A stretch of 64,000 nucleotides of DNA from positions 1,816,725 to 1,880,724 of the forward strand of contig NC_086354.1 in assembly GCF_036324505.1 (NCBI RefSeq), given 5' to 3'. Below the pieces are notes generated by a model. The model ran no database searches. It was given only the letters and a program-made list of their open reading frames with translations, and was not told the origin of the DNA. Shown here in pieces: positions 1-64,000 of the stretch (position 1 is its first letter; each line of letters begins with the position of its first letter). The DNA comes from Eleginops maclovinus. Its lineage: Eukaryota; Chordata; Actinopteri; Perciformes; Eleginopidae. The position numbers and the translations under genes are program-made.

Positions 1-882
1 ACGACAACCATTCACCAACTGCTCCTCAAACAACCTGCCATCTGAGCTCGAGGATGCGCTGATTGAGCTGTCCAGCGACCGCACATTGCAGGCGTCGTTT
101 GCCTCAAAAACTCTAGATGAATTCTGGCTGTCAGTTGTGCAGGAATACCCCGGGTTGTCCAAGGCTGCCATGGACATCCTCACGCCGTTTGGATCAACCT
201 ATCTGTGCGAAAAGACATTTTCGTCCCTGGCCTACATAAAGAACAAATACAGATGTCGTCTCAACAGCATGGAGGAGAATCTTCGTGTTGCTGTGAGCAG
301 CATCGATCCCCGAATTGACCTGCTATGCTCGCGGAAGCAGGCCCATCCTTCTCATTGACATGGCGTCCGTATAAGAGGAAGTGAGATCGTTCCAATCATA
401 CACACTCTCTGTTGACTCTTGACTCCCGTTTGATTTGGACATTTGTTTCATTGCTTTGTTTGTTCCAGTTCTTGTTTGCGTTAATAAATTGTTGCCGCCC
501 AGGCCTTTTCTTACACATTGCCTATTTGTTTTTGCTTGATTGACAGTCGTTACCATGGGTTTGCAATGCATAACGTTGTCCTGGCAACGCGATTTACAGC
601 CCGCCCCCAAACAACCAAACTGCAGATGGCATTGCTGTTTCTTTCAAAATGTATGACTATCACTCAAATCATTGGAGACGCAAACTCGTAAATTAATTCA
701 CACAAAATCGTTCCTTTTCCATAAAATAATCGTCATACATTGTTAATTTGTTTGGATTGGAACAAAAAATCGGTTGCTACGGAAACGTGACGTCACACTT
801 ACACACTTTTGGGAAAGTGGGGTCACCAAACCTCTCCAGTTTTTTTTGTGGGGTCGTCAGACAAAAAGTTTAAGAACCACTG
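1..882 (+). mobile_element. 3' part of a ZBED5-like hAT element
   Basis: The window opens inside a hAT DNA transposon. Its right end is visible: the sequence finishes AAGTTTAAGAACCACTG at 882, the reverse complement of the CAGTGGTTCTTAA type of hAT terminus. The next eight bases, CTCTAGCC, would be the target duplication, but the left copy lies outside the window. Between the coding end (358) and 882 there is only untranslated element sequence. Confidence 0.75.
2..358 (+). pseudogene. hAT transposase C-terminus, ZBED5-like (5' cut by window edge)
   Basis: An open frame runs from the first bases to a TGA at 356-358, so the gene continues left of the window. The last ~90 residues carry the hAT C-terminal dimerisation signature: LTPFGSTYLCEKTFSSLAY, then NKYRCRLN. 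The glutamate of CEKTFS sits where hAT transposases have the third acidic catalytic residue. The wording is that of ZBED5/FAM200-type hAT proteins, which are common both as live transposases and as domesticated genes. Because the terminal repeat follows about 520 bases later, a transposon copy is more likely than a domesticated host gene. The visible part is unbroken; whether the upstream part is intact cannot be seen. Confidence 0.75.
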
Positions 883-890
883 CTCTAGCC

Positions 891-1347
891 TACCTCATGT
901 ATGAACCCTAACCACTTTATCTCTTTTATCTAGAGTAGACTATGCCTATACATACGACTAAACTATGACAATGACTACTACACATATGCCTTCAAACTGC
1001 TCCACACTGGATCTGACTGTCCACATAAATGTAAGTTAAAGTAGGATTCAAAGTATCACCATGTTAGATTGCTCAGATAGAAACTACAGTAATATCAGCA
1101 AAACCAAAACATTACCAGGCGAAATTAAGATGACAATGAAAGTGAAATTTGGAAATAGCAAGAAACAATACTTTTGTTCTATGCTTATGGTTTTATTTCT
1201 CCTTTTTCTCTCCCCATTATTAATGTAGGGAACTCTGGGTTGTGTCACCAAACACTTGTTCCATCTGCACCTACTGTTCACATACATGAGAGATAAAGAA
1301 GAATATGCTTTGTATGTTGCCTTCAGTGTTAATGTTTACTTTGCGTC
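891..1347. other. No recognisable feature
   Basis: AT-rich sequence between the hAT terminus and the first coding trace of the next element. I see no gene, RNA or repeat signature here. It may be the 5' untranslated part of the element that follows. Confidence 0.4.
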
Positions 1348-4300
1348 ATGGCCAAGGACACCAACCAACAACACTCAGAACCAAGTAGAGAGAGACAAAT
1401 ACGAAGATCAATTACTGGGACATACTCTTTGAATACTGACTGCCTCTTTTGTGGCACACCAGCTGAGGTTGGGAAAAAGAAAAAGAGGCCATGTGAATCT
1501 GAAGTTTACCAAATCAGGACGATTGATATCAAGGAGACACTTTTGGGAATATGTGATAAACGAGGTCAGAGACTGTGAAAGCATGAATTCTGCATGCACA
1601 TGATCTACATGCAGCAGATGCGGTATGTCACCAGAGTTGCAGTGTGAATTTTCGTACAAAGAAGCAAATACCAGCAGCATATAAAACGGACACAGAACAA
1701 GAGTAAAAGAGGGTGAAGGTTGGCCGCCCTCGACACAATGAGAGGACAGCAGCATTTTTGGAGGTGGCAAAGTAAATAGAAGAAAACGATGATGAGCAGA
1801 TCAGCATAAATGATCGAATTGACCTCATGCAGCAGAAGCTTGGACACAGTGAAAATGAAGCATATAGTTATAAGTATATGAAGAAAAAGCTGGAAGAACA
1901 CTTCGGGGAGAAGATAATATACACTCAGATGGATGGAAAACCTACCGTAGTTACCATGAGGACAACAGCTAAGGCGGTGCTGCGAGACTACTATGACGCA
2001 TAGAAGAAGGAAACAAACACAAATGAAGAGAAGATCAAGCTTGTAAAGGCAACAGCAAAGCTCATCAAACAAGATATCAAAGACATCGAGCTATCTAATG
2101 AATCTTACCCAAATGTCGATGACATCGAATCTCCGGAGGCTGCCGTCAGTATTCTTCCAGATACTCTTCGCTTGCTCCTGGAAGAACTATTTGTTGGGAC
2201 CAAAACTCAAGCCAAAGTAGCATCAATTGGACAAGCACTGATGCAGGCAACCACACATAGAGTGATATTAGCACCACTTCAGTTTGGATCGGGCATACAA
2301 TTATAGCACCACTTTGCCTCACGGTTCCTCCTTGACATTCTTCATCATCTTGGGTTTTGCTGCTCATATGAGGAGGTGCACCAATTTGAGCGAAATGCAG
2401 CCAAGTTCTATGGAGCTAACATTCCAGACCTATCAACACAGTTTGTCCAATATGCTGCCGACAATGTCGACCATAACATCCGCACACTTGATCGGCTTGA
2501 TTCATTCCATGGTATGGGGATGATTGCCACCATTACCCCTGGAATTACATTGAGGAAGACAATCCCCAGGTTGAACGCTACTTCCATGGATGTGGCAGCT
2601 GTTGGAAGGTTAGATGTACGGTACTTCAGAGAGGAAAGGCACAACTTTACAGCAATAACCTACCAGAAGCTTCAGAGCCTTCAGGTCCAGAATAGCTATG
2701 AAAACCTTGATGTCCTGTGGAAGTCATCCATCCTCTTCGGTTCTCCCAGACCAGCATGGTCAGGAATGATGCAGTTGGTGCATAAAGGTGACCACCCTGG
2801 CAAGTCAAGCGTTATGTTCCTGCCCATGATTGATCTGACTTCAAGTGATAGCAAATGCATATTGTCGACCTTGACATATGTTAGTCAACATGCGCAATGT
2901 CACCCCAGTAATCACCTTTGATCAGCCTCTTTGTTGGAAGGCTCTCATGATAGTCAACTCTCAGTCGATGGAAAGTGTTCTGAGACAAATCGTCTTATGT
3001 TTGGGTGGCTTCCATGCAGAGATGAGCTTCCTCAGTTGTATCGGACACCTGATGGCCTCATCTCGACTCAAAGATGTGCTGGAGTTGATCTATGCCCCAA
3101 ACGCAGTAATCCACATGATGTTTGGCAAAGCTGCTGCACGAGCAGTTCGTGCTCACTCAATTGTCGATGCGTCCCTCAATGCACTGATTCTGGCAGATGT
3201 TTTCCATGTAAATCTACAACAGCAATCTGGAACAACAGACAAGGGTAAGGAAGGTGAGTCACAGTCAGATGAAGCAGTTACAGTGATGGAGACCAATCCT
3301 AAGGTGACAGGGGTGAGCAGAGATGCAGATGTTGATGAAGCTTTGGAGATATATGTGAATTTGATGGATGGAACAATATCAGCTGAAGAGGCCAGTCAGT
3401 CTGATGTTTTAGTGAGAATCAAAGGCCGCCTTCAGAAGCACATCAAGTCCATCAAGAAGACCTCAAGAACCTCAGCTCTCTGGGTGCAGTACATGGATAT
3501 GCAACATAAGAGCGCAACGGAAACTGGCCATTACATCTGCAGGCTATCCAGGACATGCTACCCTATTTGGCAGCATCAGGACACAATCTGTACACCAAAT
3601 ATGCTAGGGTGTATCTTCAGCAGATGCAAAACCTCCAGACCACACACCCAGGAGTCCAACAACATTTCGAGGAAGGGTTCCACGTGATCCGTCGAAGCCA
3701 CTGCCTTTTTGCCAGTGGTGGGTTCACACGAGGGCGAGGGATGACGGAGCAACAACGTCTGTTGTGGCTGCTTTCCATGCCCACCTGTGGAGAAGTAAAC
3801 CAGGCAATGGAAGGACTCACAGGTCTCTTAGTCCTTCTCTGCTACCATGCGAGCATGGATTCCCATGATCTGTTCCTCTGTACTGAGTCAAGGAAGAACA
3901 CTAAAAAGCCTCACATATGGAACATCAAGGCTATAAAAGAACGGCTCGGCCCAGACATATGTAAGCATATGTTGTTCTTACAGGAGCAGGAGATAGGGTT
4001 GTCTTAATTGGCACAAATCCCATGTTCTGGGATGTGACACTACATCTCGCCTTCATGGGATCGGTAAGGGAGCATCGCTGAAGAAATTCAAAGAAAGTGA
4101 CTTGTTTCAAAAGCAAGCCAAGGTGTTACATGAATATTTAATACCTACAGATGATGTAGCAGAAGCAGGAGAGAAAGCTATGGTGATTCTCTACAATGGA
4201 AGACCTACAGAAAGTTCTTCTGTGAGAAAGTGGCATCGAGTACATACATTCAGCCACAGGTCTTACCACCAACATCAGGAGCAGAAAACTACCACAGCCT

Positions 4301-4737
4301 GCGAGTGTAACTACAAGTACAAGAATGGAAGGGATCAACATCTGGTACATTTCAATGTTACTGTAACTCTGATTTCTGCTATAGTTCTATTTTTATTGTG
4401 TAATTTTTAAATCTTGTGTACTTCATTGCTGCTGTGACAATACCAATATTTCCTGCATGGGGGTTAATAAAGTGTATTTTATCTTACAGATGGACTTTGT
4501 CCTATGAAGTGGGGATGGCACAAGTGTGGCATGGGATTTGTGCCAATTAAGACAACCCTACCTCCTGCTCCTGAGAAGCTCTTGAAGGTCATAAGATGCA
4601 GGTGCCAGTCTGACTGCAGCACCCTGAGATGCAGTTGTAAAAAAACCAATATAGAATGCATCCCGGCCTGTGGACACTGCAGGGGAGTGAGCTGCACAAA
4701 CTCAATGCAGATGGCCTGTGGCGAGAATGAAGATTAG
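1348..4737 (+). pseudogene. Decayed Academ-like transposon protein (GCDTTSR motif plus C-terminal CXC cluster)
   Basis: Several plus-strand fragments in shifting frames form one protein. In order: an N-terminal cysteine segment (TDCLFCG, 1348-1578); a central region with FDQPLCWKA, LGGFHAEMSFL and APNAVIHMMFGKAAARA (2376-3480); SMPTCGEVNQAMEGLTG (near 3800); GCDTTSRLHGIGKG in the frame starting at 4021; and a cysteine cluster RCRCQSDCSTLRCSCKK to ACGHCRG (4590-4685). An intron 4345-4489 (donor GGTACA, acceptor TTACAG) joins the last two parts in phase. From memory this is the animal transposon family with an XPG/PIN-like nuclease and a CXC (Cys8) finger assigned to Academ. The nuclease core expected between the SMPTC and GCDTTS motifs is missing. 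In-frame stops and frameshifts (for example near 4205 and 4320) show it is dead. I did not find terminal repeats. Confidence 0.6.
3981..4023 (+). repeat. Inverted copy of the 43-bp segment at 4531-4573
   Basis: Bases 3981-4023 are the reverse complement of 4531-4573 with one mismatch by eye. The 4531 copy is the natural one: it codes GMGFVPIKTTLPPAPE just before the CXC cluster. The 3981 copy breaks the conserved stretch between KHMLFL and GCDTTS, so it is an inserted, inverted duplicate. Confidence 0.85.
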
Positions 4738-5044
4738 ATTCTCTAGTGGTGCATTGTGTACGTAATTTGATTGTTTGATCCAGCCACTTTTTATTTTACC
4801 TACCTTTTGTCTGCTGCATTCTCCTTATCTGTGTCTCCTGTTCTTCCCTCAGATTCATCACCCAGAAACAGTCCCAAACCCCATCTTTACAAGTTCAGTT
4901 CAGTTCACGAAGTGATGTACAGCAAAACACACAGGCATAATAATTAATAAAGGCTGGTTAAAGTTCTTCTTCCTGCCTTTATGTATTAATGCTCATGGGT
5001 AGCCTAAATGGGTCATTCAGACCTTAACATTAAGTCTTTTACTG
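4738..5044. other. Non-coding junction between two elements
   Basis: AT-rich sequence after the CXC-cluster stop and before the reverse-transcriptase relic. It may hold the 3' end of the Academ-like element and the truncation point of the LINE. No gene seen. Confidence 0.35.
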
Positions 5045-6552
5045 TTGACTTATATGTCAACAAGATTCGCCAAGACATTTTTACCTGGCTATACCCAATG
5101 TTTAGATCTGTTTAGATCTGTTATGCACGCTTTTGAGAGGCCCCCGGCTGTGGAGGCACAGAAGGCCCAGGATCCCTGCTCACTGGTTTTAACCAGTGCA
5201 GATGTGTGTAGATCTCTGAAAAGGATCAACACACACAGGGCTCCTGGACCTGATGGCATCCCTGGCCGTGCCCTCAAGGTGTGTGCAGTTCAGCTGGCAG
5301 ATGTGTTCACAGACATTTTCAATAGGTCACTGCTCCAGTCTGTAGTCCCCACATGTTTTAAAGAGTCCATCATTGTCCCTGTCCCCAAAAAGACAAAACC
5401 CATCTGCCTCAATGACTACCGCCCAGTTGCACTCACCTCCATCATCATGAAGTGCTTTGAGCGGTTAGTCAAAACTTTTATCACCTCCTCCCTCCCTGAC
5501 TCACTGGACCCCCTGCAGTTTGCCTACAGAGCAAACAGGTCCACGGATGATGCCATCTCCCTCAACCTCCACACTGCCCTCTCCCACCTGGACCAGAGGA
5601 ACACTTACGTGAGAATGCTGTTCATTGACTGCAGTTCAGCATTCAACACCATTGTGCCCTCCAAGCTCATCATTAAGCTCAGGGACCTTGGGCTCAACAG
5701 CGCCCTCTGTGACTGGATCATGAGCTTCCTAACGGGCAGATCCCAGGCAGTGCGGATGGGGAACATCACATCCTCCACCTTGACCCTCAACACCGGAGCC
5801 CCTCAGGGTTGTGTGCTCAGCCCTCTCCTCTACTCCCTGTTCATGCACGACTGCGTGGCCACACACAGCTCCAACACCATCATCAAGTTTGCTGACGACA
5901 CGACCGTCATCGGCCTGATCACAGATGGCGACGAGACGACGTACAGAGAGGAGGTCAGAGCCCTGACATCTTGGTGCCAGGACAACAACCTCCATCTCAA
6001 CGTCAGCAAAACAAAGGAGCTGATTGTGGACTACAGGAAGAGGCAGAGAGAGGCGCACACACACCCATCACCATCAACGGGACTCCTGTGGAGAGAGTCA
6101 GCAGCTTCAGGTTCCTCGGGGTAAACATCAGTGAGGACCTGACATGGACACATCACACCAGGGTCATATCCAAGACGGCTCGACAGCGGCTCTTCTTCCT
6201 CCGCAGGCTGCGGAAGTTCAACATGGACTCCAGGATACTCTGCAACTTCTATAGGTGCACCATCGAGAGTATCCTGACTGGCTGCATCACCGCCTGGTAT
6301 GGCAGTTGCACCGCCCTCAACCGTAAGACTCTACAGAGGGTGGTGAAAACTGCTCAGCACATCACCAGGACGGAGCTGCCATCCATGGAGGACCTCTACA
6401 CCCAGCGGTGTAGGAAGAAGGCCGGTAGGATATTAAAGGACCCCCATCACCCCAGCAACAATCTGTTCTGTCTGCTGCCGTCTGGCAGACGGTACCGCAG
6501 CATCCGGACCAAGACCACCAGACTCAGATACAGTTTTATACCACAGCTATAA
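5045..6552 (+). pseudogene. LINE reverse transcriptase (L2/CR1-like), one frameshift
   Basis: Non-LTR reverse transcriptase, the enzyme that copies LINE RNA at the target site. Visible blocks: [74 protein letters not shown] and the catalytic [11 protein letters not shown], followed in a second frame by the thumb and C-terminal region ([56 protein letters not shown]). The frame changes near 6055 inside a short CA run (two extra bases), so the protein is broken into 5045-6124 and 5971-6552. The catalytic FADD is intact. No endonuclease domain precedes it. Clade assignment is from wording remembered from fish L2 elements. Confidence 0.8.
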
Positions 6553-6985
6553 GACTGCTGAACTCCTGAGCTCTGTGAATGTACTCACATCTGTTTATAG
6601 TACACACATACATATATATATATATTATACACATCTGCCATACATATCTGTTTATAGTACACATATCTATATATTATACATATCTGCCATATACCTCTGT
6701 TATACATAATATATGCATCTGTCCATACCTCCTCATTCAACAGTGTAAAGTATTTAAATACTTTTCAATGTATTCCACATATGTATATATTTCACATCCT
6801 CAAATCTTTATTGTTGTTATTGTAAATATTTTTCTCTCTTTTTGCACTATTTTATTTATCTTATTTGCACCATGTATTTTGAGTTGTTGGAGGAGCATGG
6901 GATATAAGATTTTCATTGCCAACATATACGTTGTATAGGCTGTGCATATGACAAATAAAACCTTGAAACCTTGAAACCTATGTTT
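5045..6985 (+). mobile_element. 5'-truncated L2-like LINE
   Basis: A LINE copy with the reverse transcriptase and 3' untranslated region but no endonuclease part. The 3' region has AT-rich ATATAC tracts (6590-6720) and ends in AATAAAACC followed by two copies of TTGAAACC (about 6965-6980), the sort of short tandem tail that L2/CR1-clade elements carry. The same 3' end recurs at about 40985-41160 on this strand and at about 56045-56180 on the other, so the family is multicopy here. Confidence 0.75.
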
Positions 6986-7191
6986 ACTGGACTATTTGGG
7001 GTGCCGGGAGAGGTGAATTTTTAGCTGGTGTTTAGCTGGTACACTGGTGTTAATTTGTACTGTTTTTTTTTTTTTTTGCCTTTACATTTTACAGCTGTAA
7101 TTGTGTATTTTACTGTATACTGCCTGTAAAGCCCTTTGTACATTTGTGTTGAGAAGGGTGCTATATAAACACAATTTTACTTACTTACTTA
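6986..7191 (+). repeat. Retroelement 3' tail-like sequence
   Basis: A T-run, then sequence like the 3' untranslated end of fish retroelements (GCTATATAAA-type ending), with short ACTT tandem copies at about 7175-7190. Probably a fragment of another LINE or SINE tail; the family is not identified. Confidence 0.4.
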
Positions 7192-7693
7192 CTATCATAC
7201 TCTCAATGAATACAGGAAAACACTCCGTAAAGCGAGAGCAGTTTATTTCTCATCATTAGTAGAAGGGAATAAGAATAATGCCAGATTTCTTTGCAGCAGC
7301 TCTATAGAGCCGTTTATTCCTATAACACTCAGTAGTCATGATTTCATGAGCTTTTTTAATGATACAATTATTACTCTTAGAAACAAAATCCTCCTACTTT
7401 CAATCAGTAAAGTGTTATTATCAGCTCCTGGAAATATAAGATGTAATGTAACTCCAGACAGTAATTTAGACTTATTTTCTCCCATTAGCTTTGAAAAACT
7501 AAATTCAATTATGATTTCTTCTAAACCATCAACGTGTATCTTAAACGCAATTCCAACTAAGCTGTTAAAATACGTTTTTTCGCTAATTAACACTTCTTTA
7601 TTAAATATAATGAATATGTCTTAATTATCAGGCTATGTACCACAATCCTTTTAAAGTAGTACTATTATAAAACCTCTTCTTAAAAAGCACTAC
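7192..7693 (+). pseudogene. LINE ORF2 fragment, left half (split by the BEL element)
   Basis: Reading from about 7192 the translation resembles the region between endonuclease and reverse transcriptase of fish L2-type LINEs: NEYRKTLRKARAVYFSS, then DFMSFFNDTIITLRNKI, ISFEKLNSIMISSKPSTCIL and IPTKLLKYV. Stop codons interrupt it at 7622-7624 and shortly after, yet the frame continues to KPLLKKHY at 7693. There the BEL/Pao LTR begins. Reading resumes in the same frame at 12711, so this half and 12711-13110 were once contiguous. Confidence 0.75.
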
Positions 7694-8279
7694 TGTTCTG
7701 TCTTTATCTATTATGCTTCTGATGTTATGTAGCCAAAGCTGTTTTCCCTGTAACAAGAGGGACACCTACTGATGTACCTCGGTATTGCACCATAAGTGCC
7801 TTTATTTCGCCTCGTAAGACATAACGAGTTCAGTTCAGCACAAGTAGTTCCCACGGTCAGATCCCAGGAGTAGAGACGTCCGTAAGTTTGTTGCTATACT
7901 AAATATCCATTAAATATATTATATACTATATTATAATATATTCATTTATGTAGCATGTCGAGCAAATTAGTTGTTAGTTGTTTAAATGGTGCTATTGTAT
8001 TGAGAGGTGTTAATGTAACTAGCCTGCTAATTTCATATAGCTCGTGGCTATGGTTTTCATGTAGCTCGTCGCTATCATTTTGTATGTAGCTCGTGGTGAT
8101 TTTGTGTAGCAATTTGACACATGGTAATTTTATGTTTTGTGCTTACTTTTAGTTTTACGGAAAGATTGAATGCTGTACTTCAGTAAAACTCTATGCAAAG
8201 GAAATTCTGGAGCCTCACTCATCTTTTTAGTTATCTATCTGCCGAACTGTTCCAAGCACGTAACGGCTAGGGCAGAATA
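7694..8279 (+). repeat. BEL/Pao 5' LTR
   Basis: 586-bp direct repeat matching 12117-12705. It contains TA-rich sequence (about 7905-7950) and several GTAGCTCGTNGCTAT-like sub-repeats around 8035-8100. It should hold the promoter; no clear TATA box is assigned. Confidence 0.9.
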
Positions 8280-8302
8280 GTAAAAGGACGAATACACAGC
8301 GG

Positions 8303-11300
8303 GTGAAGACAACGGAGCAACCTCCTAGCTCTCAGCTCGTCGGAACTCACAGCTACAAAATGGCGGATTCGAGGGAAGAAGAGAAAGAAGATAAAGCACA
8401 AATGACTTTAGAAACAAGGTCTCATGTAAGTTGTTTATCAGTTAGGACAAGCGCATCAACAGCTAGCAGCGCTGCCACCAGAGCAAGGGCCAAAGCAGAG
8501 GCATTAAAAGTCAAAATGTCCTATGCTGAGAAGGAAGCTGCTATGCTTAGGGAGAAAGCGGGCATTGAAGAACAGAAGCAGAAACTCTTAGCTGAAGCAG
8601 CACGCCGCAAAGCAGAGGTGGAAGCTGACCTTGGCATGCTACAGCTAGAGAAGGAGGCAACAGCAGCGTCCAGAGAAGCAGACGTCTACCAAGCTGCGGC
8701 CGAGTGGGAAGACGAACAGCGCCTGGATTTAGGAGATGAAGACAGAGCTCAGCGCACTAGGGAGTATGTGCAGAACACTCCATTGCAACACGCTCCACAG
8801 CCATTTCCAGAATCACTGCAGACTCACAGTGAACCAAGTCATCCTCTTCGCACAACCACTCAACTGCCTCTTCCTCAGCCGCAACATCCTCCTCGACCGT
8901 GCCCTCATGCAATCAACCACGGACAGCCGAGCAGAGCAGACTACCTGGGCCAGCAGAACAGTCCAACACCACACAGGTACCCCCCAAGCCCCCCATCTCA
9001 TGCAACATCAAATGACTACACTGACGCGCCAACCCCAATGCCTGATTTCGCCACTTATTTGATAAGAAGAGAGATGGTGAGCTCAGGATTGACCCAATTC
9101 GACGATCGCCCGGAGAACTATTGGGCATGGAAGACGTCTTTTCAAAGCATCACACAGGGCCTCAACCTGACGCGGAGAGAGGAACTCGACCTACTTGTCA
9201 AATGGCTTGGCCCGGAGTCTGCCACTCAGGCCAAGCGAATCAGGTCAGTCCATGTCACAAGTCCACAAAAAGCAGTGTTGATCATATGGCAGCGCCTAGA
9301 AGATGCTCTACTGAAACGGCTTGAAGATTTTCCTCGCATCTCAAACAAAGACCCTCACCAACTGAGAGAGCTGGGGGATCTGCTGCAAGAGTTGGAGTCT
9401 GCAAAGGAGAGTGGCCTAACACCTGGGCTTGCGTATCTCGACACATCGAGGGGTGTGAACCCCATTGTCGAAAAACTCTCATACAGCCTTCAAGAAAGAT
9501 GGGTCACACAAGGCTCCAGATACAAAGAAGAGTACAAGGTAGCCTTTCCGCCTTTCAGTTTTTTCGTAAAGTTTGTCTGCAAGCAAGCAAAGACTCGAAA
9601 TGACCCGAGTTTTGTCTTCTCCTCACCCACCTGCTCAAACAGCATGAAAACAGACAGAGTCAAGATGAATAGCAAACCGTCCATCTTCGTCAAGAAAACT
9701 GAGGTGTCAGCAGGAACTCAAAACTTTCCCAGCAACCAGTCAGACAAACAAAACAATGAGCCAGACAAACATTGTGCCATCCATAACAAGCCCCACCCCC
9801 TCTTCAAGTGTCGAGCCTTTAGGATTAAGCACCTGGATGACAGAAAAGCCTATCTCAGAGAAAATTCCATTTGTTACCGTTGCTGTGCCTCCACTAAACA
9901 TGTTGCAAAAGACTGCAAGCTGTCCGTGAAATGCAGAGAATGTGACAGTGAAAGGCATGTATCTGCCCTACATCCTGGTCCCGCCCCCTGGTCATCTGAA
10001 GAGACCAGAAGTGAATCAGAACAAAATGAGCAGCCACTCAATGTCACGTCAAAATGCACAGAGATATGTGGTACTTCTCCTCAGCCCAGGTCATGCTCCA
10101 AAATATGTCTGGTGAAAGTTTACCCCTCAAAACAGCGTGAAAAAGCCCAGCATGTATATGTAGTATTGGACGACCAGAGCAACCGGTCGTTGGCCAAGAC
10201 ACAGTTCTTCGACCTGTTTGGCATTGAAGGTGACCCCTCTCCCTACACTCTGAAGACATGCTCAGGCACAGTTGAGATGGCGGGGAGAAAGGCATGCAGC
10301 TTTACAGTAGAGTCACTCGATGGAAAATCTACAGTAGCACTTCCTCCCCTCATCGAATGCAACACAATGCCAGACGACAAGTCAGAAATTCCGACGGCAG
10401 ACATCACTCAACACTTTGCTCATCTCTCTCCTGTGCACGGCAAGTTACCACCTCCAGATCCTCATGCTCAGATCCTTCTTCTCCTAGGGAGAGACGTCTT
10501 GAGTGTGCACAAGGTACGTGAGCAGTACAATGGACCCCATAACACCCTGTATGCACAGCGCTTAGATTTGGGCTGGGTCATTGTAGGCGAGATCTGCCTT
10601 GATAGAGCCCATCAGCCAGCTGAAGTCAATGTCTACGAGACCCATGTACTTTCTAATGGCAGAAACTCATTCTTCACACCGTGCACTAAAAGCATCCAAG
10701 TCAGAGAGCGAGTAGGCCATCATTCTCTCCTGTGCTTACCCGACTCACCATCTGACGCTCGTCACTCACGCACTTCCGTTATCGACCCAGACCACCTCGG
10801 AGACAACATTTTCCTGAGAAATGCAGACGACGAAAGACTAGCCTTGTCGATTGAAGACAACATCTTCCTGGAGGTGATGGACAAGGGTGTGTATCTCGAC
10901 GAAGACAACCACTGGGTGGCGCCATTGCCATTCCGCTCACCTAGGACACAGTTGCCGAACAACAAGGAGCAGGCCGCGCAGAGGCTGTCCTCGTTACAGC
11001 GCACGTTCCAGAAAAAGCCAGGTATGAAAGAACATTTCTTTGAGTTCATGCAGAAGGTTATAGAAAACCGCCAAGCCGAACCCGCTCCACCCATGCAGCC
11101 TGGGGAGGAGTTGTGGTACTTACCAATATTTGGAGTTTACCACCCCCAAAAGCCAGACAAAATTAGAGTAGTGTTCGACTCAAGTGCCCAGTATCAGAAC
11201 ATCTCACTCAATGATGTCCTACTCAGCGGGCCTGACCTCAACAACACACTGATTGGTGTCCTGCTGCGTTACCGCAAAGAAAAGATTGCCATAACTGCAG

Positions 11301-11848
11301 ACATTGAGCAAATGTTTTATAGTTTCAAGGTGAAAGATGACCACCGCAACTATCTACGCTTTCTGTGGCACAAAGACAACTGCCCCAGCAAAGAAATCAT
11401 CAACACAGAAGACCCAGAGATCAGAGGTTTCTTACAAGATCGAGGCTGCACCTGGTCATTCAACGCACCACATTCCTCCCACATGGGGGGAGCATGGGAA
11501 AGAATGATTGGAGTCGCACAACGCATTCTTGACGGGCTTCTGTTGAAAAACACCACCACAAGACTCACACATGAAGTGTTGACCACTCTTATGGCCGAAG
11601 CCATGGCCATCATGAACTCTCAACCTTTAACACCCATCTCATCCGACACGGAGGTACCCCAGGTTCTCTCACCTGCAATGCTACTGACCCAGAAAGCAAG
11701 CGTAGCTCCTGCTCCTCCAGGTGACTTTAAAATGGATCATCTGCACAAAAGTCAGTGGCGACAGGTCCAGAGCTTGGCTGACTCATTCTGGAAAAGATGG
11801 AGGCAGGAGTATTTGGCAACTCTACAACCGAGAAGAAAGTGGACATAG
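8303..11848 (+). CDS. BEL/Pao Gag-Pol polyprotein, internally deleted
   Basis: One 1181-residue frame. Order: basic/acidic coiled-coil N-terminus rich in Ala, Glu and Lys (about 40-160); Pro/Gln-rich linker; Gag core of the DUF1759 type (about 245-440); two zinc knuckles (CAIHNKPHPLFKC, and CYRCCASTKHVAKDC followed by CRECDSERH, about 500-560); retroviral-type aspartic protease with VVLDDQSNRS (about 630); start of the reverse transcriptase (VYHPQKPDKIRVVFDSSA, then ITADIEQMFYSF). The frame then jumps from about residue 1035 into the integrase C-terminal part, SHMGGAWERMIG, which holds the catalytic glutamate. The catalytic part of reverse transcriptase, RNase H and the first two integrase aspartates are missing, yet the frame is kept. 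An in-frame TAG ends it at 11846-11848. The copy cannot mobilise itself. Confidence 0.85.
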   Translation: MKTTEQPPSSQLVGTHSYKMADSREEEKEDKAQMTLETRSHVSCLSVRTSASTASSAATRARAKAEALKVKMSYAEKEAAMLREKAGIEEQKQKLLAEAARRKAEVEADLGMLQLEKEATAASREADVYQAAAEWEDEQRLDLGDEDRAQRTREYVQNTPLQHAPQPFPESLQTHSEPSHPLRTTTQLPLPQPQHPPRPCPHAINHGQPSRADYLGQQNSPTPHRYPPSPPSHATSNDYTDAPTPMPDFATYLIRREMVSSGLTQFDDRPENYWAWKTSFQSITQGLNLTRREELDLLVKWLGPESATQAKRIRSVHVTSPQKAVLIIWQRLEDALLKRLEDFPRISNKDPHQLRELGDLLQELESAKESGLTPGLAYLDTSRGVNPIVEKLSYSLQERWVTQGSRYKEEYKVAFPPFSFFVKFVCKQAKTRNDPSFVFSSPTCSNSMKTDRVKMNSKPSIFVKKTEVSAGTQNFPSNQSDKQNNEPDKHCAIHNKPHPLFKCRAFRIKHLDDRKAYLRENSICYRCCASTKHVAKDCKLSVKCRECDSERHVSALHPGPAPWSSEETRSESEQNEQPLNVTSKCTEICGTSPQPRSCSKICLVKVYPSKQREKAQHVYVVLDDQSNRSLAKTQFFDLFGIEGDPSPYTLKTCSGTVEMAGRKACSFTVESLDGKSTVALPPLIECNTMPDDKSEIPTADITQHFAHLSPVHGKLPPPDPHAQILLLLGRDVLSVHKVREQYNGPHNTLYAQRLDLGWVIVGEICLDRAHQPAEVNVYETHVLSNGRNSFFTPCTKSIQVRERVGHHSLLCLPDSPSDARHSRTSVIDPDHLGDNIFLRNADDERLALSIEDNIFLEVMDKGVYLDEDNHWVAPLPFRSPRTQLPNNKEQAAQRLSSLQRTFQKKPGMKEHFFEFMQKVIENRQAEPAPPMQPGEELWYLPIFGVYHPQKPDKIRVVFDSSAQYQNISLNDVLLSGPDLNNTLIGVLLRYRKEKIAITADIEQMFYSFKVKDDHRNYLRFLWHKDNCPSKEIINTEDPEIRGFLQDRGCTWSFNAPHSSHMGGAWERMIGVAQRILDGLLLKNTTTRLTHEVLTTLMAEAMAIMNSQPLTPISSDTEVPQVLSPAMLLTQKASVAPAPPGDFKMDHLHKSQWRQVQSLADSFWKRWRQEYLATLQPRRKWT

Positions 11849-12062
11849 GACAGGCCAAACCTTCAGGAAGGCGACGTCGTCCTACTCAAAGACTGTCAAG
11901 TGAAACGCAATGAATGGCCAATGGGACTTGTCACAAAAGCCATCCTAAGCAGTGACAACAGGGTTCGAAAGGTCATGGTCAAAACTGCAAATCAAGGGAC
12001 TGTCAAAGAATATCTGAGACCCATTAATGATGTTGTTTTGCTTCTTTCCAGAGATGATAATT
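11849..12062 (+). pseudogene. Polyprotein tail beyond a premature stop
   Basis: The frame of the BEL polyprotein continues past the TAG at 11846-11848 for about 70 codons (LQEGDVVLLKDCQVKRNEWP, ending YLRPINDVVLLL) to a TAA at 12062-12064. This is the usual chromodomain-like integrase tail (DUF5641 type) of BEL elements, so the TAG is a nonsense change and not the original end. Confidence 0.75.
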
Positions 12063-12116
12063 AATTACATTTAAAGGGAATGTAGTGATATAATAGTAAT
12101 TATACCAGACGGGGAG

Positions 12117-12705
12117 TGTTCTGTCTTTATCTATTATGCTTCTGATGTTATGTAGCCAAAGCTGTTTTCCCTGTAACAAGAAGGACACCTACTGGTGTAC
12201 CTCGGTATTGCACCATAAATGCCTTTATTTCGCCTCGTAAGTCATAACGAGTTCAGTTCAGCACAAGTAGTTCCCACGGTCAGATCCCAGGAGTAGAGAC
12301 GTCCGTAAGTTTGTTGCTATACTAAATATCCATTAAATATATTATATACTATATTATAATATATTCATTTATGTTGTAGCATGTCGAGCAAATTAGTTGT
12401 TAGTTGTTTAAACGGTGCTATTGTATTGAGAGGTGTTAATGTAACTAGCCTGCTAATTTCATGTAGCTCGTGGCTATCGTCTTCATGTAGCTCGTCGCTA
12501 TCATTTTGTATGTAGCTCGTGGTGATTTTGTGTAGCAATTTGACACATGGTAATTTTATGTTTTGTGCTTACTTTTAGTTTTACGGAAAGATTGAATGCT
12601 GTACTTCAGTAAAACTCTATGCAAAGGAAATTCTGGAGCCTCACTCATCTTTTTAGTTATCTATCTGCCGAACTGTTCCAAGCACGTAACGGCTAGGGCA
12701 GAATA
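12117..12705 (+). repeat. BEL/Pao 3' LTR
   Basis: 589-bp copy of 7694-8279. The extra three bases relative to the 5' LTR lie near 12375 (TTATGTTGTAGC against TTATGTAGC). Confidence 0.9.
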
Positions 12706-12710
12706 ACTAC

Positions 12711-13110
12711 CTAGATCCAGAGGTTTTCGCCAACTATAAACCTGTTTCTAATTTTCCATTCCTCTCCAATTTCCTTGAGAAAGCAGTGGCAAAACAGTTG
12801 TGTGATTATCTAAAAAACAATGAATTATTTGAGGATTTTCAATCTGGCTTCAGAACACATCATAGCACAGAGACAGCTCTTGTGAAAGTCACAAATTACC
12901 TTCTAATAGCTTCAGACAAAGGACTTGTCTCTATTCTTGTCTTGCTTGATCTTAGTGCTGCATTTGAAACTATCGACCATGATATCCTATTGGAAAGACT
13001 AGAGCAGGTAGTTGGCATAAAGGGAACTGCTTCAAGCCTCAGTTTCTGTGTGTCAATGATGAATCTTCCTGAAGCTACCCCTGTGTGTAGCAGCAGAACA
13101 TGTTTGCACC
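12711..13110 (+). pseudogene. LINE ORF2 fragment, right half
   Basis: Continues the LINE frame interrupted at 7693: [56 protein letters not shown] and [17 protein letters not shown], which are the first reverse-transcriptase blocks. After GIKGTA (about 13030) the reading breaks down through small deletions and frameshifts. The catalytic YADD/FADD block is absent. Nothing recognisable follows before the host exon at 13228. Confidence 0.8.
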
Positions 13111-13227
13111 TTTTTTCTAATTATTGCAGTGTAAAGGGGGTTGGATCTGATGTGTAATCTTATGGAGGGAAAGTCAACAGAGGGCAGCAGCTACCTGCTC
13201 TACACCCGGCAAAGCTTTGGGTCTCAC

Positions 13228-13565
13228 CTGTTCCCTCATACGATCCTGGTGTCCCATGATAATGGCAACATGGTGAGGATACTTCAGCCTCAGGTGATCC
13301 AAGAAAATCTCCTTCTTCCTCTCCACTTCAGAGTGCTGCATCTCCAGGCTATCCAGCTGGCTGTCCCTGCTGCCGGCCCGGGCTGCAGTGATGTATTTTC
13401 GGAGTAAGGTGCTGGGAGAGCGTGGGGCTGCCCCACCGGAGGAGGGCTCCGGGTTACAGACTGGGCTGCTGTGGGTGTGAAGTTTCTTCTGCAGCAGACT
13501 CTCAGGGCAGCTGGCCACAGGCGGAGAAGAAGAAGAAGAAGAAGATACTTTGGAAGGAGATTTTT
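13228..13565 (-). CDS. Internal exon of a sickle-tail/SRCIN1-family gene (KIAA1217/SKT-like)
   Basis: Minus-strand open frame ending SEVERKKEIFLDHLRLKYP, then HHVAIIMGHQDRMREQ, directly followed by the donor CAG|GTGAGA. This matches the remembered N-terminal block of KIAA1217 and SRCIN1 (p140Cap), cytoskeletal adaptors; KIAA1217 is called sickle tail for its mouse axial-skeleton phenotype. The most convincing acceptor is CCGATCCAG|AA at 13566, preceded by a pyrimidine-rich tract, giving a 338-nt exon that starts with two bases of a split codon and ends in phase 0. Before the signature is a Ser/Pro-rich stretch with seven serines. Other phase-compatible acceptors exist inside (13547, 13460). 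The next downstream exon is not in the window, so the gene continues to the left of base 1. Confidence 0.7.
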
Positions 13566-13764
13566 CTGGATCGGAATGGGATAGTTCAGAGAGGAAGGGA
13601 GGTAACAAAATGTACAGAGACAAATAAATATATGACAGGCAATGTTAGACAGAACCAAGCGAAAACATAATAGGAAGAAGTTTAACAGTCACAGGGTGTT
13701 AAAGTGTGTCATCCTTTTTCAGCTTGTCATGACAAAATGCAGTTGTTCTACTAAGTTATACCTC
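13566..13764. other. Intron sequence upstream of the SKT-like exon
   Basis: Contains the pyrimidine tract of the predicted acceptor on the minus strand. No other feature seen. Confidence 0.4.
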
Positions 13765-14995
13765 AATTCGAACCAGTGTTGTAATCAAGTCACTATGCCT
13801 CGAGTCCAAGTCCAGGTTCAAGTCTCCAGTGTTCAAATCCGAGTCAAGTCCAAGTCATTAAAACAATTTCCAAGTCGAGTCCGAGTCGAGTCCACTACTC
13901 ATCCAAGTCAAGTCCGAGTCGAGTCCCTATTGACCAAGTCTGAGGCCAAGTCCATCACTAAAGTAAGCATACATGTTGTTAAATTAAAAAAAAACAACTG
14001 CGGTCCCACAGCTCATAGGCGTGTCCTAATGGCAGGCGCTATGAACTTTCATATGCACCGTTTAACACACTCTAGTGCTCATAACTACACTCCTGTCCAC
14101 TTAACAATATCACTCACAAAAATGCAACTCTAATGTGCTTTAGTTGCACATAGATAACCATGTATTTTATCATGAATAGCTTATTTAAAAAAAGGCTGGC
14201 AGCACCAATGTTAAGCATAGATGTTGTTAAACTTGAAAAACACAACACTCACAGAAATGCAAAACTAATGTGCTTTATCTCATGTGCTTTTAACACAAAT
14301 ACAGCAGGAAAATAAGTATTGAACGCATCAATTTAACATCCAACTAGTTTATCCATGTAAGAGAGAGAGACAGCATGTGACAGAGAGACAGTAAGTGTAA
14401 GAGAGAGAGATTCTGTTCGAGACTCAATCGTCTTCGAACAGAGGGAACATTTTGCGTTCCATTTATTGCCATGGCACGTCAAGTCTTTGAACGCAAAACG
14501 AACAATCTTTGGGGCATTAGGTCATTGTCGTTCGCGGTTAAACTTAAATTCACGTTAGTTTATTTTTTGAATGAGAACATGACGTGACGTCATGTGCGAT
14601 GTATGACATAGAAGCAGAAAAACTCTCCCTTGCTCCAGAGCTAGAGGGCGAACAAGAGAGCTTGACACACACATCATTCAGAAAGATGTATGCGTCAAGC
14701 TCTATTATTGGCCCCCTAGCTCCGGCTGTGAATCACGTGGAAGAATGCATCGAAAAGAAGAGAGTCTACCGATTCCGGCAACATTTGTATGCCATATTAT
14801 GGCATAAATATTAATAGAAACATTGCGAAAACATTGCGAAAACGCGCCGTTGCGTTCGTCGACCTCAAGGTTTTAATGACCAAGTCGAGTCCTTTCCAGT
14901 CATCGCGAGTCCGAATGCACGAGTCCAAGTCCGATTTCAAGTCATTAGTGCTCAAGTCCAGTGACTTTAACGTGGATCAAATGGCCTTGATTTGA
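13765..14995. repeat. Element with GAGTCC/AAGTCC-rich ends
   Basis: Two blocks built of degenerate AAGTC/GAGTC words, 13780-13960 and 14875-14965, both in the same orientation, enclose about 900 bp of ordinary sequence. The left side starts CAGTGTTGTAATCAAGTCAC, which looks like a hAT-type terminus. I recall this pattern as a common fish repeat, probably a non-autonomous transposon whose subterminal regions are minisatellite-like. No matching inverted end was found on the right, and no coding function is visible. Confidence 0.5.
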
Positions 14996-15367
14996 CATAC
15001 AAACAGTTAAATATAAAACTAAGGACTTCAGTGGAATATCAAGTTAATCATCTGTCATTTAGACTCACATATAGTGCTGGGTTTATCCTTTTGTTTGTTA
15101 GGATTCAGTTGTTGTGTGGTGTCTTCCTATAAGAGAATCTGTCACATGCAGAGCAAGATGGACTCAGAAGGAGTCGTAGGTTTTTAAAGGAGCCTGGGTA
15201 TTGAGAAGACTATGAAGAGTGCTATTGCAATGAGAAACCAGTTCATCAGGGGGTAAAACAATTTATGCTGGGGAGGTTGTCAATACCACTGGAGAGAGCA
15301 TTTCAATTAACGTCCCGGATGTTTTTGTGAAATGAAATAACAAGTGAAAGATTTGTTTTTGACAGTG
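14996..15367. other. No recognisable feature
   Basis: Intronic sequence with no gene, RNA or clear repeat. Confidence 0.4.
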
Positions 15368-15679
15368 TTATGTTGATGGATAATAACAATATATCTTTGG
15401 AATGCATTGGAAAATCAATATGTTTTGGAATCCTAACCTGTCCAGGCAAAATGTGAACTTCATTGTGAGTGCATTGTTGATAATAGCCATATGTATATTA
15501 AAATCTCTAAGAAATATTATGTCAGGGGAGAGTGAGCACAGATGGGTAAGGGAATCAGCAAATTCATTCATGAAAACATAATTTGGCTTAGGTGGACGAT
15601 AGACAGTTGCAACTACAACAGAGTGAGAGTTGACATTTGCAGTCAATAAAAAGTACAAGATATATCCAAAAATATCCAA
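15368..15679 (-). pseudogene. LINE endonuclease fragment
   Basis: The translation reads VVVATVYRPPKPNYVFMNEF, then SLSPDIIFLRDFNIHM. This is the apurinic-type endonuclease of L2/CR1-like LINEs, where the last motif is normally GDFNIH; here the glycine is arginine. Only about 100 residues remain, without the start of the domain or any reverse transcriptase. It may be from the same family as the LINE split by the BEL element. Dead fragment. Confidence 0.65.
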
Positions 15680-15914
15680 ATATTTGTCAGTTTATCTGGT
15701 ATATTTATCTCTAGCAGTTTGTTATTTTAATGAATAAATACTATGACACACAAACACATGCATGCACGCACACACACATTCCTCTATCCAACAAACCAAC
15801 ATAATGGCTGACGGCCCTGTAATGCTGACTATGTGCTTGGACAAAATGATTAGTGCAATCTAAATGCCATGCTGTGTGGCCTTTTACATTGTCACGGCTG
15901 CAGGCTGCAACATT

Positions 15915-15954
15915 CACACTCACACACACATACGCACGCACGCACGCACACACG

Positions 15955-16035
<81 letters not shown>
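15915..16035. repeat. (CA)n microsatellite
   Basis: About 120 bp of CA dinucleotides, with CG-interrupted units (CACGCACG) at its left and CTCTCT at its right. The open frames across it are artefacts of the repeat. Confidence 0.98.
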
Positions 16036-16036
<1 letters not shown>

Positions 16037-16039
16037 CTC

Positions 16040-19000
16040 TCTTTTTACTCTATGAACAATGCATTGACAGCAGAGGTGATACAGTGTAGAGACTCTGCTG
16101 TTACTGTCCAAATCAGACTCCAATTCGCAATCCGAACACACACTAAATGCCAACTGCTGTTGTTGTACAAATTAGCAGAGTAGTACGGAGCCCAGGAGTG
16201 GCCATAGAGAGAACAAAATAAATAAAACGAGGCCACGCTTTACTCATTTGTGTGCATGAGATATAATTTGAGGCCTCGATTCAATTAAAACTTTTGCACG
16301 TTTTAATTAAATCAAACAATAGAGAGCCGTGGGGAGTGATGAGAAAGGAAGGGGTTGAAAGTTTGGTAAAGTTAGAAAGATATTGACAGATTGGATCTTC
16401 GCTGATCAATAACTCACGAACATATGTTGTAAAAATACAAACAACGTGACTTTACAACCATAGCAAGATAGACAACGAGCCACAGAGCAGTTTTCTATCA
16501 GAACAGTTTGATATGCTCCGTCCTCCACGTGAGTTCATTCATTTGTTTACAGGGTGGCCAACTTTGGGTACCTGGCTGGAGCACACTAAATGACTGCTAT
16601 CCTGTCCGTAGCGGGACCTTAGCCTATACAGTGGTAAGCGCAATATTCTTCTTTTTTGTATTAATTGTATTGCTCCCTGGTCCCTACTGTGAAATGTCTA
16701 CCAAGGGCATGTCATTTAATTCTTATTGTCTAAACTATCTTGTAAAGTCCAAATTATCAACATATACTGTATATATAATGTCCTATATTGTGCTTGACAT
16801 TTTGCCACATTTCTGCATGATATAATTTAATATCAAAAGAAGAGAAGAAAAATAGGGGACACATGATATTGCTTTTATATTTCTTTACAATCATTGTTCT
16901 CTAACACACAATTTCCCCTCCCCCTCTCTTTATTTTTTCCTCGCCTCTCTCTTTTCCTCTCGCTATCGTTGATAGAACAGATCTGATGGATCTAGTTCAG
17001 TTGAGGCCTGAGGTAACTCTCTCCCAGCTCTTCACTGTGCATGGAAGTCAGATAACCAGACAGTCAGTTAATTAGCCAGCTAGCTAATGATGCTACATCC
17101 AGTCAGTCAGCCATAGTCATATTTGCTCAGTTGTAACCCTATTGTTATCTCAGATGAGTCCTCTGAAAATGATTAGTCTGGTTTTATTCTATCTTTAGAA
17201 TTTAGTTTAATTAAACTTCATTTAGATATAGAGCACTTTCATACACGAAACACAGCGTGCCTAAAAGAAAAAGCTCTGCTAGCGCAAACTGCAATTAGAG
17301 TGTTGCTACTGTGAGTGTTATAACATGTTACAACGCCAGAATGCTGACCCATTCTAATTAAGTTCACCAATAACAACCTTGTCCTTATGGTTCTGTAATG
17401 GTAAGAGTCAAAGGTAAGAGAATTGTCATTTGAAAGGAAACACAGAAAAAGCATTGGTTTCTTTGGGACACAAATGAACTTGAAAGAAGAAAGCAGGCCT
17501 TACCACACATGTGAATGTTCAATTCATGTTGCTTTAGACTTGATGACTAATTAGACTTTCAGAATTAAACAGCAGTCTGCATGGTTCTTTTGTTGGTCCA
17601 CTTCATTTCAGTTTATACCTTAATCACTCACCATTTCTTGGAGCCTGTTTCAGATGTAAGCAGTTGATACAGTTATGTGTATCTGGTAGAAACATTCAGT
17701 TTCAACATAGAGTAATTGTCCTATCATTTACTGTTTATAGCAGCATCATTTGTAATCTCCTGTCCTACCCTCAATGTTAGATAACTGTGAAAGTTAGCTT
17801 CTCTTGCAGGGTTTCTGTCCTCAAAAGATACATCCAAAGATGAATGGGCAGCTTGTTGAACTGGTCTTGGAGGTAAAATGTTTCTGTCTTACATTAGATT
17901 CCAGAGACTGTGGTCTCTCTCCGCTGATTTGGATGGGAGACCTATCTCAGTTCATATGCACCATTCCAAAAATTAACGTACCATAGTTCACCAGATGTCT
18001 TAGGAGGGTTCTTATGCTGGCTGTGAAAAAGCGGTACTTTGTAGATTTACATTAGCAGGGAGGATAGGGAACAGAATAAAGGACTGATGATGTTCTTTAT
18101 TTTTTATAACCTTTACTAAGGACTGTTATTCATTTTCAGCTCTCAGATTTGTTTTCAATAAGATATTAAGTTGACATAATAACTTTACTGTTTTGAACAT
18201 TACTGCTACTGGTCTAGAAACTTTTAAATTATATATATTGTTAAAATCAAGTATTTAATGATGAAAAAGAACCAAAAGAGTATCAATTAGAAAACAAAAG
18301 ATCTACAATAATATCAGGTAAAGCTATTTCTTCCTCACTGAGATCTCTCATCACAATGAATGAATGAATGAATGAATCGTAATTGCTAAAGTAAATAGTT
18401 CAGTAAGGAGAAAAGGGTTATATAATTGACATGGGACGGGACTTTCATCAAGGTTAAATCCAGCTTTACATTCTGCCTCAATAAGAAACTGAATCACAGA
18501 TGAATTGTAGCACTAAATAAGGATTATGAGGTTCATGAGCACAGGCCATACATACATATAACCACAAACATTTTGGCATGAGCACTGGACATATTTGTGG
18601 ACCCTGGAGGTTAGTATAAACAGCTCCTCACAGTCCTATGAAAAGCCGGTGACTGTCTACACTCCACAGGCACGCGCACAGTCGCTCTCCCACCAGCAAT
18701 ACTGATGGAGATGAACAGTGCTCCATTGCAGCAACTGGACATTGGGGCCCCGAGCTCGTCCATCTTCTTATCTGGATGTAGCTTTGAATCTTATCCTTTG
18801 TTGACCACAGAAGATTTGTACTTATACAAAGCAGAAATTGCCACACCGTGGGCAGGATAAAAAATAATCACAACTGTCATGAGTGTTATTTGCAGAGACA
18901 TTCGCCCCACATGTAGCCTGAATGATCGAGAATATACTCAGGAGAAGTTTGCAGTACAGCTGTTTCCCAGGACTCTTGGTGCTCTTTGAAGCACACCGCA

Positions 19001-19190
19001 CATGATTTTGACTTTAAGACAAAAGAATTGCAAAGAATGTGAAGACGGATAGACATCGTCTGAGATTAGGTCACACTGCTGCTGTCAGAACAAATCACCA
19101 TCTCAGAGAAGCAGAAAGTATATCCTTGTGTGGCATTACAGAGAAAAGAAAGATGGAAATACATGCAGAGAGATCCCCCGGTATACCGCC
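16040..19190. other. Intronic sequence without assigned features
   Basis: Three kilobases of AT-rich sequence. A short (AATG)n run lies at 18355-18378 and a pyrimidine-rich patch at 16915-16970. No open frame resembles a known family. Unrecognised old repeats are likely. Confidence 0.4.
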
Positions 19191-19492
19191 ACACAACAGA
19201 GACTATTGCAATCCTGTCCAATAAACCTTAAATGTGCAATTTAAACACTATCTGCAATTTGTACAGCCCATCTACTGTATGTCACACACAAATTTATTCA
19301 GAATGCTGTTACATTTTGTAGCCATGTTTGTGAACTTATTTGTCTTTATTTTTATATTTTATTACGAATGTTTGCTTTATTATTTTTATTATTTCATGTC
19401 TCTTTTTTTTGACCTGCTATTCAATTTTAGCTGTAACTCTGTACATTTCCCCACTGCGGGACTAATAAAAGGATTTCCGATTCTGATATTTT
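19191..19492 (+). repeat. Retroelement 3' tail
   Basis: Ends CCACTGCGGGACTAATAAA, then AGGATTTCCGATTCTGAT, the kind of 3' terminus carried by fish LINEs and their SINE partners, with a polyadenylation-like AATAAA. 5'-truncated; no coding part. Confidence 0.5.
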
Positions 19493-20456
19493 GAGTTCAC
19501 TCAGACCTTTGTACGCCAAAGTGTAGTGCAGCCTGAGACATTTCTGCCAGATTTGAGGAAATTGCCTTAAGGAATTCCTGAAATATCCCGTTCAGTAGGA
19601 TGGGGCGGCTTCACCTCTGGCCTCAACACAGTCTCACTCCATGCACGTCAAAGAGTGACGCTCGGTCAGGGTCCTTTTCGTCCTATTGTGACGCAATTTT
19701 TGTCGTCAGTTAGGAAGAGAGTTGGGGCTCAGAATACACAGGGACACCAGAAACTGTATTTTTTTAACGGCTTCTTTTAATTTCACAATCAATTTAATAG
19801 TAACATTATGTCTGATATTATTATTTTGTATTAACTAGACCGCTGGGTCATGTTAAGACCATCTTTTCTGGTATGCTGAGGGTTTTTTCCATAAGTTTGG
19901 TGTTACAAATATCAAAACAATACAGTAATAAGCCTTATCAGCAGTATCAACAGAATTGTTGCTGGAAACAGCAGTATAAGGTATATGGGTTTATTTTAAA
20001 GAATGACATAGCCAAATATTCTTGTTGGAAAAATTAAATAAAAAATAAATAACCAACGTGTCTTATGCTATTAAAAGTCTGATATCAGAGTGGGGTTTGG
20101 ATTCGGATTCCAGCCGAGTGTCCGAAGGTATTTTGAAATAAAATCAAGCCCAGCCACAGCACGCAAACAGGATTCGAACAAGTGTGTTTGTGTGTTTTGC
20201 AACATGTTCTATGACGTGTCTCTACTGGGAATTGTACATTTAAAATACATTTGTATATTTCCCATAATTATAATTTGCCAGTATTAAACTGTGTACACCC
20301 CTGGCAGTTAAAGGGATGGGAAACACATTGGTGTTCTCAAAAAATATAATTGATAAATGGTTGAAAATTGCTTTTATCACTATTGGACAGCCTTCATATA
20401 CCCACTTGGAAGCTAAGGTCAGAAGAGCTTTATTTAACAGCTGGTCCTACCAGACT
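19493..20456. other. Intronic sequence, nothing assigned
   Basis: No gene recognised. The last ~30 bases before 20456 belong to the sequence into which the KIAA1586-like hAT inserted. Confidence 0.35.
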
Positions 20457-20690
20457 CTCGTACTCAGGGGTGAAAGTAGTTTTCATTTCTTACAGGTGCT
20501 ACAATGTCCGGTGTGTCACTCACTGTATTATTTTTTAACTCCGTCTTACCCGGGGGGGGGTATTCTTAACTACTTCACATTCTTGTGGGCCTACCTAAGT
20601 GTTCTATGTGAAAAAATGACATTACAAAATATTTCAGTTTGTAAATATTTTACTGTGAGTACTTTATTTTCAGTACATTTGGAACTGGAC

Positions 20691-21060
20691 TGAAAAATGC
20701 AAAATGATGGAAAAAACTAAAAAAAATATTTAAAAAAATCAAAGTAGGCCTAATTGTCTTCTTCAGGGTGCTGGTGAGCCATGCCACATGAACAATTCAA
20801 AATGGTGGATTCCCTCCATCCAAACATATTAAAAACACATTCCAGATTAGTAACTTGACTGAAAAATACAAAATGGTAGAAACAAAAAAATATATATAAA
20901 AAATCCAAGTAGGCCTAGTTGTCATCTTCAGGTTGCTGGTGAGCCATGCCACATAACATGCAAGATGGTGGATTCCCTCCATCCAAACAAAATATTTAAA
21001 ACAAATTCCAAACAGGGCTGAAGTAGTTGTCCTCTTCAGGGTGCTGGCGAGCCATGCCAG
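20691..21060 (-). repeat. Tandem copies of the transposase 3' end
   Basis: A unit of about 166 bp starting GACTGAAAAATGCAAAATG occurs at 20691 and 20857, and its distal part recurs at about 20995-21060 in the coding end. Each copy contains the reverse complement of the last codons (MA-HQ/RQ-PE, then DN), so the 3' end of the gene has been duplicated in tandem downstream of the stop codon. Confidence 0.75.
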
Positions 21061-23191
21061 ATGTGGAATGTGCTGCTCTTCTCCCTTTGGCAAGCCAGGT
21101 CTTCACATATGGCAAAGGATTCCACTGGTTGGTTGGGGGGCCAACTGTACTGATGAAGAGAAGGTTTGCAGCATTTTTGGTCGTCAGTTTGCTCCTGTAC
21201 TCAGTAATGATATTGTTCATCGCGCTGAACCCCCTCTCACAGTCTGCATTACTTGCTGAGAGGGTGTCTACTGCTATGCACAACTTTTTCATGTTGCTTG
21301 GAATGCTTCTCCCCCCACTTGCCTTATATTCAACAAATCCAAGGTGTGTTGTTTTCTCATTTACATGTAGAGTATGACACAAAGCCCTCACCTCATCCTC
21401 TCCATGTCTGGGATTGGCATGATCCCATTTCTTTGGGTCAAGGGCTGCCATTTGGTTCATCAGTGTGGTGTAACTTTCTTTTCTTTGAGCTGCAACACTG
21501 GCCTGTGCTCTGATGGCTGTGGTTGTGAAGAGCCTCTCATTCAAACTGTCTGCCACTGCTTGGATGAACTTTGATGCATCAATGATGGGGGACCTGCCGA
21601 CTTTTAAATCTTCTTCCTTGAATTTCATGTCTTTCTCGGCCTGACTTGCCTCAACTGCATGCTGTCCTGGGTATGTGATAAGGCTTCCTATCCTCTTGGT
21701 GTATGTTAGCATGATGTCATGAGCTTTTGGCAGAGTGATCCCCCTGTTCTGAAGTATCTCAGAGAGATTCTTCAGTTCCATCAGGACATCAGCCATCAGA
21801 GCAAGATTTTTCACAAAGTTGATGGAGCACAACTTAGAGAGCAAGCCTTGAAATTTGGCCCTCTCTCTGCCATCTTTTGTGCGGTCTTCTGATGCTTCAC
21901 GGAAGTGCTGTGCCAGTGCTCCATAGGAATACCAGACTGCATTAACAGCTCGCCATGAGGAGGCCACCCATCGGACATTGAAGACTCTTCCGATTCTTCT
22001 CAATGTGATATGGAGATTGTGGGCGCACTCACTCAGCTCCCGCATGCTTTTTGGGGACTGGCTGTATAATGTGTACAGGGCATCAAGGAACGCCTGGAAG
22101 TCCTTTGTCCCTCCAGTGGCTTCCAATGCCTGAGCCACCGCCAGCTCCAGCCTATGATTCAGGCAGTGCCATAGAACTATATTTGGGAAGTCATCTTGGA
22201 GCAGCTTCCCAACGCCTGACTTCACTCCCAGCATCACATTGGCCCCATCACTGCAAAATCCAATAAGCATCTCCTGCAGGAGCTCCATTGTGAAGCCATT
22301 GTTGAGGAGACAGTGCATTATCTTGCCTTTGATGTGGGCAGCAGACAAATTGTCCAGCTCAATCAAATCTAAGGGAAAAGCAATGGGCTCCATCTCGCCG
22401 TCAATGCTGGCCTTTAAAAACACAATCAGTGTCGATTTGTGCCCCACACTGGTTGACTCATCAGCCAACACAGTAATTTTACTTTTATTTTCAATTATCC
22501 TCCTCACAATTTGATGTTTCATTTGAGTTGATATATGGTCAATTATGTCAACACAGACTGTCTTGCTGTGCAGAATGCGACCTAAATTGAGTGAATTTGC
22601 TTCTTGAAGATCAATTAATTTCTCAAAATCTGTAAAAAGCTTGTCATGTTTGGCAACAAAATAAGCGGTCCTGAACACTTTGGCAGTGGCCTCAAACGCA
22701 GACTCCTGGCTGGTGGCATTCATGTTTAAAAGGATCTCTTTCTGTGCAGTTTTAAGAATCTTAACAGCTTCATTGTGGGCTGCAGATTCTCTGTGCTCAT
22801 GAATTTTTTTGCGGAGAGATGACAGCTGCACGGTCCTTGAATGGCCACATGGGGCGATATTCCCCTCTGCCCAATTGCTTACGATATTAACACCTCGAGA
22901 TGCGCTGACACCAAGGCCCTTAACATCACGGCATGAGATGCAGCCAAGCATGCCATTTTGGGCATACAACCATTCGTTTTTTGTTCTGAACTGTTCAAAT
23001 TGCTCCTTTGACCAAACAGGGGGGTAAGCGGTAGACCTACTTGCAGCAGGCCCAGCATCACTTGTTGACGGTCCTGCACCTGCAACGTTACTCTCATTCA
23101 CACTTGCGTTCTCATTCACTTCCTTCGCGCAAGGGACTGCATGCACCGAGCCCAGGGCCGTAGCCAGCATTTTGGAATAAGTGAGGTCCAT
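20996..23191 (-). CDS. hAT transposase, KIAA1586-like, with 5' end replaced by an inserted element
   Basis: A single 731-residue frame without stops. It catalyses excision and insertion of the element in the nucleus. Order: variable N-terminus; TTF-type zinc finger (WLYAQNGMLGCISC ... HEHRESAAH, about 75-140); RNase-H-like core with aspartates in VLADESTSV (about 243) and GFCSDGANVM (about 312); LWHCLNHRLELAV; and the C-terminal dimerisation block SNADCERGFSAMNNI, which holds the acidic third residue. All three acidic positions are present. The first 13 residues (to about 23153) come from the inserted 1010-bp hAT. The original coding sequence continues at 24163-24314, and removing the insertion plus one target copy restores the frame exactly (KTDGS joins VHAVPCAKE). 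The core could still be functional if transcribed from an inner start. Confidence 0.88.
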   Translation of the reverse strand: MDLTYSKMLATALGSVHAVPCAKEVNENASVNESNVAGAGPSTSDAGPAASRSTAYPPVWSKEQFEQFRTKNEWLYAQNGMLGCISCRDVKGLGVSASRGVNIVSNWAEGNIAPCGHSRTVQLSSLRKKIHEHRESAAHNEAVKILKTAQKEILLNMNATSQESAFEATAKVFRTAYFVAKHDKLFTDFEKLIDLQEANSLNLGRILHSKTVCVDIIDHISTQMKHQIVRRIIENKSKITVLADESTSVGHKSTLIVFLKASIDGEMEPIAFPLDLIELDNLSAAHIKGKIMHCLLNNGFTMELLQEMLIGFCSDGANVMLGVKSGVGKLLQDDFPNIVLWHCLNHRLELAVAQALEATGGTKDFQAFLDALYTLYSQSPKSMRELSECAHNLHITLRRIGRVFNVRWVASSWRAVNAVWYSYGALAQHFREASEDRTKDGRERAKFQGLLSKLCSINFVKNLALMADVLMELKNLSEILQNRGITLPKAHDIMLTYTKRIGSLITYPGQHAVEASQAEKDMKFKEEDLKVGRSPIIDASKFIQAVADSLNERLFTTTAIRAQASVAAQRKESYTTLMNQMAALDPKKWDHANPRHGEDEVRALCHTLHVNEKTTHLGFVEYKASGGRSIPSNMKKLCIAVDTLSASNADCERGFSAMNNIITEYRSKLTTKNAANLLFISTVGPPTNQWNPLPYVKTWLAKGRRAAHSTSGMARQHPEEDNYFSPVWNLF

Positions 23192-24162
23192 GATGCGCGC
23201 GCAAAGCGCGCGCGGCGATTTAAAAAAAATATATATATAAATATTTTAAATTATATTGTTTTTTAGATATACATTTATGTATATGTATAATATATATATA
23301 TATTTTATGTATTTATTAAATTACAAGTCACACAAGAGTTTTATTGTTTAAATGTCTTTTAATTGTATAAACCAGCATTTTCCCCCCAAAAAATGTACTG
23401 TACTATATTTAAAAAAATTTTTATAGCAATAGTACACCACCATGTTTTTAAAGAATATAGGGGGTAACTTTGAACTTGATGAACTGAATGATGAATGATT
23501 CCAAAATAAAAATAATATTCAAGTAGAAATAAATCATTGCAAATTACAGCCCTCCAAATTTAACCCATAGCCTAACCCAATAAAGTCAATAAGACTAGAT
23601 GCTTATTAATCTACCTGAAAAGGAAGCTTTGGCTGATCCTACAGTATGGGTCTAATGCCAAAGTAGCCAACAAATGAGCTAAAATATCCGTTGAAGTCGT
23701 GGACAGTCCCAAAACGGATATTTAAAACGGATATTTTGCTCATTTGGACACTATTTTAACGGTACAGGGTAAAATAGTAGCCTACTTTCACTTACCAAAT
23801 GGTTTCTTGACGTTGACACAGGCTAGAAGTTACTGTCGTTACTGCTATCATTCACACACTGACTTCATGTCTGCTGAACATTCTTATCCTCGCGTCGCAC
23901 GCGCGCTTTGTGTTATTTTTTTTCTTAGTTCTGCACACGTAAACGCAAAAAAGCCGAAAGTGCACACAGGAAACCGAAAACAAAGCCCATGGATGTTAAC
24001 CACAATCTGCAAAGCATGTTTCACAGAGGTTTAATGAGAGGTTTTTAATGTTTGATTCAGTTGGGCATTTTTGACGTTCAAAAAAAAAAAAAAAAAAAAA
24101 AAACTTCGGATGAAATAAGCGAGGTCCGGACCTCCCTTACCTCTAATGTGGCTACGGCCATG
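23153..24162. mobile_element. Non-autonomous hAT element, 1010 bp, nested
   Basis: Ends CAGGGCCGTAGCCA (23153) and TGGCTACGGCCATG (24162) are inverted with one mismatch. Identical flanks ACCGAGCC lie at 23145-23152 and 24163-24170, a perfect 8-bp target duplication. No transposase is encoded. A second inner pair, GTGAGGTCC near the left end and GCGAGGTCC (in direct copy) near the right, adds subterminal structure. An A-run of about 24 bases lies at 24080-24103. Its termini differ from those of the host hAT, so another hAT lineage mobilised it. Confidence 0.93.
23195..23213. other. (GC)4-AAA-(GC)4 hairpin
   Basis: A perfect alternating purine-pyrimidine inverted repeat, 8-bp arms and a 3-base loop, about 40 bp inside the left end of the nested element. 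Such a sequence can form a hairpin or Z-DNA. Function unknown. Confidence 0.8.
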
Positions 24163-24314
24163 ACCGAGCCATCTGTTTTTCTGACTTTTTCCTGATTTTC
24201 ATTTTCAATAACTCGGTCCTTTCTTTTAAATAGCTCGGTTATTCTTTTCTGCATTCTTTTATCTCTCCGTATCACAATGCTTTTCTTCACAGCACGCACT
24301 TCCTCAATCAGCTT
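24163..24314 (-). pseudogene. Detached 5' coding segment of the KIAA1586-like transposase
   Basis: Minus-strand frame beginning just after a TTTTCAG acceptor (exon start about 24314): KLIEEVRAVKKSIVIRRDKR, then MQKRITELFKRKDRV, ending KTDGS at the insertion site. The basic, helix-like wording suits the N-terminus of this transposase family. It is separated from the rest only by the 1010-bp insertion. A further upstream exon probably exists but I could not identify it; the first internal ATG is at 24254. Confidence 0.7.
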
Positions 24315-25639
24315 CTGAAAACATTCCCATATATTGGCTGTCTAGTTGATACACTGTAAATATTTTAACACGTGATAATGTAAATATTACAGGGAGTGAG
24401 AGGGCTCATATGAATACTTTTTAGGGTGTCAGGAAAACGCTTGCTTAGCCTACTTTACAAAGCATGCTCACATTTAAATCACAAGCTTACGGTCCTGTAG
24501 CCCACTAAAGCGGACGCTCTGCTCAGCTGTGCCCCCGTTACAAACAGCGTGAACAGCCTATTTGAAGAAGAGTAATTTATTATTTGTCCGAGTAGAAGAC
24601 ATGTCTCAGTATGCCACCCAATCACAAAAACATGAAGTTTTTGAAAAGCCGATTTAACATTTCGCTGACACAGTTTAAAGACGAGAGTCGAGACGACTTC
24701 ATTCACTAGAACTAACTGCGGAGCAAGCGCGGGCAGGAGATGGAATCAAACGGAACGCAAGCTCCAGAAAGGCACCAACAGAAAGACCAAAATATATGGG
24801 ATATTTGCAGACGTTTTGAAAACTGATTACCATAGGCTACTGGATGACTTTCCCATTAGTACAATTTAGTACCATTATTTCCAAATATTTTTTGTTGGGG
24901 TCTGAATAGGGGTGGATTTGAAAGCGTCAGTCGATGCAATTGGAAGCTGCGCACGCAGGAGATCCTTTGACTAATGACTATTTTAAGCAAGCCAAGCTGT
25001 TATCTTCATCGGAGCTGGTCAAAAATGACATATTGTGGGTAGCCTAGATATGTTTTCTTCTTAAAAGGCGTGCGTTACTGCATTTTTTGGATTTAAAAAA
25101 AAAAAAAAAATGTATTCAACATAATAAACCCTTATCAAATCTTACCGGTGCGCCGCACCGCCGCGAAATCTTTTACAGGAACGCAGCACCGCCTCGCACC
25201 GGCTTACTTTCACCCCTGCTCGTACTACATTTCATTTTGTACAGAGAGTCTGGCCACTCCCCATTAACAAGTGTTTTTTACTTGAATGCGGGTACTCTGT
25301 TGAAGTTTAAAATGATTGGATAAGTCCAGTGCCACTCTCGATCTGCCATAACCAATCGCTAACGTTTGGTCGTGACGTATGTCATGCGCCGGAACCGGCC
25401 GGAAACCACGGTGCCGCTCAGACTGTAAACAACAACCATCCTTGGCGATAGATCTCAGCTCTCCGAGCTTGGCAAAACTGTAGTACCATATTCCTCATAA
25501 ATCTTACAGGCTATAATAAGTTCGAATGATAAATGACAAAATTAGCCTAAGTTATCGAGTATGCAAAAACAGCCCTACTTATGTTGTTTAACCATATTAA
25601 ATGCTAAGCCAGGACGCGGGGCTCCTGAGCACCAAAACG

Positions 25640-25972
25640 TCACGGTCATCCTGCACGCCGAGCTGCCCAGCACTAACTCCCAACTTTTCTGCCTCCTTCA
25701 CTTGGTCCTCCGTTAGTGCAACAAGAGTTGGAGACGACAACAATTATTGGCTTAGCATAGCTAGCGTTCACCTTAGCCAACTCCTTCACCACTAACAGAG
25801 CGAGCTGGAAAATCAAACTTCTCCCGAATCCCGTGGGGAGGAGGGCCACAACATCATGGACACCAACACAACTCAGCAAACATTGTTCTTGCTCCGGCTT
25901 TAACTTCTGAATATTCGGCAGCGTTGCCACAAAGGACCAAGTGACTTCGCCCGCATCTTTCTCTGCCGCCAT
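25640..25972 (-). pseudogene. RecQ-like helicase fragment
   Basis: Starting at ATG 25972 the translation gives LKPEQEQCLLSCVGVHDVV, then ALLPTGFGRSLIFQLALLV and KPIIVVVS. These are the Q-motif region, the Walker A loop (normally GFGKS; here the lysine is arginine) and motif Ia of a RecQ-type DNA helicase. Reading then shifts frame; the continuation in the next frame contains LVALTEDQVKEAEKLG. No further helicase motifs follow. Similar fragments are repeated in fish genomes, so it may be cargo of an unidentified transposon. The hAT at 20465-25218 lies just 3' of it. Not functional. Confidence 0.7.
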
Positions 25973-26019
25973 TGCTGAACTATAACTCAAACTCGCGCAC
26001 GACCTCAACGTCATCGTTC

Positions 26020-26654
26020 TCAGCTACTCCCTATGTTTGCTGATTGGACAGGTAAAGATTGGCCGGAGAAAACCTGGACAGAGTACTGAAGGGAAATGAA
26101 AATTGAGTGGAAGTACGTAGGAGGGCGGAGCCAGGCTAATGTCTGTGACCCCTCCTGTTGTCAATTGATAAGTCTTGAAACATGCACATGTCAAGGTTCA
26201 GAGGCAAATTTGTCGGATATGGCAGTAGCCATCTACCATCTTGATACAAGATAAATTGTACTTGATATATCCAAAGTTGGGAAATGAAAGTACGATTAAG
26301 CTTCAGATAAACAAGATGTTAAGAAATAGGGATGAACCGATTTAGAAATGGTCGGCCGATGCGGATGCCGATGTTTATAATAACAATTTGACTGATAATG
26401 ATGTTTTACTATACGTATACTGTAATAATAGCATAGGGCAGACTATCCCTTTAAGAGTGAGAGTGGGGTATACTTGTGTGGCGAGAGAGAGGTTGAGTGA
26501 GCATAGTAAATTAACGGAAGTAGTTAATGGGTAGCAACAGTACAAAAGGGTCACACATATAAACAACGGCCTCCCAAGAACATTGAATGATAGATTTCAA
26601 GTTTATATAAAGGATAAGTGAGAGTGCACAGTGACACTAGTGTAATAGTATATG
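26020..26654. other. Flank of the RecQ-like fragment and unassigned sequence
   Basis: Around 26325-26380 a sequence starting GGGATGAACCGAT with repeated GCCGATG words resembles hAT-type termini, but no partner end was found. Otherwise nothing recognised. Confidence 0.3.
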
Positions 26655-27690
26655 AATTTATTGATCAATATTGAGATCATGGACAGGTCTTGTGTGATCA
26701 CACAAGCCCTGTCTATGGTTTAGCCGTCGGTGTGGAACTAATGTCCAAGGAAATCAGGGACAAGATTGTAGACCAGCACGAGGCCGGAATAGAAGACAAG
26801 ACCACCAGCAAGCAGCTTGGGGAGAGAGACAACTGGTTTGATTATTAATCACAATCAGAAACAGAATCAGAATCAGAAATATTTTATTTATCCCAAATTG
26901 GGAAATTATTTCGTTACCGCAGCCAAATACAATACAATATGAAGCATAGCAAAACATTTGAAATAACAATAAGAAACATACAGATAGTAAATAGTCCAAT
27001 GTAATGGAATATTAAATGAAAATATAATATAAATGTACAATGTAAAGTGTAAGTGTAAATTGTGCATGTTATGTCCAGTTAACAGAGAGGCTATGGAGCA
27101 GTGAGTTGTCTGCCAGCCAGAGGGGTATTATTGTAAAGTGTTATTGCAGTGGGCAGGAATGTTCTCCTGTATCTGTCCTTGTGACAGCGGAGCTGGAGCA
27201 GTCTGTTGGAGAAGGAGCTCCGCTGTCCTTCCAGCTGCAGGTGGAGAGGGGGGGTGGGGTTATCCATGATGGACAACAGTTAGGTAGTAGAAAGTGGAAG
27301 AGGCACAAAATGACCATCAATCGCCCTCAATCTGGAGCTCCATGATCTAAAGTCTCGCCTCTTGGGGCATCAATGATCATGAGAATGGTGAAGGGTCAGC
27401 CAATAACTACACGGGAGGGACTTGTTAATGATCTGAAGGCAGCTGGGACCACAATCACCAAAAAATCTATTGGTAACACACCTTAATGGATTAAAATCCT
27501 GCAGCGCCCGCAAAGGTCCCCTGCTCACGACGACACATGTACAGGCCGTCTAAAGTCTGCCAATGAACCTCTGAATGATTCAGAGAAGGCCTATGGGAAG
27601 GTGATGTGGTCAGATGAGACCAACATCAAGACATCAACTGGACTATTACCCGAAGACCGGGAGCAACAGCACCAATAGAGGGTGCTAGGG
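26655..27690 (+). pseudogene. Tc1-like transposase relic, split by a LINE tail
   Basis: Translation fragments of a Tc1/mariner-superfamily transposase: KEIRDKIVDQHEAGIEDK and [13 protein letters not shown] before 26846; then [50 protein letters not shown] and GKVMWSDETNIK after 27286. The helix-turn-helix N-terminus and the first catalytic aspartate block (WSDET) are visible; the second and third catalytic blocks are gone. Stops and frameshifts are frequent. The same family recurs at 38838-39718. Confidence 0.75.
26847..27286 (-). mobile_element. LINE 3' end inserted in the Tc1 relic
   Basis: Plus-strand reading starts with repeats of CAGAAT, the reverse of a (TTCTGA)n-type LINE tail. At the far side the minus-strand translation gives QLEGQRSSFSNRLLQLRCHK, then DRYRRTFLPTAITLYNN, the C-terminus of a fish LINE protein. 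Orientation is minus. A second copy of the same tail lies at 29876-30100. Confidence 0.7.
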
Positions 27691-27750
27691 CTTCCTTATA
27701 ATCACTGACTGTAAACATTTTTGTATACCATTCATTTTAAATACTTGTTG

Positions 27751-28403
27751 TGTCACGTCACATCTGCTAGTTTTGTTTATTTATTATGTCTGTGATTTCA
27801 TGTTTTATCAAGTACTTATGTCATGTCAAGTCAGGTTTTCATGTATTCACGTCATGTCATTCCGTCTTAAGTATTTATGTCCTGTATAGTCATGCCCCCC
27901 TGTTTCATGTCATGTCTCGTTTTCCATTTCCTGTTTTATTTTGTACTTACCTCTTGTTTTTCCTTTCAGGCCCTGTTACTTCCTCCCTTTTTGTGTTTTC
28001 CCGCCATCGTCAGTGTCTGACCCGTCCCTGATTGTTTCCACCTGTTCCCTCTCACCTCATGTATAAATAGTCCTGTCTCCCCCTGTCCAGTGTCAGTTCG
28101 TCTTGTTCGTTTCCTCGTTCAGTCATGTCAGGCTTCAGGTTTGAGATAGTTAAATTCAAGTCAAGTGTGTTATTGTGCAATTCAAGTGAAGATCAATCTC
28201 TAGTGCAGAGATAATCGTGAGGTTTTCTTTTTGTTACGTTTTGTTTTTTCCTCCTTGTGAGTGTTTTTTTTTTGTTATACCATTATACATACTCTGGTTG
28301 AAGTATTTTTGTTCGCCTTTATTAAAAGATCTTTTGTTAAATTCAAGACTGTGTCTCCGGGTCGTGCATTTGGGTTCTCCTGCCTTGTGTTGAGGTCGTG
28401 ACA
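27751..28403 (+). mobile_element. Probable solo LTR
   Basis: 653 bp starting TGTCACG and ending CGTGACA. It contains TGTATAAATAGTCC (28060-28073), a plausible TATA box, and a T-rich region with TTTATTAAAAG (28317-28327) near the end, the layout of a retroviral-type LTR. No identical target duplication was found beside it and no internal coding region is present. A palindromic-ended DNA element is the alternative. Confidence 0.5.
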
Positions 28404-29480
28404 GTACTAGAACTATTCCAGTGTGTAGTTTAAGGACAGTAAAATGGTAAAATGGTGCTACAAACAAAACATCGTTCTTTGTACGAGGTTCAGGCATTGA
28501 CAAATGACCTATGAGCACTGAAAATGTCAACACTGTCACTGTCAATCTGAAAATTCTACTGATAACATAAGTCTGACTGATGTATATCCACCTTGCAAAC
28601 ACAATGTATTTCACCCCAGATGTTGTGATAAATGTCTTTCAATGCCACTAATAACCTTTGACCTAATCCAACCCTCACAGATCACTGAGTCAAGATGAAA
28701 TCTTCTCTTATAATCAGTTACAAAGAAACTTTATGAGGCTAACAGAAGAAGTCACTCTTTGTTGATACTGCATAAAACTACTATCACATTTTTCATTATT
28801 GAACAAAAATGATATAATCTTTGAGGATACTTAAAATCAAGTGGTAGCCCAGGGTATGTTTTTTTTCTTCTTAAAAAGCAGAATTGAGCGGAAAAGTAAT
28901 GGCATCAATGGTCAGGTCTGATGAACTCTTTGGAAGAAAGACGTCATTCAGATTAAGAAATATTTATTCAAGAAACGGCCCCAACGATTTGGTGAAAGAC
29001 ATCGACCTCCAGTCATTTACTTTACCAATAGATGCTTTCAATATGATCCAGCCCTTCTACAGGTCTCCCCTCTACCCTCTTTGTCCTTTGCCTCTTATAC
29101 CAGAATCCCACTGTGCATGTGTGCTTTGTGAAGTAGGCTGATAGATCACATACTCTGAATCAAGACTTGTTACAATATTGGTGAGGTGAAAATGGATATA
29201 AAAGGTGGTTGTTGTTGTTGTTTGTTTACTGTTAACTAAAGTGTTGCTGCTGTGCTGTGGCAGTGATATTCGTAGCAGTGAGATCAAAAGAGAACTATAG
29301 AGAGATGGAGAGAAAGTGTTGCCTTCTGCTAACTGCTAAGTATGGAATCAGCACTTCAGGAACAGGCTGAAATAGAGGGGGATGAGGCATGCTACCATGG
29401 GTGATCTGTTTGGTACTTTGAGCAAAACACTTCACAGACATGTTTTGTATAGATATGGCCCTACAATATATTGTTCGAAT
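28404..29480. other. No recognisable feature
   Basis: AT-rich intronic sequence. Open frames here match nothing I know. Confidence 0.4.
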
Positions 29481-29499
29481 ATGGCATAATAGGAGACCT

Positions 29500-29661
29500 T
29501 TAAAGGATCTGATGCTAACGTCCTGGTGCCAGACACCACAGCACACCTTCTGAAGTCTAGTGGAGTCCATGCCTCGAGGGTTCAAGGCTGTTTTAGCTGC
29601 AAAAGTGGGACCTACACAATATTAAGCAGGTGGTCATAATGTTATGGCTGATCAGTGTATA
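29500..29661 (+). mobile_element. 3' end of a Tc1/mariner-type element
   Basis: Last transposase codons in degenerate form, then GGTGGTCATAATGTTATGG, then CTGATCAGTGTATA, a terminus widely seen in fish Tc1-like elements. 5' part not found, so this is a truncated or MITE-like copy. Confidence 0.65.
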
Positions 29662-29875
29662 CAACGAAATTTATCTTGAAGTTGCTATGAAAAACAGTTT
29701 TTTAAAAACAAATTTAAACCTCCTAACTCTTAACCCCTTTTTAAATGGCTGCAAGTGATTACCAGATGACTCGGTAGCAGAACGTTTATTGCATCCAGTG
29801 AAAGGCGATGTGGTATTGCATAACAACTGTGTAAGCCTTTATGGCTACTTACAACTTAGAGCAGGGGCTGTCAAA

Positions 29876-30100
29876 ATCAGAATCAGAATCATAATCAGAA
29901 ATACTTTATTCATCCCAAACTGGGACATTTTTTCATTACAGCAGCAAAATACAATATGAAGCATAACAAATAATTAGAAATTAATTTAGGAAATATACAG
30001 ATAGTAAATAGAGCAATGAAATGGAATATTAAATTAAATATAATACAAATGTACCATGTTAAGTGTAAAGTGTAAAGTGTGCATGTTATGTCCAGTGAAG
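29876..30100 (-). mobile_element. LINE 3' tail, second copy
   Basis: Starts with CAGAATCAGAATC repeats and shares the following 200 bp with 26870-27070 at moderate identity (AATACTTTATTCATCCCAAA and so on). 5'-truncated, minus orientation. Confidence 0.7.
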
Positions 30101-30359
30101 GCTCATGGTCAATCAGATATGTATCAATCACCGTCAAAATCACAAAAGCCACGACAGCTTTATCCAACTCTTTGGCAAATGTCTATCCATCTGGCAGTAC
30201 ATGCTGAAAAGTAAGAAAAATAGCTAGAAATTAAAGTCATGCTCCGTTTCACTGGGCTAAATAATATTTGATACCGGTAACATTACGACTCTGTTTGAAA
30301 TTAATAACATGTTAGTGGAGCCTCCGCATGGCCCAGTCACTTGCTGTATATGTACGAGT
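30101..30359. other. No recognisable feature
   Basis: Short unassigned sequence ending at the target site of the ZBED5-like hAT. Confidence 0.35.
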
Positions 30360-31902
30360 CTCTATGGCAGCAGTTCCCAAACTTTTGTTGCGGAGCACCC
30401 CCTTCTACGTCCCAACCGGGTTGACGCACCCCCCAAAAAACCGCAACAAAAAAACCCTGCATCAAAGCTTTGTTTTATCGCCATATAAAGACTCATGTTT
30501 AATCATGCGCAAATAACCAGAACACGCATGACGATAACAACATCAACAAAGTTTCAATATAATGCAACAAAGAAAAATTGCAGCAATATTAAATGATCAT
30601 GGAGCTAACATCAACATCATCATAACACAACGGTTATGGAGATTACAACGACAGTACATTGAATTCAATTGCAATGAAGTTACAAACGATCCACAACATT
30701 AAAGAGCATGGGCTCAGAAACAGATCAAATAAATAAAAAGGAGGATCAATCTGAAACTTTTCAAGTGCTACAATAAAATTACACACGATCCACAACATAA
30801 GGGGGGGGGGGGGGAGGGGGGGAGGATGATGTGTGAGTATTCCCAGTAGGTCTATATTTGTAGCAATTTGTTGAACCTAAATACATGGAGTAAAGAGCGC
30901 TATCACAAAGCAAAACTTAAAGAGTGTGGGAAAACACAGACACTCGTCACCGTGGTTACAATAGCCATCGATATATAAACTATACTTCCGCTCACCAAAG
31001 CTCCAGTAGGCCTAGATGGTCAACTTATTTCATGTTCTGTTTGTATTATTTACCGCTGGTGATGAAGTCTAAGCTCTCTTGTCTCCTCTTCATAACTACA
31101 CTTTTCGCACACACACTTACAGCCAATCAGCTCTGATTTATGAGATGATGTTTCCGTGGGGCTGCGAGCGCTTTGCTCCACTTGTGATTTGTTTTTTGCC
31201 GCACACATGGAATGAAAAACTACTCCATTCAATGCGCAGTGTAGTAAAAAACTAATTTGTTTTCCATGTCATCCATGTCAATTTTTCCCTAAATGGCCTT
31301 TGTGCCCTAAAACAATTCGTGACACAAAAGGCCAAATGGCTTTGCCCCTAAAATGACGAAATTCCAAGCCTGGTGGAGATGCTTACATAACTGCATCTGT
31401 GATAAGTGTTCCTGTCCTCCTTGGACACCAAAAGAACATGCATTTGGTTGATGTTATCAATTTTCATAATTTTATCAATATCCACACTGTACAAACAGAC
31501 TTTTTTAACTGCAAGGTATCTAAATCCATAATATTGACCAAAATTCCTTATAATTTATATTAATCATACTGTATGTAATATTTATTAACAGTATCTAATG
31601 TTTGACACAAAAGTAGAGGAGTGAACAGTACAATATTAGCTTTCAAATTGCAGCGGAGTAGAAGTATGAATGAGATTAATGGAAATACCCAAGTAAAAAG
31701 TACTAAGTATCATAGTATTGTAACACAACTAGTTCTTCCAGTACTGGTTGTAAAGCACACTGAGTTATTAAAACATCTATCACTAATACTAATTTCCCTC
31801 AGAGGAGTTCCCTGAGATCCCGAGAGGTTCCATCAGGCAGGATCACGACGGACGTTTTTATGAAGATTTTTACAGGTAACCATAACAACTATACTGTCAC
31901 GG

Positions 31903-33137
<1,235 letters not shown>

Positions 33138-36100
33138 CAGTGGCGGCTGGCCAATAGAGGGCGCTAGGGCGCCGCCCCACCACTCACCTCACCACATTTC
33201 CTTGAAAAAGACATAAAAAAAATTAAATTAAAATGAAATAATAAAATAAAAATATTTCGAAATATATGTATATATTTTTTTAGATGTGCAAGATAAATAT
33301 TTTATAGTTAATAATGAGTAAAGTTGTTTCGTCCGTTGACATTGTCTGATTGGTGACGTATTTCCGCCCTGGGGCGCAGCAATCTTTGCCCATAGACTCG
33401 CGTTAAAAGTTGTACATGCGCAGTAGCTCCTCTTCAATACAAGAGATAGGACGATGTTGGGGCGCACATCTCCTGCGCCCCAAGCTGGATTTACACCACC
33501 CTCCCGCCATTGGGACGGCGGCGGGGCTGACGTCAAAGCCGATCCGATCGTCTCCAACTCCCGCGACTTGACCGTCAAGTCGTGGGAGTTGGAGACGATC
33601 GGACAGAGATGCAAAATGGAGAAAGATATATTAAATAATTCAGTGAAGTCACTTCAGAGAACACCTTTTGAGAGGAGAACATAATGGAGAAGCTCAACGT
33701 GAAAGAGCTCGGACCTGATCAGCCGAACATCGCGATTCATCAGCAGTCAAAAGACAGAGAGAGACAATATACTCGTTGTTTTTCCAGGACCGGGTTTAGC
33801 AACAAGGCTTGGCTAACTGCGTGTAGCGAGGCTACTGCTTTATTCTGCTTTCCCTGCCTCCTTTTTCAAACGTCAGGATCTGACCCAGCATGGATTAAAA
33901 CAGGTATGACTGATTTGAAGCACTTTTCAGAAAAGGCAAAGAAACATGAATTAACTGGGATCCACATGGAAAATGCACTGCGACTAGCCATGTTTAGGAA
34001 AATAAACATTTCATCTCAGCTTGATGAAGGCTACAGGGTAGGGATCCGTAAGCACAATGAGGAGGTTGACAAAAACAGGCACATCCTATCTAAAATAATA
34101 GACTGTGTCAAGTTCTGTGGTGCATTTGAACTTGCCCTACGTGGCCATGATGAAAGTGAAAGCTCAGAAAATCCTGGTGTTTTTAGAGGATTGGTGGATT
34201 TTGTAGCGTCACTGGATGCAGTTCTACATGATCACCTGCAGACTGCCACTGTGTTTAAGGGAACATCTAAGACTGAACAGAATGAACTCCTTGACTGCAT
34301 GCTGTCAGTTTTGAGAGAGTGCATCATTGGAGAAATCAGGAGTGCAGACTTTGTCTCCATCCAGGCTGATGAAACAATGGACATTTCCACTCAGTGTCAG
34401 CTGGTGCTTGTGATCCGCTACATTGACAAAGCCCATCATGTCCAAGAGAGGTTTTTTGAGTTCATACCTCTCCAAAATGCCACAGCTGATTCCATCACCA
34501 CAGCACTTCTGGATAGGTTGAGCTCCATTCTCCCTGATGACCAGAAGAGCAAGCTCATTTCCCAAGCATACGATGGTGCAAGTGTCATGAGAGGAGCCAA
34601 AGGTGGTGTACAGAAGAAGGTCCAAGACGTGTATGTGAATGCACACTATGTCCATTGCTATGCTCACCAACTTAACCTCATCATGCAGCAGGTGACTTCC
34701 CATATCCCAAAAGTGAGTAATTTCTTCTCAGACCTGGCTGGATTCTCTAGTTTTTTTTCAAGATCTCCAAAGAGAACCAGCGTGCTCGATAGAGTGGTGG
34801 CCCACAGACTCCCAAGAGCAAGCACAGTGAGGTGGAACTTTCATAGCCGAACTGTGAACACTGTTTTTGAGCACAAAGAAGACCTGCTCCAGTGTTTTGA
34901 AACCATCAGGGACTCAGGAGAGTTTGATCCTATCACTGTGAGAGAAGCTGGAGGGTTTGTGAGGCTGCTGGAGGATGATAGTTTCAGCTTCTTCCTGAAA
35001 CTGTTCCATCTCATCATGCCTAATGTGGACATTCTCTACAACCAGCTCCAGAAGCGGACCATTGACTCAGTCTTTGTTCAGGGAATCATGCAGCAGTTCA
35101 CAAACAACATACAAAAGATCAGGTAAATTAATGTGAATGTTGTACTATTTAATATTACTGATATTTTGTTAATCTCTATTATGCTTGAACCACTTCACAT
35201 TTCGTGTTGTTTTAACTGGTGTCTAAAGATGAACTTTTCTCTCCTGGTTCTGTTCAGAGATTACCTCCCTACTCTCTGTGGAGAACACAGTGGCAGTGTA
35301 TCTCAGCTGGCCAAGAAACGCCGCACACTGGGCCCAGATGATCTTCAGAGGCTAGCCACAGAGGTGAGATAGAAGCTAAATGTGTGGTGTAGGCCTTTTA
35401 CAATGTTTTTAATTATTGTAGTACTATTTTGTGAAAAAGTGGGGAATACCTTAGAATAGGCCCTATATAATATAATAGTCTAGTTTTATAGAGGTGCAAT
35501 GTTAATTTGCATTTTTTACTATTAAATGAACACATATATTCAAAAAATAAATCGTTTTTATATTTTAAATAATTAGAAAGCTGACTAATAGCCATCTCCA
35601 TATTGTATTAAACTGGTGCATTCATTTTTTAGGTTTGTGACACACTATCTTGGGCCATGCAAAACACAGATTTGCCTTCACAAAGCATCTGATCAGTGCT
35701 ACACTGCTGCAGGCAGACAGATTCCAGCAGTACCGCAGCCAGTTCCCTGAAGCAGCACTGAACACCACCATGGAGGCTTACCCACTGCTGAACAAGAACA
35801 AGCTGAAAACTGAACTGGCTCTCATCTACAGCAACGATAAGTTCAAGAGCTGCAGTGGTGCTGTGGCTCTGTACCAGCTCTTCATGGGGAACAATCTTCA
35901 GGACACCTTCTCAGAGACTGTGGCGCTGCTGAAGATCCTCATCACAACTCCTATGACCACAGCTGAGTCTGAGAGGTGCTTCTCAACACTGAAGAGAATC
36001 AAGACCTTCCTCAGGAACACAATGTCACAGGATCGTCTTAATGCATTGGCCATGCTCTCTATGGAGAAGAATCTTGTCAAAACCATCCCTGACTTCAACC

Positions 36101-36734
36101 AAAGAGTCATTGAGAAATTCGCTGCTGTCAAGGATAGAATGGCAAAATGTATTTACAAAAAGTAGAACACTACATGACATTATAATCTGTATATCTGTAT
36201 ATTTGTTCATACTACATCTACATATTCATACTACATCTCTTTCATTACATTCTGTATATCTGCATATATATAGCACATCTGTATATATATCTGTATGTAT
36301 TGTCCATGTTATATATGATATATATTATTTAAATATATAGAGATAGATATAGAGATAGATAGAGAGATAGGTATAGAGATATAGAGATAGATAGATATTT
36401 ATTATATATGTATATTGGCCATCTGTATAGTAATATAGCACATCTGTATATTTGTTCATACTACATCTGTTTATACTATGCCAATTATTCCCACCTCTTT
36501 ATACTGCCCTTATCTTTACATAATCACTCTTAGCTGCATATACTGTACATACTCTATATATCGCACTTGTTTCTCTTTGCACTTCTATCTATCTATCTAT
36601 AATGTTGTTTTTGTTGTTTTCATTTATAAATACACTCATTTGATACCTTAGTACATGTATGCATGCTTTTTTTTTTTTTATATACATTTTGGAGTTATAG
36701 CCCCCCCTGGAGAATACTCCACCAGCCGCCACTG
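33138..36734 (+). mobile_element. Nested hAT element, 3597 bp (ZMYM1-like transposase)
   Basis: Perfect 13-bp terminal inverted repeats, CAGTGGCGGCTGG at 33138 and CCAGCCGCCACTG at 36734. The flanks GAAACTGC (33130-33137 and 36735-36742) are identical. It sits in the coding sequence of the outer hAT: removal of the element and one flank restores the frame (QMQ joins FHSCVG on the minus strand). Its gene is on the plus strand. AGATAG and ATATAT repeats at 36180-36600 lie in its 3' part. Confidence 0.95.
33684..36165 (+). pseudogene. hAT transposase, ZMYM1/TTF-finger type, three exons, one frameshift
   Basis: Exon 1 (33684-35124) begins MEKLNVKELGPDQ; TTF-type finger region (CFSRTGFSNKAWLTACSEAT, FCFPCLLFQ, about 30-75); catalytic aspartates in VSIQADETMDIS and SQAYDGASVM; HYVHCYAHQLNLIMQQ. 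It ends at donor AG|GTAAAT. Exon 2 (about 35259-35363; DYLPTLCGEHSGSVSQLAKK) is in phase with acceptor TTCAG. Exon 3 begins after TTTTTTAG (about 35632), but its first codons are one base out of frame relative to GHAKHRFAFTKHLISA (35650 onward). It carries TTAESERCFSTLKRIKTF, the dimerisation block with the third acidic residue, and stops at 36163-36165. Apart from that shift the protein looks complete. Possibly a recent loss. Confidence 0.85.
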
Positions 36735-36742
36735 GAAACTGC

Positions 36743-36891
36743 ATTTGTTTTTGGCTTTTCTGCAACTCCTCCAACTTTGTTTTAAAAAATGTGAGGGGCT
36801 TTTGATTTATATTGCCATGTTTCGTGTGCAGGTGACGACGGAGATAAGAAGGCTTTAGACAGCTGTTTGCTAGAACCTCACTGCACACCAC
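36743..36891 (-). pseudogene. ZBED5-like hAT transposase, BED-finger exon
   Basis: Minus strand reads VCSEVLANSCLKPSYLRRHL, then HTKHGNINQKPLTFFKTKLE and ELQKSQKQMQ at the nested insertion site. This is the C-terminal half of a BED zinc finger (the H-x4-H pair in HLHTKH), the DNA-binding part of the outer element's transposase. Confidence 0.75.
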
Positions 36892-37486
36892 TCACTGAGG
36901 CTTTGGGCAATCTGTATCCAAGTGAAGCCCAGACCCAGGTAATTTTCATCATATTTCCTTATTTTTTTCCCCGTCTAGTGTTCACCCTCATCACCTCTTT
37001 TTTGCCATCACCTTCCCTCCTCTTCGGTTTCCTCCGGTGCATCATTTCCTGACTCCCGCTTATTTTCTTATCTTGGACTCGTTCCTATTCTCTCCGTTTC
37101 TGTTGCCTCCAAATCCTCACTCTCTCTTGGTCCCTCTCCTCCTTCATGACTAACAACTTTGTCATAAGACGTTCCACTTGACAGTTTCCCTGATTTCAGC
37201 CAGTTAATCATATTTGAAAGAATGAATGAAACGAGTTGGCGCACATATATAGCCTACAGTGAAACGTAGAAGAAGACAGCCGCTGTCTATCAAAAACTAT
37301 TAAATTATAGTTTTTTGATTTAAAATAAAAGGGATTACAAATGAAATGTGTATTGTTCCTGTTTTTTATTGTAGTCTATGGAAAAATCCCACTTAAAAAA
37401 CAACACTGTGTAATATTTTTACACCAGACCACCACTACATTTTTCATCTCGCGCACCCCCACACTTTGGGAATCCCTGCTCTATGG

Positions 37487-38837
37487 CAACGTTAGCTCAC
37501 CTTGTCATTGGTGTGTTAACAGGGATTTGGCTAACAAACTTTCTGAAAGCTGCCCATTCCACAGAGGACAGAGGCTGCATATCTTCAACGCTCTGCCAAG
37601 AGCCTTTCACTTCTCGGGGTTCAAGCAGCAGACCCAGAGAAAGTTACCTTCTGTTTAGCTTACCACCGCTTGTGTCTTTTTCTTTTATTTTCTCAGAGCC
37701 TGCAGCTCTGCATTGTGAATCTGTTTCTGCAGCCATCGTAACCAATAGTAAACAGGCTTACTGAGTTACTATCTACCCGTACAATTGTTTCTCTGGTGTC
37801 AGAATGTTTAAAGATGTTGGTGAATTCTTAAAAACAAATCACCACTCAAAATGTGTTGTAACATGCCTTACTGAGAATTGCAACAGGTATAATAATACCA
37901 ACATTTCATAAGTAATGCATTATATTACTGTGTTTCAGCAAAAAGTTATACATTTTGTAGTAATACTTACTTTTGCAATGCGTTACACTGGACAGTTTGT
38001 TGCAGAGCTCATTAATGTATTGATCATGGATCAAAAACTGACATCTATATATAAAAATGTTTCATTTTGATCTGGAGCATATTCAGATTAATGTTGATGA
38101 GCAATTTAAGTTAGGCAGGATGTGAGGATTGTCAGATATCCCACATATTCTGCATAAGAGATGGACAACAATCGTATTGTTTACTTGTTAAATATTTATA
38201 TTATTTAACAGCATTTTGTGAAAGTGTTTACTCAATTTTGCCTTTTTGCTATGCTACTACAGTCAAGTGCGTAGTGCGTGGAACATTTGTTAGAGAACAT
38301 GTTACAATCTATTAACCATCCCGCGGTTGGCATGATTCTCCCTCCCTCTCTGAATCTTCCCTCAGCTTTTGATGCAGCGAGCACAGAGAGATTAGCTTGA
38401 CTTTATTGTCAAATAGCAGAATGTGATGATACAAGGGGGAATGTTACTAATCAGCAGCGGGCCGTAATCCACTGGGACAAGACAGGACAATGCTACAATG
38501 GCCTACAACTTCCTGTTTAGGAATGTATGACAGGAGAGAAAATGTTGCAAGCATTAACCAGGGCAAATCTAACCAAATACACTACTGTACATACTCCTCT
38601 TTATGTGAGGTTACCATTACATTTGACTGTTTACTGTAAGTGAAGTAAGTTTCAATTGTACAAGTCTAAACATCAGTTTTGTAAAATGGGGATTTTACAA
38701 GGAATTTTAAGCCAACAGGGGTAAACTAGATGAATACGATTCTGATTCCTATTGTGTAGAGTTCATCATTCACAGGGTTTTCTTTGATGACAGTTAAAAG
38801 TGTAGTGATGGATATGCGTGATCAATTCAAACATAAA
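37487..38837. other. Intronic sequence, no feature assigned
   Basis: Begins with the right flank of the outer hAT. No family-like open frame. Several AT-rich stretches. Confidence 0.4.
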
Positions 38838-39718
38838 GCGAAGGAAATATTTGATCACCTGCCGATTTTGTAAGTTTGCCCACTTACAAAGAACTGAGCC
38901 TCTATGCTTTTATCCAGAAATGTATATTAAATAAAAGATATAATTTGATTGGCGTTTAATTGTGGGAAATAAGTATTTGATCCCCTTGCAACAAACAAGA
39001 ATTCTGGCTCCCACGGACCGGTTAAATGAGTCCACAGCTGTCCACAGTCAATAAATCAGATTACAACCTCTCCACTGAGGGCCAGACCATAGACAGGTCT
39101 TGTGATCATTGTGGAACTAATTATCTAAGGACATCAGGGACAGGAGTGTAAACTAGCATAAGACTGGAATAGAAGAAAAAAACACCAGCAAGCAGCTTGG
39201 TGAGAGAGACAACTGGTTTGATTATTAGAAAATGGAAGAAGCACAAAATGACCATCAATCGCCCTTGGTCTGGGGCTCCACCATCTAAGGTCTCGCCTCT
39301 TGGGGCATCAATGATCATGAAAAAGGTGAGGGGTCAGCCAAGAACCACACAGGAGGGACTTGTTAATGATCTGAAGGCAGCTGGGACCACAGTCACCAAG
39401 AAAACTATTGGTAACACACTACGCAGTAATGGATTAAAATCCTCCAGCGAAGAAACATCTGACCTCTGTGCTGTCCAACAAGGCTTTCTCCAGCAAGTAC
39501 TAAGACATGTTTTGCAAGGGGATCAAATACTTATCTCCCACAGTTAAAAGCAAATCAATTTATATATTTTCTTTACGTACATTTCTGGATTTTCCTTTTG
39601 ATATTCTGTCTCTCACTGTTAAAATAAACCTAGAAATTAAAAGTATAGACTGGTCAGTACTTTGTAAGTGGTCAAACTAACACAATTGGGGATCAAATAC
39701 TTATTTCCTTCACTGCAG
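38838..39718 (+). pseudogene. Tc1-like element, internally deleted
   Basis: Inverted end regions: left GCGAAGGAAATATTTGATCA with GTAAGTTTGCCCACTTACAA; right CTTTGTAAGTGGTCAAACTA with GGGATCAAATACTTATTTCC ending TTCACTG. In between, transposase pieces [46 protein letters not shown] and [13 protein letters not shown], that is, the helix-turn-helix DNA-binding half. All catalytic blocks are deleted. Same family as 26655-27690, so one is useful for delimiting the other. Confidence 0.8.
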
Positions 39719-40984
39719 ATGCAGTGTAGACTTTGACATTAGTTAGGGTTCACTCTAAATGTTAAGTCATTACCTGTTGTATGCCTGGTATCTATAGTTG
39801 TAAATCACTTACATGACAGAAGAATGCATTGAAGGAAACCATAAACAGCCTCAGGAGAGATCTGCATTTGATGGATTTACTGCCAGCTCCTAAAAATGTC
39901 TATCCATTACTCTCAATTAATTATTTCTAAGACCATGAGGTTACTCAGAACAGGCAGAAATAGACAAGGTTGGAAAACACAGAACACACAATGATTCGGA
40001 GTTAGGCTCCACATAATTAATGTAAATGTGTTTGTGTAAATATCTACACAAGGGAGGAACAAATTAAACTCTGGAACTGAAATCTGGTACAGTGATTTCT
40101 ATAACTAAAGAAGAGCAGCAATAATTCTGAGCAGTTTTCATTACCGTCATGCCATCACTTCCTCCCATCATCCAGTGCCCAACAGTGGCATGGATGAAAA
40201 CAATGGGGCCTTTCTTTCACAGGCAACAGGAGTGTAAGCTAACAGGAGCACATACTGTTTACTTTTTGACTTGTCCAGAGAACTTTATAAGTGAAAATGG
40301 GCTGGATGCTATAGCACAGATATGGGGACTGCTGATTAAAAGGGACACTGGAACTGCAGTGAGCCAAAACTTAAAATTGGCAACAAAGTGGTATGTCGAC
40401 AAATATATACCTTTTTCCAATGTCAATGTCTTAGAAACCAATGCAAAAATAGATTAATTTACAAGACAAACAAATCATTTGCCTTATTGCAGCGCTGTTC
40501 ATAATTAAACTCTTTGAAAAATTCTACTGAATCTGAGTCTGGATCTAATATTATTAGTGGTCCACTCATCCCGCCACCCCTTGGGACATCATCTTTCCAT
40601 TGAGCTGCATCGGAGAAACACTGATTTTTAGCTTGTACGTAAGTTTAAATGGGATAATCCTCTGGAATTATTTAGAACTGTGCGTACAGACAAAATGAAA
40701 TGTACGTCACTTTTTAAGCTAGCTTTTTGATTCTTATTCTCCTGTGGGAGAATGTTCAGTCCACCGTGGAAACTGTGACGCAAGCTTATGCTCATATACT
40801 GGAATAATGAGAAACTGCAACCCCTTGTGCCGAAGGAAGAAATGGCAGAAATGGTGCAAAATTGATACTATCATGTAAAATAAATTGAAGTATTACCTTA
40901 TCACATGAAGAAGTCATTTGCAAAAAATGATAAAAGTCATTCTAAAATTGCATTACTTGTAGACTGGTCTAGAAGCAACACCTG
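39719..40984. other. No recognisable feature
   Basis: AT-rich intronic sequence with no supported gene or repeat. Confidence 0.4.
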
Positions 40985-41160
40985 CACTATTTTATTCTAA
41001 TTGATCCGCTTTCATTTTGCACTATTTTTAGTTTAATTTTGTTTGTGTTATGTCCTATATATAATATGTTGCACTGTTGAAGGAGCTCGGGATCTAAGAT
41101 TTTCATTGCCATAACTACACTGTAGCTACTGTGACAATAAAAACCCTTGAATCATTGAAT
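40985..41160 (+). mobile_element. L2-like LINE 3' tail
   Basis: Shares TTGCACTGTTGAAGGAGC and GGATCTAAGATTTTCATTGC with the 3' end of the LINE at 5045-6985 (TGTTGGAGGAGCATGGGATA), ending in GACAATAAAAACCCTTGAATC. Severely 5'-truncated. Confidence 0.75.
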
Positions 41161-42611
<1,451 letters not shown>

Positions 42612-42735
42612 AGGAGTTGAGTAACTGACATCAAAGCTTATCCATAGTTGTTATTGTTAGTCATAGCTTGTTCTTAAACCATATACACTAAATAGACAAA
42701 AATATTGGGAAACTTCTCTTAATCATTGAATTCAG
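42612..42735 (+). repeat. Left copy of a 120-bp local duplication
   Basis: Matches 44304-44432 at about 85 percent by eye, beginning TTGAGTAACTGACAT and continuing through ATAGACAAAAATATTGGG. The second half is the left terminus of the Tc1-like element; the first half is flank. Both copies share the flank, so more than the terminal repeat was duplicated. Confidence 0.75.
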
Positions 42736-43765
42736 GTGTTACATTCAGTCCCTTTCCCACAGGCATATAAAATCAAGCACCTAGCCATGCAGTCTGCCTT
42801 TACAAACATTTGTTAAAGAATGGGTCTTTCTAAAGTGCTCACTGAATTCAAACGTGGTTCTGTAATAGAATGCCACCATTTGCAACAAGTCAGTTCATGA
42901 AATTTCTTCTCTCATAGATATTCCACGATCCACAAAGTGTCAGACCACATAAAGTAACAGGGCGGGGTCACCGAGTGCTGAGGCGCATAGTCAGCTCTGC
43001 TGACTCAATAACTGCAGTTCCAAACCAGCTCTGCATTAATATCAGCACCAGAACTGTGCCGGGAGCCTCATGGCATGAGTTTTCATGGCTGAGCAGCTGC
43101 ATCAATCACATCACCATGCACAATGCCAAGTGTGGGATGGGGTGGTGTAAAGCACGCCGCCACTGGACTCTGGAGCAGTGCAAACGTGTTCTGCTGTTCT
43201 GCATTGTGCCAACTGTAAAGTGGAGGAGGGATAATGCTATGGGTTGTTTTTTCTGGGGTTGGCCTTGGCCCCTTAGTTCCAGTGAAGGGGATTCTTAATG
43301 CTTCATCTTACCAAGTCACTCTGGACTATTCTATACTTCCAATTTTGTGGAAAGAGTATGGGGAAGGCCCTTTTCTGTTCCAGCATGACTGTGCCCATGT
43401 GCATAAAGTAAGGTCCATAAAGGCATGGCTGGATGAGTTTGGTGTGGAACAACTGGACTGGCCCTCACAGACCCCTGACCTCAACCCCACTGAACACCTT
43501 TGGGATGAACTAGAATGGAGATTGAGAGCCAGGCCCTCTCGTCCAACATCAGTGTCTGACCTCCCAAATGCTCTTATGGATGAATGGGCAAATATTCCCA
43601 CAGATACACTCCAACATCTTGTAGAAAGCCTTCCCAGAAGAGTGGGGGCTGTCACAGCTGCAAAAGGGGGACCAACTTCATATTAATGCTTAAGAATTTG
43701 GAATGGGATGTCAAATAAGGTCCTGTAGGTGTAACATGTAGGTGGTCCAATACTATAGCTATGGC
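42680..43765 (+). pseudogene. Tc1-like transposon with broken transposase
   Basis: Left terminus contains ATAGACAAAAATATTGGG; the right end contains GGTGGTCCAATACTATAG, roughly inverted. Transposase pieces in two frames: GRAAAS-like segment as SWLSSCINHITMHNAKCGM with CKARRHWTLEQCKRVL, then LWVVFSGVGLGPLVPVKG, GEGPFLFQHDCAHVHK (second catalytic aspartate), LDWPSQTPDLNPTEHLWDEL (third, DD34E type) and LVESLPRRVGAVTAAKGG. The block with the first catalytic aspartate (WSDES in relatives) is deleted between CKRVL and CIVPTVK. Dead copy. Confidence 0.85.
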
Positions 43766-44303
43766 TAAGAAGCAGGGCAGACTGTAAAGGCAGCTAAATC
43801 ACTCTGAGACCTTACATAAGATGGGATGTTTTCAAGTCAGGCTCTATATGTAAGTGCACATTATGATAAAGTCATGGGGCATCTTGTGAACAATCATATC
43901 AACGGTTCTGAGTTTACCTTTGAAATTCAGAGTAGTAGTGAATGAGAGGGCAGTGGGAATGTCCTACTTTGAGGCTGAACAACTGACACTGTGATGAATC
44001 ACATGTCATGCATGAAGTCTTGACAGCATGACATCAACTAATGCAGCCCTGCAGCAGCAGCATTATGAGGTGTGAGGACACATAAACACTGTCTCTGCTT
44101 TGCTGATTGCTATTTGGAATACTTCTATGACTATATTAACATGACCAAGATTAGAGTTTGACACAGACAGCGGGAAAAGACAAAACACAGCAAGTGTTAA
44201 TGTCAGCATATCCAATTATTTTGAAAGTCAAAATAATTTCAAACTTCTCAAAAAAAGTGTGAAAATCTGTGTAAGCTAACAAAATCTACTATTAGAAGCA
44301 CTT
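43766..44303. other. No recognisable feature
   Basis: Unassigned sequence between the Tc1-like copy and the second copy of its left flank. Confidence 0.35.
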
Positions 44304-44432
44304 AGGAGTTGAGTAACTGACATTAAAGCTTATCCCTAGTTGTTATTCTCAGCCATAGCTATTTCGTAAACCATATAAACTATATAGACAAAAATATTGG
44401 GCCACTCCTCTAAATCATTGAATTAATATTCA
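44304..44432 (+). repeat. Right copy of the 120-bp local duplication
   Basis: Partner of 42612-42735. It contains the Tc1-like left terminus (ATAGACAAAAATATTGGGCC) with no transposase behind it. Confidence 0.75.
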
Positions 44433-45444
44433 AGTAAATATCTTTATGTTGTTATTGACAGATTCTCTTTAGGGAGTCTCTCTCAATTCTTTCCAACTTT
44501 GCATGCTTCCAATGTTTGCATATTAGGCAAGCATTACATTTAATAAGCAGCAACACATATGGAAACAGCTGCAAACTGAAACGTGTCATAAAAATGTTAC
44601 ATGTTGCTGTTTCATAGGGATGATGAAGTAATGTTTTACTGCTCTGTAAATGGCCGGTAGATTATATGCATACAATTTCTTGCATATCTTTACTATCACT
44701 GCTGTAGGAGCCAAATGTTAGAAATGTATAATTTGATATATTGCATACTGTATATATTTGAACATTGTAATTCTTTGTTGTTATTATTATTATTTATTGA
44801 AACCAGCCGTTATTAGAGGCCGTCATAGCTGACCGCAGCAGCTGGTAATCAAAGACGTCATAGCTTATTGTAATGAGAAGGTTTTCTTTTGTACTTTGAG
44901 CACTTTCTTTAAATAAACAGTCATACTGACCTGAAAAGTATTTTTTTTGTCTGAGTCAAGCTTATTGCTAAAGAGTTTAAGAAAGACGGATCTACAACCC
45001 CTATTAATAAAATCTACATTGACAACAAGCAGCGCCAGTTAGGGTGAAGAATTGTCTCTTTGTCTCTGTCTTTCTGAAACATATCTGGAGCATTGGTCTT
45101 AACCAGCATTTATGAGTGCTATTCAAATGTTCCTGAAACAATAATATTGGTTTCTTATTAGGACAAAACATTTAGTGTAAAAGTCCTCTTGTGGGAACAA
45201 AGAAGTATTCGAAATACTGCAGGAAGCTCTCTGAGTAGAAATAAAGACTGGCTTAGTACATCACTAACAGCCCAGGGGCACAATCTGATAGAGCAGATAA
45301 AGGTTCTCGCTCATTTTTAGGATGTTAAGTTGTAGAAAAGTAAACAAAGTATGTCATCTGCCTGCACTATGTTATTTTATGTTGTGTTATGTTACGCTGT
45401 TAAATAAAGTATTTTTATTTAAGTTATGGAGAGAGGCACCTTAC
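44433..45444. other. First part of the large SKT-like intron
   Basis: Begins (on the minus strand) with the donor GTAAGG next to the exon at 45445. A TTATTATT run lies near 44780. No gene seen. Confidence 0.4.
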
Positions 45445-45721
45445 CTTTGCTGGAGTTATTTTCTGTATGCCCAGTACGTTTGTCCTCCAGGCTTGTAGGT
45501 TGTGTCCGACCATTCAGTCCTTGACCGTGTCTGCTTGAGGAGGCCTGGCTCCAGCTCTGGACTGGTATAGGTCTCTCAACCAGGTTCCCCTCACTGCCTG
45601 CCCTCATCAGCCTCTCTCCAATCCGAAGCATACATGAGCGATTACTCTGTGGCTCTTTTCTAAACCTGGGGCTCTTAGACCCCAATGATTCGGAACCACT
45701 CAGCCGGGAGGACTTGGACAT
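45445..45721 (-). CDS. Candidate 5' coding exon of the SKT/KIAA1217-like gene
   Basis: Minus-strand frame from ATG 45721: MSKSSRLSGSESLGSKSPRF, then CMLRIGERLMRAGSEGNLVE, ending ENNSSK before the consensus donor AGCAAAG|GTAAGG. It is 277 nt and ends in phase 1, exactly the phase needed by the exon at 13228-13565. Ser/Arg-rich, low-complexity but clearly not repetitive; the RIGERLMRAGSEGNL block looks conserved. The frame stays open upstream of the ATG (EYLTRLSPAGK), so the exon could start earlier. No known domain. Its assignment to the same gene as 13228-13565 is inference from strand, phase and spacing. Confidence 0.6.
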
Positions 45722-46845
45722 CTTCCCTGCTGGGCTGAGCCGAGTAAGATACTCCAGGGTGAGTTTATGTCCCCTGGATTTTTCCTATTGTTGTCTTCCT
45801 TTACCGCTGTGTGCTGCTTCTTCTTCTTTTTCCTCACGATGCTATCCTTTTACGTCTTATTTTCTAATTTCTCTAAGTGTCTTATTTTTCTGCCTCACAT
45901 AACACAATGCTGTTCTCAAATCCCTAGTCATTCGCTTTTCTCATGTCCTTCTTCTTACCTTTCCTGACCATGGAATCTCTGTACGACTGGATTTCCCTTC
46001 ATGTACAGCAGTGATCTCTCACTCTGTATTATTTCCAGTCCTCCTCTTTTTCTGTATTTCTGCAAGCAGTGAGATCTCTCTGTGTGCCTGAACTCATCTG
46101 GGATCGCTCTCCATCTCCCTACACACTCTCTCGCTCTCTGATCTCTCTCTCTCATTTCTCTCTCTCCACCATGTGCTCATTTTCCTCTCTTACTCTCCCT
46201 TTCTCTCCCTCACTCCCCCTCTTTAAATCTATATTTCCCTTTTAAAGCCCTCTCTGCCTTTTGTTGTCTGTTCTTTCTACCTCTCTTGACTCAGCTGTGT
46301 CAACATGTTAGCTCTGATTTCAATTTATAACATTTAAATCCATGTTGATTTCTCTGTCCTCAAATTAGCCTACTAACAACTGTCCTCTTCCCTCCATGTC
46401 TCTTTTTCTACAAGAATGATCATCAAATATTGTTGTCTGTTGCAGTAAATTAATAACGTTTGTAAATGTTGTGTATTAACATATATTATTACAGTCTTCT
46501 AGTTTGTGTTATGGATTGTTCCCTAAACTGTGAGAATAATATTATTAGATTGCGTAAACCAGGTGTATATCCCTCCTCCATCAATATGAACAACAGCTCA
46601 GATCTGGTTCTAGTTATGTTACCTTTCATTCAATGTTGAGGTTTATATAAAGCTGTGTGTAGGGGATTTCAATTTGAAATCGATAAAGGACTGTTAAACC
46701 CAAACCTTTTTATGGGTTTTATTAGTTAGTTGTTTATTTTAAATATGTGACAATTGTCTGAAATGTAAGGCTTTACACAGCGATTCTAAGAACTGCACTT
46801 ACTAATGTATAATTTGGGCACAATCCATTTCTTGGTTTAGGTGTC
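45722..46845. other. Pyrimidine-rich sequence upstream of the SKT-like exon
   Basis: From 45780 to 46270 the plus strand is dominated by CT and CTCT runs, that is, GA-rich on the gene strand; it could be 5' untranslated or promoter sequence. No TATA box or other defined promoter is recognised. The rest is AT-rich up to the Kolobok target site. Confidence 0.4.
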
Positions 46846-47023
46846 TTAAAGACCTCATGACACCTAGAGACTACCTTTTTTTATTTAGTCTAAAATAACT
46901 TTTATTTTCGATTTGAAATACATAATTGTGATAAATATGCCCGGTTCTCTGTTATTTTCGAAATTTGTACGCAAGCCACTGAAATCCACAGGCCAGTGTC
47001 TTGACAACGTTCCAACATAAAGA

Positions 47024-47042
47024 TGACGTATGCTCCGGAACG
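47024..47042 (+). promoter_or_regulatory. Left subterminal motif TGACGTATGCTCCGGAACG
   Basis: Lies 174 bp inside the left end and 119 bp upstream of the transposase ATG. Its counterpart on the minus strand is at 54804-54822 (and 53206-53224 in the first cargo copy), 182 bp inside the right end. It could bind the THAP transposase or act as a promoter (TGACGTA resembles a CREB/ATF site). Function is inference. Confidence 0.5.
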
Positions 47043-47160
47043 CTTTTAGACCTGATTGCACCTGCTGCCACCCTTGACCTTGATCATTTCTAGTCACAGT
47101 AAGTCGTACTCGCAGTTTTAGCATCTTTAAAGTTTTGTTCTTAATATTTTTGTTGAGAAC

Positions 47161-50100
47161 ATGCCTGAGCGGTGTGTTGCAGCGTATTGTTCAAACACCA
47201 GGGAGAACGGTTTTACCCTTCATCGGTTTCCGAAAGACCCTGCTTTGTGTGAACTCTGGACGCAACAAGTTTGTAGGACAAGAGCTGGTCCGAAAGGAAC
47301 AGTATGGAAGCCAAGCTCGTCGTCTGTACTTTGCTCAGCGCATTTTGAAGAGGAGTGCTACGACTCGATCCCCGCTCTGAAGGAGCAGCTTGGTATTGAT
47401 GTTCGTCTGAAGAAGGTTTTGCTGCCCAATTCGGTTCCGCGTATATTTCATCGAGGGACAAGCTCGAGGTTAGCCCCGGGGGCGAACGGCGACGTCAAGA
47501 GCCGGAGGTCTCATGCTCTGGAGAAAAGGCAGAGATTGGAGGTACGTACCTTCTTATTTTGGACTATATTTTAATAATGGAAGGGAAATGAAATGCAAAG
47601 GAATGAGTGTTTGGCACTGTGTAAACAGCTTGCGGTGGTTCTTCATAGTTGAAGTTGGCGCTAGCTCTGAACACTTCAGCTCAGCTGGCTACTAGTGCTA
47701 AGTGCTTTAGCTATTCAGCTAAGTTCACCTCAGAGTGTTAGCAAAAAGTCAAGTCTCAAGTGTTTGTTTTAGGTTTGCGGTAGCGTTTTTTTCCCCCTCC
47801 AACTCACGCTAAATCTTGTGATTTATTTATTTATGTTTCAGGTACTACAGGAATGCCAGTCTGAGTATGTTGCTGAAGAGGAAAGCGATGACTTTCCTGA
47901 CGGGGACCCATCTACTGATGTAAGTTTTCGGAAAGCGTTCAGGTCAACTAAGTTACTGACTAAAGATTTTATTTGACTAACTACACACAGCATTACAGTA
48001 TATCAAGTGCCAGTGCCCCCTCTCTCAGACCTTCACCCTCACCATCTCCAGAGGTGTTAAAAGTAAAAGTACTTTTGTGGTGTAATTACAACAGTAGCAC
48101 ATATAACATAACCGTTACACCATTTACTCCATTGTACCTAACTAGATAGATGGACTGTCATTACTGAAAAACACTAAAAACCTAACAAGGACCCACCACA
48201 AACTCAATTCAACCAGTGCAGAATCAGCTGATTGTAAGACAAATACACTGGTCTACTTTTTACTAGGTTACCTGTGTTGGAAGGAAACTCTATTTTTTAG
48301 TTTTTTTTTTAACTTTTACACACACACACATATGTATACACACATTTATTTATTTACTTACTTATTTATTCAGGTGAATTCAACAGAAGATCAGCACAGT
48401 GACTTTTCCGTTCAAGTGTGTCTGAGGCCACCAACAAGGACGGTGGCTATGCAGTTCAAAGGAAGGGGACGGACTAAAGGTATTTTATCATTTATGTACG
48501 TATTTTAGCCAAACAGATGTCCGGGGAAACGGGTCTTTTCAGCATTGCATCTTGTGTAAATAGATACATCACTAATGACAATCCTTTTCTATGTCAAACA
48601 TCTATTTTCACATCTACACAAGAATGTTGGAAAAACTATCTGTCTTAGGAAAAGACTATTTTACAATCTACAAATTTACTAGTGCGAGCAAGCTTCACAA
48701 AAAGTTGTGTGTATTGAATGAAGATTTCCTTCAAGCTGACACTGATTTCTATATACTAAACATTGTTTTTTCCCCAGGTGTGCAGGCTACTACATCAATG
48801 GTCACTGTTGGGACTCAGACTGAGGATGACTGCTTTTGCTTTCACAACACCGACAACTCAACCTCTTGTGGCTCTGACTCAGATGACAACATGTCGACAG
48901 ATGATCCCGACTACAAGCTGCCGTCCTCTGATGATTCAGCTGAAGAGAGTCCTGAACACAATACTCCACCAGTGCCGCCACCTGAGGCGCCAGCAGGTAG
49001 CGTTTTTCTTGTGTTCTGGGAATGCCTGGTGACGCTGTTGTCAACATGGTGCAGCTGTGGACTTTGTGGGAGCAGGTCACTGTCCTGGCAGTGTAAAGAA
49101 GTAGGAACACAGTTGCAGGTCACCATCCAGTGCGGGGGATGTGGGAACCAAGGACTATGGAACAGTCAACCTTTCTTCGGCAGAACAGCAGCTGGGAATG
49201 TGTTGTTGTCCGCTGCCATTCTCTTCAGTGGGGCCACTGTCACCAAGGTGCTGCGTGTCCTATCCAGATTGGGCGTTGCTGTGATGTCGGAAAGATCGTT
49301 CTTCAGACATCAGGACCAGGTGCTTTTCAAAGCTGTGAAGCGAGTTTGGGGCGAGCAGCAGTTTGCCATGCTCTGTCTGCTACAGGCAGAAGGGGAACCC
49401 ATCGTGTGTGGTGGTGACGGGCGTGCCGACACCCCAGGGCATTGCGCTAAGTACGGCACCTACTCAACAATGGAGCTCCGGAAAACAGCTGTTATTGACG
49501 TACAACTTGTACAGGTACATTTCAGATGTATTATGCCTCTATGTGAGTCCTGCCCAGTATAGAAAACACACTCTTCTGTCGTAGTAAGGACAATTTTATA
49601 CTAGTCAATGTTATGCTCATCAAAATCTCCTGCTTTTTATGTTTTAGAGCAATGAGGTTGGAGGGTCCTACCACATGGAGAAAGTGGGACTGCAGCGATC
49701 CCTTGAGAAAGTCCAGGGCTTTGTGGATGTCGGAACTCTCGTGACAGACAGACACATAGGCATCAACATGATGATTAGAGAGGACCATCCAGACATCACG
49801 CACCAGTTTGACATATGGCATGTAGCCAAGAGTAAGTGCAACATGTTTAAACCTGTTTAATGTAATTTTTAAGAGAGACTTGAAGCACTACCTTGACATT
49901 CCTTTTTGAAAGATATGATTTTTTGGGTTTGGACAAATTTTATGTGTGAAATCCTTGTGTGTGTGGAGGACAGGGCCTATTTCAGGCTATTACAGGCTGT
50001 TCATGTATCTAAAAAGGGTTTTAGTTATGCCCTTGGAGTCAAGACCTTCAAGCAGTACATTAGATTTCTATTTATTTATTCATCTACACATGTTTACTCA

Positions 50101-51415
50101 GGTGTCAAGAAGAAGCTGCAGAGCCTTGGACAAACTAGAGGTTGCCAGGACCTCAAACCCTGGGTGGGAAGTATTATAAACCATCTGTACTGGTCCGTGG
50201 TCTCGACGCCTCCTGGCAGTGGACAACTTGTGGTGGACAAATGGACATCAGTCATCGATCACATCCACAACAGGCACACCGGGTTCGAGGGACTGTTCTC
50301 TTCTTGTGCGCACGGAGTCCTGGAAGGCAGGGAACAGCGTAAACCGTGGCTGAGTTGTCGTTAGTATACTCCTAATGTTTATTTTACAGAGATTGTGATC
50401 ACAGTATCATGTTGCATCATGTTGCATAATTTACATGTATTTTGTACAATGTTCTTCAGATACGAAGGTGTCTATTGAAGTGGAGAAGATCATCCGGAAC
50501 AAGAGGCTGTGTGCAGATATACAACGCCTGTCCCCGTCACACCAGACATCCTACCTCGAAGCATTCCATAGCGTGATTACCCACTTTGCGCCAAAGATGT
50601 GCCACTTTTCATACAAAGGGATGGAGAGCAGGTAATCAAAGAAATATTCCGTGAAACATTCTTTTAGGACATTATTACATTCTATTACATTACACTTGCC
50701 AGACGCTTTTATCCAGAGCGACTTACAATCGAGGACAAAATCACAGCTTGCAACATTTGCAGTGCACAGGAAATGTACATGTCCTGAAGTGGTTTTGTAG
50801 GCAAGGGTCAGGGCCTTGTGCCTGGTTTGGGCAGCCACTGTTAGGCAGTGCAACCTGATAAATAGAGGGGTAACATGGGCTCTTTTGGGTTGACTTGTTT
50901 ATGTTTCGCTGTTAAGAATGGTCATCTTGTTCCTGATTATTCTGTTTGTGTTCTGTTCTTAGAGGGATCCTGGCTGCTTTGCATTTCAACGAGAATGCCA
51001 ACAGGGAGCAGCGGAGCAGACACGATGGCGAGATGATGTTCAACCTGCGGTATCCAAAGTATAAGAAGGGCGGCTACATTGTGAGGAAAGTCTTACAGGA
51101 GCCATCTTTTGGTAAGCATAATAGAAAGTTGATTGCAGATATGATTTGTATTTTGAGATGTACATAGTCGTGTGTCATATCTATGGTTGGATTAATTTGA
51201 ACCTTGTCCCATATTCCTCTGCAACAGGCTATGCTGAAGAGCTGATGCGGATGGTGGAGGCCATGTGTCGAGGTGAGGACTACAACGGTGATGACTTTGA
51301 CATCCCAGACCCGTCCCCTGTTACAGAGCCACTCAATGCATCATTCGAAAAGCCGGATAAGAGGGCAGCAGTCAATGCACATATGACCCGCTTTAGCATT
51401 ACAAATAACACCTAA
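47161..51415 (+). CDS. Kolobok transposase with THAP domain, nine exons, intact frame
   Basis: Predicted exons: 47161-47541, 47842-47919, 48374-48479, 48778-49514, 49648-49831, 50102-50359, 50460-50631, 50963-51111, 51228-51415; all introns are GT-AG and all phases agree, giving 2253 nt or 750 residues. Residues 1-95 are a THAP zinc finger: CVAAYC, conserved W, C-x2-H in SVLCSAHF, and the AVPTIF-like NSVPRIF. Next an acidic linker (EEESDDFPDGD, DNMSTDDPDYK). The catalytic part has a cysteine-rich IQCGGCGNQG, then GGDGRADTPGHCAKYGTYS, LVTDRHIGIN, FDIWHVAKS, INHLYWSV, LEAFHSVITHFAPKM and LAALHFNENANREQ, the order remembered for Kolobok. It should cut at the ends and insert at TTAA. The ATG sits in ACATGCC after an AT-rich leader. 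AATAAA follows the stop at about 51441. No disruption was seen. Confidence 0.88.
50650..50885. repeat. Fish dispersed repeat in transposase intron 7
   Basis: Contains GACGCTTTTATCCAGAGCGA, then CTTACAAT, a sequence I recall as very common in fish genomes (SINE-like or non-autonomous element). It is wholly inside the intron and does not touch coding sequence. Confidence 0.45.
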
Positions 51416-51855
51416 ATGTACACATGAGAACCGGACTGAATGGAATAAACACAAACTTAATTTCATCTTTGCCGTGAGTGCTTTGATTTACTGTGTTGGG
51501 AACCTCCTGCTCCATCCTCACCTTGGTGTTCTGAAAAGTGTCATTACAGGGTGTGTAGTATGTCTGTGTTGCTACAGTTTTCCCCCTTATCCATGTGGGC
51601 TTGTATTGCATTGTCCCTGAAGTACAGCACATCTTAGACACCGTATGATCAAAAATATCAGCTACCCTTCCATGGTGAAGGTGTAAATTGATTTGCTAGG
51701 CCTATTTGTTGTAAGCTGTTGTAAGTTGTAAAAATGAAGACACATTCATGTGAAGCCAGAGGTATCATGTATTGACATTCATTTTCATGTATTTACAAAC
51801 TCATGTATTTAAACTAAAAAAACAAAATTAACAAGTTAACAGCATACATGTATCA

Positions 51856-53143
51856 TCACGGGCTGTTGGTGTCCTGGAACCCCCTGTAATCAATGGAGGG
51901 AAAAGTTCTCCGGATACACCACACCACACAGGAAGGTATGGGGACCCTGACATGTCTTCCCAGGTACTCGTAGCACCATCGCACAAACTGTCTGTATCCA
52001 GTGTACCTCTTCCACCTAAAAGTTGAAAGAAAATCAGAAGAAAAACACAGGTGTTTTAGATGTAGGCCTAGGCCTACTGTAACCTACATGACAGTTCGTT
52101 TTACGCATACATTTACGTCATTGGTGATATCAAATCATACAATTCCTACTAGTCCATACAAATGATTTTACAATAGGATTGTATACTCACTCGTTTCCCT
52201 CTACATCCCCGTATTCTTGCCGATAGTGGAAATGTGCGGTGCGCAGAACATGCAGATTCAGACAAACTGGCTCAAAGCCAGAATGTTCTGTGATGCAGCG
52301 GGTGTCTGCTCCCTCCTCCTCTCTCCTCTCGCACACTCTTGACTGTTCGCGGCAGCACACCGACTCCACTACCAGTGGCATTGGCTCACATCTCCCACAA
52401 GAACACCTAAAATATAACAGATAAAGGCAAGGGGCTTGAAACAATCTTACAATTGTCACAGAACTTTACAAAGTGTCAATGTCATGGGTTGATTCGCGTG
52501 AAAAGCCGACGTAGAACTAGCCTAATCGCGGAAGGATGGCCACTGGTCAGGAGCTAGGTTATAGCATAGGCTACTACTGGGTTATAGCATAGGCTACTGT
52601 ATGAGTATGACGCAGGGCAAACTAATATAGTAGACCTAATTGGTATTTTCATCGCTCTCAAAAAAAATAACATAACTAAATAAAGATTAAGACTATGACA
52701 AGCACCGGGAAACAACAATGGCCCTTTGCGATCTGTAGGCTAGTAATGGTGACTATTTGGCTAATTCTGGGAGGTGAGGAGGCAGACTGCACACACACAT
52801 GCTCGCTGGTGCAAACGCTGGTTGTGGTGGATATTACAAAGTACAATATCTTACGGAGTGTTCATTGTCAGAAAAGTGAACAAGAAGGAAGTTACCATTC
52901 CACGTGCTGTAGTCTGCCAAAATCCATAGGCATCCGACCGTCTGCCACAGCAGCACCACCAACAGCGCCTTCTGCCTCGCCATCCGAACTTTCCGTAGAA
53001 CCCTGTGGCTCCAACTCATCCAAGTATGGCTCGTATCTATAGGGCATAACGCCCCTCACATTGTCCTCCAGCATTGGGTCGGACTCTGCCACTTCGAAAA
53101 ATGTGTCAGGATCCGAGGATGAATCGGAGTTGTCAGAATCCAT
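51856..53143 (-). CDS. P2X7 ballast-domain-like protein, copy 1 (Kolobok cargo)
   Basis: Three exons on the minus strand: 53143-52896, 52406-52191 and 52015-51856, with donors GGTAAC and GTGAGT, acceptors TTTTAG, and matching phases; 624 nt, 207 residues. N-terminus MDSDNSDSSSDPDTFFEVAE and a further ~60 acidic, Pro-rich residues; then CSCGRCEPMPLVVESVCCRE, CITEHSGFEPVCLNLHVL, EYGD, and in the last exon YTGYRQFVRWCYEYLG, RVPIPSCVVWCIRRTFPS. The cysteine pattern and the VIPSC..IR..FP ending are those of the P2X7 receptor cytoplasmic ballast domain, which in the receptor binds zinc and guanine nucleotide. No membrane segment or P2X channel part is present, so it is a soluble nuclear or cytosolic protein. 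Such genes occur in many copies in fish; a role in transposition is unknown. Start chosen at the first ATG; the frame is open a little upstream. Confidence 0.82.
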
Positions 53144-53205
53144 GTTGTTGACAGGTGTCAGGATAGTCGTGAGTGACAGGTGGGATAGTGTCTTGACCAA
53201 GGAGC

Positions 53206-53224
53206 CGTTCCGGAGTGTACGTCA
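53206..53224 (-). promoter_or_regulatory. Subterminal motif upstream of cargo copy 1
   Basis: Minus strand TGACGTACACTCCGGAACG, about 63 bp upstream of the copy-1 ATG. Same motif as at 47024-47042. Now internal because of the tandem duplication. Confidence 0.5.
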
Positions 53225-53392
53225 TAGGTCATGTGACTGACTAATAGGAAGGTCGGTAGCAGATCGCAAAAATCGCACTTTTAAAAGGCCGTACAAACTC
53301 AATTTCTCTATCATAATGATTAAAACCAACTTCAAGTGACTATTTTGTATGTGTACTTTCAATGTGTGTATGTATATTACTTTATTTTCCAC

Positions 53393-53410
53393 GTGTCATG
53401 AGGTCTTTAA
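53393..53410. other. Internal right-end repeat followed by TTAA at the duplication junction
   Basis: Bases 53393-53406 repeat the right terminus GTGTCATGAGGTCT, and 53407-53410 are TTAA. It is a complete transposon end plus target site inside the element, so the transposase could also mobilise 46850-53406. Confidence 0.9.
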
Positions 53411-53453
53411 ACTAAAAAAACAAAATTAACAAGTTAACAGCATACATGTATCA

Positions 53454-54741
53454 TCACGGGCTGTTGGTGTCCTGGAACCCCCTGTAATCAATGGAGGGAA
53501 AAGTTCTCCGGATACACCACACCACACAGGAAGGTATGGGGACCCTGACATGTCTTCCCAGGTACTCGTAGCACCATCGCACAAACTGTCTGTATCCAGT
53601 GTACCTCTTCCACCTAAAAGTTGAAAGAAAATCAGAAGAAAAACACAGGTGTTTTAGATGTAGGCCTAGGCCTACTGTAACCTACATGACAGTTCGTTTT
53701 ACGCATACATTTACGTCATTGGTGATATCAAATCATACAATTCCTACTAGTCCATACAAATGATTTTACAATAGGATTGTATACTCACTCGTTTCCCTCT
53801 ACATCCCCGTATTCTTGCCGATAGTGGAAATGTGCGGTGCGCAGAACATGCAGATTCAGACAAACTGGCTCAAAGCCAGAATGTTCTGTGATGCAGCGGG
53901 TGTCTGCTCCCTCCTCCTCTCTCCTCTCGCACACTCTTGACTGTTCGCGGCAGCACACCGACTCCACTACCAGTGGCATTGGCTCACATCTCCCACAAGA
54001 ACACCTAAAATATAACAGATAAAGGCAAGGGGCTTGAAACAATCTTACAATTGTCACAGAACTTTACAAAGTGTCAATGTCATGGGTTGATTCGCGTGAA
54101 AAGCCGACGTAGAACTAGCCTAATCGCGGAAGGATGGCCACTGGTCAGGAGCTAGGTTATAGCATAGGCTACTACTGGGTTATAGCATAGGCTACTGTAT
54201 GAGTATGACGCAGGGCAAACTAATATAGTAGACCTAATTGGTATTTTCATCGCTCTCAAAAAAAATAACATAACTAAATAAAGATTAAGACTATGACAAG
54301 CACCGGGAAACAACAATGGCCCTTTGCGATCTGTAGGCTAGTAATGGTGACTATTTGGCTAATTCTGGGAGGTGAGGAGGCAGACTGCACACACACATGC
54401 TCGCTGGTGCAAACGCTGGTTGTGGTGGATATTACAAAGTACAATATCTTACGGAGTGTTCATTGTCAGAAAAGTGAACAAGAAGGAAGTTACCATTCCA
54501 CGTGCTGTAGTCTGCCAAAATCCATAGGCATCCGACCGTCTGCCACAGCAGCACCACCAACAGCGCCTTCTGCCTCGCCATCCGAACTTTCCGTAGAACC
54601 CTGTGGCTCCAACTCATCCAAGTATGGCTCGTATCTATAGGGCATAACGCCCCTCACATTGTCCTCCAGCATTGGGTCGGACTCTGCCACTTCGAAAAAT
54701 GTGTCAGGATCCGAGGATGAATCGGAGTTGTCAGAATCCAT
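53454..54741 (-). CDS. P2X7 ballast-domain-like protein, copy 2
   Basis: Exons 54741-54494, 54004-53789 and 53613-53454, each exactly 1598 bp to the right of the copy-1 exon with the same sequence. Encodes the same 207-residue protein. It lies next to the true right end, so it is likely the copy in the original position relative to the terminus. Transcription would start within the last ~260 bp of the element, mirroring the transposase promoter at the other end. Confidence 0.82.
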
Positions 54742-54803
54742 GTTGTTGACAGGTGTCAGGATAGTCGTGAGTGACAGGTGGGATAGTGTCTTGACCAAGG
54801 AGC

Positions 54804-54822
54804 CGTTCCGGAGTGTACGTCA
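54804..54822 (-). promoter_or_regulatory. Right subterminal motif
   Basis: Minus strand TGACGTACACTCCGGAACG, 182 bp inside the right end, inverted relative to 47024-47042. Confidence 0.5.
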
Positions 54823-55009
54823 TAGGTCATGTGACTGACTAATAGGAAGGTCGGTAGCAGATCGCAAAAATCGCACTTTTAAAAGGCCGTACAAACTCAA
54901 TTTCTCTATCATAATGATTAAAACCAACTTCAAGTGACTATTTTGTATGTGTACTTTCAATGTGTGTATGTATATTACTTTATTTTCCACGTGTCATGAG
55001 GTCTTTAAC

Positions 55010-55141
55010 TGAACCATGACTCCTTCAAAAACTGCTTCAGGAGGTCTGCTGTACTTTTTGAAACACCCCTGCAACAACTGGCACCAAGGTTGAAAAAGCA
55101 GAGGAATCCTTTCAGGGAGCTGGAGCAGAGGTTCGGAGGTA
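55010..55141 (+). pseudogene. HARBI1-like nuclease fragment
   Basis: The translation reads NHDSFKNCFRRSAVLFETPL, then QQLAPRLKKQRNPFRELEQR, ending at a possible donor GGAG|GTAGGT. This resembles the start of the PIF/Harbinger (HARBI1-like) DDE nuclease domain, where D..F...FR..P..F..LL..L.P is typical. Only about 43 residues, no catalytic residue. It starts immediately at the right target site of the Kolobok. Assignment is weak. Confidence 0.4.
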
Positions 55142-55785
55142 GGTCTGAAGTGTGAGGATAATCAATATTCTGACAGAACACTATTAATACATTGTTTCTC
55201 GACGGACCTTATTTGTGCACATCTGGTAGTACAACCGGATGTTGTTTTCTTTTTTTGTCTCGGTTAGCTTGTAGCTCATAGTATAATCAATATACGAGTA
55301 GAGGGAGAATCACGCGTGGAGTTACATACTAAACACACCGTATTCAACTCTCACTCACAAACATTATATTACTATTATTAATGTGTGTTTAAATGACTTT
55401 TGAATGTTGGATAATGTACATGAATGGGGGTAATTTTAGAAGTAGTACGGAAGGAGATGGTGTAGCCTAATACGTCATGGACCCTCCCCTCCGATGTCGG
55501 CCAATTGAAGAAGACCACGTAAGAGGGGGAATATAGAAATAAAATGTCGGACAGGAAACGATTTATTTTCCCCTTGCATCTGTAGACAGCTAACTGCCTC
55601 ATGTGGACTGTGGACCAGTGAATTGGATTTAAGGGCCACAGCTGTACCCCTTTTTAAACCTTCTACACTATTGTTTTAATAAATACTCTTAAATTTAAAC
55701 TAGAAGTTTTCGGGTCTACTTTTGAACAACTCTTGGTCTTCAAACAACAAACATTTTTCCAACAGAACACAATAGTATTTGATTC
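55142..55785. other. No recognisable feature
   Basis: Sequence with a polyadenylation-like TTTTAATAAATAC near 55675. No supported gene. Confidence 0.35.
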
Positions 55786-55823
55786 AAGACTCAAGATTCA
55801 AAGGTTTTAATGTCATATGTAGG
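55786..55823 (-). repeat. Remnant of an L2-like tail
   Basis: TCAAGACTCAAGATTCAAAG followed by TTTTAATGTCA resembles the start (minus strand) of the LINE tail at 56045. Only about 40 bp. Confidence 0.4.
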
Positions 55824-55992
55824 GAGGATTAGGGCCACATGAAAACATTCTTTTGGGGATGTCAGAATTCTGACTTTAATCTCAGAATTCTGACTTTTTA
55901 GATTTTTTTCAGAATTCCCAAGTCAGAATTCTGAGAAAAAAGTCACAATTCTGACATCCCCGAAAAAATTTTTTCATGTGGCCATAATCCTC
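55824..55992. mobile_element. Palindromic MITE-like hairpin
   Basis: A near-perfect inverted repeat with ~80-bp arms: GAGGATTAGGGCCACATGAA at the left, TTCATGTGGCCATAATCCTC at the right, and GGGGATGTCAGAATTCTGAC against its complement inside. AGAATTC is repeated internally. No coding capacity. A fold-back non-autonomous element; family and target duplication not determined. Confidence 0.85.
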
Positions 55993-56044
55993 TTCTGTAC
56001 ATATGCACATAATCTAGAGTGCAGAAATTAAAAAGCCCTGAGGT

Positions 56045-56180
56045 CCTCCAAGATTCAAGGTTCAAGGGTTTTTATTGTAATGTGCGCAGTAGCTATAGTG
56101 TAATTATGACAATGAAAATCTTAGATCTCCAACAATGCAACATAGTATATATAGGACATAAGAAAAAATAAAATGAAAAA
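56045..56180 (-). mobile_element. L2-like LINE 3' tail
   Basis: GATTCAAGGTTCAAGGGTTT, then TTATTGTAATG and ATGACAATGAAAATCTTAGA, the reverse complement of the 3' end seen at 40985-41160. 5'-truncated. Confidence 0.75.
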
Positions 56181-58566
56181 TGTGCAAACTGAAACAGAGT
56201 AGAGAATATTATTAGAATTAGAATACAATAGTGCAGGTTATGTTGCTAGTTCAGCCTACAAGTAGTGCAGATGAACTATACACATGTCAGAAAAATAAAT
56301 AAATAGAATGGTCAAGGGATGGGGGGAATAGGACCCAAGCGCAGAACGAACAGAGGAGGCAGCGGACCGCGGTCCGGGGTCCGGACCCTGACGCCGACCT
56401 ATACGGACCCGGACCAATAATCAATACATTAGTGTGTTGCCATTAAGGCAAAATGTTTCAGGGATTTTCATTTGACAAGCTGTAGATCGGTTCCGGGTTT
56501 TGGGGTTAGAACGGCCATTTCCTGTAGAGTGGAAAGTAAACAATCCGAATGTATGCACGGGAAATCCATCTGCTGTTAGCGCTAGAGGCAATGCCGTAAG
56601 TACAAATGCATTGTTAGGTTAATAAGTTAATGTTAAAGTAGGCCTACTGTTTGAAAAGGAAAGACTACACTTAGTTACAACGTTTTACTTACATATATTT
56701 ACAGGTATATTTCATTACAAGATTTATGCTAAAACAGTCAAACTTTATTCTTTTGTTACAGTTTTCACTCTGTCATGTAAGATGATGTTGGAAGCCACAG
56801 TAAACAGCAAGAAAAATGCTCACTACGACTTGGAGTTTTTTTGCATCAGAGTAAGCTAGTTGTAGGCCTATTGTGTCAGCTATTAAAAATAGCAGTGTTA
56901 ACTTAAACGCAAGGGGGTACTTTCTCAGACATCTAATTGGAAAGGGAAATGATACAAAGAAACACACAGAGTTTTTATGCTTCATTCATATTATTATTAA
57001 TAATGTCAGTCTTTCTGCCAAAACCAAAAAACATATACAAAGCTCAAAAAGCTTAACACAAATTGTCTTTAAAGCCCACTCCAGGCCTCTATAGTCCGTT
57101 GAAAAAAACTGATCGGCAGCAAACTGAAATGTCGATATTTATAATCCACCAACAAAACAAGGAAGGAAATCTATCTTCGGCCGATCTCCCCCCGTGTTGC
57201 GCAGAGTAGCTAATCCTTTGTTCTCAGCCGGTGCGTCCTCTCCACGGCGACGTGCGAAACGTGGTCGATGCAATATCCAGTTTTGTGTAGCTTCGTTTTC
57301 CGCATACACACGTGCAGCGAGGAATGACCATTAGACTGTTGGATACCCGCACAACCACACACACACTTCCTGCTCCAGAGAAGCTCACAACCGACCCGTC
57401 TTCTGAAGATGCACCCCCTTAAAAACTATTGGGTGCGCAGGCAGGTGAGGTGCCTGCAGCCCCATACACTCACACACCATTTACAAGAGTGGAAATGATC
57501 ACTTCAGCAGCAAGGTAATACACAAGTACAATATTTCTTTTTATACCATAGTTTCCCATGCATTACACATTTTGTCCTTGCTGCTCTGTTTCACTTCATG
57601 ACACTTTGCTCAACGTGACAGCGTCACAGTATAGCTACAGTTGCTACACTGCAGTGAGGACAACACAATTAGTAAGGGATTTTCATTTTGATGGGGCAAT
57701 TCCATTTTAACCGGCACCAACAGGGGGCGAGTGAGCGATACAGGGAGATAAACACAAGAAGAAGAGACAAGTTAGCGGGAAACAGAGAGAGAAGAGTGAG
57801 TGAAAACACGAGTAAGCGGGAGACAGAGAGAGAAGGCAGTGAGTGGAGCACCAATGAGCACCTTCACATCTGTATGAGAATGGCCCTGACACCATTTCAG
57901 CCCCGATTTAAAATCCTTGCCAGACAGGCTAGAGCTCAGTTCTCTCACTGAACAAAAGCAAGTCAGTGAGGGAGTGCAATATGAGAAGGAAAGAAAGACA
58001 AACCTTAAAACTGTTCAATTGTTATGATTTGTTCGGACTGATCTGTTGTATAATTGGCTGAAACTGTTAATGTCATGGAATGAAGTCAACATGTTAGACA
58101 GTGGGATGGATGGTTAAACCTTTTTATATGTTGTGATTTTTGATGGTTGTTGTGCGCTATTTAGCGATGAACTTTTTTTATTTATAAACCTATGCATGCT
58201 TTGTTTAACCTCCCTAACGAACTGTCACAACAAAGACACAGACACTGCAAATTGACACACCAGAAACCAGTGAAAATCAGCGATCCCATTCGCCAGTTCG
58301 CAAATCCACTCCCCCATAAATACGCCGATTACCTGTTGGACGGGGCGTTTTTATTTTCTCCACAGTTACTGCCTGCAGATCAGACCGGACCGGATCCCTT
58401 AACTGCTACTCGCAAAGGACGGACCCCCCGCAGTTCCTCTTCGCCACTGGACCAGACTGTCGTTCGACCCTTGCGATCCAACGCTTGCAGACTCCAGATT
58501 AAGGGAAGTAGCTATTTCTCCTGCTCTCGGCTGTTGGTTTTGAGTAATCGGAGTTGTGTTGCTGTG
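56181..58566. other. Unassigned sequence
   Basis: Includes a copy of the GGACCCAAGCGCAGAAC repeat (56318-56345) and GAGAGA-rich sequence (57740-57840). A 126-codon open frame at 58192-58572 (ISDPIRQFANPLPHKYADYL) matches nothing I recognise. No supported gene. Confidence 0.35.
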
Positions 58567-58574
58567 CCCTGAGT

Positions 58575-61500
58575 CAGGGGCGCAGATAGGTTTTTGAAAC
58601 TGTGGGGGACAAAGCTGTCAGCAACGCCCCCCCTCCCCCCAACCCTGTGTTGTGCGAAGAATATACTCTGATGCCCTCAGGGCGGCGCTATTACTCAGCC
58701 ATGACATAACCCATCAAACTTATTTGCCCATCATTGCAAGAAATAAAGCATATTGGTACTGCTTCCAATCACTCACCAAGCATGCCACATGCAGTATGCA
58801 AAAACTGTTTTATTTAAACATTAACTGACTTTAAGCACACTGATTCACACCAAAAGAGCAGGCTGTAAAAAACAAAAATGTAATTAAAACACTTCTTACT
58901 GTGCCTTACAAACACAAACAGCAAAGCCTACATATATACAAAAATAAGTTTGTAAAAAAGTACTCTACATGAGTTTTCAATAAGTGGCCTCAAATGCAAA
59001 AACAGATTAAGTGAAAGATCCAAAAATCTCTCTCCTCCGATCCTTGCCCTGAATATACTGTTGGGCAATGTCTTTGCTATTAAGTTTGTCCAGCCTCTCT
59101 TGGTGGATATGGCACACTGCCATTCCATTCACCCTTTTTTGGGTGGTGGTAGACCGCAACCATGTTTTAAGCCTGCGCAAGCCACTGAAACTCCTCTCTG
59201 CCTCAGCAGACGATGCAGGCACAACCATTAACAATCGGACCACTGTCTCAACTTGCGCAAAAAGGGCACGAACTTCAACAGGCATTGCTTTTAGGAGCTG
59301 TGCAGCATCTGCAGTGGTTTTGTAATTGTACTTGTTCTTAAACATAGCTAATTGGATTTTCAAATCTTCCCACTGGAGCTCAGGGTATTTCTCTGCATTT
59401 CTCTGGGCATCTCTCTCTACATTGCTTGCAGTGGGGGTCAGCAGCAAGGCCTCCAATTCCTTAAGTGCATCTATTCCAGGCTGCATAAACCTGTCGGTAA
59501 GTTGTGTGTCTACTTTGTCCAGGACTCGGTAGAACTCCACTCTGTGGAACTCCACAGCAGATGCAGGCCTGTGTGCAGGTGCTGGCCCAGAATACCTCTT
59601 AGGGGGCCTTTGTGTGCGAGGTAGAGCAATGGGCTCTAGAGACAGCTTCTCAACTCAACTCAACTCCTCTGCTTCCTTAAAGACTGCCTCAAAGTGGTCT
59701 GACTTTCTTTTGGATCTTAAACTCTCTTGGACAACAGAGACTGCAGAGACCATGCCCTCCACTGTCTGGGTTCTTTTCTGGAGAGATGTATTCAGCAATT
59801 CCAGTTCCCTAATCACATCTAAGGCCAGCATGAGCCCCAGTACAACATTGCCTTGTTGCAGCCTAACATGTAGGCCCTCTGCCTGACTTGCAGATTCCGA
59901 ATTGCTTGCAGACATCTGATCGAGTGATTGCAGCACTGTGCCATATTGCCCGAGAACAGCACGGATAGCAGGTGTGCGTACTGTCCACCTTGTGGGACAT
60001 AAAGGCCTGATAGACTGCACTGGCCCTTCTCCTTCAGATGCGGCAATGGCTTTGAATTTGTCTTTCAGTTTGCCAGACTGACCACAAAATGTGCCAAGGT
60101 CATGGATCCAGTCAAGGGCATTTCTGATGAAAGGGGAGGTTGTGCAAGCTTGCTGTGTGACTAAATTTACACAGTGTGCACCACAATGGATATATGGTGC
60201 TAATGGCTGGCTTCTTTGGATGACTGCTTGGGCGCCTGCATATTTGCCAGACATATTTGAAGCACCATCGTATGCCTGACCTCTAAGGCTCGATATTGGC
60301 AGATTTAATCTCAACAGCACATCCAAAATGATTTTGGCAAGATTTTCGCCTGTTGTTGAAGTTGTCTCATACAACCCAATGAACTCTTCATGCACCATCA
60401 AATCTTTGTCAACATAACGTAGACACAGGGCCTCCTGCTCCACGCCTGAGATATCCCTTGTCCCATCCATTATGATGGCATACTGTAAAACTGGGAGGGA
60501 CTGTATCTCATGTGCAATTTCCCTGATGATTGATGTACTCATCAAATCTAACATCTCATTTTGGCAATCCCAAGATGTGTGCACTCCCCTCTTTCCAGAC
60601 AACCATCTTGTAAAAGCTGGATCCCCCTCAGCTTTGTATTTCAGGAGCTGGTTAAAGTTGCCTTCATGATGTTCATGCCCCCTAAAGGCCATCCCCTGCC
60701 TTGCCAGGTGCATAACACCCCCTATTATTTTTAACAGGCTTTCTCTGCTTTCTGCCTGTTGCGCACTGACTGCACTGCTCAATTGTGTGGTTATAGGTTT
60801 ACTTTCATATGCAGCTGTTGTGACAGCCACTTTGTGACCAGCTGATTTTTCGTGGATGGAGAATCTTTCCAGGGCTTTTCTCCAGTTTCTAAAGCCGGAG
60901 TTTACAAAAGCTGGGTCTATGCTCTTGGCTTGAGCTGGTTTTGCACTTCTGTAATATTTAGAGCACTGAAAACACAGAACACCATCGATGCCAGGATTGA
61001 CATGCAGCCAGGGATGCTTTTCATACCATGCTTTCTGGAATGACAGAGTACGGTCCTTCATCACTTGTTTTTTCACAAATTTAGGGTCAGGTTGATTTGG
61101 TTTCGTATATGTACTAATCATGTCAACCTCCTCTCCCTTTCCTACATCTGCCTCTGGCCTTGCCATCTCGTCTCCTGTCCATCCTTCTTCTGACCCTCCT
61201 CCTCTCTCTCCTTCTTCTGTCCCTCCCTCTTCTCCCTCTCTTCCTTCTGCCTCTTCCAGCTGTAGGCCTAATGCACTACTACTGCTGCTACCCTCCAGTG
61301 GTGGATCACTTTCAGTTTCACCTCTCTCACTGCCATCTTCAGGAACTACCTGCAGGCCAGGACCATGATAACATTTTAATATACTATAAACATTATAACT
61401 GCTTTAAGGCATTAGCACCATTAACAGTAACTTAACGTGGACATACAAGCTACCACAGAGGCTACCGGTCCCAGACGGCATATCTCTACAAGAGATTGTA

Positions 61501-62691
61501 AGATTCTATAAGTATGCCAACATAATGTGTTGCTATGGGAGGCAAACTTCCTGTCTGTATAAATGAGTGTGTCAACCAGCATCATAGTAGCCTACAAGCA
61601 TTTTATTTTCATAAGCTTCAAAATAATAAAATATATGTAATTTTGTGTAGTGCACTTTTGTCTATAATGGTTAGTAATGCCTACAAAGTTCGATTCTGGA
61701 CAAAAAATAATGTACTGTGTCTGGTAAGATAGCAAGCTAACAGGCTCAGTCATTCAAGTTCAATGGAGGTTCAATGGGGATCTGCTAAACGCCAACACTG
61801 ATTCACCTTAAATTGAACACATTGCGTCAGTCTAAATGATTGAATATTACCATGTCCATTTCAGTTAATATCTGTCATGATATCTGACTGAGTGTTAGTA
61901 ATTAAAATTACTGTTTATAGTTTAAAATGATCACGTTAGCGCCACTACAGTGGCATTTGTCTAGCTCTAAAGTTCGTTTTTCTCATGATTCAACCTGTAA
62001 CAACTTAGGCTAAGCCTACACCATTAGATACACCATCACAGATTCAAGTACACATTTCCAAAAGACCCCCAACAACTCCAGAAAGTTGCAATGGCCGATT
62101 AAACTGATAATAAATAAATAAATAAATGCATAAAGGTTGATTCCCTCCCCTTGTGAAATTGGCACTTCTCTTCCTCTACGTTCTCACTGTCTGTCTCTAG
62201 GCCTACTCCATACAGTTTTTCTTAAACGGCGACATTACTCCGAACAGACAACCAAAAAAATGCAAGGTGATATGATACCGTAATGCACAGTTTACTTACA
62301 GTTGATGCTTTTAAAAAAAACGATGCAATAGTTTTCTGCTTCTTAGGTTTGGCTGGCCTCATCCTGCATGTGTTATGGGGTCCTGAATTAGGAGGTGTCT
62401 CACTGATGCCTGTCATACTCGTTCTGGGTAACCATGGAAACCAGGCGTGAGACAACGCCAGAAAGATAACTTTTAGAATCTCTGAAAACGAAGATCCGTC
62501 TTTGATCTGACTGTTTTATGTGAGTTGTTGCAAAGCAGTAAATTAGTCTTTTGATTGTCTGAGAGGTTCGCCTTATGCAAAGACAGAAAGCTGATTTTTT
62601 TTTCCAAATAAAAGTGAGGGGGACGGATTGAAGGTCGTTCGAATCTGTGTACGTCAGAACCCCCACGACGTACACGCTATCTGCGCCCCTG
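58575..62691 (-). mobile_element. hAT element, 4117 bp
   Basis: Perfect 15-bp terminal inverted repeats CAGGGGCGCAGATAG (58575) and CTATCTGCGCCCCTG (62691). The flanking octamers differ, CCCTGAGT against CCCTAGGG, so the target duplication is mutated or one side was rearranged. The transposase is on the minus strand in two exons. Confidence 0.87.
59007..62416 (-). pseudogene. hAT transposase (TTF-finger, ZMYM1-like) with one in-frame stop
   Basis: Exon 1 62416-62300 (MTGISETPPNSGPHNTCRMR, KKQKTIASFFLKAST) ends at donor ACT|GTAAGT; exon 2 starts 61349 after CTGCAG and runs to 59007. Together about 819 codons. Order: acidic Glu/Gly-rich linker; TTF-type zinc finger (RTLSFQKAWYEKHPWLHVNP, VLCFQCSKYY, SIHEKSAGHK); aspartates in IIMDGTRDIS and RGQAYDGASNM; YIHCGAHCVNLVTQQ; SSAEAERSFSGLRRLKTW with the third acidic residue. 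A TGA at 59655-59657 interrupts the frame inside a pentanucleotide run (GAGTT)3; the same frame continues on the other side. Nothing else is broken. Related to, but clearly distinct from, the protein at 33684-36165. Confidence 0.87.
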
Positions 62692-62699
62692 CCCTAGGG

Positions 62700-63237
62700 A
62701 GCAGCGCAAGGAAAAGAATGCACTTAGCGCGATGGGGGACCTCTTTGGCGATGTGTACTGCCAAAACTCGGCAGGAGCAGGAGGTAATAATGATGTTATT
62801 ATCAATAATAAATTATACAAAACGTTTAAATTATCGAGTGCCTTTCATAACAACTCAAACTCTTACCTACATTGGAAATATAAAAAGTTCGTATAAAATG
62901 TAGCCTAAACAACACCTTAACAAAAACTAATTGATTTTTAACAGCCAGACCGAGTGAAGATGTGCTCCTAAGAGAAATGATGGCCTACGACAGTGAGCTC
63001 CCACCCCCGTCTGACAGCAACCCGCTGTCCTGGTGGAAGGAGAGAAGCCCCAAGTACCCCCATCTCGCTAAACTGGCACGCAGCTACCTGGCAATATGCG
63101 GGACATCCGTGAGGGCGGAACGAGTATTTTCCACCGCGGGAAACATAGTCACAAAGCAACGCTCTTCTCTTGAGCCAGAAAATGTGAATCACCTTGTGTT
63201 TTTGGCGAACAACTTAAAAAATTCTGCAGCCAGATAG
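62700..63237 (+). pseudogene. ZBED1-like hAT transposase, last two exons
   Basis: Exon 62700-62783 (KEKNALSAMGDLFGDVYCQN, then SAGAG) ends at GGAG|GTAATA; exon 62945-63237 follows TTTTAACAG in phase (ARPSEDVLLREMMAYDSELP, LSWWKERSPKYPHLAKLAR, GTSVRAERVFSTAGNIVTKQ, RSSLEPENVNHLVFLANN). This is the C-terminal dimerisation region of ZBED1/Ac-type hAT transposases, with the acidic residue in RAERVFS. The 5' part is missing: the adjacent hAT at 58575-62691 inserted upstream and the left flank of that element shows no ZBED1-like sequence. Not functional as it stands. Confidence 0.8.
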
Positions 63238-64000
63238 CCCATAATGGCGACGAGTTCTAATTTAGCCCTAGGCTACATGTTTGATTGCCCTGTATCTCGA
63301 CGTGTTCTCAAGGTGTTCTACATTCACAAAGTGCCTTTATTTTTGGTAATTGCGGTCAGATCGCTTAACAATGTCAGTAATGGCTGGCCATAAGGTAGGG
63401 TGTGCTTGTTTTGAATAGCCTATTAGGGCCTACCTTTATTTATTTTGTCTTTTCAGTAGCCTACTTAGCCTGACTGGCTTATTTTTTTATTTATTTTTGA
63501 TGAGAACAGTGGATAAAACTGTTTGTGTTTAATCCAGAGTCTGATAATAATACAATTAAAAAAACCAAAACAAGTGACTGTGTTTTTCTTCCGAAAGCAT
63601 CATTGACTGACTAGGTGCACGTCACGAAAGGTTCCTGTAAGCTCGTGTATTTCCGATGGAGCGTTAACTGTCATATGTGGGACCCACACTAATGTTGTAC
63701 ATATTACGGACACCCGCCATTGACTGATACACTGCCCTCTGGTGGACAGAACATCGAACTGAAGTGTGATACTAATATTGGTCTTACTGAAGACATTTAA
63801 TGGTCAAAATATTATTAATAAATATTCGAATACATTCGAACTTTAATATTAATAAACAAACGAACTTCGAATATGATTTTTGGGCAAAAGTCAAAGCCCT
63901 AATATACATAGAACCTCCTAGTCTGGTTGGTTATGTATCCTAAGACTACGCGGCTATCTGTATAAAATTCAACAGCATCAAAAACAATGTCCATTTCGCT
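63238..64000. other. 3' part of the ZBED1-like hAT and unassigned end
   Basis: Sequence up to about 63901 ends TGGGCAAAAGTCAAAGCCCTA, preceded by TTCGAATA/ATTCGAAC words. I read this as the right terminus of the ZBED1-like hAT (TAGGGCTTTGACTTTTGCCC inverted). Bases 63902-64000 are unassigned. Confidence 0.5.

Follow-up and report, generated by a model that had tools for sequence, protein, structure and literature searches.

KolX of a recently active Kolobok transposon in Eleginops maclovinus and its relation to the tail of the P2X7 receptor

P2X7 is a drug target under study in inflammation, and to our knowledge the role of its ballast domain is still unsettled. According to the parts of Rump et al. 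(2020, PMC7016195) cited here, the ballast domain is found across animals; the stem "transpos" is absent from the main text of that paper. In the passages of Kojima and Bao (2022, PMC9587614) on which we draw, the Kol0 families of Kolobok transposons encode a protein, KolX, that resembles P2X7 476-595 and adopts the ballast fold, and P2X7 is proposed to have come about when a P2X4-like gene fused with KolX. Because of this publication, the main idea, that a transposon ballast domain could have given rise to the P2X7 tail, is not new. Our literature search for P2X7 exon 13 in connection with a transposon returned no paper.

In this study, a stretch of 64,000 nucleotides of Eleginops maclovinus DNA (the window) was analysed, together with the genome of this fish. 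What is new is that, in sequence comparison, the P2X7 tails group with a second ballast lineage, which was found in an element named KolB here. Our best explanation, to which we assign a probability of about 0.75 as a whole, is that the window carries the KolX of a recently active Kolobok, probably a zinc-bound accessory protein, that its second copy arose by joining of a right end to TTAA, and that the P2X7 tail, although a homologue of KolX, has its nearest relatives in another ballast lineage, that of KolB.

The Kolobok element in the window and its transposase gene

An apparently intact Kolobok DNA transposon of Eleginops maclovinus occupies 46850-55004, with open frames and with TTAA on either side. 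Its ends, transposase gene and upstream motifs are as follows.

46850..55004, plus strand: whole Kolobok element, KolX duplicated, ends AG...CT
46846..46849: left TTAA target site duplication
55005..55008: right TTAA target site duplication
46846..46873, plus strand: left terminal inverted repeat of 28 nt counting the TTAA; complementarity with the right end 86%
54981..55008, minus strand: outermost right terminal inverted repeat, TTAA included
53383..53410, minus strand: right terminal inverted repeat and TTAA belonging to copy 1, lying inside the present element
47161..51415, plus strand: transposase gene, nine exons, 750 aa, frame open in the spliced translation
47161-47541, 47842-47919, 48374-48479, 48778-49514, 49648-49831, 50102-50359, 50460-50631, 50963-51111, 51228-51415, plus strand: transposase exons
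47023..47042, plus strand: 20-base motif upstream of the transposase gene, 18/20 against the KolX-side motif
53206..53225, minus strand: 20-base motif in mirrored position upstream of KolX copy 1, 18/20
54804..54823, minus strand: 20-base motif in mirrored position upstream of KolX copy 2

The AG...CT termini follow the 5'-RR and YY-3' rule for Kolobok as given in the cited part of PMC9587614, and 25 TTAA sites were counted over the stretch bounded by the two outer TTAA. All splice junctions of the transposase gene were GT-AG. Pfam analysis indicated a THAP domain (PF05485, E 3.2e-15) in exon 1, at the start of the transposase, where it is characteristic of Kolobok. No transposase domain scored above the Pfam cut-off, the Mutator family being at E 0.05; the candidate catalytic motifs DIWH and FNEN (DDD/E, C/DxxH core) were recognised in the translation by eye only.

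The 20-base motif is located 119-138 bases before the ATG of the transposase and 63-82 bases before that of KolX. The two sides matched at 18 of 20 bases, compared with 13 to 15 of 20 in 12 shuffles. An earlier note, made from the letters of the window, had described a KolX promoter region matching that of the transposase; a likeness in sequence at mirrored places, above the level of the shuffles, is confirmed for these putative promoter regions.

Just right of the element, an inverted repeat was observed at 55824-55992, with 73-nt arms that are 90% complementary and spaced by 23 nt. The minus strand at 59007-61403 holds two long open frames of 582 and 215 aa that resemble another DNA transposase, perhaps a hAT-like one.

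KolX, its duplication and its spread in the genome

The remaining features of the element are the two KolX genes and the duplicated unit to which they belong.

51856..53143, minus strand: KolX copy 1, exons 53143-52896, 52406-52191 and 52015-51856, 207 aa
53454..54741, minus strand: KolX copy 2, exons 54741-54494, 54004-53789 and 53613-53454, 207 aa
51808..53410: duplicated unit, first copy (KolX and right end)
53406..55008: duplicated unit, second copy, identical
53406..53410: TTTAA duplication junction, the right end of the element joined to an internal TTAA

The exons, the element ends and the Pfam match confirmed that a gene of three exons, on the minus strand within the Kolobok, encodes the P2X7 ballast domain without the channel part, as had been claimed from the letters. 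Both of its introns are GT-AG and phase 2, and one of them lies within the ballast domain. The profile comparison with the P2X7 cytoplasmic domain, which the earlier note had proposed as a check, gave a match of the spliced KolX to P2RX7_C with E 3.4e-14 (53.6 bits, cut-off 23.5); no other Pfam family was found up to E 1, and the P2X channel domain was absent. When the PDB was searched with the KolX sequence, four distinct sequences were obtained at E up to 1, all of them P2X7 (best 1.8e-6), and the strong matches of the predicted fold in the PDB were likewise P2X7 in 14 of 14 cases. The structure model was obtained from 76 sequences, with mean values per block of 75-98 beginning at residue 81; a model from 12 sequences was discarded (mean pLDDT 39.4). 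Seven conserved cysteine columns were common to KolX and the P2X7 tail in alignment A2, which comprises 76 of 121 ballast proteins. Cysteine counts on the tree rows were put aside in favour of this alignment because those rows had been chosen by cysteine pattern.

A single gene had been placed at 51856-54741. The last exon of copy 1 forms one border of this span and the ATG of the identical copy 2 the other, and the claim of one gene had to be given up. The two copies of the duplicated unit, 1603 bases each, showed zero differences and overlap by TTTAA, and both breakpoints of the duplication are at TTAA, one of them being the element's own end. We infer that the second KolX stems from an event between two sister copies in which, probably through the action of the transposase, the right end of one became linked to an internal TTAA of its sister; a single step of this kind would yield the duplication. 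The duplication may also have come from repair that used the 5-base microhomology. The double KolX as the standard form of the element was ruled out, with one adjacent pair among 41 matches. That the second copy is an error of the assembly and not a duplication in the fish appears improbable to us. The identity over 1603 bases and the lack of any other adjacent KolX pair among the 41 matches would agree with such an error, as would the PacBio CLR assembly, whose paper, in the part cited, regards the repetition of a segment in another gene as probably due to faulty assembly (PMC10298351). However, the window contains no N, and the placement of both breakpoints on TTAA, one at the end of the element, counts against an assembly error because such an error has no reason to choose TTAA.

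The genome searched comprised 606,306,633 bases in 27 contigs, and linkage was examined in this Eleginops maclovinus genome alone. The unit of KolX and right end gave 41 matches at 40 loci, the window holding two; 34 matches spanned all 1603 positions and 26 reached the maximal score. The transposase part gave at least 31 matches (31 of 148 candidates scored). Within 20 kb of at least 30 of the 41 KolX units, a transposase part was located in the same strand orientation, directly adjoining at least 27 of them; among the matches scored (31 of 148 candidates), none was found for 11 of the 41 units, and two of the 31 transposase parts were without KolX. The copy on contig C5 differed from the one-KolX form of the window element at 1 of 6565 positions. 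The TTAA target site duplication typical of Kolobok was present on either side of the window copy, the C5 copy and all ten further copies examined, the latter having AG...CT ends and differing flanks. The family is recently active and has spread very recently.

Because 27 of the 41 units adjoin a transposase part, KolX is the standard second gene of the family and not stray cargo. Together with the TTAA on either side of 10/10 copies, this bears out the earlier claim that the ballast domain is a transposon component, and the linkage to Kolobok ends, which that note had proposed as a check on ballast-only genes, was seen for the window family in the Eleginops maclovinus genome, to which its scope is restricted. 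As for function, KolX would bind zinc via its conserved cysteines and would be made together with the transposase from the matching end-proximal promoters. It may assist transposition or regulate it, acting on the transposition complex.

The KolX protein P0001 showed an identity of 82% to an anchovy (Engraulis) protein, followed by 50-58% to amphioxus, yet 42% to carp; the copies in this genome are very young. Horizontal transfer is a possible cause of this patchy kinship in sequence, and masking in annotations could explain it too.

KolB and a possible origin of the P2X7 tail

A Pfam search of the genome gave at least ten ballast matches, two of which were pieces of P2X7; this number is a lower bound because the search missed the window's own family. 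The ballast domain was split over exons at five further loci, three of which had related transposase fragments within 20 kb. In the 20 kb read at the P2X7 locus, no transposase fragments were found. The domain was unsplit at three loci, on contigs C5, C8 and C9, being shortened on C8. These three were considered as host genes, which was ruled out since all of them lie within a repeated TTAA-flanked element. This AG...CT element, KolB, was found in three copies of 3260, 2318 and 3467 bases (C5, C8 and C9, respectively). Its ends are AGCGATCC...GGATCGCT, with TTAA on both sides in 3/3 copies and in agreement with the RR...YY rule, and the copies are 98-99% alike across the main blocks. The KolB ballast is a single exon with start phase 0. 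A second open frame of 83 aa faces the ballast gene (in the C9 copy as oriented, positions 11631-11880, minus strand; loci L014 and L013). Pfam gave no match for this frame, which may once have been exon 1 of a transposase since lost; no transposase of the window type was found near the KolB copies on C8 and C9. On contig C5 near 27772290 (L015, L016), a copy of the window family and a KolB copy abut with one TTAA in common.

The tree was based on a set of 241 proteins; of the proteins matched, the best 120 of 263 and the best 120 of 139 were considered. Three of them (P0001, P0010 and P0117) were left out by hand, and 21 of the remaining 238 failed the pattern or the length. Of the 103 rows other than P2X7, 66 were kept after thinning at a pairwise score of 0.70; together with 17 hand-chosen P2X7 tails, this gave 83 ballast domains. 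A branch supported at 91/84 (not starred) separated the 17 P2X7 tails and 17 others including KolB (clade ii) from the window KolX, which was placed beside amphioxus proteins. After L-INS-i realignment without seven long or odd rows, the branch support was 100/99. The fish P2X7 ballast is one open frame after a phase-0 acceptor, and phase 0 is common to the KolB exon and P2X7 exon 13, an agreement for which chance alone would give 1 in 3. The grouping in the tree and the single phase-0 exon suggest an origin of the P2X7 tail on the KolB side. By BLAST against the P2X7 tail, KolB (71.2 bits) scored lower than the clade-i fish proteins P0059 (77.4) and P0028 (75.1), and among the matches listed, the clade-ii proteins that matched P2X7 best were metagenomic.

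According to the view proposed by Kojima and Bao (2022, PMC9587614, as far as cited here), the P2X7 tail derives from the KolX of Kol0, a group to which the window element would belong, and the window KolX does resemble P2X7 in sequence and fold. However, in our tree, which is unrooted and built without the Repbase Kol0 KolX sequences, holding the P2X7 tails with the window KolX was rejected (p-AU 0.00125, and 0.00376 after realignment minus seven rows), as was holding them with the 12-row clade around it (p-AU 0.0073, a group named after the tree had been seen), whereas holding them with KolB was not rejected (p-AU 0.216). A Kol0 origin seems rather doubtful to us. That the lineage of the window element itself was the donor of the tail is not supported by the first of these tests, and the phylogeny of element ORFs and receptor tails for which the earlier note had asked placed the tails with the KolB lineage, not with the window KolX.

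Another reading takes the ballast proteins as old host genes that were taken up by transposons, with the P2X7 tail coming from a clade-ii host gene. It would account for the ballast genes with shared neighbours across animals (Rump et al., PMC7016195, in the parts cited), and the mobility of clade ii was seen in Eleginops maclovinus alone. It is unlikely, in our estimation, given that 3/3 clade-ii loci found in this genome sit in a TTAA-flanked repeat and that the window family bears KolX as a standard gene. Section 11 of the same paper describes an Ixodes frame that joins a THAP-type domain (written TAHP) with ballast cysteines; this frame and the shared neighbours of ballast genes might reflect transposon company and not host synteny. 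A further reading, to which we give somewhat less than even odds, is that the tail came from a second KolX-like lineage of the KolB type and not from the KolX of Kol0. A one-exon phase-0 ballast inserted beside a P2X4-like gene could supply exon 13 ready made, since an exon of this form could be taken up by splicing as the terminal one.

The idea of ballast proteins in viruses, prompted by JGI-sourced hits, was tried and rejected. Two protein scans of viral contigs gave no relative, a DNA pattern gave two stretches whose translations were without a ballast domain, and a BFVD fold search gave no match with E up to 0.001.

The tree points to a transposon lineage relevant for the gain of the receptor tail and is at odds with the published choice. 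A recently active transposon with a ballast domain also provides a system to probe the original job of this domain away from the channel.

Comparison with known systems

The Xenopus XKol families (PMC6004289) have AG ends, TTAA and a THAP transposase, as has the window element. One XKol terminal inverted repeat begins with AGCGAT like that of KolB, a likeness of six letters only, and P2X terms are absent from the main text of that paper. The ZCD and nanor-like proteins, in the parts of PMC7016195 cited, are short and ballast-only like KolX, occur across animals and are treated there as host genes; in the tree of the same paper, zebrafish nanor-b likewise stands apart from P2X7. The P2X7 tail (exon 13) and KolX have the same Pfam family (P2RX7_C), the same fold and seven conserved cysteine columns, whereas KolX is without the channel part, has its domain split by an intron and belongs to another clade. 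A further close system is the Kol0 group of Kolobok transposons with KolX (Kapitonov and Jurka 2007, as cited in the part of PMC9587614 used here), which has the same TTAA, 5'-RR and YY-3' ends, and a transposase together with a KolX of ballast fold. The window element likewise bears KolX with the ballast fold as its second gene, the likeness being by KolX and not by a transposase tree. Compared with that group, the window family is one of this fish, its copies are nearly identical, and the window copy carries KolX twice.
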